From Buttiauxella agrestis ATCC 33320 (GTDB taxonomy: Bacteria > Pseudomonadota > Gammaproteobacteria > Enterobacterales > Enterobacteriaceae), in the NCBI RefSeq assembly GCF_000735355.1, contig NZ_JMPI01000047.1:1-62544 (forward strand): 62,544 nucleotides of DNA, read 5' to 3'. Positions 1 to 62,544 of this stretch are shown in pieces (within the stretch, counting starts at the first letter, position 1; every line of letters begins with the position of its first letter). The position numbers were made by a program, and so were the translations under genes. A model generated the notes under the pieces. That model saw only the letters and a list, made by a program, of their open reading frames with translations. It did not search any database and had not been told where the DNA came from.

Positions 1-17
1 GCGCAGCGTCATCCACC
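1..17. repeat. Partial REP-type palindrome at the window edge
   Basis: The first bases match the right arm of the REP-like units found whole at 4433-4504, 34525-34596 and 49326-49397 (core GCGCAGCGTCATCCACC). The left part lies outside the window. Confidence 0.6.
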
Positions 18-42
18 AAATTTATCGTATGAGCGCACAAAC

Positions 43-72
43 AAAAAGAGCCGCATTTCGCGGCTCTTTTTT
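43..72. terminator. Bidirectional intrinsic terminator after sixA
   Basis: A 10-bp GC-rich stem (AAAGAGCCGC at 45-54 with GCGGCTCTTT at 60-69) has a 5-nt loop, with A and T tracts on the two sides. It lies just beyond the sixA stop codon and could serve transcription from either direction. Confidence 0.85.
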
Positions 73-86
73 CATGCTTACGGCAA

Positions 87-575
87 TTAAATAGCTTTAG
101 CTACTTTCAAATTGCATGGACTCATTTGCCAGTTGAACACACCTTTGCCCGTTTCGGCATCCAGTGTGACATTAGCAATAGCCGAAGTGCTGAACATCGG
201 TGGTGTCTCTTCCGGGCAAAGCTCAGACACCAGATAACCGACTAACGGCAGGTGAGAAATCACCAGCGCCGACTCAACCCCTTCATTTGCCAGGGCTTGC
301 AGGTAGCAGCTCACCAGGCCCACATCGCCGCACGGCGTCAATTCCGGCAGAATGTCTTCTTTACCTGGAAGGGTCAGTGTTTCCCGCACTACATCCAGGG
401 TTTGTTCGGCTCGCAGGTAAGGGCTCACCAGAACACGTTCGATATCTAACACTTGGCCTTTCAACCAGGTCGCCATTACCCGGGATTCATCACAACCACA
501 TTGTGTGAGTGGACGTACCGAGTCGCTGGCAGCATCGAGTGCTGCGTCGCCGTGACGCATGATAAAAACTTGCAT
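87..575 (-). CDS. sixA: Phosphohistidine phosphatase SixA
   Basis: The 162-residue product is a small histidine-phosphatase-superfamily enzyme. The RHG signature stands at residues 7-9, and His8 is the expected phospho-acceptor. In the family SixA removes phosphate from histidine of phosphotransfer (HPt) domains such as ArcB and from the nitrogen PTS protein NPr; it is cytosolic. Length matches E. coli SixA (about 161). It lies downstream of fadJ in the same orientation, with a 222-bp gap large enough for its own promoter, and is followed by a strong terminator. The same neighbourhood (fadJ-sixA) is found in E. coli. The start is the only ATG that places RHG at the usual depth. Confidence 0.93.
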   Translation of the reverse strand: MQVFIMRHGDAALDAASDSVRPLTQCGCDESRVMATWLKGQVLDIERVLVSPYLRAEQTLDVVRETLTLPGKEDILPELTPCGDVGLVSCYLQALANEGVESALVISHLPLVGYLVSELCPEETPPMFSTSAIANVTLDAETGKGVFNWQMSPCNLKVAKAI

Positions 576-797
576 ATTGCACCGCTTTTGTTAACCAGGA
601 ATGCTTGAATTCCCCTGAAACTTAAGAGGGGAAATTCAGCAGCCGGGCATTGTGCCTTATCCGTACATCGAATGAAACGCTGTTTTTTACCTCAATGGTG
701 CAAGTATAGTCAATCACTGTTTAATAAGTGACCGACCAGCATCCATTCACCGAGCCATATGTTGATGTTTCTTTGACTACAGTTTCATCTCCGGGGT

Positions 798-2921
798 TCA
801 CTTTGCCCAGAAATTTCGTTGCTCTTCCACCATTTGTAAAAGTCTGTCACAAGGGGCAAAACGCTCCCCGTATTGACTCGCCAGGCGCTGCAATTGCGCG
901 ACAACTTCACCCGCACCCAAAGAATCCATATAGCGGAACGGGCCACCGAGGAACGGTGGGAAACCAATACCGAACACTGCACCGATGTCGCCATCGCGAG
1001 CACTGCGAACAACACCTTCTTCAAGGCAACGCGCCGCCTCATTGAGCATCATCATCACGCAGCGTTGTGCAATTTCGTTTTCTGCCAGTTGTCCTTTTGG
1101 TGAAACACCTAACAGCTTATAAATTGCAGGATCGACCTGCTTTTTGCTTCTACTCCCTTTGCCTGGATAAAGATAGAAACCGCGCCCATTTTTTCTACCT
1201 TTGCGATCGTCATTCAATATTGCTGCAATATTTTGCGGTGCAGCAAAACGATCCCCGTAAGCCTGCTGAAGTATAGGGCTAATTTTAGTCCCTACATCAA
1301 TTCCCACCTCATCCAAAAGTTGGATTGGGCCGACAGGGAAACCAAACGCCACCAGCGCATTATCAATTTTATCGACCGGCTCACCTTCCACCAGGCATCG
1401 CATCGCTTCATTAACGTAAGGTGCCAGAATGCGGTTGACGTAAAACCCGGCGCTGTCGCCTACTACAATAGGCGTTTTGCCTTGTTTCTTCGCCAACTGA
1501 ACTGTTGTGGAAATCGTTTCCGCGCTGGTTCCCGCGTGAGGAATGACTTCTACCAGCGGCATTTTATCCACCGGGCTGAAGTAATGCAGACCGATCACCA
1601 GCTCGGGGCGCGCGGCGTTAGCCGCGATATCGGCAATCGGCAATGAAGAGGTGTTTGAAGCAAAAATAGTATGCGGTGCAGCATTTTGTTCAATCTCAGC
1701 GACCATTTTCTGCTTGAGCGTGAGATCTTCAAAAACGGCTTCCACGACAATGTCACGGTTATGGAAACCGTGATAATCGGTACCGCCGGAAATACGCGCC
1801 ATTTCGCGCTGGCGTTCAATGGCTTTCAGATGGCGGCGACGCACTTTTTTATCCAGCAAATCCCAGCTGTATTTCAGCGCGTGGTTAATGCCTTCATTAT
1901 TGATATCTTTAATACGCACCGGCAGCTTGCCTTTTGTCGCGGTGACAAACGCAATTCCTCCGCCCATCAAGCCACCGCCCAGCACGCCTACCGCCTTGAT
2001 TGGACGCGGCTGCGCATCCGCGCCGTGCTCTTTTTTAAGTTCGGTGCTGGCAAAGAATAGCCCACGTAACGCCGCCGATTGTGGCGTCATCGCTAACTCG
2101 CCAAACGCTTTCGCTTCTGATTCGTAGCCGCTAAAACTCCCCTGCCCGAGGCCGATTTTTATCACGTCGATAATGCGTTTCGTGGCTGGATAATTACCGC
2201 GCGTTTTTTGCTCGGTTTTTTTCTCCACCATGCTAAACAGCAGCGAACGGCCAAGCGGGCCTGCCAGAATACGTTCCCGTACCGGTAATGTCCGAGAGGG
2301 TTGGCGGCCTTTTGCGACACGTTCAACCGCGGCGGCCAGTAAAATAGATTGCGGAACCACTTCATCGACCAGGCCCAGTTTCAGCGCCTGGCGCGGGCGT
2401 AACTGTTTACCCGTCAAAATCATATCCAGCGCATTACTGACGCCAATCAAACGCGGTAAACGCTGGGTGCCGCCAGAACCAGGCAATAAGCCAAGCTGCA
2501 CTTCCGGCAAGCCAAGTTTGGTTTTTTCATCATCGGTACAAATGCGTGAATGACAGGCCAGGGCCAACTCCAGCCCACCGCCGAGACACGCGCCATGAAT
2601 AGCCGCCACAACCGGAATCGGTAGCGCCGCAATTTCTGCCATGATCTGTTGCCCCTGATGCGCCAGCGTTTGGGCTTCCAGCGCGTTCTGGCAGTTGGCA
2701 ATCATGTTGATATCAGCGCCAGCAATAAAGTTGTCAGGTTTACCTGAAATAAATATCAACCCTTGCAGTGCCGTATTGTCGCGCACCTGTTTGATGATGT
2801 TATGAACTTCAGGGCCGAAAGAGGCTTTCAGCGTGTTCATCTTTTCGTCCGGCACATCAATGGTCACAACCGCGATATTGTCGAGGCGGATGTGTAAGTT
2901 GAAAGCGGAAATCTGTTCCAT
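798..2921 (-). CDS. fadJ: Fatty-acid oxidation complex alpha subunit FadJ
   Basis: The 707-residue multifunctional enzyme has an N-terminal crotonase domain and a C-terminal 3-hydroxyacyl-CoA dehydrogenase. The GGGLE stretch at 114-118 and LPE ending at 140 supply the two expected hydratase glutamates; [12 protein letters not shown] at 311-322 is the NAD-binding glycine loop; a HYFSPVDK segment follows in the dehydrogenase part. It acts with FadI in the beta-oxidation route that E. coli uses anaerobically. Its start overlaps the fadI stop by one base (TAATG), so the two are translationally coupled. E. coli FadJ is 714 residues, so the protein is full length. Confidence 0.95.
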
Positions 2922-4231
2922 TATTCGGCCTCCAGAACCATAGCGGCGCCTAATCCACCCGCAGCACAGGCAGTCACTAACCCAAATCCACCGCCACGGC
3001 GACGTAATTCGTGCAATGTTTGAGTGATCATACGCGCCCCCGTTGCCGCGAACGGGTGCCCATAGGCAATCGAACCGCCCAGCACGTTGAATTTCGCATC
3101 ATCGACTTCACCGGTCGCATGAGCGCGGCCCAATACGTCACGAGCAAAACGTTCGCTCGCGAGCATTTTCAGGTTAGCCAGCGTTTGCGCGGCAAAGGCT
3201 TCATGCATATCAAACAACGTCAGATCATTGAGAGTAATGCCTGCCCTTTCGAGCGCCAGCGGCGTCGCCCAGGCCGGGCCTAGCAGCATGTCTTGCCAGA
3301 CATCTACCGCCGTAAACGCATAACTGCGTAAGTAGCCCAACGGTTTCAAACCGAGTTCTTTGGCGCGGGATTCCGTCATCAGAATCACCGCAGCGGCACC
3401 ATCCGTTAACGGCGTGCTGTTAGCGGCAGTGACGGTTCCGTGCTGGCGATCGAACGCCGGACGCAGCTTCGCGTAATCAGCAACCGACGAATTCTGACGC
3501 ACGTTATTATCTTCGCTGAACGGTTGGCGATAAGGCGGGATAAATGCCGTCATGACCTCTTCCGACAATTTCCCCTCTTTCCACGCAATCGCGGCTTTGA
3601 TGTGTGAGCGATGCGCTAACGCATCTTGCTGTTCACGGGTAATGCCATGGGTTTTCGCCATTTGTTCAGCAGTATCGCCCATTCGCAAACCGGTCGAATA
3701 CTCGGCGACAGCAGGAGGAACAGGTAACAGGTCGCGTGGGCGTAAGCGGGAAAAGAGTTTCAATTTTTGCCCCAGGGTGCGTGCTTTATTAGCATCGACC
3801 AGTACGCGCCCCAGTTTTTTACTGACGCCAATCGGTAAAACAGACGATGAATCCGCGCCACCTGCGATACCCGCGCGAATAGTCCCGGCCATTAAACTTT
3901 CGGCTACGTTCGCCACCGCCTGGAAACTGGTCGCACAGGCGCGACTCACGCTATAGGCGTCGGTATGTACACTTAAACCCGCACCAAGAACGATTTCGCG
4001 GGCAATGTTTGGCGCTTCCGGCATCTGCACCACCTGGCCGAAAACGAGCTGTTCGATAACTTCCGGGGGAATTTCGCTGCGAGCGAGCAGCTCGCTGACC
4101 ACCATGGTGCCAAGGTCAACTGCGGGAATGCCATGAAATGCCGTCGCCTGGCGGGCAAACGGTGTGCGTAAACCACTGACAATGGCAATGCGGTCACCCT
4201 GACGGGTCACCAACGGAAGTGCCTGACTCAT
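2921..4231 (-). CDS. fadI: 3-ketoacyl-CoA thiolase FadI
   Basis: The 436-residue thiolase performs the last step of beta-oxidation, cleaving 3-ketoacyl-CoA. The nucleophilic cysteine is Cys99 in SRACATS; the C-terminal [10 protein letters not shown] and TACAAGG motifs hold the catalytic His and second Cys. It is the first gene of the fadIJ operon. A FadR-type operator lies about 90-107 bp upstream, consistent with repression when long-chain acyl-CoA is absent. Length equals that of E. coli FadI. Confidence 0.96.
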
Positions 4232-4321
4232 AACGCTCCCCTATTCTTCCCTTTGTGTATGAATCTACAGCGATGTTGCTGTAACTGCATATTTCTGGGA
4301 ATAAAAATGTAATTGACCAAC

Positions 4322-4338
4322 AGTGGTCAGACCTGATC
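4322..4338. promoter_or_regulatory. Candidate FadR operator upstream of fadI
   Basis: AGTGGTCAGACCTGATC matches the FadR pattern (ANCTGGTCNGACCNNNT) in its TGGTCNGACCT core and shares that core with the fadL operator at 5046-5062. It lies in the fadI promoter region. FadR control of fadIJ is known in E. coli; occupancy here is inferred. Confidence 0.7.
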
Positions 4339-4432
4339 ACAGTTTTAACCAAAAAGTTACAATCAGCCAACCGGGGGACTAAATAATTGGGAGGGGGGAC
4401 ACGCTTTAAGGAAGGATATTAAAGTGAAAGAA

Positions 4433-4504
4433 GGTGGATGACGCTTTCGCTTATCCACCCTACGGTTGGCACTTGTAGGTCGGATAAGCTTGCGCCATCC
4501 GACA
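4433..4504. repeat. REP pair (BIME-like) between fadI and yfcZ
   Basis: Two REP-type units face each other: GGTGGATGACGC...CTTATCCACC, then GTAGGTCGGATAAG...GCCATCCGACA. The same arrangement recurs at 34525 and 49326. It lies in the upstream region of fadI, on the yfcZ 3' side, and may act as a transcript-end stabiliser for yfcZ. Confidence 0.85.
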
Positions 4505-4513
4505 TTTTTACAT

Positions 4514-4798
4514 TTAACGCAGGCCGAGCTGGAAGATCATAGTTTCAGCCTGGCAGCTGAAAGTGAAATCAATATCCAGACGGATGCCATCAGCTTCTTC
4601 GGTGTAACGCGGAACAATCTGGCAAGGTTCTGATTCTGCTGCACGAGCCTTTTCACTCAGTGCTGCCAGGGTTTCGTCCGCTTCAGCTTTAGTGGCAAAT
4701 ACGCGGCTGTAAGTGGCTGTGCAGTCGGTGTTATCAATGATAGAGCCGACATCAATACAGCAGCAAACCGGGGTTTCATCAGCAGTGTTCTTACTCAT
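4514..4798 (-). CDS. yfcZ: YfcZ/YiiS family protein
   Basis: The 94-residue cytosolic protein of unknown function has an N-terminal cysteine cluster (TPVCCCIDVG) and a strongly conserved C-terminus (MIFQLGLR), both hallmarks of YfcZ. I placed the start at the ATG at 4798, not an in-frame start 10 codons upstream, because this gives the family length and the MSKNTADETP beginning. It is divergent from fadL, the E. coli arrangement. No catalytic motif is seen. Confidence 0.9.
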   Translation of the reverse strand: MSKNTADETPVCCCIDVGSIIDNTDCTATYSRVFATKAEADETLAALSEKARAAESEPCQIVPRYTEEADGIRLDIDFTFSCQAETMIFQLGLR

Positions 4799-5045
4799 TT
4801 TATGATTTCCTCTGTATTTAAAAGGCAAAATATTTTCAACGAATCTTGTCTATTTTACGCTCCCTGTTGAAGCGACTCCAGTCGTTAATCTTGTCAAAAT
4901 CTCTAAGTGACCCAAATCACACTTAAAAATGATCTAAAACAAGATTCACCTATTTTGCATAGTGACGCCGAACCCGATTTTGCCAGGCAGATCTCGTTTC
5001 GGCGATCAAATTTGAAAAATCTTAGATACAAACTTGCAACATACC

Positions 5046-5086
5046 ATCTGGTCAGACCTATACTCTCGCCACTGGTCTGATTTCTC
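5046..5086. promoter_or_regulatory. Tandem FadR operators before fadL
   Basis: Two FadR-like sites stand head to tail: ATCTGGTCAGACCTATA (5046-5062) and ACTGGTCTGATTTCTC (from 5071). E. coli fadL has the same pair, where FadR represses transcription of the fatty-acid porin. The rest of the 376-bp yfcZ-fadL gap is AT-rich with no gene seen. Confidence 0.85.
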
Positions 5087-5174
5087 TGTAACAGATCAGC
5101 CCCTACTATTCGCGCTCCTGTTACGGTATGTAACATTGTTTGTATAAAAATAAATCCATTATGAGGTTTTGGTC

Positions 5175-6497
5175 ATGAGCCAGAAAAACCTGTTTACAAA
5201 GTCAGCCCTAGCGGTTGCAGTGGCAATTGTCTCATCGCAGGCGTACTCAGCCGGCTTTCAATTAAACGAGTTCTCTTCCTCAGGCCTAGGCCGAGCTTAT
5301 TCAGGGGAAGGTGCGGTCGCAGACAATGCGGGCTCCGCAAGCCGTAACCCTGCAACGATTATGATGTTTGACCGCCCAATGTTCTCCGGCGGTGCGGTCT
5401 TTATTGACCCGGACGTTAATATCTCTGGTACTTCTCCAACACGCCGCAGCACTGACGCAGATAACATTGCGCCAACCGCGTGGGTTCCAAACCTGCATTT
5501 CCTTGCGCCAATTAACGATCAATTTGGCTGGGGTGCTTCTGTTACTTCAAACTATGGTCTGGCAACCGAGTTCAACAATAACTACACCGCAGGTTCGATG
5601 GGCGGTAAAACCGACCTGACGACTCTGAACCTGAACCTGAGCGGTGCATACCGTTTAAATAATAACTGGAGCTTCGGTCTTGGGTTTGACGCCGTTTATG
5701 CGAAAGCAAAAATCGAGCGTTACGCAGGTGACCTGGGCCAGATTATTGCGGGTTCTGGCGCGTTGCCACCAAGTTTAGTTGGCCCAGTAGCAGGACTTCC
5801 GGCTGATACCCAAATCGCGCACCTGAAAGGCGATGAATGGGGCTTTGGCTGGAACGCGGGTATCCTTTATGAAATCAATAAAGATAACCGTTATGGCTTA
5901 ACCTACCGTTCAGAAATCAAAATCGACTTTGACGGCGACTATAGAAGCAACCTGCCTGCGGCATATACCCCAATGCTTTCTGCATTCGGCCTACCGGCGG
6001 GCACCAGCGGGCAAACCGTTCCAGGTTCTCTGACCCTGAACCTGCCTGAAATGTGGGAGCTGTCAGGTTATAACAAAGTCGCGCCACAGTGGGCGATTCA
6101 CTATAGTCTTGCCTACACCAGCTGGAGTCAGTTCGAAGAGCTGAAAGCGACTGGCAACAACGGCCAGACATTGTTCAAAAAAGAAGAGAACTTTAAAGAT
6201 GCGTACCGTATTGCTATCGGTACCTCTTACTATATGGATAAGAACTGGACATTCCGTACCGGTATCGCATTTGACGATAGCCCGGTTCCTGCGGATAACC
6301 GTTCTATCTCCATCCCGGATCAGGACCGCTTCTGGCTGAGTGCGGGTACCACTTACGCATTCAACGATGATGCTTCCGTCGATCTTGGTGTTTCCTACAT
6401 GCACGGTCAGCATGTTGAATTCACCGAAGGCCCATACACCTTCAAGTCTGAAGGTAAAGCGTGGCTGTACGGCATGAACTTTAACTACGCATTCTAA
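5175..6497 (+). CDS. fadL: Long-chain fatty acid outer-membrane transporter FadL
   Basis: The 440-residue product is an outer-membrane beta-barrel that takes up long-chain fatty acids. It has a signal peptide ending near SQAYSA, then the mature N-terminus [18 protein letters not shown] that forms the hatch, the NPAT motif, and a C-terminal Phe (FNYAF) for barrel assembly. A GAGG ribosome site at 5163-5166 is 8 bp from this ATG but only 2 bp from a TTG two codons upstream, so I chose the ATG. It is followed by an intrinsic terminator. A second FadL-family gene lies at 33319-34503. Confidence 0.97.
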
Positions 6498-6511
6498 TAG
6501 TTAACAGTTAC

Positions 6512-6544
6512 AAAAAAGGCGAAACTCAGGTTTCGCCTTTTTTT
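6512..6544. terminator. Bidirectional terminator between fadL and mlaA
   Basis: AAAAAAGGCGAAAC pairs with GTTTCGCCTTTTTTT around a TCAG loop. It separates the convergent fadL and mlaA. Confidence 0.9.
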
Positions 6545-6564
6545 ATGCCTCGAACATATCACAT

Positions 6565-7323
6565 TTACTGCGAGTCGATATCTTTCAGGTCATCTTCAAT
6601 GGACGCCGCATTCGGATTCTCCTGCGGTGAAAGCTTCCCACCGTTAGCCAGGAAATCATGGCGCTGGAAGTAGGCTTCACGAACCAGAATATACGGGTCT
6701 GAAGATTGTTTGAGCAACCCTTCAGAATCCAGCAATTGCGCACGTGTTTCAATGCCTTCAAGCGTCCACTTACCAATCGACATCCACCAGGTGAGCCAGG
6801 ACAGAGGGGCATATAAATCATCTACCCATTCCCCGCCGTCTTCACGAATCGTAAAGCTACCATAGGCTGGCAACTGCACGTATGGACCGTAGCCAACACC
6901 GTAATGCCCAAGTGTGGTACCAAAACGGTTGGGTTCAACGCGTTGTAATTTCGGATTAGCCATACCGGCAACGTCGATGAAACCACCCATGCCCAACAAG
7001 GTGTTCAGGAAGAAACGGGTGAAATGCACCATCCCCTGATACGGATCGCCTTGCAGGAAATTGTTGACCATTGACGCAGGTTCTTCGAGGTTACTCGTAA
7101 AGTTACTCAGACCGTTGCGCGCAGGTTGCGGCACATAATCACGCCACACGACAGCAACCGGGCGCACGATATACGGATCCAACACATTGAAGTTGAAGTC
7201 GTACATTGTCCGGTTGAACCCTTCTAATGGGTCCGAGCGCCCTTGCGGCTGTGTATCGGCCGAACTCGCACAGCCGACTAATACGGTAGCGGCCAGTGCC
7301 AGCCCGGTCAGGCGGAAATTCAT
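6565..7323 (-). CDS. mlaA: Outer-membrane lipoprotein MlaA (VacJ)
   Basis: The 252-residue lipoprotein is the outer-membrane part of the Mla system, which removes phospholipids from the outer leaflet. The lipobox is LVGC with Cys18 as the lipidated residue; the body contains the MlaA signatures DPLEGFNRTMYDFN and GxxGGFIDVA-type segments. Length equals E. coli MlaA (251). Unlike in E. coli, the start lies only 16 bp beyond the stop of ccmH, with a good ribosome site (AGGGAGAG) and no terminator between, so it probably receives transcription from the ccm operon. Confidence 0.95.
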   Translation of the reverse strand: MNFRLTGLALAATVLVGCASSADTQPQGRSDPLEGFNRTMYDFNFNVLDPYIVRPVAVVWRDYVPQPARNGLSNFTSNLEEPASMVNNFLQGDPYQGMVHFTRFFLNTLLGMGGFIDVAGMANPKLQRVEPNRFGTTLGHYGVGYGPYVQLPAYGSFTIREDGGEWVDDLYAPLSWLTWWMSIGKWTLEGIETRAQLLDSEGLLKQSSDPYILVREAYFQRHDFLANGGKLSPQENPNAASIEDDLKDIDSQ

Positions 7324-7339
7324 ATCTCTCTCCCTGTTA

Positions 7340-8419
7340 TTATTGCTCTCCGCTCCCCGCTTTAGTGCCGTCGTTACCTGCCAACGCCGCTTTTGCCTGC
7401 TCGATGCTTCTTTGCACCACAGCCCGACGCTGGTCGTTTACGGGTAAGACTTGCAACATGATTTGCCATGCACCAATCGCTTCGCGGTAATTCTGTTGTT
7501 CAAAAGCATTAAATGCGAGCAAGCTTAATACGCGAACATTTGTATGATCCGCCTTAAGCAATTCACGCAAAAGATCCCCACCAAGTTGGTTATCCTGTGG
7601 GTCGCCGCTGCGGGTCAATACTTCAGCATAGCCCAGCTTTACATTACTGTTAGAGGGCGACAGTTTAAACGCATGTGCAAAGGCTTGTGTAGCGGTACTT
7701 GCATTATTGAGCACCATACCAATTCGCCCGAGCATCATCCAGCCCTCAATATTGTCAGGTTCCTGCTGCAAACGCGTGCGTAATCCCAGTCCGAGATCGG
7801 CCATTTCAGGCATATCTAGCGGTTTTGCCTGTGGATCTAAGGCGCGCTGCAGAAGTTGTGGCGTTTGTTCGGTGACTCTTTGCCAGGTCTGCACCTTCTT
7901 CCAGTCCGACGTTTTCAGATAAACGCCTACACTCACGGCAACCAAAACAACCGCTCCCGGAGCAAAAAACCAGAAATGGGCTTTTCGAGTGACAGTCTGG
8001 TGCTGTTCGGTTTCCGGTTCATCGCTAAAATGAACGCGTCGTTTGCGGCTACGCACCACAATCACGCCCGCGCCGCCGAGAATAAACAACACCGGCAGAA
8101 CCCACAGAATAATGGTGGCAGGCGTCAACGGCGGTTCATAAGTCACAAAATTACCGTAACGCTGCACCATATAGTCGATAATTTGCTGCTTCGTTTTCCC
8201 CTGCTGCATCAACTCATAGACTTTCAGACGCATGTCAGAGGCGATCATCGCGTTAGAATCCGCAATGCTATTGTTCTGGCATTTCGGGCAGCGTAATTGC
8301 TCGGTGAGCTGGCGGAACTGCTGTTCCTGCGCTTCATCTTTAAACTGGAAAGTGTCTATTGCCGCCAGGACATTAAACGAAAACAGGAATGCGACGATCA
8401 GTAGCCATCCGCGTTTCAT
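7340..8419 (-). CDS. ccmH: Cytochrome c maturation protein CcmH (fused CcmH-CcmI)
   Basis: The 359-residue protein combines two parts. The N-terminal periplasmic thiol-reductase domain follows a signal peptide and carries LRCPKCQN (Cys44 and Cys47), which reduces apocytochrome c. After a membrane segment near 100-120 and a second near 150-170 comes a C-terminal TPR-type region resembling CcmI/NrfG that binds apocytochrome. E. coli CcmH has the same fused layout (350 residues). Its ATG overlaps the ccmG stop by 4 bp; mlaA follows after 16 bp. Confidence 0.94.
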   Translation of the reverse strand: MKRGWLLIVAFLFSFNVLAAIDTFQFKDEAQEQQFRQLTEQLRCPKCQNNSIADSNAMIASDMRLKVYELMQQGKTKQQIIDYMVQRYGNFVTYEPPLTPATIILWVLPVLFILGGAGVIVVRSRKRRVHFSDEPETEQHQTVTRKAHFWFFAPGAVVLVAVSVGVYLKTSDWKKVQTWQRVTEQTPQLLQRALDPQAKPLDMPEMADLGLGLRTRLQQEPDNIEGWMMLGRIGMVLNNASTATQAFAHAFKLSPSNSNVKLGYAEVLTRSGDPQDNQLGGDLLRELLKADHTNVRVLSLLAFNAFEQQNYREAIGAWQIMLQVLPVNDQRRAVVQRSIEQAKAALAGNDGTKAGSGEQ

Positions 8420-8973
8420 GCCCCGGCCTCCTTATTGTATTTGTCCCACAGCGGTTTCAGCTCCTGCTGCCAGACGCGATCGTTGAGATCGCCCGCGTGG
8501 CGATAACGAATGATCCCTTTGCCGTCGATAAGGAACGTTTCCGGTGCGCCATAAACGCCTAAATCCAGCCCTAACATGCCGTTGCCGTCAAACAGACTCA
8601 GCGCGTAAGGGTTGCCAAGTTCATTGAGCCAGGTGATCGCTTTGCTGCGTTCGTCTTTGTAATTCATCCCCACGACACGAATTCCCTGCGCCTTCAGCCC
8701 ATTAAGAAACTGATGTTCAGCGCGGCAGGTTGGGCACCAGGTCGCCCACACGTTGAGGAGCAAAGGTTTGCCGTCAGTGAGCACCGCCTGGTCGTAAACC
8801 TTGCCAGGGTTTTCCAGCGACTCAAGACGAAACACCGGAACGGGCTTCCCGACTAATGCCGATTCCAGATTAGTGGGATCATCGCCCTGCGCGTTTCGCG
8901 CCAGTTGCCAAAGCAGCATTGCGGCCAGCAGTAAAAACAGAACGAGCGGGATAAATAATACTTTGCGATTCAT
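8416..8973 (-). CDS. ccmG: Thiol:disulfide interchange protein CcmG (DsbE)
   Basis: The 185-residue membrane-anchored periplasmic thioredoxin-like protein has one N-terminal transmembrane segment (residues 5-24) and a WCPTC active site (Cys80, Cys83). In the family it keeps CcmH or apocytochrome reduced, receiving electrons from DsbD. It overlaps ccmF and ccmH by 4 bp each. Confidence 0.95.
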   Translation of the reverse strand: MNRKVLFIPLVLFLLLAAMLLWQLARNAQGDDPTNLESALVGKPVPVFRLESLENPGKVYDQAVLTDGKPLLLNVWATWCPTCRAEHQFLNGLKAQGIRVVGMNYKDERSKAITWLNELGNPYALSLFDGNGMLGLDLGVYGAPETFLIDGKGIIRYRHAGDLNDRVWQQELKPLWDKYNKEAGA

Positions 8974-10922
8974 GCAGCCTCCGGCACGTTTTTACGCTGG
9001 CGGTAACGCGGGTCAAACAAGCAGAACAACCCGCCAATGGTCATCAAAATCCCGCCCATCCAAATCCAGCGCACGAACGGTTTGTAATACAGGCGAACCG
9101 CCCAGCTTCCATCGTCCAGCTCTTCGCCGAGTGCGGCATACAGGTCACGCGTTACGCCGCCATCGATCGCCGCTTCGGTCATCATGGCGCGGTTACTGTT
9201 GTAGAAACGCTTTTCCGCATGCAGCGTGGCTTCGGGTTTGCCATTACGCGTGACGTCGATAATCCCCACGCCGCCGCGGTAGTTCGGGCCAGTCAGCTCA
9301 TGCACATCGCGGAACACAAAGTGATACTGATGAATGTCGATGCTATCGCCTGCTTTCATGCGCACATCGCGTTCAATGCTGTAGTTCTGACTAAACGCGA
9401 TACCGACGACAGTCACCGCCAGCCCCAGATGCCCAAACACCATGCCCCAGTGGCTGCGTGGTAATTTCCATAAGCCTTTCAGCAAGCCGTGGCGATGCGC
9501 GGCGCGCTCATAGACTTCGGTTAAGGCCAGCACAAACACCCAAATCGCCATCAATAAACCGACCACCGCCATGGCTTCAACGCGGTCTTGCATCAGCCAC
9601 GGCAGCACCAACGAAAACGCAACCGTAATGGTCACGGCAATCGCCAGCCTTTTCACTAATTTTTGCGGTTCGTCGCGACGCCAGCGCACCAATGGGCCAA
9701 TGCCCAGCAACAGCGCGAACGGCGCCATGAGTGCCGTAAACATGGTGTTGAAGAACGGTTCGCCGATGGAAATACTGCCCAGCCCAAGCTGTTTGTGCAC
9801 CAGCGGCAGTAACGTCCCGAGTAACACCACCAGCATCGCGGCAATCAATAACACGTTGTTGCCGAGTAAAAATGATTCCCGCGACCACAAACTATTCCCA
9901 ACGCGCGATCGCACTTTGCTGCCCTTCACCGCATACAGCAGCAGCGAACCGCCAATCACAATCACCAGGAAGGCGAGGATAAACATGCCGCGAGCAGGGT
10001 CTGAGGCAAACGAATGCACCGAAACCAGCACGCCAGAACGCACCAGGAAAGTGCCCAGCAGGCAAAGCGAGAATGCCGTAATCGCCAACAACACCGTCCA
10101 GGCTTTAAAGCTACCGCGCTTTTCTGTCACCGAAAGCGAGTGAATTAACGCCGTGCCCGCAAGCCACGGCATAAACGAGGCGTTTTCTACCGGGTCCCAG
10201 AACCACCAGCCGCCCCAGCCCAGCTCGTAATAAGCCCAGGCCGAACCTAAAACAATGCCGATGGTTAAAAATGACCAGGCGGCTAACGTCCACGGACGCG
10301 TCCAGCGCGCCCAGGCAGAATCGAGTTTCCCGGCCATTAATGCGGCAATAGAAAACGCAAACGCCACGGAGAAGCCGACGTAACCCATATACAACAACGG
10401 CGGGTGAAAAATCAGCCCGATATCCTGCAACAGCGGGTTCAGGTCACGCCCTTCAATCGGGAAGTCAGGCAATGTGCGGGTGAAAGGATTCGAGGTAAAA
10501 ATGATAAACAGCAGGAAGCCGAAATTAATCATCCCCATCACCGCCAGCACGCGTGCCACCGCATCTTGCGGCATGCTGCGACTAAACAGCGCCACGGCAA
10601 ACGTCCAGGCACTGAGCAGCAACACCCACAGCAGCAACGAGCCTTCGTGCGCGCCCCAGGTCGCGGCGACGCGATACCACACTGGCAACTCGCTATTGGA
10701 GTTATTCGCGACGTACAGCACCGTAAAATCGTTCACCACAAACGCATTCACCAGCACCAGGAAACTTGCGCACAGCGTGATAAACAACGCCCAGGCTAAT
10801 GGGCGTGATGAGGCCATTAAACGCGAATCATTGCGCGCCACGCCCCACAGCGGGTAAACACTCAGTAATAATGACCAGCCTAGCGCCAGACAAAGCAAAA
10901 AACTGCCGATTTCAGGCATCAT
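8970..10922 (-). CDS. ccmF: Haem lyase subunit CcmF
   Basis: The 650-residue polytopic inner-membrane protein is the core of the haem ligation complex with CcmH. The tryptophan-rich haem-handling motif is seen as [14 protein letters not shown] near residue 230, with many membrane helices on both sides and a large periplasmic part before the last helix. It attaches haem from holo-CcmE to apocytochrome c in the periplasm. Length matches the family (about 647). Confidence 0.96.
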
Positions 10923-11398
10923 GAGGCGTTATCCTTGTAAGCCTGTGGCGCACGTTGGTGATTTTTATCCATCGCTTCTTTCACTTCCGGCGGCGTGTAA
11001 TTTTCATCATGTTTCGCCAGCACTTCTTTCGCTTCAATGAGATTCCCGGCTTCGAAGACGCCTTGAGCGACCACGCCCTGCCCCTCGCGGAACAGGTCCG
11101 GCAAAATCCCGACGTAGCTGACATCCACCACACCGCTGGCATCGTAAAGTTTGAACGTCACTTTTAGCGTCTGGTTATCACGTTTCACACTGCCTGGTTG
11201 AACCATGCCGCCAACGCGTAAACGCTGCCCCACTTCAGGCAATTGATGACTTTCCCCTTTGCCGTACAGAATTTCGCTCGGCGTATAGAAAAGGTCGATA
11301 TTGCTGCGTAATGCATACAGCACCAGCGTGATAGTCAGCCCCAACCCCACCAGCACCGAAAGCGCCAGGTAAAGTCGATGTTTGCGACGAGTGTTCAT
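10919..11398 (-). CDS. ccmE: Periplasmic haem chaperone CcmE
   Basis: The 159-residue protein has one N-terminal membrane anchor (residues 9-29) and a soluble OB-fold domain. The haem-binding His130 lies in KHDENY, with Tyr134 four residues on, the canonical spacing in E. coli. It carries haem from CcmABCD to CcmF. It overlaps its neighbours by 4 bp on both sides. Confidence 0.96.
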
Positions 11399-11607
11399 TC
11401 AGTTCCCTCTGCTTGTCGTGCCGCCTGAATCCGTTTTTCCCGCGCATGTTGGCGCGAGACAGAATTTAAAATCATGCGGCGCTGCATGCGGCTATGCACC
11501 ACCAACAAGAATAATGGGATGACGGTCAGCGCGACGGCGAGCCAGACGTAAAACGCATAACCCCCCATGGCGAAAAAATCTGCCCAGTTTAAGAATGCGC
11601 TCGTCAT
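11395..11607 (-). CDS. ccmD: Haem exporter accessory protein CcmD
   Basis: The 70-residue single-pass membrane protein has its helix at about residues 12-35 followed by a strongly basic tail. CcmD stabilises the CcmABC complex and helps release holo-CcmE. The size, position between ccmC and ccmE and 4-bp overlaps support the call; the sequence itself is weakly conserved in the family. Confidence 0.92.
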
Positions 11608-12341
11608 GCGTTTCTCCCTTTATTCGCCAGTTCCATTACCCACGGGCGGCGTTGTTCCTGAAGCAAAATGAGATTGCGTAAACGCATTAATGTCAGCGTG
11701 ATGAACAGCATCAGGAAACCAAAAATGGTGAAGCGCAACGGCGTGCGCATAGCAGGGTCAATACTTTGCTGCATATTGGTGGAACCCTGATGCAGCGTGT
11801 TCCACCACTCAACGGAGAAATGGATAATCGGCAAGTTCACCACGCCCACCAGCACCAGAAGACCCGCCGCACGCCCGGCCAGGCGGCGGTCGTCAAAGGC
11901 GTTATAGAGCGCAATCACGCCGATATACAGGAACAGCAGCACCAGCTCAGAAGTCAGGCGGGCATCCCACACCCACCAGGTTCCCCACATCGGTTTACCC
12001 CATGCGGAACCCGTCACCAACGCAATAAAGGTGAACACCGCCCCAACGGGTGCCATCGCCGCCACGGCGAGGTCAGACATTTTCATTTGCCACACCAGGC
12101 CAATAAACGCCGCCACCGCCATCGAGCCGTAAATGCCCATCGACCAGATAGCCGCCGGGACATGAAGATACATGATGCGGTAGCTCTGACCTTGTTGATA
12201 ATCGGCAGGAGCAAAACCGAAACCCCAGACGCAACCGACCACCAGAAGTATCGTGCTGATGATGGCAAACCAAGGAACCAAACGCCCGCATAGCAAGTAA
12301 AGTCGCTCGGGTTTAGCGAGCTGATGTAACCATTTCCACAT
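11604..12341 (-). CDS. ccmC: Haem transporter/attachment protein CcmC
   Basis: The 245-residue protein has six membrane helices. The tryptophan motif WGTWWVWDARLTS is near residue 130, and His residues flank it as expected for haem presentation to CcmE. It is separated from ccmB by 81 bp holding a REP element, the only real gap inside the ccm operon. Confidence 0.95.
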   Translation of the reverse strand: MWKWLHQLAKPERLYLLCGRLVPWFAIISTILLVVGCVWGFGFAPADYQQGQSYRIMYLHVPAAIWSMGIYGSMAVAAFIGLVWQMKMSDLAVAAMAPVGAVFTFIALVTGSAWGKPMWGTWWVWDARLTSELVLLFLYIGVIALYNAFDDRRLAGRAAGLLVLVGVVNLPIIHFSVEWWNTLHQGSTNMQQSIDPAMRTPLRFTIFGFLMLFITLTLMRLRNLILLQEQRRPWVMELANKGRNA

Positions 12342-12383
12342 AATCGTTGCTCACAAAATATCAACCAAATCGGGTTTGAATTT

Positions 12384-12414
12384 GTAGGTCGGATAAGCAA
12401 CGCGCCATCCGACA
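12384..12414. repeat. Single REP unit between ccmB and ccmC
   Basis: GTAGGTCGGATAAGC...GCCATCCGACA is the same unit as the right half of the 4433-4504 pair. Its place inside the operon could affect mRNA stability between ccmAB and ccmC-H. Confidence 0.8.
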
Positions 12415-12422
12415 TTTTTTAA

Positions 12423-13082
12423 TTATTGAATACTCACTCGCAGCGCCGCCGCCGTAGCGAACGGGCTTAGCGTCGCGCTGCCCGCAAGCAACGCGCCAAG
12501 AATCGCCATATAACCATCCACAGGAAGATGCATTGATGCGGCGTCCATCGCAGCGGTGGCAAAAATCAGCAGCGGGATAGTCAACGGCAAGACCAGTAAA
12601 CTCAGCAGCACGCCGCTACGCCGTAAACCCACCGTTAGCCCTACGCCCGGAGCACCCAGAAAACTCAACGTCGGCGTCCCAATAAGCAACGTGAGCGCCA
12701 TCACCTGCCAGCCGTAAAAATCCATTCCTAACAGCAAAGCGGCGAGCGGCGAAAGAATTAGCAGGGGTAAACCTGTCACCACCCAGTGAGCGGTCACTTT
12801 CGCTAACACCACCATCGGCAAAGGAATAGGCAACAGCATCAGTTGCTCAAGGGAGCCATCCTGGAAGTCATCACGAAACAGTCTGTCCATCGCCAGTAAC
12901 GACGCTAATAGCGCTGCCACCCAAATCACACCCGGTGCAATACGCGCCAGTAACTGCGGCTCCGGGCCAATTCCCAGTGGAAACAGCGTGATAACGATAA
13001 GAAAAAACCATAAAGGATTGGCGATTTCTGCCCCTTTGCGGAACACCACGCGCAGCTCATGCAGAAAAATTCGGCGCATCAT
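12423..13082 (-). CDS. ccmB: Haem exporter membrane subunit CcmB
   Basis: The 219-residue, six-helix membrane protein pairs with the CcmA ATPase. The N-terminus ([14 protein letters not shown]) and the [13 protein letters not shown] segment are typical of CcmB. It overlaps ccmA by 4 bp. Confidence 0.94.
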
Positions 13083-13687
13083 GCCAGTTTCTCCTGCAAA
13101 TGAATTTGACGAACATTATTGGCTGCCAGCGGCTGATGGGTAGTGAGGATCACCATTCCGCCATTTTCGGCATGGTGTTCAAGCTTTCGTGTGAGTTTTG
13201 CAACGCCCGTCACATCTATGGCGGTAAATGGCTCATCCAGAATCCAGATTTTATGCGGGCTTAACCACAAACGCGCGAGGGCCACACGACGTTGTTGCCC
13301 GGCGGACAGTTGATTGACCGGCACATCTTCAAAGCCCAGCAAACCCACTTCAGTAAGCGCTTGCCAACGTAGTGATTCCGCACTTTGCGCGTGATAAAAA
13401 CTCAGATTTTCGAATGCGGTTAGAACCGTTTTAATTCCAGGCTGATGCCCAAGCCACAGCAGATCCTGATGATATTGATAACGAATGCGGGATAACGCTT
13501 CGCCCTGCCATTTAACTTCGCCCTCTTCTGCTTGCGCAAGCCCTGCCAAAATTCTTAGCAGCGACGTTTTCCCAGCGCCATTTTTGCCGGCGATTTGCAC
13601 CATTTCACCCGGCAAAACGCTGAACGACAGCTCGCTAAATAACGTGCGGTCGTCGCGTACACAGGTCAGGTTAATCGCATCAAGCAT
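13079..13687 (-). CDS. ccmA: Cytochrome c biogenesis ATP-binding protein CcmA
   Basis: The 202-residue ABC ATPase has Walker [10 protein letters not shown] near residue 35, the signature LSAGQQRR and Walker B IWILDEPF. Its ATP hydrolysis drives release of haem-loaded CcmE from CcmC. I set the start at the ATG at 13687 (MLDAINLTC), 30 codons inside the longest reading frame, because it fits the family length of about 205. It is the first gene of the operon, divergent from yfdC with a 206-bp intergenic region. Confidence 0.94.
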
Positions 13688-13893
13688 TTTGAGGAGCCAC
13701 TCCTTGTCTCGGGATGCAAAATCATAACACATCATAGGCTTTGCTCCAGTTGGGCTCGCGCCGCTGCGGTACTCCAAAAGAGGTAATCATCGGACACGAG
13801 ATCAAAATTAAGTCGAATTAGTCTGTATCTCGGGGAAGCGAGCCAAAAACCGCTACGCTTAGAAGTATCGCTAACTGGTGAGTGACCTTAAAA

Positions 13894-14859
13894 ATGGGTG
13901 AAGTTAAAGAAGAGAAAATTGATAAATCCACCGATGAAATTGAGGTCGAAAGTGACGAAAAAGATCACGGGGAAAAGATAGAGGTCGATGAGGAACAGTT
14001 GCCATCGCGGGCCATGGCTATCCACGAACACATTCGCCAGGACGGTGAAAAAGAGCTGGAACGCGATGCGATGGCGCTGTTTTGGTCAGCCGTCGCCGCC
14101 GGGTTATCTATGGGCGCATCGCTGCTGGCAAAGGGGATATTTCACGTCAATCTGGAAGGCGTGCCGGGCAGTTTCTTACTCGAAAACCTCGGCTACACCT
14201 TCGGCTTTATCATCGTGATTATGGCGCGCCAGCAACTGTTTACTGAAAATACCGTCACCGCCGTATTGCCCGTGATGCATAAACCGACCGGCAGCAACTT
14301 CCTGTTATTAATGCGGCTGTGGGGTATGGTTTTACTCGGCAATATTATCGGCACCGGGCTTGCTGCTTATGCGTTTGAATATATGCCAATATTTGACGAG
14401 GAAACCCGGGACGCTTTCGTTTCTATCGGTATGGACGTGATGCATAACACGCCGGGTGAGATGTTCGCCAACGCGATTATTTCCGGCTGGATAATCGCCA
14501 CCATGGTATGGATGTTCCCGTCAGCGGGTGCAGCTAAAATCGTGGTGATTATCATCATGACCTGGCTGGTCGCGCTCGGGGATTTAACCCATATCGTGGT
14601 TGGCTCAGTGGAAATTCTGTACCTGGTCTTTAACGGCACCATCCACTGGAGCGAATTCTTCTGGCCTTTCGCCCTGCCAACCCTTGCCGGGAATATTTGC
14701 GGCGGCACTTTTATCTTCGCACTGATTAGCCACGCGCAAATCCGTAACGATATGAGCAACAAGAAGAAAGCCGAGGCGAAGGCTAAAGCGAAGCGCCAGC
14801 GGGAAGTTGCAGGTGGCGACGAAGACGAAAACGGCAAAAAGCAGACTCGGGGCACCTAA
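13894..14859 (+). CDS. yfdC: FNT-family inner-membrane protein YfdC
   Basis: The 321-residue protein belongs to the formate/nitrite transporter family. An acidic N-terminal tail (about 60 residues) precedes six predicted helices; the C-terminal tail is Lys/Ala-rich and charged. Segments such as PSRAMAIHEHI and NTPGEMFANAIISGW match E. coli YfdC. Its substrate is unknown. The start is the ATG at 13894; a GTG four codons upstream is also possible. It sits beside argW, as in E. coli. Confidence 0.92.
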   Translation: MGEVKEEKIDKSTDEIEVESDEKDHGEKIEVDEEQLPSRAMAIHEHIRQDGEKELERDAMALFWSAVAAGLSMGASLLAKGIFHVNLEGVPGSFLLENLGYTFGFIIVIMARQQLFTENTVTAVLPVMHKPTGSNFLLLMRLWGMVLLGNIIGTGLAAYAFEYMPIFDEETRDAFVSIGMDVMHNTPGEMFANAIISGWIIATMVWMFPSAGAAKIVVIIIMTWLVALGDLTHIVVGSVEILYLVFNGTIHWSEFFWPFALPTLAGNICGGTFIFALISHAQIRNDMSNKKKAEAKAKAKRQREVAGGDEDENGKKQTRGT

Positions 14860-14896
14860 AACTGGTTACGATTCAGGCAATCAGCCTGTTTCCCCC

Positions 14897-14924
14897 TTAA
14901 CTCAGCCTTAAAAGCGGGTATACT
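14897..14924 (+). promoter_or_regulatory. Candidate argW promoter
   Basis: TTAACT, a 16-bp spacer and TATACT form a sigma-70 promoter followed by a GC-rich stretch (GTGCGGCGC) typical of stable-RNA promoters. The next gene downstream is argW, about 150 bp away, beyond an ERIC element. Confidence 0.6.
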
Positions 14925-14952
14925 GTGCGGCGCAATGCCCGTTCTTCGGGCA

Positions 14953-15079
14953 TATACCCAAAATAATTCGAGTTGCATCGCGGCGGCAAGGGAACGAGCC
15001 CCAATGAGCTTACATCAGTAAGTGATTTGGGTGAGTGAACGCAGCCAACAAAGATGCAGCTTGAAGTATGAAGGGTATA
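14953..15079. repeat. ERIC element in the argW leader
   Basis: A complete 127-bp enterobacterial repetitive intergenic consensus runs from TATACCCAAAATAATTCG to GAAGGGTATA, with the central GAGCTTACATCAGTAAGTGA core. It ends 2 bp before the first base of argW. Confidence 0.93.
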
Positions 15080-15081
15080 GA

Positions 15082-15156
15082 GTCCTCTTAGTTAAATGGA
15101 TATAACAAGCCCCTCCTAAGGGCTAGTTGCAGGTTCGATTCCTGCAGGGGACACCA
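15082..15156 (+). tRNA. argW: tRNA-Arg (anticodon CCT), argW
   Basis: The 75-nt sequence folds as a tRNA: acceptor GTCCTCT pairs with AGGGGAC, anticodon loop holds CCT, T-arm is GGTTCGATTCC, and CCA is encoded. It reads the rare AGG codon. argW is a common integration site for phages and islands; here its 3' end is repeated at 23948. Confidence 0.97.
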
Positions 15157-15304
15157 TTTCTTAGTTACCCGACATTTCCCGCCGTAACCCAAACCCCGTA
15201 AAAACCAGCAGCAAAGCCAATCCTTTATTATTTGACGTTACCTGTTGTGAATGGACTACAACCCATCAACCCCCACGCATCTTTCCAATCAGCAATGCGT
15301 TTTA
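15131..15304. repeat. Island boundary repeat, copy A (argW 3' end plus flank)
   Basis: The 174 bp beginning in the argW T-arm recur at 23948-24120 with about ten differences (CCTGCAGGGGACACC versus CCTGTAGGGACACC, for example). The repeat covers the tRNA end, about 70 bp of spacer and the last 24-25 codons of the leftward gene at 15228-15686. Confidence 0.92.
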
Positions 15305-15686
15305 CTGAAATAGAATGATGCGTCGACTCATCATTTTGCGCACGGTGTCCACCGTGTTTCTCCAGATAAACCATATATGCCGTATAAATATCATTCCTGA
15401 TCCAGGATAGCGGCGTGACATAGAAAGTATTCGGTTCTCGACCAAGATCGATAAATACCCAAAACTCATTGTCATTTTTATCAAGGGTACACTGGGCAGC
15501 ATAGTTTGTTGAGGTTTGCCAGGTCCCTGACGTTTTCGCTCTGGTGGTAACTTTATACGTTTTACCGTTTGGGGCATCAAATGTGATGGATGACCTGTTG
15601 CCCTCTTTCTGGACGATGGCATTACTGGCACCAAGGCTCGTTAGTTTCTGCAATACCATTAACTGCCCTAATTCTGCTGTAGTCAT
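15228..15686 (-). CDS. Island-border protein, possible restriction-nuclease-like fold
   Basis: I do not recognise this 152-residue protein by name. It has no signal peptide or membrane segment. The pattern FDAPNGKTYKV...TSGTWQ, then FWVFIDLG, then NDIYTAYMVYLEKHGG and RIADWKDAWGLMG recalls small PD-(D/E)XK-like proteins found in defence regions. However, the usual E/Q-x-K position reads T-T-R, so catalysis is doubtful. It points toward argW and its 3' end lies in the boundary repeat; a truncated second copy of that 3' end stands at 24044-24120. It is 111 bp from the ankyrin gene stop, with its own upstream space. Confidence 0.65.
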   Translation of the reverse strand: MTTAELGQLMVLQKLTSLGASNAIVQKEGNRSSITFDAPNGKTYKVTTRAKTSGTWQTSTNYAAQCTLDKNDNEFWVFIDLGREPNTFYVTPLSWIRNDIYTAYMVYLEKHGGHRAQNDESTHHSISVKRIADWKDAWGLMGCSPFTTGNVK

Positions 15687-15797
15687 ATTTCCCCCTGAAC
15701 GGTTTAAAACAATTTAAGCGATCACATCAAATTTGAAGCGATGAAATAATCCCATGAAAAATAGCAAAACAACGCCCAATGATTACTAAAAAAAGCA

Positions 15798-16760
15798 TCA
15801 TAAGGAACGTGGAGAAATCGACCAAACAGTTTGCAGCCAGGTTAACCGCTGTTGCAATTGTGGGATGAACTCATTAAGCCAAAACAGGGAAGCAACATAA
15901 CCCGAAGACCCGCCACCACGACTGAATCGCTCAACGTAAAAGTCGTTGCCGCCCACCCGATTGATTAACGACTTCCCCGTCAGTGACTGAAATGCTGCCG
16001 AAATAATATTCGCTATTTCATCTTTATCTTCAGGGATACTGACCTGACATAAAGCCTGTCGCATCTCCAGCCACAAGAACAAACTCCCTCTCAATCCCCA
16101 TTGCGTCGGAGCAGGATCAAATAAGTCGGATACAACGGCCCAATCACTTTCCAGATAGCTAATCTTTTTTGCCGCAACTTTATGTACCAGCGGGAAAAAT
16201 ATCAGCCTGAAAAAATCCGGTTCAATCTCAAACGTAAAACTACTAGAAACGGAAAAACGAACAGAATCGACAGTGGATATTACTTTCCCCGTCAACGCAA
16301 AAAAGAGGTGACTTAGTCTGGTATCCAGTTCGTTAAGGTCATCAGGACATTGCTCAACACCGCAAGCCGCAATCATTTTATCGACCAAAATTTGGTTGCC
16401 ATCATAATCAGTGAACAATTGCCGCTCAGTGGCAACCACCTTTCTGAGAATTTGCGCGATAGTCACTTTTTGCGGGAAAAGAAGATACTCCAGTTCAGGC
16501 CGTTTGTGCTTTTCAACCACGATGTCATAAGCAGTCTGCCGCTTAGCGTTCGTTGTTGCACTTGGGTCAGCGCCAATAGATAACAGTTCTCCAATAACCG
16601 ACAAATTCGCTCCATGCCATGCAGCCTGATGCAGCGGGGTATAACCTTTAGGTTCACTGGGGTGATTTACCAGATCAGGATAATCACGAAGAATAGGTAA
16701 AAGCGTATTCCATTCGCCCTGGAAGGCGAGTTTCAATACTTTATCGCTAACAGACATCAT
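15798..16760 (-). CDS. Ankyrin-repeat protein in the RM operon
   Basis: The 320-residue cytosolic protein begins with ankyrin-type repeats at about residues 5-95: GYTPLHQAAWHGA followed by GELLSIGADPSATTN is the clear repeat, flanked by degenerate ones. The remaining 220 residues have no motif I recognise. Ankyrin repeats usually mediate protein contacts. The start lies 11 bp after the stop of the DUF91-type gene, with a GAGAGG ribosome site, so it is the last gene of the hsdR-hsdM-hsdS operon. A role in modulating or adding to the restriction system is inference from position. Confidence 0.75.
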   Translation of the reverse strand: MMSVSDKVLKLAFQGEWNTLLPILRDYPDLVNHPSEPKGYTPLHQAAWHGANLSVIGELLSIGADPSATTNAKRQTAYDIVVEKHKRPELEYLLFPQKVTIAQILRKVVATERQLFTDYDGNQILVDKMIAACGVEQCPDDLNELDTRLSHLFFALTGKVISTVDSVRFSVSSSFTFEIEPDFFRLIFFPLVHKVAAKKISYLESDWAVVSDLFDPAPTQWGLRGSLFLWLEMRQALCQVSIPEDKDEIANIISAAFQSLTGKSLINRVGGNDFYVERFSRGGGSSGYVASLFWLNEFIPQLQQRLTWLQTVWSISPRSL

Positions 16761-16771
16761 TCCAGCCTCTC

Positions 16772-17878
16772 TTACTCTGCCCGTTCAGTACCCCAGCGTA
16801 AAAAAATACGCTTTAGCTTATCGACTGTGTGCCGCCATTTTGGTGTGGTCGGTTTGCAGACCGTATTCTGATTACCAAAGAAACCAATCTCATTGACCGC
16901 CTCCTGCTCGCTGCGCGTTTCCAGCCATTTCACAGGGACAAAATATTCTGATTTGTCGGGATCGTCGGCGTTGTTGCGATATCCGGCACCAAATTTCAGC
17001 ACATCCATCGCCAGCTTTTCACCGTCGTCAGTGTTGATGGTGAAGCTACTGGCAGGCTCAACAGCACTCTGCACTATGCCAACACCGACGTAACCCGTTG
17101 CCGGGATTTTTACCCAGACTCGATTGCCGGGCTGGAGTTGTTTTAAGGTCTGACTGTACCAGCTTCCGCCACCCGCACTGATAAACCCGTAGCGACGCGC
17201 TTCTTCCCAAACTCGACTTTGCGAGTCGCCAAACGAAACGTAGAACTCACCGTTCCAGGGTTCCTTCGCATTGGCATTTGTGGCAGTAGCCTGTGCGGCA
17301 TTAGTTTGTGTCTCGCTTGGGTCGAGAAGCCAGGCTCGGCTTAAGAACTGCTCGTCACCGTGCTGGAACACCTTGAAGAACAGTACGTTAATAGAGATTC
17401 CGTTCTTGCTGAGGTAATCGACAATGCGCTCGGTGGACGGATCCAGCTCGGCAGCCACAATGATGATTTGATGCGACTGGTTGATGGACTCTTCTTCCAG
17501 TTCAGTATTGAAACGTTGCCTAAACGCATCACCCAAATTGCCCCCACCGGAGAATTTCTCGTAAATCTGCGACAAACGATCGGCGGATAAATCATCCACC
17601 CAGGAGGCGTAATCCAGCGCCTGCGCGACCACTTCACGCGGTGTGCGGTCGCGTTTTAGCTCAATCAGGATCAGCGAGGCATCCGGCGCGATAGCCAATA
17701 GATCGATACGCCCTTTGTCGAGCGTATTTTCCTGATGCCCGATAATCATCCACTGATCGGAGAGGATAGTGGGGTCGTTTAAAATCATCCTCTCCAGCAG
17801 TTGCTCACTGGCAAGTTTGCTGATGGTCAGCGGCTGAGGGTTCTCCCCCACTCGCCAGATTGCATGATGAACCGGCAT
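16772..17878 (-). CDS. DUF91/NucS-like nuclease with C-terminal PUA-like region
   Basis: The 368-residue protein carries an N-terminal PD-(D/E)XK nuclease core: Asp59 in GRIDLLAI, Glu73-x-Lys75 in LIELKRD, and a QALDY helix (Gln86, Tyr90). This pattern is that of the NucS/DUF91 endonuclease domain. The C-terminal part (about 230-340, with GNRVWVKIPATGYVGVG) looks like a small beta-barrel of PUA/EVE type, a fold used in some systems to read modified bases. It starts 10 bp after hsdS and is followed 11 bp later by the ankyrin gene, so all are co-transcribed. Function in defence is inferred. Confidence 0.75.
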   Translation of the reverse strand: MPVHHAIWRVGENPQPLTISKLASEQLLERMILNDPTILSDQWMIIGHQENTLDKGRIDLLAIAPDASLILIELKRDRTPREVVAQALDYASWVDDLSADRLSQIYEKFSGGGNLGDAFRQRFNTELEEESINQSHQIIIVAAELDPSTERIVDYLSKNGISINVLFFKVFQHGDEQFLSRAWLLDPSETQTNAAQATATNANAKEPWNGEFYVSFGDSQSRVWEEARRYGFISAGGGSWYSQTLKQLQPGNRVWVKIPATGYVGVGIVQSAVEPASSFTINTDDGEKLAMDVLKFGAGYRNNADDPDKSEYFVPVKWLETRSEQEAVNEIGFFGNQNTVCKPTTPKWRHTVDKLKRIFLRWGTERAE

Positions 17879-17888
17879 CGTCTGTTCC

Positions 17889-19625
17889 TTAGTTTAATGC
17901 TGCGTCGGTGAGCGCATCCGCCAGGTGTAGTTGGGTTTGCTGGGCGGATTGCAGGCGGGATTTGAGAGAGTCACAAAGCACAAATAACTCATCGATTTTA
18001 GCTGCAATTTCAATTTGTTCTGCTAAAGGGGGAATAGGAATCAGTGTATTCGATACTTTAGACAAATTTAGATTCGGCTGGGCCCCGCCTGCGGCATGAC
18101 TTCTTAAATCGTCATACGATTTTTCAAAGAAAAGCTTGATATATCGACGATGGAATTCATTACTTTCAAATAATTGAATTGCTGCACAAGCTTGGTTTGT
18201 TCCAGCCGCGATACGTAATTCAGTTATCTGACCACGAGTTTTCCCCTGACCATACATAGCAATGATAAGGGTACCAGGTGGATAAATTGAAACATTTGTT
18301 TCCTTTACAGCCCTCATTGAGACCTTTTCAGCTGTATCGATAATAAATGGTGATGATGTTTCACCACTTGTAACCCAATTAAACTCTGGTTCAGACCAAT
18401 AATCAGGATTATCTCTTGAAGGAGTAGAGCCTGTCCCGACTTGAGCTATTGCCATTATTCGGCACCACTCCCACCCCACCGGCAATTCAAATGGTTTTTC
18501 ATCATCACTAATCGGCGGCAAAGGTTTTTGCTTTTTAATTTTACCTTCTTTTACCAGTCGCGATTTTTCTTGCTCGATACATTTAAGCAGTTCAGAGGCG
18601 GGTTCATCGTTCGGGTCTTGCGGTACCAGTTTGCCCATCACTGCCAGTTGCAGAATGGTTTGCTTAAGTGCGTCAATACTCGCTTCTGTGGCAAATAACG
18701 TGTCGAAATGCTGGCTGATTCGCGCCCAGTTTTTGGCAAGTACTTCGGCATTTTGGCTGTCGGTCAGCGTCGCCAGCAGGGTTTCCACCAGTTGCTGATG
18801 TGCATCCAGACTGGTTAGCGATTGCTGTTCCAGTTGGTCGCAGAGGGACATTAGTTCGTCAACTTTTTCAACGATCTGGTTCTGTTCATTACCCGATGGA
18901 AGGCCAATAACATAATTAAGAAGTTGTTCTTGTTTTATACCTTCAACTGTAGTTCCTGTCCCTTTTATTTTTACGGTTGAATATGTATTAAAGAAAAAAT
19001 CAAGAGAAACACCACTAGTCAGTTTTACCGACTTAAGATCTTGATTGAACGCTACAGGGCATGATGCTATTCCAATTTTACCCAACCCCATTCGAGTGCA
19101 GATTAAAATATCACCTTCATCAGCTAATTTACTTCCCGCATCCAAACCTTGATGGGAAATGTAATCCTGAGTTTTTGCAATATATTTCTCTTTGCCCAAG
19201 TCCTTTACGCTGGCCCAAGGGATATCTCCATTCCAAAAATCAGGATTAGACTTACTGGGAGTTCCTCCACTCGCTATCGAGTTAAATAACGCCCCTAGTC
19301 TTACCCACTCCCACCCCTCCGGCAGCTCAAACGGCCTCTCATCCTCACTAATTTCCGGCAGCGGCTTCTGCTTTTTAATTTTACCTTGCTTAACCAGCTC
19401 CGCTTTCTCGGCAGCAATTCGCTTTAGCAGCTCAGACGCCGGTTCATCATTCGGGTCCTGCGGCACCAGTTTGCCGCGCACCGCCAGTTCCAGAATCAGC
19501 TCGCGCAGCTTCTTAATGCCGTAGAGATCGATTTTACCGTTGCTGCCGCGCCCCGCGGTGGAGCGGGTTTGCAGCGCGGAGGACCAGATATCGATATGGT
19601 CGGTGACAAGCTTCTCAACGGTCAT
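17889..19625 (-). CDS. hsdS: Type I restriction specificity subunit HsdS
   Basis: The 578-residue protein has the two-fold structure of HsdS: two target-recognition domains separated by coiled-coil spacers. A conserved block (KLVPQDPNDEPASELL...KGKIKKQKPLP...ELP.GWEW) occurs twice, near residues 50-110 and 330-390, each preceding a variable recognition domain. This layout is that of type IB (EcoAI/EcoEI) subunits. The bipartite DNA target cannot be read from the sequence. The start overlaps the hsdM stop by one base (TGATG). Confidence 0.94.
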   Translation of the reverse strand: MTVEKLVTDHIDIWSSALQTRSTAGRGSNGKIDLYGIKKLRELILELAVRGKLVPQDPNDEPASELLKRIAAEKAELVKQGKIKKQKPLPEISEDERPFELPEGWEWVRLGALFNSIASGGTPSKSNPDFWNGDIPWASVKDLGKEKYIAKTQDYISHQGLDAGSKLADEGDILICTRMGLGKIGIASCPVAFNQDLKSVKLTSGVSLDFFFNTYSTVKIKGTGTTVEGIKQEQLLNYVIGLPSGNEQNQIVEKVDELMSLCDQLEQQSLTSLDAHQQLVETLLATLTDSQNAEVLAKNWARISQHFDTLFATEASIDALKQTILQLAVMGKLVPQDPNDEPASELLKCIEQEKSRLVKEGKIKKQKPLPPISDDEKPFELPVGWEWCRIMAIAQVGTGSTPSRDNPDYWSEPEFNWVTSGETSSPFIIDTAEKVSMRAVKETNVSIYPPGTLIIAMYGQGKTRGQITELRIAAGTNQACAAIQLFESNEFHRRYIKLFFEKSYDDLRSHAAGGAQPNLNLSKVSNTLIPIPPLAEQIEIAAKIDELFVLCDSLKSRLQSAQQTQLHLADALTDAALN

Positions 19626-21097
19626 CAGTTCGCCCCCTTGTTACCCGCCAGTGCGATACCGAGAATATCGCGTAGTTGGTTACGCAGCTCGCCGATTTCC
19701 GCCTGCTGCGTCTGGTACTGCGCCAGCAATTCGTCCGGGTCGTGGCTGATGGTTTCGCCCTGGTACGGGTTTTTGATGTCGAGGTTAAAGTTCCGGGCGA
19801 TGATGTCGTCGATGCTGACTTTCCACGCCTGGTTGTTCTCTTCGCGGCTGGCAAAGCCGTCGGCTTCACTGCCCCACCAGTCGATCTCGGTCTGGAACTC
19901 TTCAAACTTCATCGGTTTGGTTTTGCTGTAGTTCTTTACGCCATCCGGGTACGGATGTTCATAGAACCAAATATCCTGAGTTGGCTGGCCTTTGGTAAAG
20001 AACAGAATATTGGTTTTGATGCCGGTGTACGGGTTAAATACACCATTCGGCAACCGCACGATGGTGTGCAGGTTGCACTCTTCGGTCAGCAGTTTTTTGA
20101 TTTTGGTTTTAACGCCTTCACCAAACAGCGTGCCGTCTGGCAATACCACTGCCGCACGGCCTTTATCGGCCAGCACTTCAATAATCAGTTGCAGGAACAG
20201 GTCGGCGGTTTCGCGGGTCTGCATTTCTGCCGGGAAGTTTTTCTCGATGCCGTCTTCTTCGGTGCCGCCAAACGGTGGGTTGGTAACAATCACATCAAGC
20301 TGCTCATCCCAGGAAGAAAGCGGTTTGTTGAGTGTGTTGTCGTGGCGGATTTGTACCGGTACTTCAATGCCGTGCAGCAACATGTTGGTGGTACACAGCA
20401 GGTGCGGAAGCTGTTTTTTCTCGACGCCGAAAATCTGTTTTTGCAGTATCTGGTGGTCAGCGGTGGTTTTAACGTAGTGCTCTTTTACATGGTCGAATGA
20501 ACACGCCAGGAAACCGCCGGTACCGCAGGCCGGATCCATAATCGACTCACCCAGTTTCGGGTCGATGCGGTTGACCATAAAGCGCGTCACCGCACGCGGG
20601 GTATAGAACTCGCCCGCATTGCCCGCGTTTTGCAGGTCCCGCAGGATTTGTTCGTAAATGTCACCAAACAGATGGCGTTCGGAACTGCTGCTAAAGTCGA
20701 TTTCATTGAGCTTGTTGATCACCTGGCGCAACAGTGTGCCGTTTTTCATGTAGTTATAGGCATCGCTAAAGGCTTGCTTCACCACAAAACCGCGCGGGTT
20801 TTTATCGATGGGCGCAATCATGCTTTTCAGGGTCGGGAACAGGTCGTCATTCACAAACTCCAGCAGCTCGTCACCGGTAATTCCTTCGCTGTTCGCTGCC
20901 CAGGTGCGCCACAGATAACGTTTAGGGACTGGCAACTGGTAATCATCCTGCTCCAGTTCCAGCTCTTCTTCCTGAGTGTCAAAAATTTTCAGGAACAGCA
21001 GCCATGAAAGCTGGCCTAAGCGTTGGGCATCGCCGTCAACGCCTGCGTCTTTGCGCATGATGTCCTGAAGGGATTTTATGACTGAGCTAATTGACAT
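19625..21097 (-). CDS. hsdM: Type I DNA methyltransferase subunit HsdM
   Basis: The 490-residue N6-adenine methyltransferase has GEFYTPR at 162-168, the SAM-binding DPACGTGGF at 188-196 and the catalytic NPPF at 273-276. With HsdS it protects the host; with HsdR added it forms the nuclease. Length matches type IB HsdM (about 490). A GGAAAG ribosome site precedes the ATG; hsdR ends 72 bp upstream. Confidence 0.96.
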   Translation of the reverse strand: MSISSVIKSLQDIMRKDAGVDGDAQRLGQLSWLLFLKIFDTQEEELELEQDDYQLPVPKRYLWRTWAANSEGITGDELLEFVNDDLFPTLKSMIAPIDKNPRGFVVKQAFSDAYNYMKNGTLLRQVINKLNEIDFSSSSERHLFGDIYEQILRDLQNAGNAGEFYTPRAVTRFMVNRIDPKLGESIMDPACGTGGFLACSFDHVKEHYVKTTADHQILQKQIFGVEKKQLPHLLCTTNMLLHGIEVPVQIRHDNTLNKPLSSWDEQLDVIVTNPPFGGTEEDGIEKNFPAEMQTRETADLFLQLIIEVLADKGRAAVVLPDGTLFGEGVKTKIKKLLTEECNLHTIVRLPNGVFNPYTGIKTNILFFTKGQPTQDIWFYEHPYPDGVKNYSKTKPMKFEEFQTEIDWWGSEADGFASREENNQAWKVSIDDIIARNFNLDIKNPYQGETISHDPDELLAQYQTQQAEIGELRNQLRDILGIALAGNKGAN

Positions 21098-21169
21098 GTT
21101 TTCTTTCCGTTTTTAAAAATGATGCCACCGGGAGCCGTCAGCACCAGGTGGCAGAATAGTGGTTGGTTA

Positions 21170-23605
21170 TCAGGCGGAGCGTGACGGCAACTGGTAGATT
21201 TCGTTTTCCAGTTCGTTCACTGCCTCTTCGTAAGCCTGCTTGTTACCAAAGCTGCTTTTGATGATTTCCAGCGGGCGACCGAGCGAGTCAAACGGTTTCA
21301 GCTTCAATACCTGAATATCCTCGATTTCCTGCACGCCTTCGTCGGCGTATTTATCCAGAAGCGTGTTTAACACGTTCTGCGCAGGCTCGGAATATTTAGT
21401 GAAGTAGTTACGCTTGCGCACATTGTCGGCACGTTCCTGGCGCGTGAGCGGTGGCTGGCCGTATACCACGTGGCAAAGTAAATCGAACGGGTCGAGATCT
21501 TTGCCCACCTCTTCGGCTAACACATCCCAAAGCACCCCTAACTCTTGCAGTTCCTCAATGATAACCTGCTTGCGGGCGGCAGATTGCCATTTACGGGTGA
21601 AGTCATCAAGTGATGCGTAGTCTTTATCTTTTAGCAACGTTTTGCGGGTGTAATCCTGGAAGGATTCCGTGACCAGTTTGCCGTCGGCATCGTAATACTG
21701 AACGCGTTTCGCCAGCACTTTGACCGCAACGCCGTTAACGTGGAATTTGCGGATTTTGTTTTCGTCGTCTTCTTCGAAAGCGCCAGTTCCATCGCCTGAT
21801 GTCGGGTCATACGTTGCAGGTGTTTCTTCCATCCCAGTAAACACATCAGGCAATTCACTCTCTGGTGTGTCGTCCTCCAGTTGCTCGTCAAAATCAGAGT
21901 CCGGGTCGGTAATCTCTTCTGCCGTGGTACGAATCACTTTTTCCGGTACGCCATCAAAACGTTCATCGGCAAACAATTCGGTGGCTTTTTTGAAATCAAG
22001 AATGGTGAACCACAGCTTGCCGTGTTTTTCGTTGATACGCGTGCCACGCCCAATGATTTGCTTGAACTTGGTCATCGACTGAATGTTTTGATCCAGCACC
22101 ACCAGCTTGCAGGTTTGAGCATCCACGCCCGTGCTCATCAGTTCAGACGTGGTGGCAATGACCGGATAAGGCTTTTTAGGGTTGATGAAATTATCCAGTT
22201 GCCCTTTGCCAATTTCGTCATCGCCGGTGATTTTCATCACATACTTTTCATTCTTCTTCACTTGCTCCGGGTTCAGGTTAACCAGCGCCCGGCGCATTCT
22301 GTCGGCATGGTCGATGTCGTTACAAAAAACGATGGTTTTATCCATCGGGTTGGTGCGTTTCAAATAGTCGGTAATGGTTTGCGCCACCAGCATGGTGCGC
22401 TCATCAATCACCATGGTGCGGTCAAAATCTTTCTGGTTATAAATACGGTCTTCGATAAGCTCGCCGTGTTTATCGACCTGCCCTTTGGTCGGCCGCCAGC
22501 CTTGTAAATCGACGTCGATATCCACGCGCACCACTTTGTAAGGGGCGAGGAAGCCATCTTCGATGCCTTCTTTCAGGGAATAGGTATAAACCGGTTCACC
22601 AAAGTAGTCAGTGCTGGAGACTTCTTCGGTTTCTTTCGGCGTGGCGGTGAGGCCAATCTGGGTGGCACTGCTGAAGTATTCGAGGATTTCACGCCAGGCG
22701 CTGTCTTCCGACGCGCTGCCACGGTGGCATTCGTCGATAACAATCAGGTCAAAGAAATCGGGCGCGACTTGTTTAAAGGCTTTCTGATGTTCTTCCGGCC
22801 CGGTGATGGCCTGGTACAGCGCCAGCTGGATTTCATATGCCGGGTCGATGGTGCGCCCGGTGATTTTTGTCATCGCGCTGCCGAAAGGCTGGAAATCGTT
22901 AGTTTTAGTTTGATCAACCAGAATATTGCGGTCAGCGAGGAACAGAATCCGTTTCTTGTTTTTTGCTTTCCATAAACGCCAGATAATCTGGAAAGCGGTG
23001 TAGGTTTTCCCGGTTCCTGTCGCCATGACCAGTAATACACGTTTTTGCCCGGCAGATACGGCTTCTATCGTTTTATTGATTGCCTGTAACTGATAGTAAC
23101 GCGGGGATTTTCCTGAGTTGTCATCGTAGTAATCCTGGCTGATGACGGGCATTTGTTCGGTAGTAAAACCTTTCCAGGCGCAGTATTTATCCCAAAGCTT
23201 TTCAGGGCTTGGGAAATCTTCTAGCTTGATTTCAGATTCAAGCTGCACAGGGTTGGTTTTATCGTGAAAGATGAAGCCATCACCGTTGGAAGCAAAAACA
23301 AAAGGCACATCAAGCAAGCGCGCGTAATCAAGCCCTTGCTGCATCCCTTTGCCAATCTCATGCTTATTGGCTTTTGCTTCTATAACAGCAAGCGGTAACC
23401 CCGGTTTGTGGTAAAGCACAATATCGGCTGATTTCACTGTCAGGCGTGCCGCCAGTTTGCCGCGTACCACTACTTTGCCATCACGGAGTTTTACCTCCTG
23501 ACGGATCTGCGTCATCACGTTCCACCCCGCGTCTTTGATCGCAGGTAGGATGAACTTGGTGATGATATCCGTTTCAGTCAGATGCGTTTTGTTTACGCCA
23601 GCCAT
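21170..23605 (-). CDS. hsdR: Type I restriction endonuclease subunit HsdR
   Basis: The 811-residue motor-nuclease has an N-terminal PD-(D/E)XK domain (Asp61, Glu76-x-Lys78, then Gln90 and Tyr94), Walker A ATGTGKT at 195-201, DECH box at 291-294, and later helicase motifs including [12 protein letters not shown] and IGRGTR. It translocates and cuts unmodified DNA with HsdM and HsdS. The short length is that of the EcoAI/EcoEI (type IB) group, unlike the 1,000-plus residues of EcoKI or EcoR124I. It is the first gene of the leftward operon. Confidence 0.95.
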
Positions 23606-23947
23606 AGCAGAGCTCTCAACGATATTGGGTTAGGTCTGATTTTACACAGATTACTACGTCAGGTAATGACGTGAAACGAAGTTTTGAGGTATTGGCACCC
23701 GGCTTACGAAATCAAAGATCACATCAAAATTGCAGCGACCTTTTTTTGCAGCATGTTGTTGGCTTTGTTGTGCGCCAAAAGGACTTTTACACAGTGACTT
23801 GGTTCGTGTGACCAGGATCGTAATGATTCCCGTGTTCTATTCTCGTCAGACTTAAACTGGGGCTACTCATGAACGACTGATGGTATCTGTGATGGTACAC
23901 AGTGAGAGTGGACTCACTAAATAATTTATTATCAATGCGTTAAATAT
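23606..23947. other. hsdR upstream region, no gene seen
   Basis: This 342-bp stretch must contain the RM operon promoter. A segment at about 23718-23739 (GATCACATCAAAATTGCAGCGA) nearly repeats 15719-15740 upstream of the border gene, which may be another relic of duplication. Confidence 0.5.
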
Positions 23948-24120
23948 AGGTTCGATTCCTGTAGGGACACCATTTCTTAGTTACCCGACATTTCCCGCCG
24001 TAACCAAAACCCCATAAAAACTAGCAGCAAAGCCAATCCTTTATTACCTGACGTTACCTGTTGTGGATGGACTACAACCCATCAACCCCCACGCATCTTT
24101 CCAGTCAGCGATGCGTTTTA
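23948..24120. repeat. Island boundary repeat, copy B
   Basis: This is the second copy of 15131-15304: a degenerate argW 3' end (GGTTCGATTCCTGTAGGGACACCA), the same spacer and the same gene end. It marks the far side of the RM island, 8.8 kb from copy A. No full tRNA is present here because the 5' part is missing. Confidence 0.9.
24044..24120 (-). pseudogene. Truncated 3' end of a second border-gene copy
   Basis: Reading leftward, the segment encodes KRIADWKDAWGLMGCSPSTTGNVR and a stop, the C-terminus of the protein at 15228-15686 with two changes. The upstream part is gone and is replaced by transposase-like sequence. Confidence 0.8.
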
Positions 24121-24245
24121 TTCAATACGCGGATAAGCTAGAACGCTGGCGAATGGAATATAATCATGAAAGGACACATTCATCATTAAATAACATAATT
24201 CTGGCTGAATTTATCCGAAGCATCAGGAAAGGCGAACGTCTCTAG
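24121..24245 (+). pseudogene. C-terminal fragment of an IS3-family transposase
   Basis: The reading frame ERWRMEYNHERTHSSLNN...LAEFIRS matches the C-terminal end of IS3-family OrfB (IS407 group, W-x-x-x-YN-x-x-R-x-HSSL). The catalytic DDE core is absent. The frame continues artificially back into boundary repeat copy B, so an apparent 60-residue ORF from 24063 is a chimera. The next 120 bp, to the fimbrial gene stop, hold no gene. Confidence 0.75.
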
Positions 24246-24367
24246 TATAGAGACGAACTGATTTTGGGCCAGGATCAAAACATCAGCGCTAAAATCTGAT
24301 ATGGATTTCAGCATAGGTCTGAGATAACGGAAAACCGCTTCCAGGAAAGTGGCTTTATTCACATTGC

Positions 24368-25342
24368 TTACAGGTAATTAAAATGTAGCGTTGCAGCAAC
24401 ATTCACTTTCCCCGCTGAGGTGGTTGGGGCAATTTGAATATAATTGGCGTGTAATGGAATAAGCAACGTTCCAGTTTCCGCATTGTCCAACTCCCTGCCC
24501 ATAATCATAAAAGGAATATTAACGGGTATTATTCTCTTTTTGTACCAAAATTGAACACCGACCCCTCTGGCCGCATCATCAGACTTCTCAATATTTAAAA
24601 TCCCCGCTAATGAATTAAATGCATCACCGTTGAGGGTAAGTGATATTAAATGCGGCGTTGAATTGCATTCCAGAGATAATGGAATTAATGTCTGGTCATT
24701 TGGAAGTGATTTTTTAGCGCCAATGGAAGCCAGTTTTTTAGACGGAAGATGGACAATTAGCTGAGGCAGTTGAACATTACATACAGGAGCAGGGAGCGCT
24801 GTGGAGATATGCAGGTTAATGATATTATTCAGTTGTTTTGTGTGAAAACTTAAGAGTGCCTGTTGATGAAACTGCAATACCCCGTGTGCTTTGATTTCTC
24901 CCGCCGTTCTAACCAGCTCAATTTTCAATGTAATATCTTTCGTCTTAAGAGGCTGATTCTTGTAAACAGGCATTCCGTCATGAAATGGTAATTTTTTTAA
25001 CGAACGATAGCTGTCATGATAATTGACACCATAATAAATTCGAACCCCGACTCCATCGATTGCCGTAGGATAAACACCTCTTCCGCTTTCGCTACCCGTG
25101 AGCAACCCTGAGACCATCAATATGTCTGAGCTATCGGCACATGAAAGATCGCTATTATTATGTGTCAGTTCTGAAAGTTTTTTTGTTTCAGAATAAAGCA
25201 CTGAACCTGATTTTTGAGTGTTATTTAATCTCAGGGTGGCGTGTAACTGAACATCAAGGACATGGTTTTCATTATTACCCGCACAGGAAAACGCACGGGG
25301 GACGATAAAAAAACAAATCAGTAATGATAGAATTATTTTCAT
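24368..25342 (-). CDS. Fimbrial tip adhesin-like subunit
   Basis: The 324-residue secreted protein has a signal peptide ending near AFSC. The first half is an unassigned domain with two to three Cys; the second half (from about residue 185, PAPVCNVQL) resembles a pilin domain and ends with the alternating strand ATLHFNYL used for donor-strand exchange. Length and the place at the end of the operon suggest a two-domain adhesin. Its receptor is unknown. It starts 3 bp after the usher stop. Confidence 0.75.
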   Translation of the reverse strand: MKIILSLLICFFIVPRAFSCAGNNENHVLDVQLHATLRLNNTQKSGSVLYSETKKLSELTHNNSDLSCADSSDILMVSGLLTGSESGRGVYPTAIDGVGVRIYYGVNYHDSYRSLKKLPFHDGMPVYKNQPLKTKDITLKIELVRTAGEIKAHGVLQFHQQALLSFHTKQLNNIINLHISTALPAPVCNVQLPQLIVHLPSKKLASIGAKKSLPNDQTLIPLSLECNSTPHLISLTLNGDAFNSLAGILNIEKSDDAARGVGVQFWYKKRIIPVNIPFMIMGRELDNAETGTLLIPLHANYIQIAPTTSAGKVNVAATLHFNYL

Positions 25343-25345
25343 GAA

Positions 25346-27904
25346 TTAGTCGCAATTTAACGTAATAATATTAAAGTTACCTAAACGACTGGCATCAGCG
25401 ATATCATACTTTGCCAGGCAGGTTTTTCCATGGTCATAAGTAACAGACAACGTGCCTTTCTCTTTGACGCCGCTGATATAGACCTGACCTTTATCGCCAA
25501 CATAAAATACGCGCTGATTATCCTCAGCAGTACGGGCGACAGCCCCGAAGGGGATTTTCTCGCTGTGGTGAAGCAATGTCACCATCATATTTTCGCCAGG
25601 ATGTGTCTCAAAGGGTACTAATACGATAGCATCCCTTGTCGGAATGACGGATTTAGACATTGAACTGATATTATTAATTGCAGAACTTTGATTGGTATCG
25701 AAAGCCACATCATCTCTGCTGTAGACAGACATATCCGGTTTGATGGCATAGCCAAAATAATCGGTATGAAGTCCTGTTCCCCCTGCTATCTGCGCACCAC
25801 TCACTCCTGGCGTACTGATTAACGCCATCGCACCGGTAGAATACTGGCCCAAAGTGACTCCGCCGGAATGAACAATTAAGCCACCATTGACTGCCCAGGA
25901 TGCTTTATTCTGTGTTGTTTCGTGAGCATAACCTAAATCAGCTTCTCCCTGATTCCCTGTCCAGGCAACATTGACGCTACTCTGGCTATTTTCAGCCTGA
26001 CTATGATTAAAACTTTCCCCCGTCTGGAAAGAATAAGCTAACTGATCGTATTCAAGTGCTTCGCCCGACAACCCTGTCTGGAAAGAGGTATTTCCATGTA
26101 AATCGCTGGTTGCCATGTTGGTTATTGTCTGCGTGTGAGACGAAAATACCGATAAAGGTATTGATACCGAGAGAGCCACTTGTTTATCATTTTCAAAATC
26201 TGAGTCAGAGTCTTCATTTTTATTCGCGCTGAACGATAAAGAAACCTGAGCTTTGCTCACCGGGAAGTTTAAACCCGCCTGATAATTGTCTGACTCACTG
26301 CCATCGTAGTAAATATTTTTGTTAAGAGATAAATACAGACTCCACGAATCAATCAAAGCCTGATTCACAGAAAGGGTATATTCATATTTCTTCTGTTTAT
26401 TATTATTGTCAAGGGTCATCGCGTCTTCAAGCGTGGCATACTCTTTGGAAGCATACCTTGTACTGGTTTGGATATCTGTTTCAGTGGAGTCAATATGGCG
26501 GGAATAACTGATACGGATATTTTTTCCGGAATACGTACTATCATTATTTACTTTCTTCGCCCGGGATAAAGTGACATCTGTTGAAACAGCCCCCAGTATC
26601 CCGAGATCGGCGCCAATACCCATATTCTCAGCAAAAAAATGACTATCACTCATTTGCAGGCCATTCAGTAGAGTTAATCCCCAGGGTAAACCATATGAAA
26701 GGTTGTATTGTGCGATATTACTTTGCTGACTTTCGCTATGCCCCTCGAAGGGAGTGGAATTATCTGGATAGCGCCGTTCTGTATCTTCTTTCTCCGGCGT
26801 ACCGGTGGACTGTTTATCGTGATAGTGACCCACGGCAAATGCATATTTTAAAGCGCCTTCTCGTTGTAAATTCTGCATCGCGGAGTAGGTTTGCTGCAGG
26901 TGAGTCTCCTGACCGTTACTTTCTTTTATGGTGATATCCAGTTCCCCGCCGGAGGAGACGGGAGACAAATTATCAATAGTAAAGGGGCCGGGAGTGACAT
27001 TGATCTGTGTAAGCGTATTACCCTGTTCTTTCACTGTCACGGTGGCATTGCTTTTAGCAATGCCGTGGATAACGGGCGCGAAACCATTCTGACTTTCGGG
27101 GATCATGCCGGTATCCGTAACTAACTGAATCCCTTTTATTTTGATGCTGTCAAATGTATCCGCCGTTGTATAAGTATCCCCGGCGGAAAACTCACTTTTT
27201 AATGCCGGTACCGTTCGTTCAATATAGGTGCCAATATTGTCAAAATGTTGCTCATCGCCACTGCTTTTTTGCCAGGAAGATAAGCTTCGCAGCCTCCAGG
27301 CTCCCAGATTAATGCCTGAGACAAGGTTCAAATAGTTTTCCTGCGCGTCATTCCCGGATGACGATGCATCTGTTTTGGAACCAGAGTATTGATATTCAAC
27401 TAACAATGCCGGAATCCCTTCATCCCACTCTGAGGGCAATATGTCATCTTCATTTTTTCTTAACATAAAAGCCTGCGGGAATGTGATATCAAGAGCCATC
27501 TGATTCGGATTCAGACGTGATGTCGATTCCGGCGCAGCTTGTTGAATAAAGACACATTCATCAGCTTTACTCCCGGAGAACCTGTAACGCAATGCAGAAA
27601 TATCCACTCCCAAAGCAACATAGTCACTTTTAGTCAAGCAGGGCTGGAGTGCCGAGTTTTTATCTTTCTTTAATAATATCGGCATCAGTCTGTAGCTTTT
27701 ATCACCATTGATAAAAACATGTAAATGGCTGACGCCTTCTTTTAACATTGTGGACTGTATTTCTTCGGTGCTTGTTATATCAGGAGCGTCATCGAAAGAG
27801 TGTAATAACGCCGGGTCATAATAATTATTTGCGTACGCAAGTTGACAGCTTACTGACAGGATAAGGGGGACCGGAATACAACGCGTTAATCGTGCAAGTG
27901 ACAT
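25346..27904 (-). CDS. Fimbrial outer-membrane usher
   Basis: The 852-residue usher has a signal peptide ending at AYAN, an N-terminal chaperone-binding domain, a long beta-barrel with a plug segment (IERTVPALKSEFSAGDTYTTAD, split by the conserved SEFSAGD) and C-terminal domains ending in two cysteines. The N-terminus (YYDPALLHSF) departs from the common FN-x-x-FL start of FimD/PapC ushers, so this is not a close type 1 fimbria. It is 14 bp from the chaperone gene. Confidence 0.9.
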   Translation of the reverse strand: MSLARLTRCIPVPLILSVSCQLAYANNYYDPALLHSFDDAPDITSTEEIQSTMLKEGVSHLHVFINGDKSYRLMPILLKKDKNSALQPCLTKSDYVALGVDISALRYRFSGSKADECVFIQQAAPESTSRLNPNQMALDITFPQAFMLRKNEDDILPSEWDEGIPALLVEYQYSGSKTDASSSGNDAQENYLNLVSGINLGAWRLRSLSSWQKSSGDEQHFDNIGTYIERTVPALKSEFSAGDTYTTADTFDSIKIKGIQLVTDTGMIPESQNGFAPVIHGIAKSNATVTVKEQGNTLTQINVTPGPFTIDNLSPVSSGGELDITIKESNGQETHLQQTYSAMQNLQREGALKYAFAVGHYHDKQSTGTPEKEDTERRYPDNSTPFEGHSESQQSNIAQYNLSYGLPWGLTLLNGLQMSDSHFFAENMGIGADLGILGAVSTDVTLSRAKKVNNDSTYSGKNIRISYSRHIDSTETDIQTSTRYASKEYATLEDAMTLDNNNKQKKYEYTLSVNQALIDSWSLYLSLNKNIYYDGSESDNYQAGLNFPVSKAQVSLSFSANKNEDSDSDFENDKQVALSVSIPLSVFSSHTQTITNMATSDLHGNTSFQTGLSGEALEYDQLAYSFQTGESFNHSQAENSQSSVNVAWTGNQGEADLGYAHETTQNKASWAVNGGLIVHSGGVTLGQYSTGAMALISTPGVSGAQIAGGTGLHTDYFGYAIKPDMSVYSRDDVAFDTNQSSAINNISSMSKSVIPTRDAIVLVPFETHPGENMMVTLLHHSEKIPFGAVARTAEDNQRVFYVGDKGQVYISGVKEKGTLSVTYDHGKTCLAKYDIADASRLGNFNIITLNCD

Positions 27905-27918
27905 AAAAGTTAAGCCAC

Positions 27919-28635
27919 CTAGTGTATTACTGTTGAGTAAGACTGCGACGGAATACTGTAATCATTGATACCACTCCATGTTACTGCAATGGTATCCGTA
28001 TTTTGTGCAGCAAGGCTAAATACTTTTCGTCCAAAAGGGGGCACTACTGTGTTATTTGTTTCAATAGAGACCACTGTTTCTTTATTATTTAATATGAGCC
28101 TGTTCATAACTACATAAAACGGTGTGTTGTTAACTGCTGCCACTGATTGTTTACCATCTCTTTTCCATATCAGACTTTTAATTGCCGCGACAGAAGTTCC
28201 CTGCAACCCCGCAGGGCGGTAGAAGACTTTAATTCTGTTACTGACGGCTAACAGCATTTTGTTATTCAATTCCTTTTCATTTTCTGAAACGGCTGGCACG
28301 GTTTTGATGTTTAACCATAAAAGACTTTCTCTGTCTTTCGGCAGACCTGCACCAAAATAAACCAGCTGGATGAGGTTTTCGGAATTTGGCTCCATCTGGA
28401 ATAAAGCGGGTGCAATCATAAATGGAATTTTTATACCGCTAAGTAAGGGATTACCTTTAGTATCCAGCCACGTCTGAACTAAAAATGCCCGCGTATCATC
28501 ATTTTTCAAAGATAATGTGGTATCTGATTTATCACCTTCATAGACCAGACGATTAGAGCCGAGTTTTAAACTAGCGTTCACTGATAATGAACAGAGTGAA
28601 AAAAGAATTAATAGCGTAGTGATTATTTTATTCAT
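27919..28635 (-). CDS. Periplasmic fimbrial chaperone
   Basis: The 238-residue PapD-like chaperone has a signal peptide (to about SVNA), the first-domain strand TRAFLVQTW, the conserved IKVFYRPAGL at the domain junction and an N-terminal RLVYEGDKSD segment. It folds subunits by donor-strand complementation. I chose the ATG at 28635, which gives a clean signal peptide; a GTG 7 codons upstream is possible. No strong ribosome site is seen for either. Confidence 0.9.
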   Translation of the reverse strand: MNKIITTLLILFSLCSLSVNASLKLGSNRLVYEGDKSDTTLSLKNDDTRAFLVQTWLDTKGNPLLSGIKIPFMIAPALFQMEPNSENLIQLVYFGAGLPKDRESLLWLNIKTVPAVSENEKELNNKMLLAVSNRIKVFYRPAGLQGTSVAAIKSLIWKRDGKQSVAAVNNTPFYVVMNRLILNNKETVVSIETNNTVVPPFGRKVFSLAAQNTDTIAVTWSGINDYSIPSQSYSTVIH

Positions 28636-28689
28636 GAGGGGCTCAGCAAAAAACACAGCCCCGATCAGAACTGTGTTATTAATATTAAA

Positions 28690-29220
28690 TTAAAGGTAAT
28701 TAATGTGGATCTGTGCAGTCGCTTTGATTTTGCCTGGCTCGGCAGTACTGTTGGTTTCTTTAACAGGATTTATCTGGAATTCGAAGTTGTGTTGACTTTC
28801 TGTTCCACCTGTTTGCGTCGCTGTGCCGGTATTAGGCGCAACTATTGCGTTGTTTTGCGCGCTGATGAATGCAATGCCAACATGTTTTGCGTAGCCGTCA
28901 CCCTGGGTAATACCCAGCAGTTCGGGATCGTTGGCATCAGCCGTACCGATTATTGAAGCGCTAACTGTGCCTGGCGAACACTCGGTGGCATTGATTACCA
29001 ACAGTGTCGCATTCGAATCTGCACCTTTGCTTTTAACGTAAGCAGCGTCATGCATTTTATCGAATGAAACTGCATTGATAACAACTTCTTGAGACAGTGC
29101 CATCTGACAGGAGTTTTGCGTAATTTTACCAGTTGCTTCAAATGGAAGGTTACTCGGGTCTGCCGCGTGAGTAATTGGTGATAATAATACCAGCAGAGTT
29201 AACAGTGATATTTTTTTCAT
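28690..29220 (-). CDS. Fimbrial subunit, second pilin
   Basis: The 176-residue pilin has a signal peptide (MKKISLLTLLVLLSPITHA), a Cys pair near residues 38 and 81, and the C-terminal beta-zipper AQIHINYL. The start was set at the ATG at 29220, since the upstream in-frame codons would spoil the signal peptide. It stands 22 bp after the first pilin and 54 bp before the chaperone. Confidence 0.87.
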   Translation of the reverse strand: MKKISLLTLLVLLSPITHAADPSNLPFEATGKITQNSCQMALSQEVVINAVSFDKMHDAAYVKSKGADSNATLLVINATECSPGTVSASIIGTADANDPELLGITQGDGYAKHVGIAFISAQNNAIVAPNTGTATQTGGTESQHNFEFQINPVKETNSTAEPGKIKATAQIHINYL

Positions 29221-29242
29221 TTTATAATTATCCTTAATTAAT

Positions 29243-29806
29243 TCAGAGGTAAACGATTTGAATTTGTCCATTAATACGAACATCACCCGCACCCGGCGCG
29301 TCGGTGGTTTTTACCAGTCCAGGCCATGCCTGAACGTTGAATGTACCATCTGTTTTGGCGGTATATGCTGAACTTGGTGTGCCTGGGGTAAGCTTGACTG
29401 CACTGGCACCATTCCCTAAAAACATCAGCAAACCGACATGTGTTGCAGGTGAGTTTGTGGAACCATTGGCAAGTGCATTGGCATCATCAGCATCTGCGGT
29501 ACCTAGTAATGTCACGGTAAATTGCTGTTCTGCCGCGCAGTCAGACAAATCCAGCGTGGGCATCTGACCGGAGGGAGTAATCATATTTGTTGAATTTGCC
29601 GCGGTGCTGATTTCCAGTTTTGAAATATCAGTATCAGCAAAGGAGATCGAAGTCGGGAAGCTTACTGTGCAGCCGCCCCCGGTGACTTCTCCTTCAATAT
29701 TTATGGTTTCCGTCAGACCATCAGCACCAAAAGCAATGGAGGATAATCCAGCTGAGACTAATAAAAGGCTTAACGCTAATGCCTTTCTAGTTTTATTTTT
29801 ATTCAT
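29243..29806 (-). CDS. Fimbrial major subunit (first pilin)
   Basis: The 187-residue pilin starts with a basic n-region and a signal peptide ending near SIAFGA. It has two cysteines that can form the pilin disulfide (GGGCTVSF and LSDCAAEQ) and the terminal strand GQIQIVYL. As first gene of the operon it is probably the main shaft subunit. An AAGGA site lies 8 bp before the ATG. Confidence 0.88.
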   Translation of the reverse strand: MNKNKTRKALALSLLLVSAGLSSIAFGADGLTETINIEGEVTGGGCTVSFPTSISFADTDISKLEISTAANSTNMITPSGQMPTLDLSDCAAEQQFTVTLLGTADADDANALANGSTNSPATHVGLLMFLGNGASAVKLTPGTPSSAYTAKTDGTFNVQAWPGLVKTTDAPGAGDVRINGQIQIVYL

Positions 29807-30615
29807 ACTAATTTTCCTTGTGTTTATTATTTCCCAACTTCAAAGCATTTATTTTCGCTAACTATCTAATTTATCTAACAATAGTAAGCTAACACTTGTA
29901 TGACATGATCTCTTTATATATTCGCTCCAAAAAAAGACCATTTTTTAATAGTAATAAAACTTCACTACTAGTAGCAGCCAGTTTGATCGTTATGCATTCC
30001 CGCTGATTTTTATCAACAGCAGGCGCTATCAGCCGCTTCGGAAGCCCGCCTGCGGGAACCTTTTTTGTAATGCGGTACCGGATTGCGTAAACTTTTGGTC
30101 ATGCAAGCCAAATAGGCAAAGCCGATTGCGTACCATCACATACATTAGGCGGGAGCGCCCTGCCAGCCACCTGCAACATGATTTCCGACTGCGAGGCGTT
30201 CTGCGTCTTTGGTTTCTTCCGATAAATTCCTGATGCCGTCAAAACCGGTAATTTTCGCAGCAAATTCTTCTTTTGCGAGTCACGTCGCACCACATAAATG
30301 CAACGCTGAAAGCACTATAATTCCACTTGTCACCTGAAAACCTCCGGGCGTATTCTCTCTGTGCACCAGCAAAATCTGGTGTCGGGCGTAGGAACCCGAA
30401 TACTCTCTACGGCGATATCAAGGATTTAGCGTCTTTTTGATTGTCGCAGCACTCGCACACCTTTATCCTTATCAACGGTGGTGCTGATGGGGCAACCTTC
30501 GGGTTGGCCAGCTATCGTAGAGAGTCTGGTATTCCTACCCCCATTAGCGCCACCAACTTGAGCGTAGGAACTCTTGTGGTGACGATTTAAATAACTCGCT
30601 ACGGAGATCACCAAC
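29807..30615. other. 809-bp region without convincing gene; structured RNA-like segment
   Basis: The first 180 bp are AT-rich and should hold the fimbrial promoter; no invertible-element repeats or fim recombinase gene are seen. At 30045-30066, CCCGC-CT-GCGGG is followed by AACC and six T, a weak rightward terminator. At 30384-30419 and 30511-30540 two arms form a long imperfect inverted repeat (GGCGTAGGAA...CTCTCTACG against CGTAGAGAG...TTCCTACC). Between them CAACC-TTCG-GGTTG (30493-30506) makes a UUCG tetraloop hairpin. Leftward reading gives AGQPEGCP, a string reminiscent of P4-satellite Ash/Icd-like leaders; this is suggestive only. Confidence 0.5.
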
Positions 30616-31047
30616 ATGATGTCAGCTCAAACATTTTCTGAGGCGCAATGCGGCGGCGCCCTGTATTCCCAAATTTCCGCCAGCATGGATCTATTCCAGC
30701 TTCTCGACACGTGCGAATCCCTTGCCGACGAACTGATCGAATGCCATTCAGAAACTGAACAACAGGCGCTTTGCGGGCGAATCGCACATTGTCTGGAGGT
30801 GCTGAAAACGACTTTTGTCCAGCCACTGCCCGGCTACCTGGTCGAATGCCTCACCGTTGGAAAAGAAGCCAAAATACAGGTGAATAACGACTCAGAAATA
30901 CAGCGCCAGTATTGCCATGCATTGACCCAGACATTATTAAGTCGTGCCCATACGCCTGAAGTTAACCGCGCCTTAACCGGCATGCTGTTTGATTTGATTA
31001 ATGACCTGGTTGAAGACCTGCAGGCACCGCGCTTTCTGCGCGATTAA
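30616..31047 (+). CDS. Hypothetical protein, possibly satellite-phage derived
   Basis: The 143-residue cytosolic protein has no signal peptide or membrane helix; it appears all-helical (LADELIECHSETEQQALC, LTGMLFDLINDL). I cannot name its family. A GGAG site lies 9 bp before the ATG at 30616, with another ATG directly after. It follows the structured region that may be a P4-type immunity relic, so origin from a phage satellite is plausible. No partner genes of such an element (integrase, primase) are present. Confidence 0.6.
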   Translation: MMSAQTFSEAQCGGALYSQISASMDLFQLLDTCESLADELIECHSETEQQALCGRIAHCLEVLKTTFVQPLPGYLVECLTVGKEAKIQVNNDSEIQRQYCHALTQTLLSRAHTPEVNRALTGMLFDLINDLVEDLQAPRFLRD

Positions 31048-31057
31048 GTAGGGTTGT

Positions 31058-31088
31058 CTGACACAGCCTCGAAAATAAAAGGTATAAT
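31058..31088 (+). promoter_or_regulatory. Candidate promoter of yaiL
   Basis: CTGACA (31058) and a perfect TATAAT (31083) are 19 bp apart, or TGACAC 18 bp apart, 35 bp upstream of the yaiL ATG. Confidence 0.55.
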
Positions 31089-31122
31089 CTGCGGTATTAC
31101 TTTATTGGATTTAGAAACGATC

Positions 31123-31662
31123 ATGACAAAACTCACGTTACAAGAGCAGATGCTCAAAGCTGGATTAGTCAGCAGCAAAAAAATGGATAAAGTGCAGAGA
31201 ACGGCCAAAAAATCGCGACTTCAGGCTCGCGAGGCAAGAGAGGCAGTGGAAGCCAATAAAAAAGCGCAAATTGAGCGCGATAAACTGCTGAGTGAACAAC
31301 AAAAGCAGGCAACGTTATCTAAAGAATTAAAAGCTCAGATTAAACAGCTCATTGAGATGAACCGAATTGTTATATCAAAGGGCGATATTGGATATAACTT
31401 CACCGATAATAATCTGATTAAAAAAGTGTATGTCGATAAAGTGACTCAGGCTCAATTAATTAATGGCCGCCTCGCTATTGCACGTCTGGTTACTGATAAT
31501 AACCCTGATGGCGAATACGCTATTATCCCCGCAAGCGTCGCCGATAAAATCGCGCAACGTGATGCCAGCAGCATTGTATTAAATAGCGCACTTAGCAAAG
31601 AAGCTCAGGATGAAGAAGATCCGTATGCTGATTTCGTCGTACCTGACGATTTGATGTGGTAA
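31123..31662 (+). CDS. yaiL: DUF2058 nucleoprotein YaiL
   Basis: The 179-residue protein is a close match in layout to E. coli YaiL: TLQEQMLKAGL at the start, a long charged coiled coil (residues about 20-95), the GDIGYNFTDNNLIKK segment and an acidic end DPYADFVVPDDLMW. Function is unknown; a link with nucleic acids has been proposed for the family. The ATG at 31123 was chosen over a TTG 23 codons upstream because of family length and the promoter between them. In E. coli the gene is in another chromosomal region. Confidence 0.92.
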   Translation: MTKLTLQEQMLKAGLVSSKKMDKVQRTAKKSRLQAREAREAVEANKKAQIERDKLLSEQQKQATLSKELKAQIKQLIEMNRIVISKGDIGYNFTDNNLIKKVYVDKVTQAQLINGRLAIARLVTDNNPDGEYAIIPASVADKIAQRDASSIVLNSALSKEAQDEEDPYADFVVPDDLMW

Positions 31663-31755
31663 AGGTAATTGCCAGTCACATGGCGTGGCAGGCATAAAAT
31701 TAGAAGGCAACGGGGTGACCCATTGCCTTCATTGCAAACCAGACTAAAAAATAAG

Positions 31756-32547
31756 TTACTCAAGACAGGCAATATATTTTTCACCTGAACGTCGCACGAT
31801 CTCATCTGCGTTTTTGGTAATGTCTTTTCCTTCAAACGCCCCGTAGAGTTGCGCAAATTTCACATGACTCAGGCGGTGCGTAATATCGCTGACGGTCGCA
31901 GCCGATAGCGGCAGCATATTCGGGTAGCTCCACATGAACGATACGGCATTCGCGCCCGGCGTGACCTGGATAATATCTCCGGAAAGCAGTACCCCTTCGC
32001 CTCGCGTCCAGTGAAGAACGCTGCCACCGGCGAAGTGCCCGCCAAGACGAATTAAACTGACATCAGCAGTCAGCTTAAGTGTGTCACCTTCCCAGCGAGT
32101 AATGTAAGGACTGTCGCGCATGATCCACTTGCTATCACTGGCGTGCAGGTAAATCGGCGCGTCAAATTCAGCGGCCCAATCCTGCATCGTGGTGTAGTAA
32201 TGAGGGTGTGAAATGGCGATGGCCTTTAAGCCACCGATGGCAGAAATCAGCGTTTTCGTCGCGTCGTCGAGATTAGCAATACAGTCCCACAGAATATTGC
32301 CTTCCGGCGTTCTCAGAATAAAAGCGCGCTGACCAATCGCAAAATCTGGAATACTCTCGATGCTAAAGAGGTTGCTCTCGAACTGCTTCCATTTGTTCGT
32401 ATGCGCAGCTCTGACGGCGTCAAAATCGACCCATTTCTGCCCTGAGACAGGAATATACTGCCGCTCGTCTTCGCAAATTTTACAGTGTTCTGGATGGGAA
32501 TCGGCTATCTCATAGGATGTGCCGCAGGCTTTGCATAAAGTGATCAT
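31756..32547 (-). CDS. Metallo-beta-lactamase-fold protein with N-terminal zinc ribbon
   Basis: The 263-residue cytosolic protein begins with a probable zinc ribbon (Cys7-x2-Cys10 and Cys21-x2-Cys24). The MBL fold follows: SHPHYYTTM replaces the standard HxHxDH loop, GGHFAGGSVLHW carries a further His, and LLSGDIIQV the bridging Asp. Because the loop lacks its Asp-His part, metal binding may be partial. The substrate is unknown. It is divergent from the DUF1294 gene. Confidence 0.75.
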   Translation of the reverse strand: MITLCKACGTSYEIADSHPEHCKICEDERQYIPVSGQKWVDFDAVRAAHTNKWKQFESNLFSIESIPDFAIGQRAFILRTPEGNILWDCIANLDDATKTLISAIGGLKAIAISHPHYYTTMQDWAAEFDAPIYLHASDSKWIMRDSPYITRWEGDTLKLTADVSLIRLGGHFAGGSVLHWTRGEGVLLSGDIIQVTPGANAVSFMWSYPNMLPLSAATVSDITHRLSHVKFAQLYGAFEGKDITKNADEIVRRSGEKYIACLE

Positions 32548-32681
32548 TGCTGCTCCAGTATCCGATAAACATTGTCAGCCTGGCACAGCGATACATCACA
32601 ATGTGTCAGTTAGTGCTTCCACCCGACTGTATCGGGTATCATTCAGCCCCAATATTCCTGATAACTTCTGTGGCTACTGGT

Positions 32682-33035
32682 ATGAATCTCAATCGCTTCT
32701 GTTATTTTCTGCTGGCTTTAGCGGCTGCTGGAAGCCTATTTACGCCGCATCCCTGGGTCATGTGGCTCCTGCTCGTCAACATGCTGACGGTGGTCGTTTA
32801 CGGCGGGGATAAAATGGCGGCCCGCAAGGCCTGGCGCAGAGTTCCTGAAATTACCTTGCTGATGTTTGGGTTGGTGGGAGGATGGCCTGGCGCGATTGCG
32901 GGTCAACAACTCTTCCGCCATAAAACACAAAAGCAGCCTTTTAAAGCCTATTTTATCGTCAGTGTGATTTTGAATATCTCAGTACTGCTGGCAATTTATC
33001 AGCTCTACCCGTTTTCTTCTTTTTTCACTTCCTGA
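32682..33035 (+). CDS. DUF1294 inner-membrane protein
   Basis: The 117-residue protein has three to four membrane helices and the DUF1294 signature VVYGGDKMAA...WRRVPE, then GGWPGA and QQLFRHKT-K. I set the start at 32682 (MNLNRFCYFLL) since the family begins directly with a helix; an in-frame start at 32547 would add 45 unlikely residues. Function is unknown. Some DUF1294 proteins carry a cold-shock domain; this one does not. Confidence 0.8.
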   Translation: MNLNRFCYFLLALAAAGSLFTPHPWVMWLLLVNMLTVVVYGGDKMAARKAWRRVPEITLLMFGLVGGWPGAIAGQQLFRHKTQKQPFKAYFIVSVILNISVLLAIYQLYPFSSFFTS

Positions 33036-33271
33036 ACATTATCCCTGGTCACAGACTGTTGAAAATACCTCAGTCTGAATGACCTCAGCCCTACTCCCAA
33101 CCCCAAATTTATTATTAAACGTATCTCTTGCGCCCAAAGCACAAACTGCACTTATTACAACATTTCTATTCCGTACCCTCGCGCCCTCCTCATTCTGGAT
33201 TGAATAATCCCAACGCTTTGAAGCAACTGCATCTATATTTTTTATGCGACCTATTTTAGATGGAGATAACC

Positions 33272-33322
33272 ATGAAACAGCAAATACCTGGTTTTAAAAA
33301 AAGTACGGTAGCAGGCCAATGA
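33272..33322 (+). CDS. 16-codon upstream ORF coupled to the FadL-like gene
   Basis: ATG AAA CAG CAA... encodes MKQQIPGFKKSTVAGQ. It has a good ribosome site (TGGAGATAACC), while the gene behind it has only a poor one (AGCAGG). Its stop overlaps the next start as ATGA (33319-33322). It is probably a coupling leader. The 236 bp before it, back to the DUF1294 gene, contain no other feature I can support. Confidence 0.55.
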   Translation: MKQQIPGFKKSTVAGQ

Positions 33323-34503
33323 AGAAAATCACCGTTTTATGCTCAGGGCTGCTGTTCTCTTCGCTCAGTCACGCCAGTGCGCTCTATTTTTACGAAATCG
33401 GTACTGAAGACACGGCTCTTGCAGGTGCCGGGCAAGCCGCTCGTGCTGGCGATGCCTCAACAATTGTGACTAACCCGGCGGGCATGACGCGTCTACCCGA
33501 CCATATATTTACCGGCGGCGTGCAGGCGTTAGGCGGGAATATTGATTACCAACTGGATAATTCATCACAGCAAAGTCCGGGCAACGTCATGAATGTCATG
33601 CCCAACGCGAGTGGATTCTACAGCCAGAAAATTAATGACGATTTGTACGCCGGTATTGGGTTATACGGCAATTACGGTTTAGGGATCGATTTCGGTAATT
33701 GGGCTGGCGATCGCTTAATCAAAAAAAGCACGTTGATGGCGATGACGCTGAGTCCTTCCCTCGCCTACAAATTAAGCGATCGCGTTTCGGTGGGCGCTTC
33801 TGCCAACATCAATTACGGCTTCCTGTCATTAACCCGCAACGTTGATGGCGAGGACGATAAACAAAAAGATCATGACTGGGCGATGAGTTATCGCCTGGGT
33901 TTGTTGATGGAGCTGACAGACCAGACTCGCGCGGGCGTGACCTGGAACAGCGAAACTAAATACGATTTCAGCATCGACGGCAAGGCCCGTTTGCCTAACC
34001 TGCCCAACGTGCAGTACGACTTGCCAATCACTGCGCAAGTGAATGCGCCGCAGCAAATCATGGTGAGTCTGGTACATGACATCAACAAACAGTGGTCGGT
34101 GATGGGAGATTTGGGCTGGCAGGACTGGAGTCGCTTTGGCGCACCGCAGGTTAGCGTTGTCGGCCAGCCGCTCGATAAAACCAACCGGATGAAAGATACC
34201 TGGCATACTGCGCTCGGTGTGCAATATCGCCCGACGGATCAGTGGCGTCTGAATGCAGGTGTCGCATTTGATAGCACACCGTACGATAGCCAGAGCAACG
34301 TGGCGATGACCATTCCAACCGGCGATGAGTGGCGCTTTGCCACGGGGGCGCAATACCAGTTAACCACGGCCAGCAACGTGGGTTTTGCGGTGGAATATCT
34401 GCACATGCAATCCTCTAAAACCCAGACGCCAGAGATACTTCAGGGCAGCTACGACCACCCATATCTTTGGTTTGCGAGTGTGAACTACAGCTATCAGTTC
34501 TAA
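33319..34503 (+). CDS. FadL/OmpP1-family outer-membrane transporter
   Basis: The 394-residue protein belongs to the OmpP1/FadL/TodX family but is shorter than FadL (440) and clearly a paralogue. It has a signal peptide (to SHASA), then ALYFYEIGTEDTALAGAGQAARA, the NPAGM motif and a C-terminal aromatic strand NYSYQF. Such proteins import hydrophobic molecules; the substrate is unknown and no FadR site is seen. It heads a run of three outer-membrane barrel genes. Confidence 0.88.
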   Translation: MKKITVLCSGLLFSSLSHASALYFYEIGTEDTALAGAGQAARAGDASTIVTNPAGMTRLPDHIFTGGVQALGGNIDYQLDNSSQQSPGNVMNVMPNASGFYSQKINDDLYAGIGLYGNYGLGIDFGNWAGDRLIKKSTLMAMTLSPSLAYKLSDRVSVGASANINYGFLSLTRNVDGEDDKQKDHDWAMSYRLGLLMELTDQTRAGVTWNSETKYDFSIDGKARLPNLPNVQYDLPITAQVNAPQQIMVSLVHDINKQWSVMGDLGWQDWSRFGAPQVSVVGQPLDKTNRMKDTWHTALGVQYRPTDQWRLNAGVAFDSTPYDSQSNVAMTIPTGDEWRFATGAQYQLTTASNVGFAVEYLHMQSSKTQTPEILQGSYDHPYLWFASVNYSYQF

Positions 34504-34524
34504 ACTTGACTTACCGGTGTAAAC

Positions 34525-34596
34525 GGTGGATGACGCTGTGCTTATCCACCCTACAGCACCCTTTCGTAGGTCGGATAAGCGCAGCGTCATCCGACA
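34525..34596. repeat. REP pair (BIME-like) between two outer-membrane genes
   Basis: GGTGGATGACGC...CTTATCCACC followed by GTAGGTCGGATAAGCGCAGCGTCATCCGAC. Same architecture as 4433-4504 and 49326-49397. Confidence 0.85.
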
Positions 34597-34640
34597 CAAT
34601 CGGCGTAACTTTGTCAGCAATCAGGAGGCGACGAGCAACT

Positions 34641-35591
34641 ATGACATTTCCGTTACCCGGCGCCTTCATTCTGCTGGGAGCGTTGCTCTCCAGCCCGCTG
34701 TGCTTTGCTTTAGACGGCAGCCGTCTGAAGCATCGGGCTGATGCCGTGCTCACCCTGATGAGTTACACGGTGGTGCCCGACATTACCGCCAGCGACCTGA
34801 ATGTCGACAGCGGAACCAGCGAAAGTAATGAGCTGACCATTACCCAATTTGGCGGCGGCGCTACCATGAGCCAAAGTTTTCCCATTTATCTCGAAGGAGC
34901 AATGAGCTACAGCCGCTATGACCCTCAATTTGTTCTGACCAACGGTGAAGAAAGCCGCAAAATCCCGACCCGCTGGAACAGCCTGACCGCTACCGGAGGC
35001 ATTGGCTGGGATTTTCACTTGTACAAAGATAAATGGGGCGGAAATCTGGTGTTGCGCCCAATTGGTAATGTGATGCTGGGCACCATGGCGAGTGACTTAC
35101 GCATTGGCACCTACCTGGTGGAACAGCGTCTGGACGATGATTTTAAATTTCTTGATGGTGGCCGACTCAATGCCTATGGCCTCGGCGGTGCGTTAATGCT
35201 CGATTACGAGTTATTTTCCAAACCTCAGGATATTGATATTGAGTTACGCTACTCCGCAATGAGCCTGCAATCATTTGGCAGTACCACAAAAACCGTTCAG
35301 GGTCAGGCGAGTGCCGAAAACCTCGGTATTTATCTGCGTCGGCGTGCGCCGATTTCTGACTGGACGTTACTGCAAAAGCCGCTTCGCTATGTTCTTGAGG
35401 GCGCACATACCGAATATCTTGGTGAACAACGGGGGCAACTCGGCTTTAACAGCTTGTCCTCCGTGGGGGTTGGCCTGGAGCTTGATAGCAGCGAGTATCG
35501 CGTTTTTGTTACCCGTACACGCCTCGTTGCACGTTATATGTTTGGCGATAACACCACGGGTTATGGTCTGGGTTTGGCGATGAGTTTTTAA
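34641..35591 (+). CDS. Outer-membrane beta-barrel protein of unknown function
   Basis: The 316-residue protein has a signal peptide (ILLGALLSSPLCFA), repeated amphipathic strands and a C-terminal GLGLAMSF, a typical barrel-assembly signal with final Phe. I do not recognise the family. The ATG at 34641, with AGGAGG 12 bp upstream, was chosen over an earlier in-frame start that would overlap the FadL-like gene and lack a signal peptide. It lies between FadL-like and MipA-like genes in the same direction. Confidence 0.75.
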   Translation: MTFPLPGAFILLGALLSSPLCFALDGSRLKHRADAVLTLMSYTVVPDITASDLNVDSGTSESNELTITQFGGGATMSQSFPIYLEGAMSYSRYDPQFVLTNGEESRKIPTRWNSLTATGGIGWDFHLYKDKWGGNLVLRPIGNVMLGTMASDLRIGTYLVEQRLDDDFKFLDGGRLNAYGLGGALMLDYELFSKPQDIDIELRYSAMSLQSFGSTTKTVQGQASAENLGIYLRRRAPISDWTLLQKPLRYVLEGAHTEYLGEQRGQLGFNSLSSVGVGLELDSSEYRVFVTRTRLVARYMFGDNTTGYGLGLAMSF

Positions 35592-35653
35592 AATACCGAA
35601 GAAACAAGCAGGTTTTAGAACACTGGATACAATAAACACTTTTGGGATACCCG

Positions 35654-36469
35654 ATGAGACGACAGCCACATTTTACTCCTGCACGCTTTGCGACCGCCTT
35701 TTGCCCCCTGCTATTGCTCAGTTCACTGGCACACGCCGAGGTTGATCTCGGTTCTTTAGAACTATTCGCCAAAGACAACACCACCAGCCCTATTCCAAAA
35801 GGTCTGGTGCTGGGCGGCGCGGTCATTAACGGTACGGCACGCTACGAAGCGCAAAAGAACGAAACCTACGTGATTCCCGGCGCATTCTATTTTGGCAATA
35901 ACCTGATGTATCTTGGCGACCGCGCCCGCTACTACTTTCATCTGGACGATACAACAGCGGCCTATGCTTACGGCAGATTTCGTTTTGGCAATCTTGATCC
36001 CGATGATGAACACGAATTTGACGGCATGCGCAAACGAAAATCGGAGTTTGAAGCCGGTGTCGGCGGCACGCTTATCACGCCTTACGCATTACTCAGCGCA
36101 AGGGTCAGCTCCGATGTCACCGGGCGCAGTAACGGCCAGGAATTACTGTTGTGGGCTGATTTCCCGATAGTTAAAGGTAAATTACTCATCATGCCCGGCA
36201 TGGGGATGATGATCCGCAGCTCGAATATGGCCAATTATTACTTCGGAGGCATTTCGAAAAACGAAGCCACTGCCATTCGCCCGGCATGGGATACAGGAAC
36301 GACCTTCTCGCCAATGACGGCGTTGATTACCAGCTATCGCTTTAGTTCGAAATGGGTGGGAATGTTTGCGGCCAATTACGAGTTTTATGATAAAGATATT
36401 GCCGACAGCCCTATCGTTCAGCACAACGGGGAGTTGTACGCGACCGTTGCGGTCGGCTATATCTGGTAA
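35654..36469 (+). CDS. MipA/OmpV-family outer-membrane protein
   Basis: The 271-residue protein has a signal peptide ending at LAHA and the MipA/OmpV pattern: GLVLGGAVINGTARYEAQ, YVIPGAFYFGNN, a central GVGGTLITPYALLSARVSSDV and the final GYIW. E. coli MipA scaffolds MltA and PBP1B; OmpV-type members differ in role, so a function cannot be assigned. The start is the ATG at 35654. It is 62 bp behind the previous barrel gene. Confidence 0.83.
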   Translation: MRRQPHFTPARFATAFCPLLLLSSLAHAEVDLGSLELFAKDNTTSPIPKGLVLGGAVINGTARYEAQKNETYVIPGAFYFGNNLMYLGDRARYYFHLDDTTAAYAYGRFRFGNLDPDDEHEFDGMRKRKSEFEAGVGGTLITPYALLSARVSSDVTGRSNGQELLLWADFPIVKGKLLIMPGMGMMIRSSNMANYYFGGISKNEATAIRPAWDTGTTFSPMTALITSYRFSSKWVGMFAANYEFYDKDIADSPIVQHNGELYATVAVGYIW

Positions 36470-36500
36470 TCAAATACGGGCTGATGGTATTCATCAATAT

Positions 36501-36947
36501 CTATCTGGAGTCAGGAATGATCGAGATATGCCCGTTACGCTCCAGAATGGCGAATTTGATCTCTGCAAGCCTGGTAAGGCCGTGATCCACGCGGGCGGTT
36601 AACAAAATATCATCGCAGGAAATATCGGCTTTCTTCATTTTGTCCTGAAACAAATAGCCATTTTCCACCAGAATCACCGGCGTGTTATCAAGAAAGTCAT
36701 CCGCACCCGGCAGATATTTTTTGATTAATCCAAACAACATATCCACCACAATCAGGGTGACGATGGTCAGCATCGCGCCGGTAACTGAAAAGTCATCCCC
36801 CAATAATGCCTGTTGAGTCGCCTCACTAATTATCAGCAGTAAAATCAAATCGAATGACGTCATTTGCAGCAGCGCCCGACGACCCGCAATTTTAAACACC
36901 ACCATTAAAATCAGGTAAATGGCTACTGCCCTTAAAACCATATCCAT
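36501..36947 (-). CDS. DUF421 (YetF-like) membrane protein
   Basis: The 148-residue protein has three N-terminal membrane helices followed by a cytosolic domain with the DUF421 segments DLILLLIISEATQQALLGDDFS and LVENGYLFQDKMKKADIS-x-DDIL (both interrupted here in reading). It ends with FAILERNGHISI, the common C-terminus of the family. Function is unknown. It starts 12 bp after the next gene's stop, forming a pair. Confidence 0.85.
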   Translation of the reverse strand: MDMVLRAVAIYLILMVVFKIAGRRALLQMTSFDLILLLIISEATQQALLGDDFSVTGAMLTIVTLIVVDMLFGLIKKYLPGADDFLDNTPVILVENGYLFQDKMKKADISCDDILLTARVDHGLTRLAEIKFAILERNGHISIIPDSR

Positions 36948-36959
36948 TGTCTGGCTACC

Positions 36960-37469
36960 TTAAGGATAAATAAATTGGTGGAGTGTGATTTCCGGGCCGT
37001 TATCAATGGCAACGGTGCTGTGAGTCGCACCAAATTTCATTGGCGTCAGACTCAACCACAGCGTTTGCTCAGAGCCTGGTGCCGATACGGAATATTCAAG
37101 CACCATCTTTCCATTGAGGCTGTACATTTTATCGGGCTGAGGTTGCAGGGTATCGATGCGAAAGCTGTCCATGAAATCCCCGCCAAGAATAATACGGTTG
37201 CGGTTTTCGCGAATCTGGGACGAGGTGATTTTCATATCCACATCGCTCATCAGACGACTGTATTTCTCATAATCAATGCGAAGTGTTCCACTGTCGTTTA
37301 CGATTCGGGCGTCGCTAATATAGCCACGAGAAAAAAGCCCGACCATCGCTGCAATCACAATGGCTAGCAACAGGGCAAAACCCATCCTTCGCAACTGGAA
37401 TTCAAAACTCAGCCAGAACGGTTTTTCAACAATCGGTAATGATGATTTATCGGCGGGGGTGGGGTTCAT
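36960..37469 (-). CDS. Membrane-anchored hypothetical protein paired with DUF421
   Basis: The 169-residue protein has one membrane helix at about residues 32-50 and a periplasmic region of beta strands (TLRIDYEKYSRLM, ITLHQFIYP at the end). I do not recognise a named domain. Its 12-bp spacing to the DUF421 gene suggests they act together. Confidence 0.7.
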   Translation of the reverse strand: MNPTPADKSSLPIVEKPFWLSFEFQLRRMGFALLLAIVIAAMVGLFSRGYISDARIVNDSGTLRIDYEKYSRLMSDVDMKITSSQIRENRNRIILGGDFMDSFRIDTLQPQPDKMYSLNGKMVLEYSVSAPGSEQTLWLSLTPMKFGATHSTVAIDNGPEITLHQFIYP

Positions 37470-37474
37470 TATTC

Positions 37475-37502
37475 TTCATCCAGCCAGTGGTTGCTGGATG
37501 AA
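37475..37502. terminator. Hairpin after pxpA, no T-run
   Basis: TTCATCCAGC pairs perfectly with GCTGGATGAA across an 8-nt loop, between the pxpA stop and the start of the gene at 37469. Without a T tract it may act as an mRNA end or processing site instead of an intrinsic terminator. Confidence 0.5.
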
Positions 37503-37522
37503 GTCTAGTCAAGCGGGACGGG

Positions 37523-38287
37523 CTACGCCACAAATCCCCGAATCATAATGCCCTGCGCTTCAAGCAATTGGCGAACCTGACGGGCCATTTCGATAGCGCC
37601 TGGCGTGTCGCCATGCACGCAAATAGAATCCGCCTGAACAGGAGTAAATTGGCCTTCAATGGACGTGATGCCGCCTTCGACAAGCAGTTGCAGCATCCGT
37701 TGTGCAACAACATTAGCATTATGCAAAACGGAACCGGCTTCACGGCGCGAAACCAGCGAGCCATCAGCGTGATAGGCGCGGTCGGCAAAGGCTTCGGAAA
37801 TGGTTTTCAGCCCCTTTTCCTGCGCCAGTGTCAGCACGCGAGAACCCGCCAGACCCACCAACGGTAAATTAGCGTCGACGGCCAGAATGGCCTCGATAAC
37901 TGCCAGCGCCTGGCGTTCATCATGCGCGATCGTGTTGTACAGCGCGCCGTGCGGTTTTACATAGCGCACTTCGGTGCCAGCCGCTCGCGCCAGGCCTTGT
38001 AGAGCGCCAATCTGATAAATCACATCGGCGCGTAATTCATCACTCGCTACGTCCATATTCCGGCGGCCAAAACCAACTAAATCAGGATACGAAACGTGCG
38101 CGCCAATAGTCACGCCCTGCTGTTTTGCGGCATGCAACGTGGATAATAACGAGGCCGGGGAACCTGCGTGAAAGCCGCAGGCCACGTTGGCGCTGCTGAC
38201 AAGCTTCAGAATGGCGGCATCATCGCCCATCGTCCACGCCCCGAAGCTCTCACCCAAATCGCTATTTAAATCAATTGCCGTGACCAT
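37523..38287 (-). CDS. pxpA: 5-oxoprolinase subunit PxpA (LamB/YcsF family)
   Basis: The 254-residue protein begins [12 protein letters not shown], the LamB/YcsF signature, and contains [29 protein letters not shown] and [10 protein letters not shown]. With PxpB and PxpC it hydrolyses 5-oxoproline to glutamate with ATP. In E. coli it lies with pxpB/pxpC; here neither is adjacent, so the partners must be elsewhere or the gene has another role. Confidence 0.9.
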
Positions 38288-38338
38288 CGTTGCCCTCTTT
38301 TGCCGCTCACTGTGAACAGGTGTTTTAGCATATAAAAC

Positions 38339-39838
38339 CTATTTACGCAGCGGCACATCCTTCATCAGTAAAGACAACACAAACGCCAATATCACCACAC
38401 ACGCAGAAATCAGATATACCGAATGCAGCGCCGCGCCAAAGGCTTGCAGATAATCATTTTGTAAAGCAGCCGGGAGTTCATGTACCGCTTTCGCCCCCAG
38501 TTGATGGGGAAGTTCGACACCCGGCGGGATCAGCGCAATCAGTTTGTTTTGCAGCACGTTGGTGAAAATCGCCCCAAAACCGGCCACGCCAATGGAACCG
38601 CCAATCTGGCGGAACAGCGTGGTGCTGGACGTCGCCACACCAATCATATTTTGCTCAACGCTGTTTTGCACCGCCAGCACCAGCACCTGCATCACCATCC
38701 CCAGGCCAAAGCCCAGCAGCGCGATGTACATATAAAGAACGTGGATTGGCGTTTCAATTTTAAGCGTGCCGAGCAGTGCCATCGCGATAAAAGTCACCAG
38801 CGTGCCGATAATCGGGAAGATGCGGTAACGCCCAATTTTGCTGATGATTCGCCCGCTGACAATCGAGGTCAGCATCAGCCCCCCCATCAACGGAAGCAAC
38901 TGGATCCCCGCTTCCGTTGGCGTAGACGATTTCACCACCTGCAAATACAAAGGCAGGAAAGTCATGGAGCCAAACAGCGACATCCCGATGATGAAACCTA
39001 TCAGACAGCTCAATAAGAAAGTGCGGTCACGGAACAACCCGAGCGGGATAATCGGCTCGATAGCCAGGCGTTCTTCATAGATAAACCCGCCAAGGGTGAC
39101 GACGAAGAAAGCGAAAATGCACCACAATTGCGGATCGGACCACGCCATTACGGTGCCGCCCTGGCTGGTAAACAGAATCAAACAAGTTAATGAAGCGGCG
39201 AGATAACCCGCACCAAGAAAATCAATCTGGTGACGAATACGCGCGGTTTGCGGTTTCAATACCGCGCCAATCACCAGCAGCGCGAAAACACCCAATGGCA
39301 GGTTGATGTAAAAAATCCAGCGCCATGAAAAGTGCTCAACCAGGAAACCGCCGATCAGCGGGCCAATGACCGTTGCCAATCCAAACACCCCGCCGAATAA
39401 ACCCTGATATTTGCCGCGATCCGCAGGCGGGATAACGTCCCCTACCGCCGCCATTGTTACGACCATCAGGCCGCCACCGCCCAAACCTTGCAGAGCACGC
39501 ATCAAAATCAGCTGCGTCATATTCTGCGCCAGGCCGCATAACGCCGAGCCGACCAGGAACAGCACTATCGCCGTTTGCAGTACAATCTTGCGCCCTAATA
39601 AGTCGCCAAATTTACCGTACAGCGGCACCACAATCGTGGAAGACAGCAGATAAGCCGTGACCACCCACGAGAGTTTTTCCAGCCCGCCCAACTCGCTGAC
39701 AATCGTCGGCAAGGCGGTTGAAACGATGGTCTGATCAAGTGCAGCAAGCAGCATGACCAACATCAACGCGGAAAACAGCAAACGAATTGACGTTGCGTGC
39801 TGTTGCGTTTCTGTCCGGGGAGTTTCTGTGACTGTCAT
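38339..39838 (-). CDS. MFS drug exporter, DHA2 (EmrB/QacA) family
   Basis: The 499-residue protein has 14 predicted membrane helices. [16 protein letters not shown] in helix 1 is the DHA2 hallmark, [10 protein letters not shown] is motif A and [17 protein letters not shown] is motif C-like. It likely exports hydrophobic drugs or metabolites by proton antiport. It is divergent from a TetR gene; the 82-bp spacer holds a palindrome, so the regulator probably represses it. No periplasmic adaptor gene accompanies it. Confidence 0.9.
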
Positions 39839-39857
39839 CTTATCTGTCGGCTTGTAA

Positions 39858-39877
39858 TTAATTAACTGGATAATTAA
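39858..39877. promoter_or_regulatory. Palindromic operator between the MFS and TetR genes
   Basis: TTAATTA-ACTGGA-TAATTAA is a perfect 7-bp inverted repeat in the 82-bp divergent spacer, a usual size for a TetR-family operator. Binding is inferred from position. Confidence 0.65.
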
Positions 39878-39920
39878 TATAGAGGGAATAGTTTCACGTG
39901 GTCAATGGAAAGCGCACAAA

Positions 39921-40613
39921 ATGTCACCTCAAAACGGCAGTAAAAATTCCGAAAAAATCGCGTCAGGCGACCAAAAACGCCGCCGTCCTGGCCGCCCGGC
40001 AGGGGCGAGTAAAAGTGTCGATAAGCGCGATTTACTGCTCGATACCGCATTGAAATTATTCTCGAATCAGGGAATAGCCCAGACCCCTTTGAGTGCCATT
40101 GCAACCGAAGCGGGCGTGACTCCCGCCATGCTGCATTACTATTTCAAAACTCGCGAACAACTTTTAGACGTATTGATTGATGAGCGTTATATGCCGGTGC
40201 GGGCATCCATGGGTGGCGCGTTTGAAATGCACCCCAACGATCCGGTCAGCGCCCTGACGGCACTGACGCAGAAGTTTATTGATGCTTCGCTTGAGCATCC
40301 CTGGTTTGCACCGTTGTGGATCCGCGAAGTGTTAAGCGAAACCGGCTTGTTAAAGCAGAGAATCGATGCACGTTTTGGTACAAAAGAGAGAGAAGCGGCG
40401 CAGGTGTGGATCCGCAAATGGCAGGATGAAGGCCGCCTGAACCCAGACATTGAACCCGAATTTTTATTTATCTCACTGTTTGGCTTAACGCTTTTACCCG
40501 TGGCGCGTTTACAAAATGATCTTCGCAGCGGCAGCACGTCGCTGACCAGCGAGAGGCTTTCGCGTCATATCGCAGCCCTACTGAAATCGGGCGTGGGCAA
40601 TCGCGAATCATAA
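39921..40613 (+). CDS. TetR-family transcriptional regulator
   Basis: The 230-residue regulator has a Lys/Arg-rich N-terminal extension (RRRPGRPAGASK), then the TetR helix-turn-helix: DTALKLFSNQGIAQTPLSAIA and PAMLHYYFKTREQLL. The C-terminal ligand domain is unassigned. The divergent exporter is its probable target. An ERIC element begins 3 bp after its stop. Confidence 0.9.
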   Translation: MSPQNGSKNSEKIASGDQKRRRPGRPAGASKSVDKRDLLLDTALKLFSNQGIAQTPLSAIATEAGVTPAMLHYYFKTREQLLDVLIDERYMPVRASMGGAFEMHPNDPVSALTALTQKFIDASLEHPWFAPLWIREVLSETGLLKQRIDARFGTKEREAAQVWIRKWQDEGRLNPDIEPEFLFISLFGLTLLPVARLQNDLRSGSTSLTSERLSRHIAALLKSGVGNRES

Positions 40614-40616
40614 TCT

Positions 40617-40742
40617 TATACCCAAATAATTCGAGTTGCAGGTAGGCGGCAAAGGAGCAAATCCCCGGGAGCTTACTTAGGTAAGTGACTGGGGTTTGTG
40701 AGTGCAGCCAACACCCCTGCAACTTGAAGAATGACGGGTATA
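40617..40742. repeat. ERIC element downstream of the TetR gene
   Basis: The 126-bp element runs from TATACCCAAATAATTCG to GACGGGTATA, with core GGGAGCTTACTTAGGTAAGTGA. It is one base shorter than the copy at 14953-15079. Confidence 0.93.
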
Positions 40743-40857
40743 CATCAAGGATTAGGCTTTTTCTTAGGTAACCCATACTAAAAATGATGGATTATGCTCG
40801 CGCCATATTTTGGCGTTTCGCTTCGGCGGTTTCTTTTACATTTTGGGTTAAACAGCA

Positions 40858-41064
40858 ATGAAAAAAATAATGTTGATGGTGGTGATGGTAGGTATGGTTG
40901 GAACATTGGCTGGCTGTAGTACTCCGGCGCAGCGTATGGCGGATTGCCAGGCTCAGGGAATCAGTAAAGATACCTGTTATCTTGCCGAGCAAAATCGTCA
41001 GAACTCCATCAATAACGCGGCAATGAAGCAGGCGATGGAAAACGCCCATGACGCAGTAAAATAG
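40858..41064 (+). CDS. Small lipoprotein of unknown function
   Basis: The 68-residue protein has a lipoprotein signal peptide with lipobox LAGC (Cys20), then a short polar domain with two further cysteines (MADCQAQ, DTCYLAEQ) that may form a disulfide. No family recognised. The leader contains a small hairpin (CGCCA-TATTT-TGGCG at about 40800). A terminator follows. Confidence 0.82.
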   Translation: MKKIMLMVVMVGMVGTLAGCSTPAQRMADCQAQGISKDTCYLAEQNRQNSINNAAMKQAMENAHDAVK

Positions 41065-41072
41065 TCCCCGTT

Positions 41073-41100
41073 TAACAGGCTCAGATGAGCCTGTTATTTC
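41073..41100 (+). terminator. Terminator after the small lipoprotein
   Basis: TAACAGGCTC-AGAT-GAGCCTGTTA forms a 10-bp perfect stem followed by TTTC. The T-run is short. The remaining 310 bp up to ypdK hold no gene I can support. Confidence 0.65.
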
Positions 41101-41411
41101 GAAAAATCATCCCACCTTAACACCGTCTTTTCATCTCAGCCACAGCCTTGCCACACAGACAAAATCCCTTTTAATTCAAATGGTTTATTATTTCTCAGCC
41201 CCGAGAAATGTAAAGTTAAAAAAGGATTGCCATTACTGTTTCCAGGCTCTTGTATTACGCCTGAAAGGGGGAGTACATTAGCGCCCGACGAATCAATGCA
41301 AAGCGGCCAGCGGTTATGGAATAAATCCCAAAAACTCCAGATGGCGGTTTACTGTTTCTATACTGAATTTTTTAGCAAAATTGCGCGGCAACACGCGCGG
41401 AGCAATGTAAC

Positions 41412-41486
41412 GTGAAATATTTCATGATGGGGTTGTCGTTCATTTTGTTGGTTTGGGTCGGTACATTTGTAATGATGGTTGAATGA
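41412..41486 (+). CDS. ypdK: Small membrane protein YpdK
   Basis: The 24-residue frame begins with GTG and reads MKYFMMGLSFILLVWVGTFV and four more residues, a single hydrophobic helix. It matches E. coli YpdK (23 residues, MKYFFMG...FVMIVWAGTF layout) in sequence and place, just before alaC on the other strand. A GGAG site at 41399-41402 is 9 bp from the GTG. Function is unknown. Confidence 0.85.
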   Translation: MKYFMMGLSFILLVWVGTFVMMVE

Positions 41487-41492
41487 ATAAGA

Positions 41493-41518
41493 AACAGGAG
41501 CCAATTGGCTCCTGTTTT
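41493..41518. terminator. Bidirectional terminator between ypdK and alaC
   Basis: AACAGGAGCC-AATT-GGCTCCTGTT is a 10-bp stem followed by TT on the right and AA-rich sequence on the left; it separates the convergent genes. Confidence 0.85.
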
Positions 41519-41523
41519 CGGTT

Positions 41524-42762
41524 TTATTCAGCAATATTTGACGGCGATTTCTGCGTGATGGGCAATAAACCGTCAGCGCGGAACATCGCTTTAATCCCCC
41601 GCACGGCCTGACGAATGCGATCGCGGTTTTCAATTAATGCAAAACGCACATGCGTATCACCGTAATCGCCAAAACCGACACCCGGTGAAACGCAGACTTT
41701 CGCGTCCTGAAGCAGTTTTTTAGCAAACTCCAGCGAACCCATTGCCGCGTATTGTTCCGGAATTTTCGCCCACACATACATCGACGCTTTCGGGCATTCC
41801 ACCATCCAGCCCGCTTCGTGCAAGCCTTTCACCAACACATCACGTCGGCGTTTATACTGCTCGGCGATATCGCGCACACATTGCTGGTCACCTTCCAGGG
41901 CAGCAATAGCAGCGACTTGCAGCGGCGTAAAAGTGCCGTAGTCGTGGTAACTTTTGATACGCGCCAGCGCGTTCACCAGCTCTTTGTTACCCACCATGAA
42001 ACCAATACGCCAGCCCGCCATGTTGTAACTTTTCGACAGCGTAAAGAATTCAACGGCTACATCACGTGCGCCCGGGACTTCCATAATGGATGGGGCTTTC
42101 CAGCCGTCGTACACGATATCGGCGTAAGCCAAATCGTGTACCACCAGCACATCGTAGCGCTTTGCCAGCGCGACGACTTTTTCAAAAAACTCCAGCTCCA
42201 CGCATTGCGCGGTAGGGTTTGATGGGAAGCCGAGGATCATCATTTTTGGTTTTGGGTAACTTTCGCGAATGGCACGCTCTAATTCGGCGAAGAAGTCCAC
42301 ACCTTCCACCAGCGGCACCGAGCGCACCTGCGCCCCGGCGATAACCGCCCCGTAAATATGAATCGGATAACTTGGGTTTGGCACCAGCACCGTGTCGCCG
42401 TGATCCAGCGTTGCCAGCATCAAGTGCGCCAGTCCTTCTTTCGAGCCAATCGTGACAATCGCTTCGCTTTCAGGGTCGATTTCCACGTCGTAGCGATCTT
42501 TGTACCAGCGAGAAATAGCCCGGCGTAAACGCGGAATGCCGCGCGATGTGGAGTAACCGTGCGTATCTTCACGCTGCGCTACGGTACAGAGTTTTTCCAC
42601 GATATGCGGCGGTGTTGGGCCATCCGGATTACCCATACTGAAATCAATAATGTCTTCGCCACGGCGGCGAGCGGCCATTTTCAGTTCAGCGGTGATGTTG
42701 AACACATACGGAGGGAGACGATCGATACGCGAAAAACGACGTTTTGGACTGGAGTCAGCCAT
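41524..42762 (-). CDS. alaC: Glutamate-pyruvate aminotransferase AlaC
   Basis: The 412-residue fold-type I aminotransferase makes alanine from pyruvate and glutamate. It shows [12 protein letters not shown], the SNPTAQ motif for the substrate pocket, and the PLP-lysine motif [13 protein letters not shown]. Length equals E. coli AlaC (YfdZ). A 242-bp region separates it from the divergent DUF1479 gene and should contain both promoters. Confidence 0.94.
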
Positions 42763-43004
42763 AAATTCCTCTGATTACGTTAGCGCCCGGACCGTCCGAG
42801 CGACGCTGCCACATGATGTGGCCTGCTTAGAAAATAGCCTGAATAAAAATCATCTGTCGAGAGGGAAAGCGAAATATTTTTCATCCGAGATAAAAGAGGA
42901 TGCTTCATTTGAAGCCAATCCCTATTTTATTTGATGATCATGGATTACATTAACCATGTCGCAACATTAATTTAACCTTCTTTTAAGAGACGTGGAGCTT
43001 CGCT

Positions 43005-44246
43005 ATGACCCTACACATTGATGACTTACCGCGTGCAATCCGTGAGATAAAACAAAAGCTTCGCCACGACTTGCCGGACTACAAAGCTGCTTTTGAACAA
43101 CTTGAAGGCGATATGAAGCGCCAGATTGAGGCTATTCGTGCCGAGATGGAGCGGGGAGAAAACCCGGTGCCGCAAATTAACGCCGAAGATATCGTCAATA
43201 ATCGTGTGAGCGAGCAGCAAAAAGCCCTGATTCGCCAGCGCGGTTGCTGCACAGTAAAAGGCGTTTTTCCGCAGGCTCAGGCACAGGCATGGAATGAAGA
43301 AGTCGGTAATTATCTGGAGCGGAATAACTTTGTCGAGAAGCTGAAGAATGCCGCAGAAGATGACTATTTCGGCACACTTGCAGAAAGTAAGCCGCAAATT
43401 TACGGTATCTACTGGTCTAAACCGCAGGTCGAAGCGCGCCAGCACGCCCGCATGAAAGCGGTGCAGGTGTTCCTGAATAATTTGTGGGAAACCGAAAGCA
43501 ACGGTAAGCAGCATTTCGACCCGGATCGCGTGGTGAGTTATGCCGACCGCACCCGTCGCCGCCCTCCTCGCTCCAACTCTTTGGGCCTGTCGCCACATGT
43601 TGATGGCGGTTCCGTCGAGCGCTGGCTGGATGAGAATTTCCGCCATGTTTATCGCCACGTGTTTTCCGGCGAATGGCAGAAATACAATCCGTTCGCTGCT
43701 GAAGGCCGCACTGAAGTTCGTGAATTCCCGTCTCCGGCGGTGTGTTCGATGTTCCGTACTTTCCAGGGCTGGACTGCACTTAGCCCGCAACGCAAGCGCG
43801 GCGGCACGCTGACTTTGCTGCCGGTGGCAAACGCGATGGCGTATATCCTGCTGCGTGCATTACAAGACGATGTGCCGGAGGAATCACTGTGTGAAGCGAA
43901 ACCTGGACGCGCACTTTCTATTAACGAACAATGGCATCCCCTTTTATTAACTGGGATATCCTCAATTCCCAATATGGAAGCGGGCGACACGGTATTCTGG
44001 CACTGCGATGTGATTCACGCGGTGGAAAATGAACACCTTGGAGAGTTCGATAGCAATGTGATGTATATCGCTGCGGCTCCGTGGTGTGAGAAGAACGCCG
44101 CATATCTTGAACGCCAGTGGCCTGCTTTTGTAGAAGGCAAATCACCGCCCGATTTCGCGGCCGATGATTTTGAGGTCGATTTTGATGGGCGTGCGACTCC
44201 TGCTGATTTGAGTTCCGCCGGGCGCGAGCAGTTAGGCGGGAAGTAA
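43005..44246 (+). CDS. DUF1479 protein (YbiU-like)
   Basis: The 413-residue protein is related to E. coli Ybi[13 protein letters not shown]-type segment, FFGTLAxSxPxIYxIYWS, the [11 protein letters not shown] stretch and [13 protein letters not shown]. Histidines and Asp in SPHVDGGS and [10 protein letters not shown] resemble a 2-His-1-Asp iron site of 2-oxoglutarate-type oxygenases, so an oxygenase role is possible but unproven. A GGAG site precedes the ATG. A palindromic repeat follows the stop by 1 bp. Confidence 0.85.
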
Positions 44247-44247
44247 C

Positions 44248-44327
44248 CCCTCACCCTAACCCTCTCCCTGGGGAGAGGGGATGATCTGGTTTTCTCCTTC
44301 TCCCCCAGGAGAAGGCTGGGATGAGGG
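44248..44327. repeat. Palindromic intergenic repeat (CCTCACCCTAACCCTCTCCC type)
   Basis: CCTCACCCTAACCCTCTCC near the left end pairs broadly with GAGAAGGCTGGGATGAGGG at the right; two inner hairpins (CCTCTCCC-TGG-GGAGAGG and CTTCTCC-CCCA-GGAGAAG) lie within. Elements with this sequence are scattered between genes in many enteric genomes and probably act as transcription or RNA-processing ends. Confidence 0.8.
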
Positions 44328-44413
44328 CGTACAGTGTTAAAATCCACGTTTCTGGTAAGCACCCAGTAATTTCCTTATCATTACCCTTCCATTCTTAGTC
44401 ACGCGAGTTACCG

Positions 44414-46123
44414 GTGCACGAAACCTTTGACATGCTGCTGGCGGTATTTGACCGTGCGGCGCTGATGCTTATTTGCCTGTTCTTTTTGATTCGCATCCGC
44501 CTGTTCCGCGAGTTGCTGCATAAAAACGCTCACACCCCCAAAGAGTTATTGGCGGTCACGGCGATTTTCTCGATGTTTGCTCTATTCAGTACCTGGTCTG
44601 GCGTTCACGTCGAAGGGTCGCTGGTGAATGTGCGCATTATTGCCGTGATGGCAGGCGGGATTTTATTTGGCCCGTGGGTAGGGATCATCACCGGGATTAT
44701 TGCCGGGCTGCATCGTTACCTGATTGATGTTGATGGCATTACTGCCGTCCCCTGTCTGATAACCAGTATCGTCGCCGGTATTATCTCAGGTTTAATCAAC
44801 CGCAAAGTCCCGAAAGAACAGCACTGGCGAGTCGGTATTTTCGGCGCCATGTTGTGTGAAACCATGACCATGATTCTGGTGGTGCTGTGGGCGCCATCCA
44901 TTGAATTAGGGATAGATATTGTCTCGAAAATCGGGATTCCGATGATCCTCGGCACGGTGTCAATCGGCCTGATTGTGGTGCTGGTGCAAAGTGTTGAGGG
45001 TGAAAAAGAGGCCAGTGCGGCACGCCAGGCCAAACTCGCGCTGGATATTGCCAACAAAACGCTGCCGCTATTTCGTAACGTTAACAGTGAGTCTTTGCGT
45101 CAGGTTTGCAATATTATCCGCGACGATATTAATGCCGATGCGGTAGCCATAACCGATGTCGATAAAGTTCTGGCTTACGTCGGGTTTGGCGAAGACAACT
45201 ATAAGCAAAACGACGACGGCATTAGCCCAAGAACACAGCTGGCTCTTCGTGAAGGGAAAATCATTATTCGTAATGATGATGAAGCGTATCGTACCCCGGA
45301 AATTCACTCGCTGATTATTATTCCTTTATGGGAAAAAGGTGTGGTGACGGGCACGCTGAAAATCTATTACCGTCACGCGCATCAGATTACATCGACCTTA
45401 CAAGAAATGGCGGTGGGGCTTTCGCAGATTATATCCACCCAACTGGAGGTTTCCCGGGCCGAGCAATTGCGTGAAATGGCCAATAAAGCGGAACTGCGGG
45501 CGCTACAAAGCAAAATTAACCCGCATTTCTTGTTTAATGCGTTAAATGCTATTTCATCGTCTATTCGCATGAATCCCGATACCGCCCGTCAGTTGATTTA
45601 TAATTTGTCGCGTTATCTGCGCTATAACATTGAATTAAAAGACGATGAGCAGATCGACATTAAAAAAGAGCTGTATCAAATTAAAGATTACATCGCTATT
45701 GAGCAGGCGCGTTTTGGCGACAAGCTGACGGTGATTTATAACATTGATGAAGAAGTGAATTGCCTGATCCCAAGCCTGCTGATTCAGCCGCTGGTCGAGA
45801 ACGCGATTGTTCATGGTGTTCAGCAATGTAAAGGCAAAGGTGTGGTGACGATTAGCGTTGAAGAGAGCGGTAATCGCGTGCGCATTGCGGTGCGCGACAC
45901 TGGGCATGGTATCGACCCGCAAGTGATTGAACGGGTTGAAGCTAACGAAATGCCAGGCAATAAAATCGGCCTGTTAAATGTGCATCACAGGGTAAAATTA
46001 CTTTATGGCGAAGGTTTGCATATTCGCCGCCTTGAGCCGGGTACGGAGATTGCGTTTTACGTGCCTCACGCTGCTGCTACCGCCGTTCCACCGTTATTGT
46101 CGCAACAAGGAGGAAACGCATGA
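44414..46123 (+). CDS. ypdA: Sensor histidine kinase YpdA (PyrS)
   Basis: The 569-residue LytS-type kinase starts with GTG. It has a 5-6-helix 5TM-LYT sensor region (to about residue 195), a GAF domain (about 215-355) and a HisKA_7TM/HATPase part with [10 protein letters not shown], whose His is phosphorylated, and the ATP-binding DTGHGI and GLLNV. In E. coli PyrS/PyrR senses extracellular pyruvate and turns on the transporter gene yhjX. The stop overlaps the ypdB start (ATGA). The K-12 fry/ypdC genes are absent behind ypdB. Confidence 0.94.
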
Positions 46124-46851
46124 AAGTTCTCATCGTCGAAGATGAAGTGCTGGCGCAGCAGGAACTAAACTGGCTGATTAAAGAACACAGCCAAATGGAA
46201 GTTGTTGGCACCTTTGATGACGGTATGGATGTGTTGAAATACCTCCAACATCATGAAGTTGACGCTATTTTTCTCGACATCAACATTCCTTCTTTAGACG
46301 GTGTTTTGCTGGCGCAGAACATCAGCAAGTTTGCCCATAAGCCCTTTATCGTGTTTATCACCGCCTGGAAAGAACACGCGGTGGAAGCGTTTGAGCTGGA
46401 AGCATTCGACTACATTCTGAAACCGTATCAGGAGTCGCGCATTATTGGCATGCTGCAAAAGCTGGAGGCGGCATATCTGCAACAGAATGCGCCGACCTCA
46501 GGAAGCAGTTCTAACCGTGAAGCGCTGACGATTAATCTGGTGAAGGACGAGCGGATTATCGTTACCGATATTAACGATATTTATTACGCTGAAGCGCACG
46601 AGAAAATGACCTTTGTGTATACGCGCCGCGAAGCCTATGTGATGCCAATGAATATCACTGAGTTTTGCCACCGTCTGCCGGAAAGCCATTTCTTCCGCTG
46701 CCATCGCTCGTATTGCGTGAACCTGAGTAAAATTCGCGAGATAGAGCCGTGGTTTAACAATACCTATATTTTACGCCTGCGGGATTTGGATTTTCAGGTG
46801 CCGGTGAGTCGCAGCAAGGTGAAAGAGTTTCGGGCGTTGATGCGCTTGTAA
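46120..46851 (+). CDS. ypdB: LytTR response regulator YpdB (PyrR)
   Basis: The 243-residue regulator has an N-terminal receiver domain (acidic VEDE at 6-9, phospho-acceptor Asp53 in FLDIN, Lys in LKPYQ) and a C-terminal LytTR DNA-binding domain (from about 135, ending [11 protein letters not shown]...[11 protein letters not shown]). It is the partner of YpdA. A hairpin (46855-46874) separates it from convergent glk. Confidence 0.95.
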
Positions 46852-46854
46852 AAT

Positions 46855-46874
46855 GGGCGCAAGAATTTGCGCCC
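46855..46874. terminator. Hairpin between ypdB and glk
   Basis: GGGCGCAA pairs with TTGCGCCC over a 4-nt loop. No T tract follows, so termination would be weak or factor-assisted. Confidence 0.5.
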
Positions 46875-46881
46875 GACGAGA

Positions 46882-47847
46882 TTACAGAACCTGCCCCAGC
46901 GTTTGACGCAAATGCGCACCAGCGCCGAGCAGCCCCGGTTGATCGTGAACAATCAGGTACACCGGGATGCTTTGCACATATTCTTTAAAACGCCCTTTAT
47001 CCTCAAAACCGCCACGGAAACCGGAAGCCTTAAAGAACTCAAGGAAACGTGGCACGATGCCGCCCGCGATATATACGCCACCGAAGGTTCCCAACGTCAG
47101 AGCAAGGTTGCCGCCAAAGCGACCCATGATCACGCAGAACAGCGACAGCGCACGGCGACAATCGGTGCAGCTATCTTCGAGCGCTTTTTCAGTGATGTCT
47201 TTCGGCTTGTAATTTTCCGGCTGACGGCCATCTGATTTAACAATGGCACGATACAGATTCACCAGCCCCGGCCCTGAAAGCACACGCTCCGCAGAAACAT
47301 GGCCGATTTCAGTGCGCAACTCTTCGAGGATGATCCCCTCTTCTTCGCTGTTTGGCGCAAAATCGACGTGACCGCCTTCGCCCGGCAGACTCACCCAACG
47401 TTTATCGACGTGAACCAGATGCGCGACGCCCAACCCAGTGCCCGCGCCATAAACCGCTACAGGTTTACCTTCAACCGGCTCGCCGCCGCCAAACTTAATC
47501 AAATGTTCATTTTTGATCATTGGAATCGCCATGGAAACGGCAGTAAAGTCGTTGATGATTTCCAGATGTTCAAAGCCGAGATTCTTTTTCATCTCAGCGG
47601 TAGAGAATGCCCAGGTATGGTTGGTCATCGCCACCCAGTCGCCGGTAATCGGGCAAGCAATTGCGATACAACCATCGGTTACACTGACATTGTGCTCTTT
47701 GAGATAATGCACCACGACCGCTTCAAGGCTTGGGAAATCGAGGCCCGAATAGGTTTTTGCCTGGGTGATGTCACCATTTTCAACGTTGCACAGTGCCAGA
47801 CGCGCATTGGTGCCGCCTACATCTCCCACCAAAGCATATTTTGTCAT
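46882..47847 (-). CDS. glk: Glucokinase
   Basis: The 321-residue ROK-unrelated bacterial glucokinase begins [15 protein letters not shown] (phosphate-binding loop), contains [12 protein letters not shown] with the catalytic Asp, [12 protein letters not shown], and [10 protein letters not shown] that contacts glucose. It phosphorylates free intracellular glucose. Length equals E. coli Glk. The 224-bp divergent region to yfeO holds its promoter. Confidence 0.96.
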
Positions 47848-48071
47848 TCTTCCACTGCTCCGCTAAAGTCAAAATAAGTCCTGGCATCACTGTAAAATTA
47901 GCTAGCCTAAACAACAACGACCAGATGATAAGTGCCTTGGGATTATAGATCTTCGTCACAGATTAGATTGAGTGTTTCAGCCCTTATTGCATAGCGGTCG
48001 AAATGTCCGGTCTGGCAGACTGTTTGCCGCGACGATTTTGCGCAAAGTTTATTTTAGTTAAGGAATAAAAC

Positions 48072-49307
48072 ATGCTCCATCCGCGAGCCAGAACGATGTT
48101 GGTTCTCTCTCTCCCTGCGTTAGTGATTGGGATTTTTTCCAGCCTGGTATTAATCGTAGTGATGAAAGTTGCCGCTGTTTTACAGCGTTATCTTTGGGTA
48201 TCACTGCCCGCCAGATTTGATCTCGATATGAACTCCCCGATGTGGATTTTGTTGATGCTGACGTTAACGGGGATTGCCGTGGGGCTAGTGATTCGCTATA
48301 TGCCGGGGCATGCGGGGCCCGATCCGGCAACCGAACCTTTGATTGGCGCACCGGTGTCTGTCATGGCGCTGCCGGGGCTGATTATTGCGCTGGTGCTGGG
48401 GCTTGCAGGCGGCGTGAGTCTGGGGCCAGAACACCCGATTATGGCGGTGAATATTGCGCTGGCGGTAGCGATTGGGGCGCGTTTGCTGCCAAGAGTTGGC
48501 GCGCTGGACTGGACGATTCTTGCCGCAGCAGGCACCATCGGTGCACTATTTGGCACACCGGTTGCGGCAGCACTGGTGTTTTCCCAGACGCTCAATGGCA
48601 GCAATGATGTGCCATTGTGGGACCGTTTGTTTGCCCCGCTGATGGCGGCGGCGGCGGGAGCGTTGACCACCGACCTGTTCTTCCATCCTGATTTCTCTTT
48701 GCCCGCTCTGCAATATCCAGAAATGCGCCTGGTTGATATCTTCAGCGGTGCGGTAGTCGCGGCAATCGCCATTGCACTGGGAATGATTGCGGTGTGGTGC
48801 TTGCCACGTGCGCACCGTCTCATTCATCAGCTTAAACACCCGGTGTTAATTCTGGGCGTCGGCGGTTTTCTGCTAGGCGTGTTGGGGTTGGTTGGCGGCG
48901 AAGTCACGCTGTTTAAAGGCCTGGATGAAATGCGCCAGCTATCCACCGTGCAGCATTATTCTGTCGCCACGTTGCTGATGTTTGCGGTAGTAAAACTGGC
49001 GGCGTTAGTGATTGCCTCAGCCTGCGGTTTCCGTGGGGGGCGTATTTTCCCGGTGGTTTTTGTCGGAGTGGCGTTAGGCATGATGCTTCACCAGCATGTT
49101 GAAGCGGTTCCGGCCGCCATTACGCTATCCTGTGCCATCCTTGGCCTGGTATTGGTGGTGACTCGCGATGGCTGGCTCAGCCTCTTTATGGCAATGGCGG
49201 TGGTGCCGGATATCAAATTGCTGCCATTGCTGTGTATCGTGATGCTACCCGCATGGCTGCTGCTGGCGGGCAAACCGGTCATGATGGCGGATAAACCCAA
49301 AGTTTAA
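48072..49307 (+). CDS. yfeO: ClC-family ion channel/transporter YfeO
   Basis: The 411-residue membrane protein has about ten helices of the voltage-gated chloride channel family. The selectivity-region equivalents are seen as VSLGPEHPI and GFRGGRIFP. The classic GREGP glutamate is represented by the shifted GPEHP, so the transported ion and coupling are unclear. Length is close to E. coli YfeO (418). Confidence 0.9.
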
Positions 49308-49325
49308 TTTTACATTGCCAGTTTT

Positions 49326-49397
49326 GCCGGATGACGCTGCGCTTATCCGACCTACGGAATGGGTGTTGTAGGGGGGATAAGCGCAGCGTCATCCACC
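49326..49397. repeat. REP pair (BIME-like) between yfeO and ipdC
   Basis: GCCGGATGACGCTGCGCTTATCCGAC followed by GTAGGGGGGATAAGCGCAGCGTCATCCACC (quoted in parts of the full unit). The right unit has a run of six G instead of GGTCGG. It lies between convergent genes. Confidence 0.82.
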
Positions 49398-49411
49398 ATT
49401 AATTCGACCGA

Positions 49412-51067
<1,656 letters not shown>

Positions 51068-51143
51068 TCATTCCTTCTCTGAGGGCTTACAGTGAGTATT
51101 GGACATCTGTGATCGCTGTCGAGGAACAAGGAGAATAAGGCCG

Positions 51144-51161
51144 TGGAAAGAGGGATTTACA
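51144..51161. promoter_or_regulatory. TyrR box upstream of ipdC
   Basis: TGGAAA-N6-TTTACA differs by one base from the TyrR strong-box consensus TGTAAA-N6-TTTACA. TyrR activation of ipdC by aromatic amino acids is known in Enterobacter cloacae. The divergent reductase gene at 51247 shares the region. Confidence 0.75.
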
Positions 51162-51246
51162 CTTAATCGGGGAGTAGTCTGATGGCCTTCAATGTTGTGA
51201 AAACGTATACACTAAGTTGGCATTATTCACTCACCAAGGATTTCAC

Positions 51247-52236
51247 ATGGTCTATCAGGCAAATTCTGCGCGTTATGAATCAATGGAATATCGTCGTTGT
51301 GGGCGCAGCGGTTTAAAACTCCCCGCTATTTCGCTGGGTTTGTGGCATAACTTTGGTGATAGCACGCTGCTGGAAAACAGCCGACAGCTGTTACACCGCG
51401 CGTTTGACTCAGGGATTACCCATCTTGACCTGGCGAATAACTACGGGCCACCGCCAGGTTCCGCCGAAGAAAACTTTGGTCGTATCCTGCGTGAAGATTT
51501 CCTTCCATATCGTGATGAGCTGATTATTTCGTCCAAAGCTGGCTATACCATGTGGGATGGCCCTTATGGTGATTGGGGTTCACGTAAATATCTGATTTCA
51601 AGCCTGGATCAAAGCCTGAAACGCATGGGTCTTGAATATGTCGATATTTTTTACCATCACCGTCCGGACCCGGAAACCCCGCTTGAAGAAACAATGCGCG
51701 CTCTTGACTCCGTCGTGCGCCAGGGCAAAGCACTGTATGTCGGCATTTCAAATTACCCGGCTGAACTTGCGGCTCAAGCCATTGATATTTTGAACTCTCT
51801 TGGCACGCCATGCCTTATCCACCAGCCGCGTTATTCGATGTTTGAGCGTTGGGTTGAAGGCGGTTTGCTGGATGTTCTGCAAGAAAAAGGTGTCGGCAGC
51901 ATTGCGTTTTCACCATTGGCGGGTGGGCAGCTTACGGATCGTTATCTTGATGGCATTCCTGCTGATTCACGAGCGGCGAGCGGCAGCAAGTTCCTGAACG
52001 CGGATCAACTGACCGAAGATAAGCTGAAGAAAGTCCGAAAACTCAACGCCATTGCGCAACGACGTGGGCAGAAGCTTTCGCAAATGGCGCTGGCTTGGGT
52101 GCTACGTGGTGATAAAGTCACTTCGGTGTTGATTGGTGCCAGTAAAATCAGCCAGATAGACGATGCGGTAGGCATGTTGGATAACCGTCATTTTACCGCT
52201 GCTGAGCTGGCAGAAATCGAAGAAATATTAGTGTAA
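51247..52236 (+). CDS. Aldo/keto reductase, Gpr/YghZ-like
   Basis: The 329-residue NADPH-dependent reductase resembles E. coli Gpr (L-glyceraldehyde 3-phosphate reductase): CGRSGLKLPAISLGLWHNFGD, LANNYGPPPGSAEENFGRIL and FYHHRPD. The tetrad is complete: Asp and Tyr in DLANNY, Lys in SSKAGY, His in YHHR. It is shorter at the C-terminus than E. coli Gpr (346) and differs enough that the substrate may not be the same. The ATG at 51247, with AAGGA 6 bp upstream, was chosen over one 10 codons earlier. Confidence 0.85.
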   Translation: MVYQANSARYESMEYRRCGRSGLKLPAISLGLWHNFGDSTLLENSRQLLHRAFDSGITHLDLANNYGPPPGSAEENFGRILREDFLPYRDELIISSKAGYTMWDGPYGDWGSRKYLISSLDQSLKRMGLEYVDIFYHHRPDPETPLEETMRALDSVVRQGKALYVGISNYPAELAAQAIDILNSLGTPCLIHQPRYSMFERWVEGGLLDVLQEKGVGSIAFSPLAGGQLTDRYLDGIPADSRAASGSKFLNADQLTEDKLKKVRKLNAIAQRRGQKLSQMALAWVLRGDKVTSVLIGASKISQIDDAVGMLDNRHFTAAELAEIEEILV

Positions 52237-52283
52237 CCGTTAACACGGACTGATTTAATTTTCAGCTAAATTAGCAAAAAGTG

Positions 52284-52384
52284 CTCTCCCCTACGAATTA
52301 GGAGTTGTGGCGATGAAACACTTAGTTACCACAACTTACTATACCGTTAACAAGCCGCTTGGCGGTTATCGTATGTAGGGAGAG
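52284..52384 (+). promoter_or_regulatory. Predicted leader helix masking the ypeC ribosome site
   Basis: CTCTCCCCTAC (52284-52294) can pair with GTAGGGAGAG (52375-52384), 10 bp with one bulged C. The right arm contains the ypeC Shine-Dalgarno sequence (AGGGAGAG before ATG 52388). The 21-codon ORF lies inside the loop. A local hairpin (ACCG...CGGT) is nested. Confidence 0.5.
52313..52378 (+). CDS. 21-codon leader ORF upstream of ypeC
   Basis: ATG AAA CAC TTA... encodes MKHLVTTTYYTVNKPLGGYR and a final Met. It has a good AGGAG ribosome site (52300-52304, 8 bp from ATG) and its stop lies 9 bp before the ypeC start. I know of no annotated gene with this sequence. Codons TAC TAT and a Gly-Gly-Tyr-Arg end could cause ribosome pausing. 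Confidence 0.5.
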   Translation: MKHLVTTTYYTVNKPLGGYRM

Positions 52385-52387
52385 AGT

Positions 52388-52738
52388 ATGTTCAGGTCAC
52401 TAATTCTTGCGATTGCATTACTGGCATCAGCACCAATGATGGCCAATGCGGGCGAAATCACCCTGCTGCCGTCAATTAAGCTGCAAATAGGCGATCAGGA
52501 TTATCGCGGTAATTACTGGGATGGCGGTGGTTGGCGCGACCGCGATTACTGGCGTCGAAATTACGAGTGGCGCGATAATCGCTGGCACCGCCATGACAAT
52601 GGCTATCACCGTGGCTGGTACAAAGACCGTGGTCGTAGCAGCTTTGAGAAAGGTTACCGCGCAGGCTGGAACGATCGTGACGATCATCGCGGACGAGGCG
52701 GGCGTGGACATGGTCACGGCGGTGGTCATCGCCATTAA
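52388..52738 (+). CDS. ypeC: DUF2502 periplasmic protein YpeC
   Basis: The 116-residue secreted protein has a signal peptide (to MMANA), the DUF2502 motif [22 protein letters not shown]-x-WRDRDYW (read in two parts), a centre rich in Trp, Arg, Asp and His, and a Gly/His/Arg tail ([14 protein letters not shown]). The His-rich tail could bind metal ions; this is inference. E. coli YpeC is 108 residues and also neighbours mntH. Confidence 0.88.
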
Positions 52739-52746
52739 GATTTTAC

Positions 52747-52773
52747 AACGGGAGCTTCGGCTCCCGTTTTTTA
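52747..52773. terminator. Terminator between ypeC and mntH
   Basis: AACGGGAGC-TTCG-GCTCCCGTT with a following TTTTATT. The UUCG loop makes a stable stem. It serves ypeC and, with weaker A-tract, mntH. Confidence 0.9.
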
Positions 52774-52790
52774 TTGCATCTTTTTAAGGG

Positions 52791-54029
52791 CTACAGGCCT
52801 AACACCGTGCCAATCAGCAGCCACAAATTCAACGCGACGACGATGGCGACAATCACCCATCCGGTGATTCTCACGATCCGTGTATTAACCAAATCGCCCA
52901 TCAATTTTTCATTGCTGGTGAAGATAAGCAGCGGAACCAGTGCCAGGGCAATACCGAAGCTGAGTAATACCTGGCTCATGACCAGAATTCTGGTCGGATC
53001 CAGCCCCATCAAAATAACAATGAACGAAGGTGCCATGGTGACGGCGCGACGCACCCACAGCGGAATATAGAAGCGCACAAAGCCTTGCATCACCACCTGC
53101 CCCGCCAGTGTTCCCACCACGGTTGATGACAATCCCGCGGCAACCAGACTTAAACCAAAAATCGTGGCGGCAGAGTGGCTAAGTAAAGGTTCAAGCGTGA
53201 GGTACGCTTCGTCCAGGTCAGCAACCCCGGTGTGGCCCGAGAAGTGAAATGCGGCTGCCGCAGTAGCCATCATAGCCAGGTTGACGAACCCGGCAATGGT
53301 CATCGCGATGGCGACATCCCATTTAGTTGCTGAATACCTTTCGGCTCGATTACCACCGTGCAGGTGTTGGGTTAGCGAAGAATGTAAATAAATGACGTGC
53401 GGCATAATGGTTGCGCCGAGCACGCCTGCGGCAAGAAATACCGCTTCACTGGTCGGCAAACTTGGAATCAACATTCCTTTCCCGAGTTCTACCAGTTTCG
53501 GCTGGGAGAAAATCAGCTCCACAATGTAAGCCGCCGCCACGAACAGCAGTAATCCGCCAATCACTTTTTCCAGCGGTTTCTGGCCGCGCCGTTGCAGCAT
53601 CAGTATCAGGAAAGTCGCGATTCCCGTTAGCACCGCACCTTGTAGTAAAGAGACGCCGAGAATCAGTTTGAAACCTATCGCGGCACCGATGAATTCAGCA
53701 AGATCAGTCGCCATGGCGATAATTTCAGCCTGTATCCAGTAAAGCCACACCACCGGACGCGGATAATGGTCGCGAATCTGCTCAGCGAGATTTTTACCAG
53801 TCGCAATCCCCAGTTTTGCCGAGAGGATTTGGATAAGCATCGCCATGAAGTTGGCCCACACCACCACCCACAGCAATTTATAACCAAAGCTGGCACCGGC
53901 CTGGATGTTGGTCGCAAAGTTACCGGGATCGATATAACCGATGGCAGCAATAAAAGCCGGCCCCATCAACGCCAGGCGTAATCTGCGCGCTGTGCGAGTA
54001 CCACTATTTTCAACGCGACTGTTTGTCAT
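52791..54029 (-). CDS. mntH: Proton-coupled manganese transporter MntH (Nramp)
   Basis: The 412-residue Nramp transporter imports Mn2+ (and Fe2+). The helix-1 motif [12 protein letters not shown] supplies Asp and Asn metal ligands; helix 6 has [11 protein letters not shown] with Met-Pro-His. I chose the second ATG (54029), as its AGAGG site is 6 bp away and the length then equals E. coli MntH. MntR and Fur-like sites stand upstream. Confidence 0.96.
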
Positions 54030-54044
54030 CATCTGCCTCTGGAG

Positions 54045-54098
54045 ATATAGCCTTTGCTATGTTTCAAGCTATCAAAAGTGAGAATGATTATCAAATTC
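54045..54098. promoter_or_regulatory. MntR box and Fur-like box of mntH
   Basis: ATATAGCCTTTGCTATGTTT (54045-54064) is the reverse complement of the MntR palindrome AAACATAGC-AAAGGCTAT known from E. coli mntH. GAGAATGATTATCAAATTC (54080-54098) resembles a Fur box (GATAATGATAATCATTATC). The two agree with Mn and Fe repression of mntH. Confidence 0.85.
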
Positions 54099-54222
54099 AT
54101 TTGAGAAGCCATAGTCGATTACTTTGATAGACAGAAACAATAGTGAGGGATTAGCAGTGGCGAATTTCGATCGCCTGTTAAAGAAGCCTGATTGCAGCAA
54201 GCACTATGTTAAAGATATGTGC

Positions 54223-54298
54223 GTTGACGCAACTTTTATGTTCTTTACTTAACATAGCAGAAATGTATGGTTGATCACTAATTTTGAGTTTGGTCACA
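54223..54298 (+). promoter_or_regulatory. Candidate CRP and CytR sites before nupC
   Basis: TTTGA-N6-TCACA (54283-54298) fits the CRP half-site pattern with one mismatch. GTTGACGCAAC (54223-54233) is an inverted repeat of CytR-type half-sites. E. coli nupC is under CRP and CytR. A wider inverted repeat CTATGTTAA (54204) / TTAACATAG (54249) surrounds the CytR-like site. The 361-bp mntH-nupC gap has no gene. Confidence 0.55.
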
Positions 54299-54393
54299 CG
54301 ACATCATTATAGTGTGCGATTAGTCTCGTTTTCTTATTGCTTGTTTCATAGAATGTGCAACGAAATTAAACCTGCCTCATATTTGGAGCAAAT

Positions 54394-55581
54394 ATGTCCC
54401 GCGTTCTTCATTTTGTCTTAGCGCTTGCCGTGGTTGCGCTACTTGCTTTATTGCTGAGTAGCAACCGTAAGCAGATCCGCATTCGCTTTATCGTTCAACT
54501 GTTGGTGATTGAACTTATCCTGGCCTGGTTCTTCCTGAACTCAGAAATTGGCCTGGGCTTTGTGAGAGGTTTCTCAGAGATGTTTGAGAAACTGCTGTCA
54601 TTTGCCAACGAAGGGACAAACTTTGTATTCGGTAAGATGAATGACGAAGGACTCGCCTTCTTCTTCCTGAAAGTGCTTTGCCCAATCGTCTTTATCTCCG
54701 CACTGATCGGGATATTGCAGCACATCCGTGTTCTGCCGATTGTTATCCGCTTTATCGGTACCGTTCTGTCTAAAGTGAATGGTATGGGTAAACTGGAATC
54801 CTTTAACGCCGTAAGCTCGCTGATTCTGGGACAATCAGAAAACTTTATCGCTTATAAGGATATTCTCGGCAAGATGTCTCGCAACCGCATGTACACCATG
54901 TCCGCTACGGCCATGTCTACCGTGTCCATGTCGATTGTCGGTGCTTACATGACGATGCTCGAGCCAAAATATGTGGTCGCAGCGCTGGTGTTGAACATGT
55001 TCAGTACCTTTATCGTACTGTCGCTGATCAACCCCTACCGCGTTGATGAGAGCGAAGAAAATATCCAGATGTCTAACCTGCACGAAGGCCAAAGCTTCTT
55101 CGAAATGCTCGGTGAATACATTCTGGCAGGTTTTAAAGTTGCGATTATCGTTGCAGCGATGCTGATTGGCTTCATTGCTTTGATTGCTGCGCTGAACGCC
55201 CTGTTTGCTGCCGTCTTCGGCATCTCCTTCCAGGGCATTCTGGGTTACATCTTCTACCCGGTCGCCTGGGTTATGGGTGTTCCTTCCCACGAAGCGTTGC
55301 AGGTGGGTAGCATCATGGCCACCAAACTGGTTTCCAACGAATTCGTTGCGATGCTGGATCTGCAAAAACTGGCCGGGACGCTTTCCCCACGTGCGGAAGG
55401 TATCCTGTCTGTGTTCCTGGTTTCGTTTGCCAACTTCTCTTCTATCGGGATCATCGCGGGTGCGATTAAAGGCCTGAACGAAGAGCAAGGTAACGTGGTT
55501 TCTCGCTTTGGCCTGAAGCTGGTTTACGGCGCAACTCTGGTGAGTATTCTGTCAGCGTCTATCGCTGGTCTGTTCTTGTAA
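54394..55581 (+). CDS. nupC: Nucleoside:proton symporter NupC
   Basis: The 395-residue concentrative nucleoside transporter has about ten membrane segments. [24 protein letters not shown] and [15 protein letters not shown] (the CNT substrate loop, quoted in parts) and [19 protein letters not shown] are typical. It imports pyrimidine nucleosides and adenosine. It is 5 residues shorter than E. coli NupC, with a small loop after LFAAVFG shortened. A GGAG site precedes the ATG; a terminator follows. Confidence 0.96.
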
Positions 55582-55591
55582 TTCTCACAAT

Positions 55592-55622
55592 AAAAAGCCG
55601 GGGCAATTTGCCCCGGCTTTTT
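55592..55622. terminator. Bidirectional terminator between nupC and the GGDEF gene
   Basis: AAAAAGCCGGGGC pairs with GCCCCGGCTTTTT around a short AATTT loop, with further T. The stop codon of the convergent GGDEF gene abuts it. Confidence 0.93.
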
Positions 55623-57259
55623 TATGCCTGAATGTCTTCATCCTGCCAGCATACCTGATTTCTCCCACGCTCTTTCGCCCGGTACATTCGCATATCAGCC
55701 CGCGCCTGTATTTGGTCTAACGTGTATTCTGGAAACTCACTATGTGACGCCACGCCCAGCGATGCCGTAACAGGCAAGGATGAACCGTCCTCAAGAATCA
55801 TTTCAGAAGACTCAAGCTCCCACTTAATTCGTGTTGCGACCATAATCCCGGCCTTGAGATCGGAATTCGGTAAGTAAATACAGAACTCTTCCCCGCCTAT
55901 ACGCCCCAAAATGTCCTGGTTACGGATAGCACGCTGAATACGTTGAGTGGCATGCACCAGTACATTGTCACCGACCAAATGCCCGTAGACATCATTCACA
56001 TTCTTGAAGTGGTCGAGGTCCAGTTGTACTAGCGTGTAATCCACATTGTCCGACATGATTTGCGAGGTTTTATCGAAGAATCCACGCCGGTTAAGCGCCC
56101 CGGTTAAATCATCGTGTAGGGCATGATGCTGCATTTCACGTTGCAAATTGCCCATATTCCGCACCAGACGGCAAATAATGCGGTAGGCACCCAACAGGGA
56201 AAGCGAGAAAATCAAAAACATCGTGACGAGAAGTAAACTGAATCGCCCAAAATCCTCATGCAGCCCCTGACTCACGGTCTGGGTGCTCACCAGCACCGAG
56301 TGAGTCCCTCTCAGCTGGCCAAACGTGATATAGACCAATCCGGAACGGAAGCTACCACGGGGATTATCCGCCAACATTCGGAGAATGGTTTCTTTCTGCT
56401 TCACGCTTAACTGAACGTTATTTTCCGCGCCCACAGATTTCGTCAGAGGTTTTAACTGTGCATCATACAGTCGGTAGGCACTTTGGGTGTCTTCCGGTAA
56501 CGAAGATAAGAGGAATTTCTGAACTGACTGGCTATCAAATGCAATGCCCAGCAAGCCAATCCATTCCCCCCCAAAATCGACAGGGATAGAGGCGTTGATC
56601 AGCGTCTCATCGCTGTTAGCAATATTTTGTCGCGTCCAGAAAGCCGTTCGTTTGGGATTTAATAGCGGGGATGCCAGCACAAAACTGCCCAGCTTTTCGT
56701 GTGGGTTATAGCTATTGATCAGCAGCGAGTTCACCTCTTTCGACAAAGAGGCGATAAATTCGCCTTCGCGCGAGATGTAATACAAATCGGCAAACAGTTC
56801 ATGGGATCCGGTTGCCAGGGGGAAAAGCCCCTGGATTTTACGCAACCCGTTGAGTTGTTGGCGCACCTCCAGTGACTCCTGATCCGGTAATTCATCATCC
56901 TCAGTGACACTATCAGGCAAGGGCAACTCGCCTATCCACAGCGGCCTTTGAATCGAATTTTCATTCACTTCCCATGGCGTCACTGGGCTGCCGGGGAAGA
57001 TCGGATCATCCATGGCTTCAATAAATATTCTTTTTAAATAGCGAAGGTTATCAATCTTGTACTGCGCCCGGCTTTCTATGCGCGCAATCACACTTTCCAG
57101 ATGACTTAGCTGGCTGGAGCGATAACCCTGACTAAACAGCTGCCCTTGCTGCCAGAACAGGATTGCGGTCAGGGCAAAAACAAAAATGAAGCACAGGTGA
57201 ATAACACGTAGCGTGTTGCTCAACGGCAAACGAAATCGACTCGCTCTTGAAGTACTCAC
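55622..57259 (-). CDS. Membrane-bound diguanylate cyclase (GGDEF)
   Basis: The 545-residue protein has two membrane helices (about 17-37 and 345-365) enclosing a periplasmic sensor region of the Cache kind, then a GGDEF domain. The active-site motif is GGEEF at 455-459, and RNQD at 446-449 is the inhibitory I-site, five residues upstream as usual. It should make cyclic di-GMP and be subject to feedback. The start is GTG with AGGA 7 bp upstream. It lies 41 bp behind pdeA in the same direction; K-12 has no cyclase here. Confidence 0.9.
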   Translation of the reverse strand: MSTSRASRFRLPLSNTLRVIHLCFIFVFALTAILFWQQGQLFSQGYRSSQLSHLESVIARIESRAQYKIDNLRYLKRIFIEAMDDPIFPGSPVTPWEVNENSIQRPLWIGELPLPDSVTEDDELPDQESLEVRQQLNGLRKIQGLFPLATGSHELFADLYYISREGEFIASLSKEVNSLLINSYNPHEKLGSFVLASPLLNPKRTAFWTRQNIANSDETLINASIPVDFGGEWIGLLGIAFDSQSVQKFLLSSLPEDTQSAYRLYDAQLKPLTKSVGAENNVQLSVKQKETILRMLADNPRGSFRSGLVYITFGQLRGTHSVLVSTQTVSQGLHEDFGRFSLLLVTMFLIFSLSLLGAYRIICRLVRNMGNLQREMQHHALHDDLTGALNRRGFFDKTSQIMSDNVDYTLVQLDLDHFKNVNDVYGHLVGDNVLVHATQRIQRAIRNQDILGRIGGEEFCIYLPNSDLKAGIMVATRIKWELESSEMILEDGSSLPVTASLGVASHSEFPEYTLDQIQARADMRMYRAKERGRNQVCWQDEDIQA

Positions 57260-57300
57260 AATACAGTCCTGTGATCATATGCTCGCAACATACTGCTACC

Positions 57301-59493
57301 TTAAAAAGTATGGACTGTATTTAGAGGCTCGGGTTTGCCAATCAGATAACCTTGCAGGAACTGAACGCCCAGTTCATGAAGAAGTCTCCGCTGCTCTTCC
57401 GTTTCGACAAACTCAGCAACAACGCTCAATTGCTTCGTATGGGCCATATCACAAATAGATTTTACAATCAGAGGGTCAAGCGAGTCCGTGGTGATATCTT
57501 TGATGAAACAGCCATCAATCTTAATAATGTCCGCCTGCAGCCGTTTGAGCCTTTCGTAATTCGCATAGCCGGTGCCAAAATCATCAATCGCAATTTTAAA
57601 GCCATTTTCACGCAGTAACGTGATGTTCTGCATTGAGATTTCTGATTCTGAAAACGCCTGCTCTTCAGTAACTTCAATAATCACACTGCTGGTAGGCACC
57701 TGGAATTGAGTGAACAGTGAAACAATCTTTTGAGCGATATCCTTTTGCATCAGCGTCAATGGCATCAGGTTTACGGAAAAACGCGGGTACTCACTCTCAT
57801 TTGGATGGAGATAGAGGAAATTAACCAGCTTCTTCATCACTAACATATCGAAGCGCGTGCTGAGGTTAAACTCGGCAATAACAGGAATAAACTTATCCGG
57901 GGTAATTAATTCATCGTTAAAAATGATGCGGCTGAGTATTTCCTGATAACCCTTTCCAGCTTGATTAACAATAGGCTGCGCATAAAGTACAACGGCTTCT
58001 TCTTCATCCAGCGCCCGTTTGATTTTTTGCAGCAACAAGACGCGCTCTGTCGTCTTGTCAGAAACATCTTCAACGCGTGTGTTCAGGCTAAGCACACACA
58101 TTGATTCACTTGCCTGGTCTGCGAGATAACTTAATTGGCCTAATGTCCGGTGTAACTCATCAAGACTGTCGTCAATAACGCTATAAGAAGCGCCATACTC
58201 AATCTCAAGCATCGTGTTATGCCACTTTATTTTTTTGCTATTGAGTAACTCGACAATATGCTCAAGACGCGCATCGGTATGCTGACCACGAAGAAATATT
58301 AATAACTCACTGCCTGGCAATTGAAAGACTTGCTCACCTTGCTGCAAGAAAGGGGTTATCTGGCTGGTTACGATACGCTTACAATGAATGCGCATCATCA
58401 TGCCGTAATGACGACTCAGAAACTCAAGATTAGACAACCGCAGGCAGCAAAGCGTCCCTTCCGGGTAGCTTTGCACATGATATTCCAGTGCGCGTAAATT
58501 AGGTAATTGCGTGAGTGGATCGGTTAAGGCTTGCGAGTGATAAATGCGTTTCATCCACTCATTTACCTTAAACATCATCGTCATGTATAACATGCAGACT
58601 GAGAAAGAGATAAAAACAGAAAGGATAAATGACAGGGCAAATTCAGTATTAACCCCGTAAAGAAAACCATCGTTATACGTCAGCAATAACCAGGCAGAAA
58701 TCCCCCACAGCAGCCCCATAAGACGAGGGCCAAAATGACGAATGCCCAACGTAAACAGCACAAAAATCATAGGCACCAGATACCCTGAAACCTGCAATAC
58801 ACCCCATGAAGAACAAAGCACGACCATCAGGGTAAACAGGCACAGCATCCAGGTGAAAGAATATAAACGACGCGGCCCCACAAAATCTCGCATCACGCAA
58901 CGACGCCAAAATGCACGAGCGTAGTGTGGGTTCAGGATCATTCTTAGTGGGTAATAAAACACGACGGTAAAGATAAGCGATGCCGCAACCAGATTTTGGA
59001 AATCCACCACCATAAATATGAGTGAGTTATGGCCAAAATAAGGGGCAAGTTTCACTGGGACAGAAACGTAATGCCCGGTCAGATACATCAGTAATTTAAT
59101 GCTGAAGGGGGCGATAAAACCGAGCCAAAATATTCTAATCCCGACGCCTTTATCGGACAGAGCATGGCGCCAGCGCTTTCCCAGATAATAACGGGTCACG
59201 AGGCTACAAACGGCTATGGGAAATATTAAGCTGAAGGTAAAGGCGACTAACGCTGGAGTGGCTAAATCCAGGCTGTAAGTAAAGGTTACAATGGAGGCTA
59301 TTATCAAAGGAATAATCGCCACTCGACCATAGAGAAACACCATGGCAATCATAAAACTTACAGGAAGATACGCTAAATAAGTGTGTTTACCATCAATAAT
59401 GGTTGAAGGTGAAAGGTAACGAGAAAGAGGTAAAAGCAAAAGACATAAAACCAGTGCTGTGAGCGATTTTTTGATTATTAGAGGAAATGTCAT
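57301..59493 (-). CDS. pdeA: Cyclic di-GMP phosphodiesterase PdeA (YfeA)
   Basis: The 730-residue protein has an N-terminal MASE1-type membrane region (about eight helices, to about residue 300), a degenerate GGDEF domain and a C-terminal EAL domain. The signature reads EILSR at 518-522, keeping the metal-binding Glu; SVNLMPL, EVTEEQ, IDDFGTGYANYERL, IIKIDG and AEFVE supply the other conserved residues, so activity is likely. The ATG at 59493 gives the length of E. coli PdeA (729); an upstream TTG would add 17 residues. The 288 bp to the tRNA genes are AT-rich with no gene seen. Confidence 0.92.
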   Translation of the reverse strand: MTFPLIIKKSLTALVLCLLLLPLSRYLSPSTIIDGKHTYLAYLPVSFMIAMVFLYGRVAIIPLIIASIVTFTYSLDLATPALVAFTFSLIFPIAVCSLVTRYYLGKRWRHALSDKGVGIRIFWLGFIAPFSIKLLMYLTGHYVSVPVKLAPYFGHNSLIFMVVDFQNLVAASLIFTVVFYYPLRMILNPHYARAFWRRCVMRDFVGPRRLYSFTWMLCLFTLMVVLCSSWGVLQVSGYLVPMIFVLFTLGIRHFGPRLMGLLWGISAWLLLTYNDGFLYGVNTEFALSFILSVFISFSVCMLYMTMMFKVNEWMKRIYHSQALTDPLTQLPNLRALEYHVQSYPEGTLCCLRLSNLEFLSRHYGMMMRIHCKRIVTSQITPFLQQGEQVFQLPGSELLIFLRGQHTDARLEHIVELLNSKKIKWHNTMLEIEYGASYSVIDDSLDELHRTLGQLSYLADQASESMCVLSLNTRVEDVSDKTTERVLLLQKIKRALDEEEAVVLYAQPIVNQAGKGYQEILSRIIFNDELITPDKFIPVIAEFNLSTRFDMLVMKKLVNFLYLHPNESEYPRFSVNLMPLTLMQKDIAQKIVSLFTQFQVPTSSVIIEVTEEQAFSESEISMQNITLLRENGFKIAIDDFGTGYANYERLKRLQADIIKIDGCFIKDITTDSLDPLIVKSICDMAHTKQLSVVAEFVETEEQRRLLHELGVQFLQGYLIGKPEPLNTVHTF

Positions 59494-59745
59494 AAGCCCT
59501 GGAGTGGATATTTTATCATTGCTAAAAGCATTATTCGGTGACAAAGAATACGTTTATTTATTAAACAAATCAAGTTGACGTATAATTATATCCCTTTCAA
59601 TTCATTGCCTTTTAATACAACACAACAAAGCGAAATAGTTTGATATATTCACACTGCAAATAAATCACATTCAACTATTCATTTAGGCGTTGAATAAAAC
59701 CCACTGCGACACAAAATAACAACAAAATATACGAACGTATAAAAC

Positions 59746-59774
59746 AAAAAACCCCCGCCATCAGGCGAGGGTTT
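59746..59774 (-). terminator. Terminator of the tRNA-Ala operon
   Basis: On the minus strand AAACCCTCGCC-TGAT-GGCGGGGGTTTTTTG is a GC-rich stem and T-run, 8 bp after the second tRNA-Ala. Confidence 0.9.
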
Positions 59775-59781
59775 CGTATTT

Positions 59782-59857
<76 letters not shown>

Positions 59858-59903
59858 ACGAATGGGTTCGGGTTAAACGGTACAAATCTTGCTGGTAAAG
59901 ATT

Positions 59904-59979
<76 letters not shown>

Positions 59980-60013
59980 ATACCGTAAACACCTTGTCGT
60001 GTCGACGGGCGGC

Positions 60014-60042
60014 ATCATATGAAACCCGTTCAATAGTGTCAA
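60014..60042 (-). promoter_or_regulatory. tRNA-Ala operon promoter
   Basis: On the minus strand TTGACA, a 17-bp spacer and TATGAT are followed by a GC-rich discriminator (GCCGCCCGTCG), the pattern of growth-rate controlled stable-RNA promoters. Confidence 0.85.
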
Positions 60043-60200
60043 CGGCAAATTCTGCTTCTGCGACTAATCGCCGAAAAAGCAAACAATACGGGAAATCTCA
60101 ATTGCTTCTCATCGTACGGTAGTTAATCCTGTCACAGTTTCCAGTAAAATGATCCCCTAAAATGAACCACTAATAACCCTTTTGAACTTAAGGAATAACT

Positions 60201-60554
60201 GTGCTCAAGGAACGTATGACCCCGGAAGAGCTGGCGATGATTACTGGTTATAGTCGCCAAACAATCAACAAATGGGTAAGAAAAGAAAGCTGGTTAACGA
60301 CTCAAAAACCCGGCGTTCAGGGTGGAAAGGCGCGCCTGATCCATGTGGATGAGCGTGTTCGCGAGTTTATAAATAGTGCTAAACGCATTTCAGAAAAACC
60401 AGGCAATTATCATGTTAATGATTCGTCGCTGGAAGGTTTGCTGTTGAATGCACTCAAGCAAATGTCGATAGCAGAGCAAGAAAAAATGTCAGCTTTGCTG
60501 CTGCGAGAAGGTATTGCAGGGGTTTTGAAACGTTTAGGTATTCGTGATGAGTAA
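60201..60554 (+). CDS. yfeC: Putative DNA-binding regulator YfeC
   Basis: The 117-residue protein starts with GTG and has an N-terminal helix-turn-helix (MTPEELAMITGYSRQTINKWVRKE) followed by KPGVQGGKARLIHV, the YfeC/YfeD hallmark, and a helical C-terminus ending LKRLGIRDE. It is the E. coli YfeC relative (114-119 residues); yfeD is not present. Targets are unknown. An AAGGA site lies 7 bp before the GTG. Confidence 0.9.
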   Translation: MLKERMTPEELAMITGYSRQTINKWVRKESWLTTQKPGVQGGKARLIHVDERVREFINSAKRISEKPGNYHVNDSSLEGLLLNALKQMSIAEQEKMSALLLREGIAGVLKRLGIRDE

Positions 60555-60568
60555 GACGACGAGTATTA

Positions 60569-60591
60569 AAAAGCCGGCATAGCCGGCTTTA
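60569..60591. terminator. Terminator between yfeC and gltX
   Basis: AAAAGCCGGC-ATA-GCCGGCTTT, a short stem with A and T tracts on both sides, between convergent genes. Confidence 0.82.
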
Positions 60592-60597
60592 TTCGCT

Positions 60598-62013
60598 TTA
60601 CTGTTGTGCTTCGCGTGCAGCGATAAATTCCAGCGCCTGGTTGATACGGGCGATAGAACGCTGTTTGCCAATAGCATGAACTGTCACATCCAGGCCAGGT
60701 GACTGCCCTGCCCCAGTAACAGCCACACGCAGCGGCATACCAACTTTGCCCATCCCAACTTCCAGCTCATCAGCCGTTGCCTGAATCGCATTATGGACAT
60801 TTTCGGCAGTCCAGTCGGTTAACGCAGCCAGTTTGTCACGCACCACTTCCAGCGGCTGACGAGCAACCGGACGCAGGTGCTTCTTCGCAGCGTCTGCATC
60901 AAATTCGCTAAAGTCTTCATAGAAATAACGGCACGTTTCCGCCATCTCTTTCAGAGTTTTGCAGCGATCGCCCAGCAGTTTCACCAGCTCAGCCAATTCC
61001 GGCCCATTGCGGGTATCAATATTTTGCTGCTCAATATGCCATTGCAGTTGGGTCGCAACATATTCAGGTGCAAGATGATTAATGTAGTGGTGGTTCAGCC
61101 ACTGCAATTTCTCAGTGTTGAATGCGCTAGCAGATTTGCTGACGGAATCGAGCGTGAACAGCTTGACCATTTCTTCGCGAGTAAAGATCTCCTGATCGCC
61201 ATGCGACCAGCCCAAACGCACTAGATAGTTCAGCAGGGCTTCTGGCAGATAACCCTCATCACGATACTGCATGACGCTAACCGCGCCGTGGCGTTTAGAC
61301 AGTTTTTTACCGTCGTCACCGTTAATCATAGAAACGTGAGCGTAAACCGGAACCGGCGCATTCAACGCTTTCAGGATGTTAATCTGACGCGGAGTGTTGT
61401 TGATATGGTCTTCCCCACGCACCACGTGAGTTATTTGCATATCCCAATCATCCACTACAACACAGAAGTTGTAGGTCGGGGAACCATCGGTACGGCGAAT
61501 AATCAGATCGTCGAGTTCCTGGTTGCTAAACTCGATTGGGCCACGAATCTGGTCGTCGAAAATAACAGAACCGTCTTGCGGGTTGGCAAAACGCACAACG
61601 CAAGGTTCGTCGGCTGCGTGATGTTCATGACCGTGACGGCAGCGGCCGTCATAGCGTGGCTTGTCGCCATTCGCCATTTGTTCTTCACGCAACGCTTCAA
61701 GGCGTTCTTTAGAGCAGTAGCATTTGTACGCTGTACCAGCTTCCAACATCTCGTCGATAACCGCGTTATAACGATCAAAACGTTTGGTCTGGTAGTACGG
61801 ACCTTCATCCCACTCAAGACTCAACCAATTCATACCATCCATAATAGCTTCGATAGCTTCTGGGGTTGAACGCTCAAGGTCAGTGTCTTCTATACGCAGC
61901 ACAAACTCGCCGCCGTGGTTACGAGCAAAAAGCCAGGAGTAAAGAGCAGTACGAGCACCGCCAACGTGCAAATAGCCTGTTGGGCTTGGCGCAAAACGAG
62001 TTTTGATTTTCAT
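60598..62013 (-). CDS. gltX: Glutamyl-tRNA synthetase
   Basis: The 471-residue class I aminoacyl-tRNA synthetase charges tRNA-Glu. The HIGH box is seen as YLHVGGAR (HVGG at 16-19), the KMSKS box as KKLSKRHG near 240; a zinc site is formed by YKCYCSKE and CRHGHEH. Length equals E. coli GltX. It lies opposite the valU array, as in E. coli; the 260-bp upstream region holds both promoters. Confidence 0.97.
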
Positions 62014-62228
62014 TGAACGGCCTTAATTACGCAAAAATGCCGGAAAACCGGCAAATGCCAGAAAATAAAGAGTGGGCAACATTCTACCACTGTGCGCTGA
62101 TTCCTCAATGTCGATACCTTTATCTATCAGCAATCCGCATATTCTGGTGACAAATCAATCACCCATGGATATTTATCGATCGCGTTGATTATTTTTACGA
62201 CGAACGAACGAAATCTTTAGAAAAGGCG

Positions 62229-62256
62229 TTGACTCATTTTCAACTCTCCCTATAAT
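62229..62256 (+). promoter_or_regulatory. valU tRNA operon promoter
   Basis: TTGACT, a 16-bp spacer and a perfect TATAAT with the discriminator GCGACTCC, 17 bp before the first tRNA-Val. Confidence 0.88.
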
Positions 62257-62273
62257 GCGACTCCACACAGCGG

Positions 62274-62349
62274 GGGTGATTAGCTCAGTTGGTAGAGCAC
62301 CTCCTTTACACGGAGGGGGTCGGCGGTTCGAGCCCGTCATCACCCACCA
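62274..62349 (+). tRNA. valU: tRNA-Val (anticodon TAC), first copy
   Basis: The 76-nt tRNA has acceptor GGGTGAT pairing with ATCACCC, anticodon TAC in CCTTTACACGG, and encoded ACCA end. First of a tandem array. Confidence 0.96.
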
Positions 62350-62410
62350 TTCATTAGTGAGTGATACCGCAGTGTGTAGTCGTTAAGAAGTACAGTAAGA
62401 GATAAGATTT

Positions 62411-62486
62411 GGGTGATTAGCTCAGTTGGTAGAGCACCTCCTTTACACGGAGGGGGTCGGCGGTTCGAGCCCGTCATCACCCACCA
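62411..62486 (+). tRNA. tRNA-Val (anticodon TAC), second copy
   Basis: It is identical to the first copy, 61 bp downstream, in the same array. Confidence 0.96.
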
Positions 62487-62519
62487 TTATCTACTCTTGC
62501 AATCGTAGTACCGAAGTTT

Positions 62520-62544
62520 GGGTGTATTAGCTCAGTTGGTAGAG
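62520..62544 (+). tRNA. Partial third tRNA, cut by window end
   Basis: GGGTGTATTAGCTCAGTTGGTAGAG has the D-arm of the array tRNAs (TTAGCTCAGTTGGTAGAG) but one extra base in the acceptor part (GGGTGTAT instead of GGGTGAT). Its identity (Val, Lys or other) cannot be decided without the rest. Confidence 0.7.

Follow-up and report, generated by a model that had tools for sequence, protein, structure and literature searches.

According to the accessible portions of the cited papers, proteins with EVE, ASCH or DCD domains, which are base-reading domains of the PUA superfamily, occur near hsd operons; that EVE-domain proteins accompany type I systems is already on record, and DCD is also found fused to PD-(D/E)XK nucleases (PMC7641849; the words DUF91 and NucS are absent from its main text). 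In the same way, a type I system adjoins a modification-dependent nuclease in the immigration control region (PMC12707154), while the RptR-RMS-DarTG2 island of enteropathogenic E. coli carries a second defence module within a type I operon, a toxin-antitoxin insert between hsdS and hsdR (PMC12255303). The modification-dependent endonuclease VcaM4I is an EVE-HNH protein with the reader first (PMC7897488), and NucS C-terminal regions joined to other domains are also known (PMC5290159).

The locus described here lies in a window of 62,544 nucleotides, the whole stretch of Buttiauxella agrestis DNA that was analysed, and carries a second nuclease gene, N, next to type I genes. Compared to the immigration control region, N is of another family and lies within the operon of the hsd genes itself, separated from hsdS by 10 bp, a different place from that of the DarTG2 insert. 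With VcaM4I and other EVE/PUA modification-dependent endonucleases it shares the predicted fold of a reader domain, but N has its nuclease first, with a PD-(D/E)XK core, and it is likened to VcaM4I (base-pocket residues Trp82 and Tyr130) at the level of the predicted fold alone. N is a known gene, as it matches the PADLOC candidate family PDC-S11 (PDLC04916; E 5e-165, residues 1-359 of 368, profile 1-354 of 358). A guilt-by-embedding approach put the PDC genes forward as candidates, and for PDC-S11 the accessible portions of the two reports give neither a mechanism nor an interpretation of its domains (PMC10855318, PMC12988326). The family correlates with resistance in P. aeruginosa strains (PMC10855318, in the part available), and in Streptococcus suis it co-occurs with other systems, consistent co-localisation being reported, in the accessible text, for another pair only (PMC12813430). 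The setting, folds and selection of N are described below. The literature covered, which leaves out bioRxiv and most subscription journals, showed no publication that treats this operon or a protein of NucS-EVE make-up, and in two papers the apparent mentions of DUF91 were DUF916 and DUF913.

The explanation that we favour, with a probability of about 0.5 as a whole, is that an 8.8-kb unit is a mobile island at tRNA-Arg with a type IB restriction-modification operon on it, in which N would be a type IV-like modification-dependent nuclease and the last conserved gene behind the type IB system, followed by an ankyrin gene, A, and a further gene, X, as optional cargo in an exchangeable slot.

The tRNA-Arg island and its hsd genes

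Six genes (hsdR, hsdM, hsdS, N, A and X) occupy the 8.8-kb island at tRNA-Arg (Table 1). The attL-like and attR-like repeats are identical in 167 of 179 aligned columns, positions 24047-24139 on the attR-like side match the end of X, and homology to sister genomes stops at the tRNA-Arg border (15157-15160) in five of the seven fetched stretches. The initial annotation had the five genes from hsdR to A and their spacing right (hsdM and hsdS overlap by 1 base; gaps of 10 bp from hsdS to N and 11 bp from N to A) but overlooked X and the island borders. The gap from hsdR to hsdM is 72 bp. Plausible ribosome sites, judged by eye, stand ahead of N (AAGGA) and A (AGAGG), and hsdR-hsdM-hsdS-N-A presumably share one transcript. 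A promoter scan was at chance level (9 found, 10.9 expected) and a terminator scan gave 18 (10.9 expected); no conclusion is drawn from either.

Table 1. Features of the island and predicted domains of N (positions in the window)
Feature	Position	Strand	Description
hsdR	21170-23605	-	811 aa; EcoAI/FtnUII-family type I restriction subunit
hsdM	19625-21097	-	490 aa; type I N6-adenine methyltransferase
hsdS	17889-19625	-	578 aa; specificity subunit, two Methylase_S stretches
N (nuclease gene)	16772-17878	-	368 aa; PADLOC candidate family PDC-S11
N residues 22-168	17375-17815	-	NucS/EndoMS-type PD-(D/E)XK nuclease core (Asp59, Glu73, Lys75, Gln86)
N residues 205-368	16775-17266	-	EVE/PUA/YTH-like domain, predicted fold
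A (ankyrin gene)	15798-16760	-	320 aa; short ankyrin-like N-terminal region
X	15228-15686	-	152 aa; no family match; start 111 bp past A
tRNA-Arg (CCT)	15082-15156	+	insertion site of island
attL-like repeat	15131-15309	.	takes in tRNA 3' end and end of X
attR-like repeat	23948-24125	.	closes island

HsdR matches NF046051 over the entire profile (1-768 of 768; 1190 bits, cut-off 550), HsdM matches PF02384 (327 bits) and PF12161 (46 bits), and HsdS matches PF01420 in two stretches (116 bits), with PADLOC Specificity_I spanning residues 1-578. A full-length EcoAI-type HsdR, together with HsdM and a two-domain HsdS in the same operon, places the system in the EcoAI family, which we take to be type IB. 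Judged from these profiles, hsdR-hsdM-hsdS is an intact-looking operon of that type.

Predicted domains and working of N

N has the PD-(D/E)XK core of the NucS C-terminal domain, recognised by a profile match to NucS and by a fold match, though NF003270 (NucS) scores it at 29.7 bits against a cut-off of 216. The Asp, Glu-x-Lys and Gln pattern of NucS/EndoMS aligns with N, and the catalytic residues first noted from the sequence (Asp59, Glu73-x-Lys75, Gln86) are indeed retained, being invariant, as is Tyr90, across all 27 sequences aligned (26 picked from 80 loci, plus the window's N). Where NucS has an N-terminal DNA-binding domain, N begins with the nuclease; the core starts near residue 22 and leaves no space for that domain.

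At the C-terminus, the PUA/EVE-like end proposed in the initial annotation is borne out by the predicted fold and not by sequence searches, the domain alone having a best PDB sequence match of E 0.8 and the window's own domain matching no Pfam family. The model of N is of moderate confidence (pLDDT 71.6, pTM 0.49), and its fold ranking places NucS first, followed by EVE proteins, including VcaM4I, and then YTH domains, consistent with a putative EVE/PUA reader fold. With Foldseek alone, YTH domains reached E 0.005 at best and EVE proteins did not get below 0.05. YTH domains, which read m6A, score nearly level with EVE in the fold comparison; an N that read m6A would clash with host methylation. 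From the model, the second nuclease N has a likely modified-base-reading domain, and it probably recognises chemically modified DNA.

For the substrate of N, its cutting, its co-transcription and its division of labour with the hsd genes we infer the following scheme. HsdMS would put N6-methyladenine on host DNA, and HsdR would cut DNA without this mark. Phages with hypermodified bases would escape HsdR and be met by N, whose EVE/PUA domain may flip out and hold the modified base, with a modified cytosine the likeliest, while the NucS-like core may cut near the held base; co-transcription would hold the two arms on one island. Should N indeed read modified DNA, a single co-inherited operon would stop phage DNA of either sort, unmodified or hypermodified, and the classic escape from type I restriction would be closed. 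PDC-S11 also gains a concrete, testable hypothesis, a NucS-type core with an EVE/PUA reader.

Linkage and selection of N

Across 295 genomes of the family, N has matches in 29 at E 0.001 (11 at ≥90% identity, one of them truncated, and 18 far weaker), and this hsdM is found at ≥83% in 15. The two co-occur in nine genomes (hypergeometric P = 6e-12, on the not quite true assumption of independent genomes), and in all nine N is directly behind hsdS, with a gap of 10 bp in eight and 156 bp in one; N is missing behind hsdM in six of the 15. The wider survey took the best 80 of 129 confirmed relatives, of which 12 loci with <6 kb upstream were set aside, and was based on stop-to-stop frames because a simple gene caller picked shadow frames in GC-rich loci. 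Upstream of N and on the same strand, hsdR, hsdM and hsdS were all present in 44 of the 68 remaining loci, mostly from Pseudomonadota (linked loci from other phyla are a few metagenome bins), and a partial set in four, two of which (L100 and L103) were classed on weak hsdM matches. Upstream hsd genes were absent from 20 loci, a number that includes N copies that are broken or incomplete (L059, L097). In none of the best 80 of 129 did any kind of hsd gene lie solely downstream or on the opposite strand, and the 10-bp spacing recurs in 16 of the 19 enterobacterial loci (sorted from the record title) that have hsdS. The linkage of N with hsd genes is real and not private to this genome: nine of the 11 close copies and 44 of the 68 wider loci show it. 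The 20 loci without upstream hsd genes nevertheless go part of the way towards what the initial annotation would have counted as refuting its reading.

N is also as constrained as hsdR and hsdM, with dN/dS in three comparisons of 0.040-0.047 for N, 0.046-0.052 for hsdR and 0.024-0.043 for hsdM. This equal constraint, along with the constant place behind hsdS and the 10-bp spacing, would suit an accessory of the type I complex that attaches to HsdR2M2S or trails it and, through a NucS-like preference for irregular DNA, processes the DNA where translocation or collision takes place. We consider such a role unlikely, given the 20 loci without upstream hsd genes, the N frame still open in two E. 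coli strains in which insertions have disrupted hsdS, and an N tree that requires 12 changes of hsd link, at least seven of them on supported branches. The tree, by a quick method, holds 67 loci and the window (the short N of L087 omitted, the four partial loci unlabelled). Slightly less likely again is that N works as a component of the type I machine itself. The type IB system would then respond to two opposite triggers, HsdR to unmodified sites and N to hypermodified DNA, with HsdMS possibly recruiting N, and N would have kept its fixed place behind hsdS throughout Pseudomonadota and perhaps in other groups.

The hsd-less copies and repeated context switches would fit a mobile gene that acts in defence or repair on its own account and uses type I operons merely as a landing place, as would the unrelated defence genes inserted beside hsdS in other loci. 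This is also unlikely, as shuffled labels on the tree gave a mean of 17.3 changes compared to the 12 observed (1 of 500 shuffles as low for linked rows, 3 of 500 for solo rows), and the orientation and position of N are constant. In favour of the explanation preferred here, five of ten hand-picked neighbour proteins strongly match known or candidate defence families (PtuA, Old/GajA, Drt1a, RT_UG5-nitrilase and PDC-M56A). Against it, besides the hsd-less loci and the six genomes with hsdM and no N behind it, N occurs in 8 of 5426 E. coli genomes while 955 match some part of the island DNA, all by hsd genes among the 20 matches listed. Plasmids yielded 43 records, haloarchaea included, all at <60% identity, and IMG/VR contigs eight loci, three with an integrase-like neighbour (labelled by eye); 50,697 phage records yielded none at E 1e-5.

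The ankyrin gene and X

The initial annotation had cast the locus as a composite defence unit in which A may bridge or restrain N. As described above, type I operons recurrently have the second nuclease at their 3' end, under strong constraint, but the ankyrin partnership fails. A is present in just five of the best 80 of 129 N loci, and in one of these it is broken while N stays open. Ten of these 80 have <1.3 kb behind N; of the 70 with enough DNA to tell, 65 lack A. A nuclease-ankyrin pair whose genes stay together across genomes was therefore not found. That N and A work as a pair is very improbable, even though every close A copy (≥80% identity) with upstream DNA seen lies directly behind N, including in E. 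coli with broken hsdS. In three comparisons A has a dN/dS (0.135-0.275) three to six times as high as N has, and in two of them a far lower dS, so the exchange history of A and X differs from that of N. The contrast appears in four of five whole-island comparisons and is missing from L127; in L060, hsdM and hsdR side with A and N is the outlier, so either A-X or N may have moved.

N might also be a conditional toxin, a restrained nuclease killing the cell once restriction fails or is inhibited. In the accessible portions of the reports, a toxin-antitoxin module inside a type I system acts against phage (PMC12255303), and type I systems with EVE/ASCH proteins are suggested to be toxin-antitoxin-like (PMC7641849). 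For N this is very improbable, with hsd-less copies in existence and no constant antitoxin candidate, A included.

In A a single ankyrin repeat passes the Pfam cut-off (PF00023, 25.1 bits), which qualifies the label given in the initial annotation; repeat-like similarity covers about residues 7-86, and about 230 residues have no family match. Comparison of the N and A profiles found them unrelated, and a structure model of A from six close sequences was unusable (pLDDT 40.9). In the 295 family genomes A has eight matches, comprising three close intact copies (the window's included), one broken copy, and four relatives at 35-37% that sit in stretches without hsd genes or N. Searched with a profile of close copies, 274 genomes of the class gave three with a match, two of them marginal and the third the window's own. 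Eight plasmid records hold relatives of A, one full-length at 48% and seven matching about residues 189-313 alone, in mixed surroundings (four of the seven inspected) that pointed to no function. A seems to be optional cargo and not a working part, a neighbour that the N system can probably do without.

X had no match in Pfam, PADLOC, NCBIfam or PHROGs and no solved-structure relative better than E 0.38. It is found in six of the best 80 of 129 N loci and in six of the 295 family genomes, and elsewhere adjoins A, N or a shortened hsdR. The plasmid collection holds two weak matches to X, the better at 41% in Vibrio campbellii.

Genes and borders of the island

The initial annotation had described hsdR, hsdM, hsdS, a nuclease gene and an ankyrin gene in succession; this placement and its spacings held when the junctions were rechecked, and all five genes lie on the minus strand. 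HsdR is a full-length member of the EcoAI/FtnUII family (1190 bits against a cut-off of 550), hsdM is complete, and hsdS is complete with two domains (Pfam and PADLOC profiles). A sixth gene, X, absent from that annotation, lies past the ankyrin gene, and its product had no family match in profile searches. Together the six genes fill an island of 8.8 kb. No candidate integrase, that is, no extra gene-sized frame, was seen by eye between the tRNA-Arg gene and the right-hand repeat.

Features of the island and its surroundings in the window
Feature	Position	Strand	Remark
Multicopy stretch, ~127 bp	about 14952-15079		ahead of tRNA-Arg; multicopy across genomes of the genus; presumably ERIC-like
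tRNA-Arg(CCT) gene	15082-15156		island's edge
X	15228-15686		152 aa
Ankyrin gene	15798-16760	-	320 aa
Nuclease gene	16772-17878	-	368 aa
hsdS	17889-19625	-	
hsdM	19625-21097	-	
hsdR	21170-23605	-	
Repeat of tRNA-Arg 3' end	23948-24125		167/179 columns identical
Short frame	24063-24245	+	overlaps right-hand repeat; resembles the end of an IS3-type transposase
Frames resembling a fimbrial gene cluster (by eye)	24368-29806		just past the island's right border

The tRNA-Arg gene serves as an insertion site. In a comparison with seven stretches from other genomes of the genus (L157-L163), the match to the window stopped at 15157-15160 in five (L158-L161 and L163); in L157 it extended to 15230, with the extra part also resembling the second repeat, and in L162, a contig end, it stopped at 15158 and was followed by short fragments of the nuclease gene and hsdR. 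L162 and a further locus, L173, are relics at the tRNA-Arg site; in L173, X stands beside a shortened hsdR and adjoins a yfdC-like gene. In Escherichia coli MIN9 (L138) and D53-1 (L139), X, the ankyrin and nuclease genes and hsd genes occur at tRNA-Arg beside yfdC, where an integrase gene and a DUF927 gene are also present. In both strains hsdS is interrupted by inserts that carry IS elements as well as genes for glycan synthesis, and the nuclease and ankyrin frames are open.

Linkage of the nuclease with hsd genes

Among 295 genomes of the family, the nuclease was matched in 29 (11 at ≥90% identity, one of them truncated, and 18 far weaker) and hsdM at ≥83% in 15. The two occurred together in nine genomes (P = 6e-12, genomes treated as independent), with the nuclease gene directly after hsdS in all nine, at a gap of 10 bp in eight and 156 bp in one. 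Two of the 11 genomes with a close nuclease had no hsdM of ≥83%, and six of the 15 hsdM loci had no nuclease after hsdS. In a wider sample, the best 80 of 129 confirmed relatives, 44 of the 68 loci with at least 6 kb upstream had hsdR, hsdM and hsdS ahead of the nuclease gene in the same orientation, four had a partial set and 20 had none; at none of the 80 loci was any kind of hsd gene found solely downstream or on the opposite strand. Among the 19 enterobacterial loci having hsdS, 16 show the 10-bp gap. By record title, linked loci were mostly Pseudomonadota, the remainder being metagenome bins (L069, L113) and the doubtfully titled L041, a contig named as Chryseobacterium but with enterobacterial genes, so that its title is probably wrong. 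On the nuclease tree the hsd link changed 12 times, at least seven of these on supported branches (shuffled mean, 17.3), and is thus clustered, yet repeatedly gained or lost. The nuclease is rare in E. coli (8 of 5426 genomes); 955 E. coli genomes match some island DNA, and the 20 matches listed were all through hsd genes.

The nuclease matches the PADLOC profile PDC-S11 nearly end to end. Two papers describe PDC genes as candidates from a guilt-by-embedding approach (PMC10855318; PMC12988326), the former reporting PDC-S11 in 10 strains of a Pseudomonas aeruginosa panel, 90% of them phage-resistant. EVE, ASCH and DCD proteins are already described near type I systems (PMC7641849), as are type IV enzymes adjoining them (PMC12707154), and the EVE domain of VcaM4I holds a flipped modified cytosine (PMC7897488). 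In the most likely mechanism, which is testable, the type IB enzyme would target unmodified DNA and the nuclease hypermodified DNA; co-transcription of their genes and the mobility of the island would keep the two together. This proposal is least secure on the C-terminal domain's substrate and on a possible need of the nuclease for the hsd proteins.

Ankyrin gene and mosaic history

The ankyrin protein was found at five of the 80 nuclease loci (L041, L042, L043, L046 and L060); as 10 loci have <1.3 kb behind the nuclease gene, it is therefore absent from 65 of the 70 with enough DNA. On the contig represented by both L043 and L127, stops interrupt its frame and the nuclease is open. The suggestion that it may bridge or restrain the nuclease is not borne out. 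Four family genomes carry relatives (35-37% identity) in stretches without hsd genes or the nuclease. In favour of the suggestion, close copies with visible upstream DNA all lie directly 3' of the nuclease gene, among them E. coli copies and one on a contig labelled as viral. The pair was matched at the DNA level in three further E. coli genomes. These distributions fit optional cargo preferring the slot behind the nuclease gene, rather than a necessary partner.

Against three relatives (L125, L126 and L139), dN/dS was low for the nuclease (0.040-0.047), hsdR (0.046-0.052) and hsdM (0.024-0.043), and was 0.135-0.275 for the ankyrin gene and 0.195-0.41 for X; hsdS gave 0.29-0.35 (two comparisons). 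Relative to L125, dS was 0.06 for the ankyrin gene and 0.04 for X, compared to 0.60 for the nuclease, 0.43 for hsdM and 0.28 for hsdR, with 131/140 four-fold sites identical in the ankyrin gene and 110/157 in the nuclease gene; identity along the island was 93-100% across X and the ankyrin gene and 82-93% in the nuclease gene, shifting near its 3' end. A like contrast was seen with L126 (ankyrin, 0.19; X, 0.17; nuclease, 0.87; hsdM, 1.0; hsdR, 1.36) and hardly any with L139 (0.83, 0.70, 0.99, 0.76 and 0.84, respectively). Across five whole-island comparisons, the contrast was absent from L127, and in L060 the ankyrin gene agreed with hsdM and hsdR, the outliers being the nuclease and hsdS. These comparisons point to different histories for the ankyrin-X segment and the nuclease, of which either may be the one that moved.

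Other neighbours in the slot behind hsdS

Ten neighbouring proteins picked by hand were scanned with PADLOC. Between hsdS and the nuclease gene stood PtuA-like (L047), Old/GajA-like (L064), Drt1a (L120) and PDC-M56A (L078) proteins, and behind the nuclease an RT_UG5-nitrilase (L044) and, at a locus without hsd genes (L055), an HNH protein; another HNH protein lay between hsdR and hsdM (L070). The L090 neighbour gave a single weak match, and those of L069 and L114 had no PADLOC match, the former carrying a Schlafen AlbA_2 domain (Pfam). In E. coli NN5 (L140, 11120-16961), hsdS, an AAA ATPase, the nuclease and an HNH protein are encoded in succession, and the two genes flanking the nuclease may resemble a Septu-like pair.
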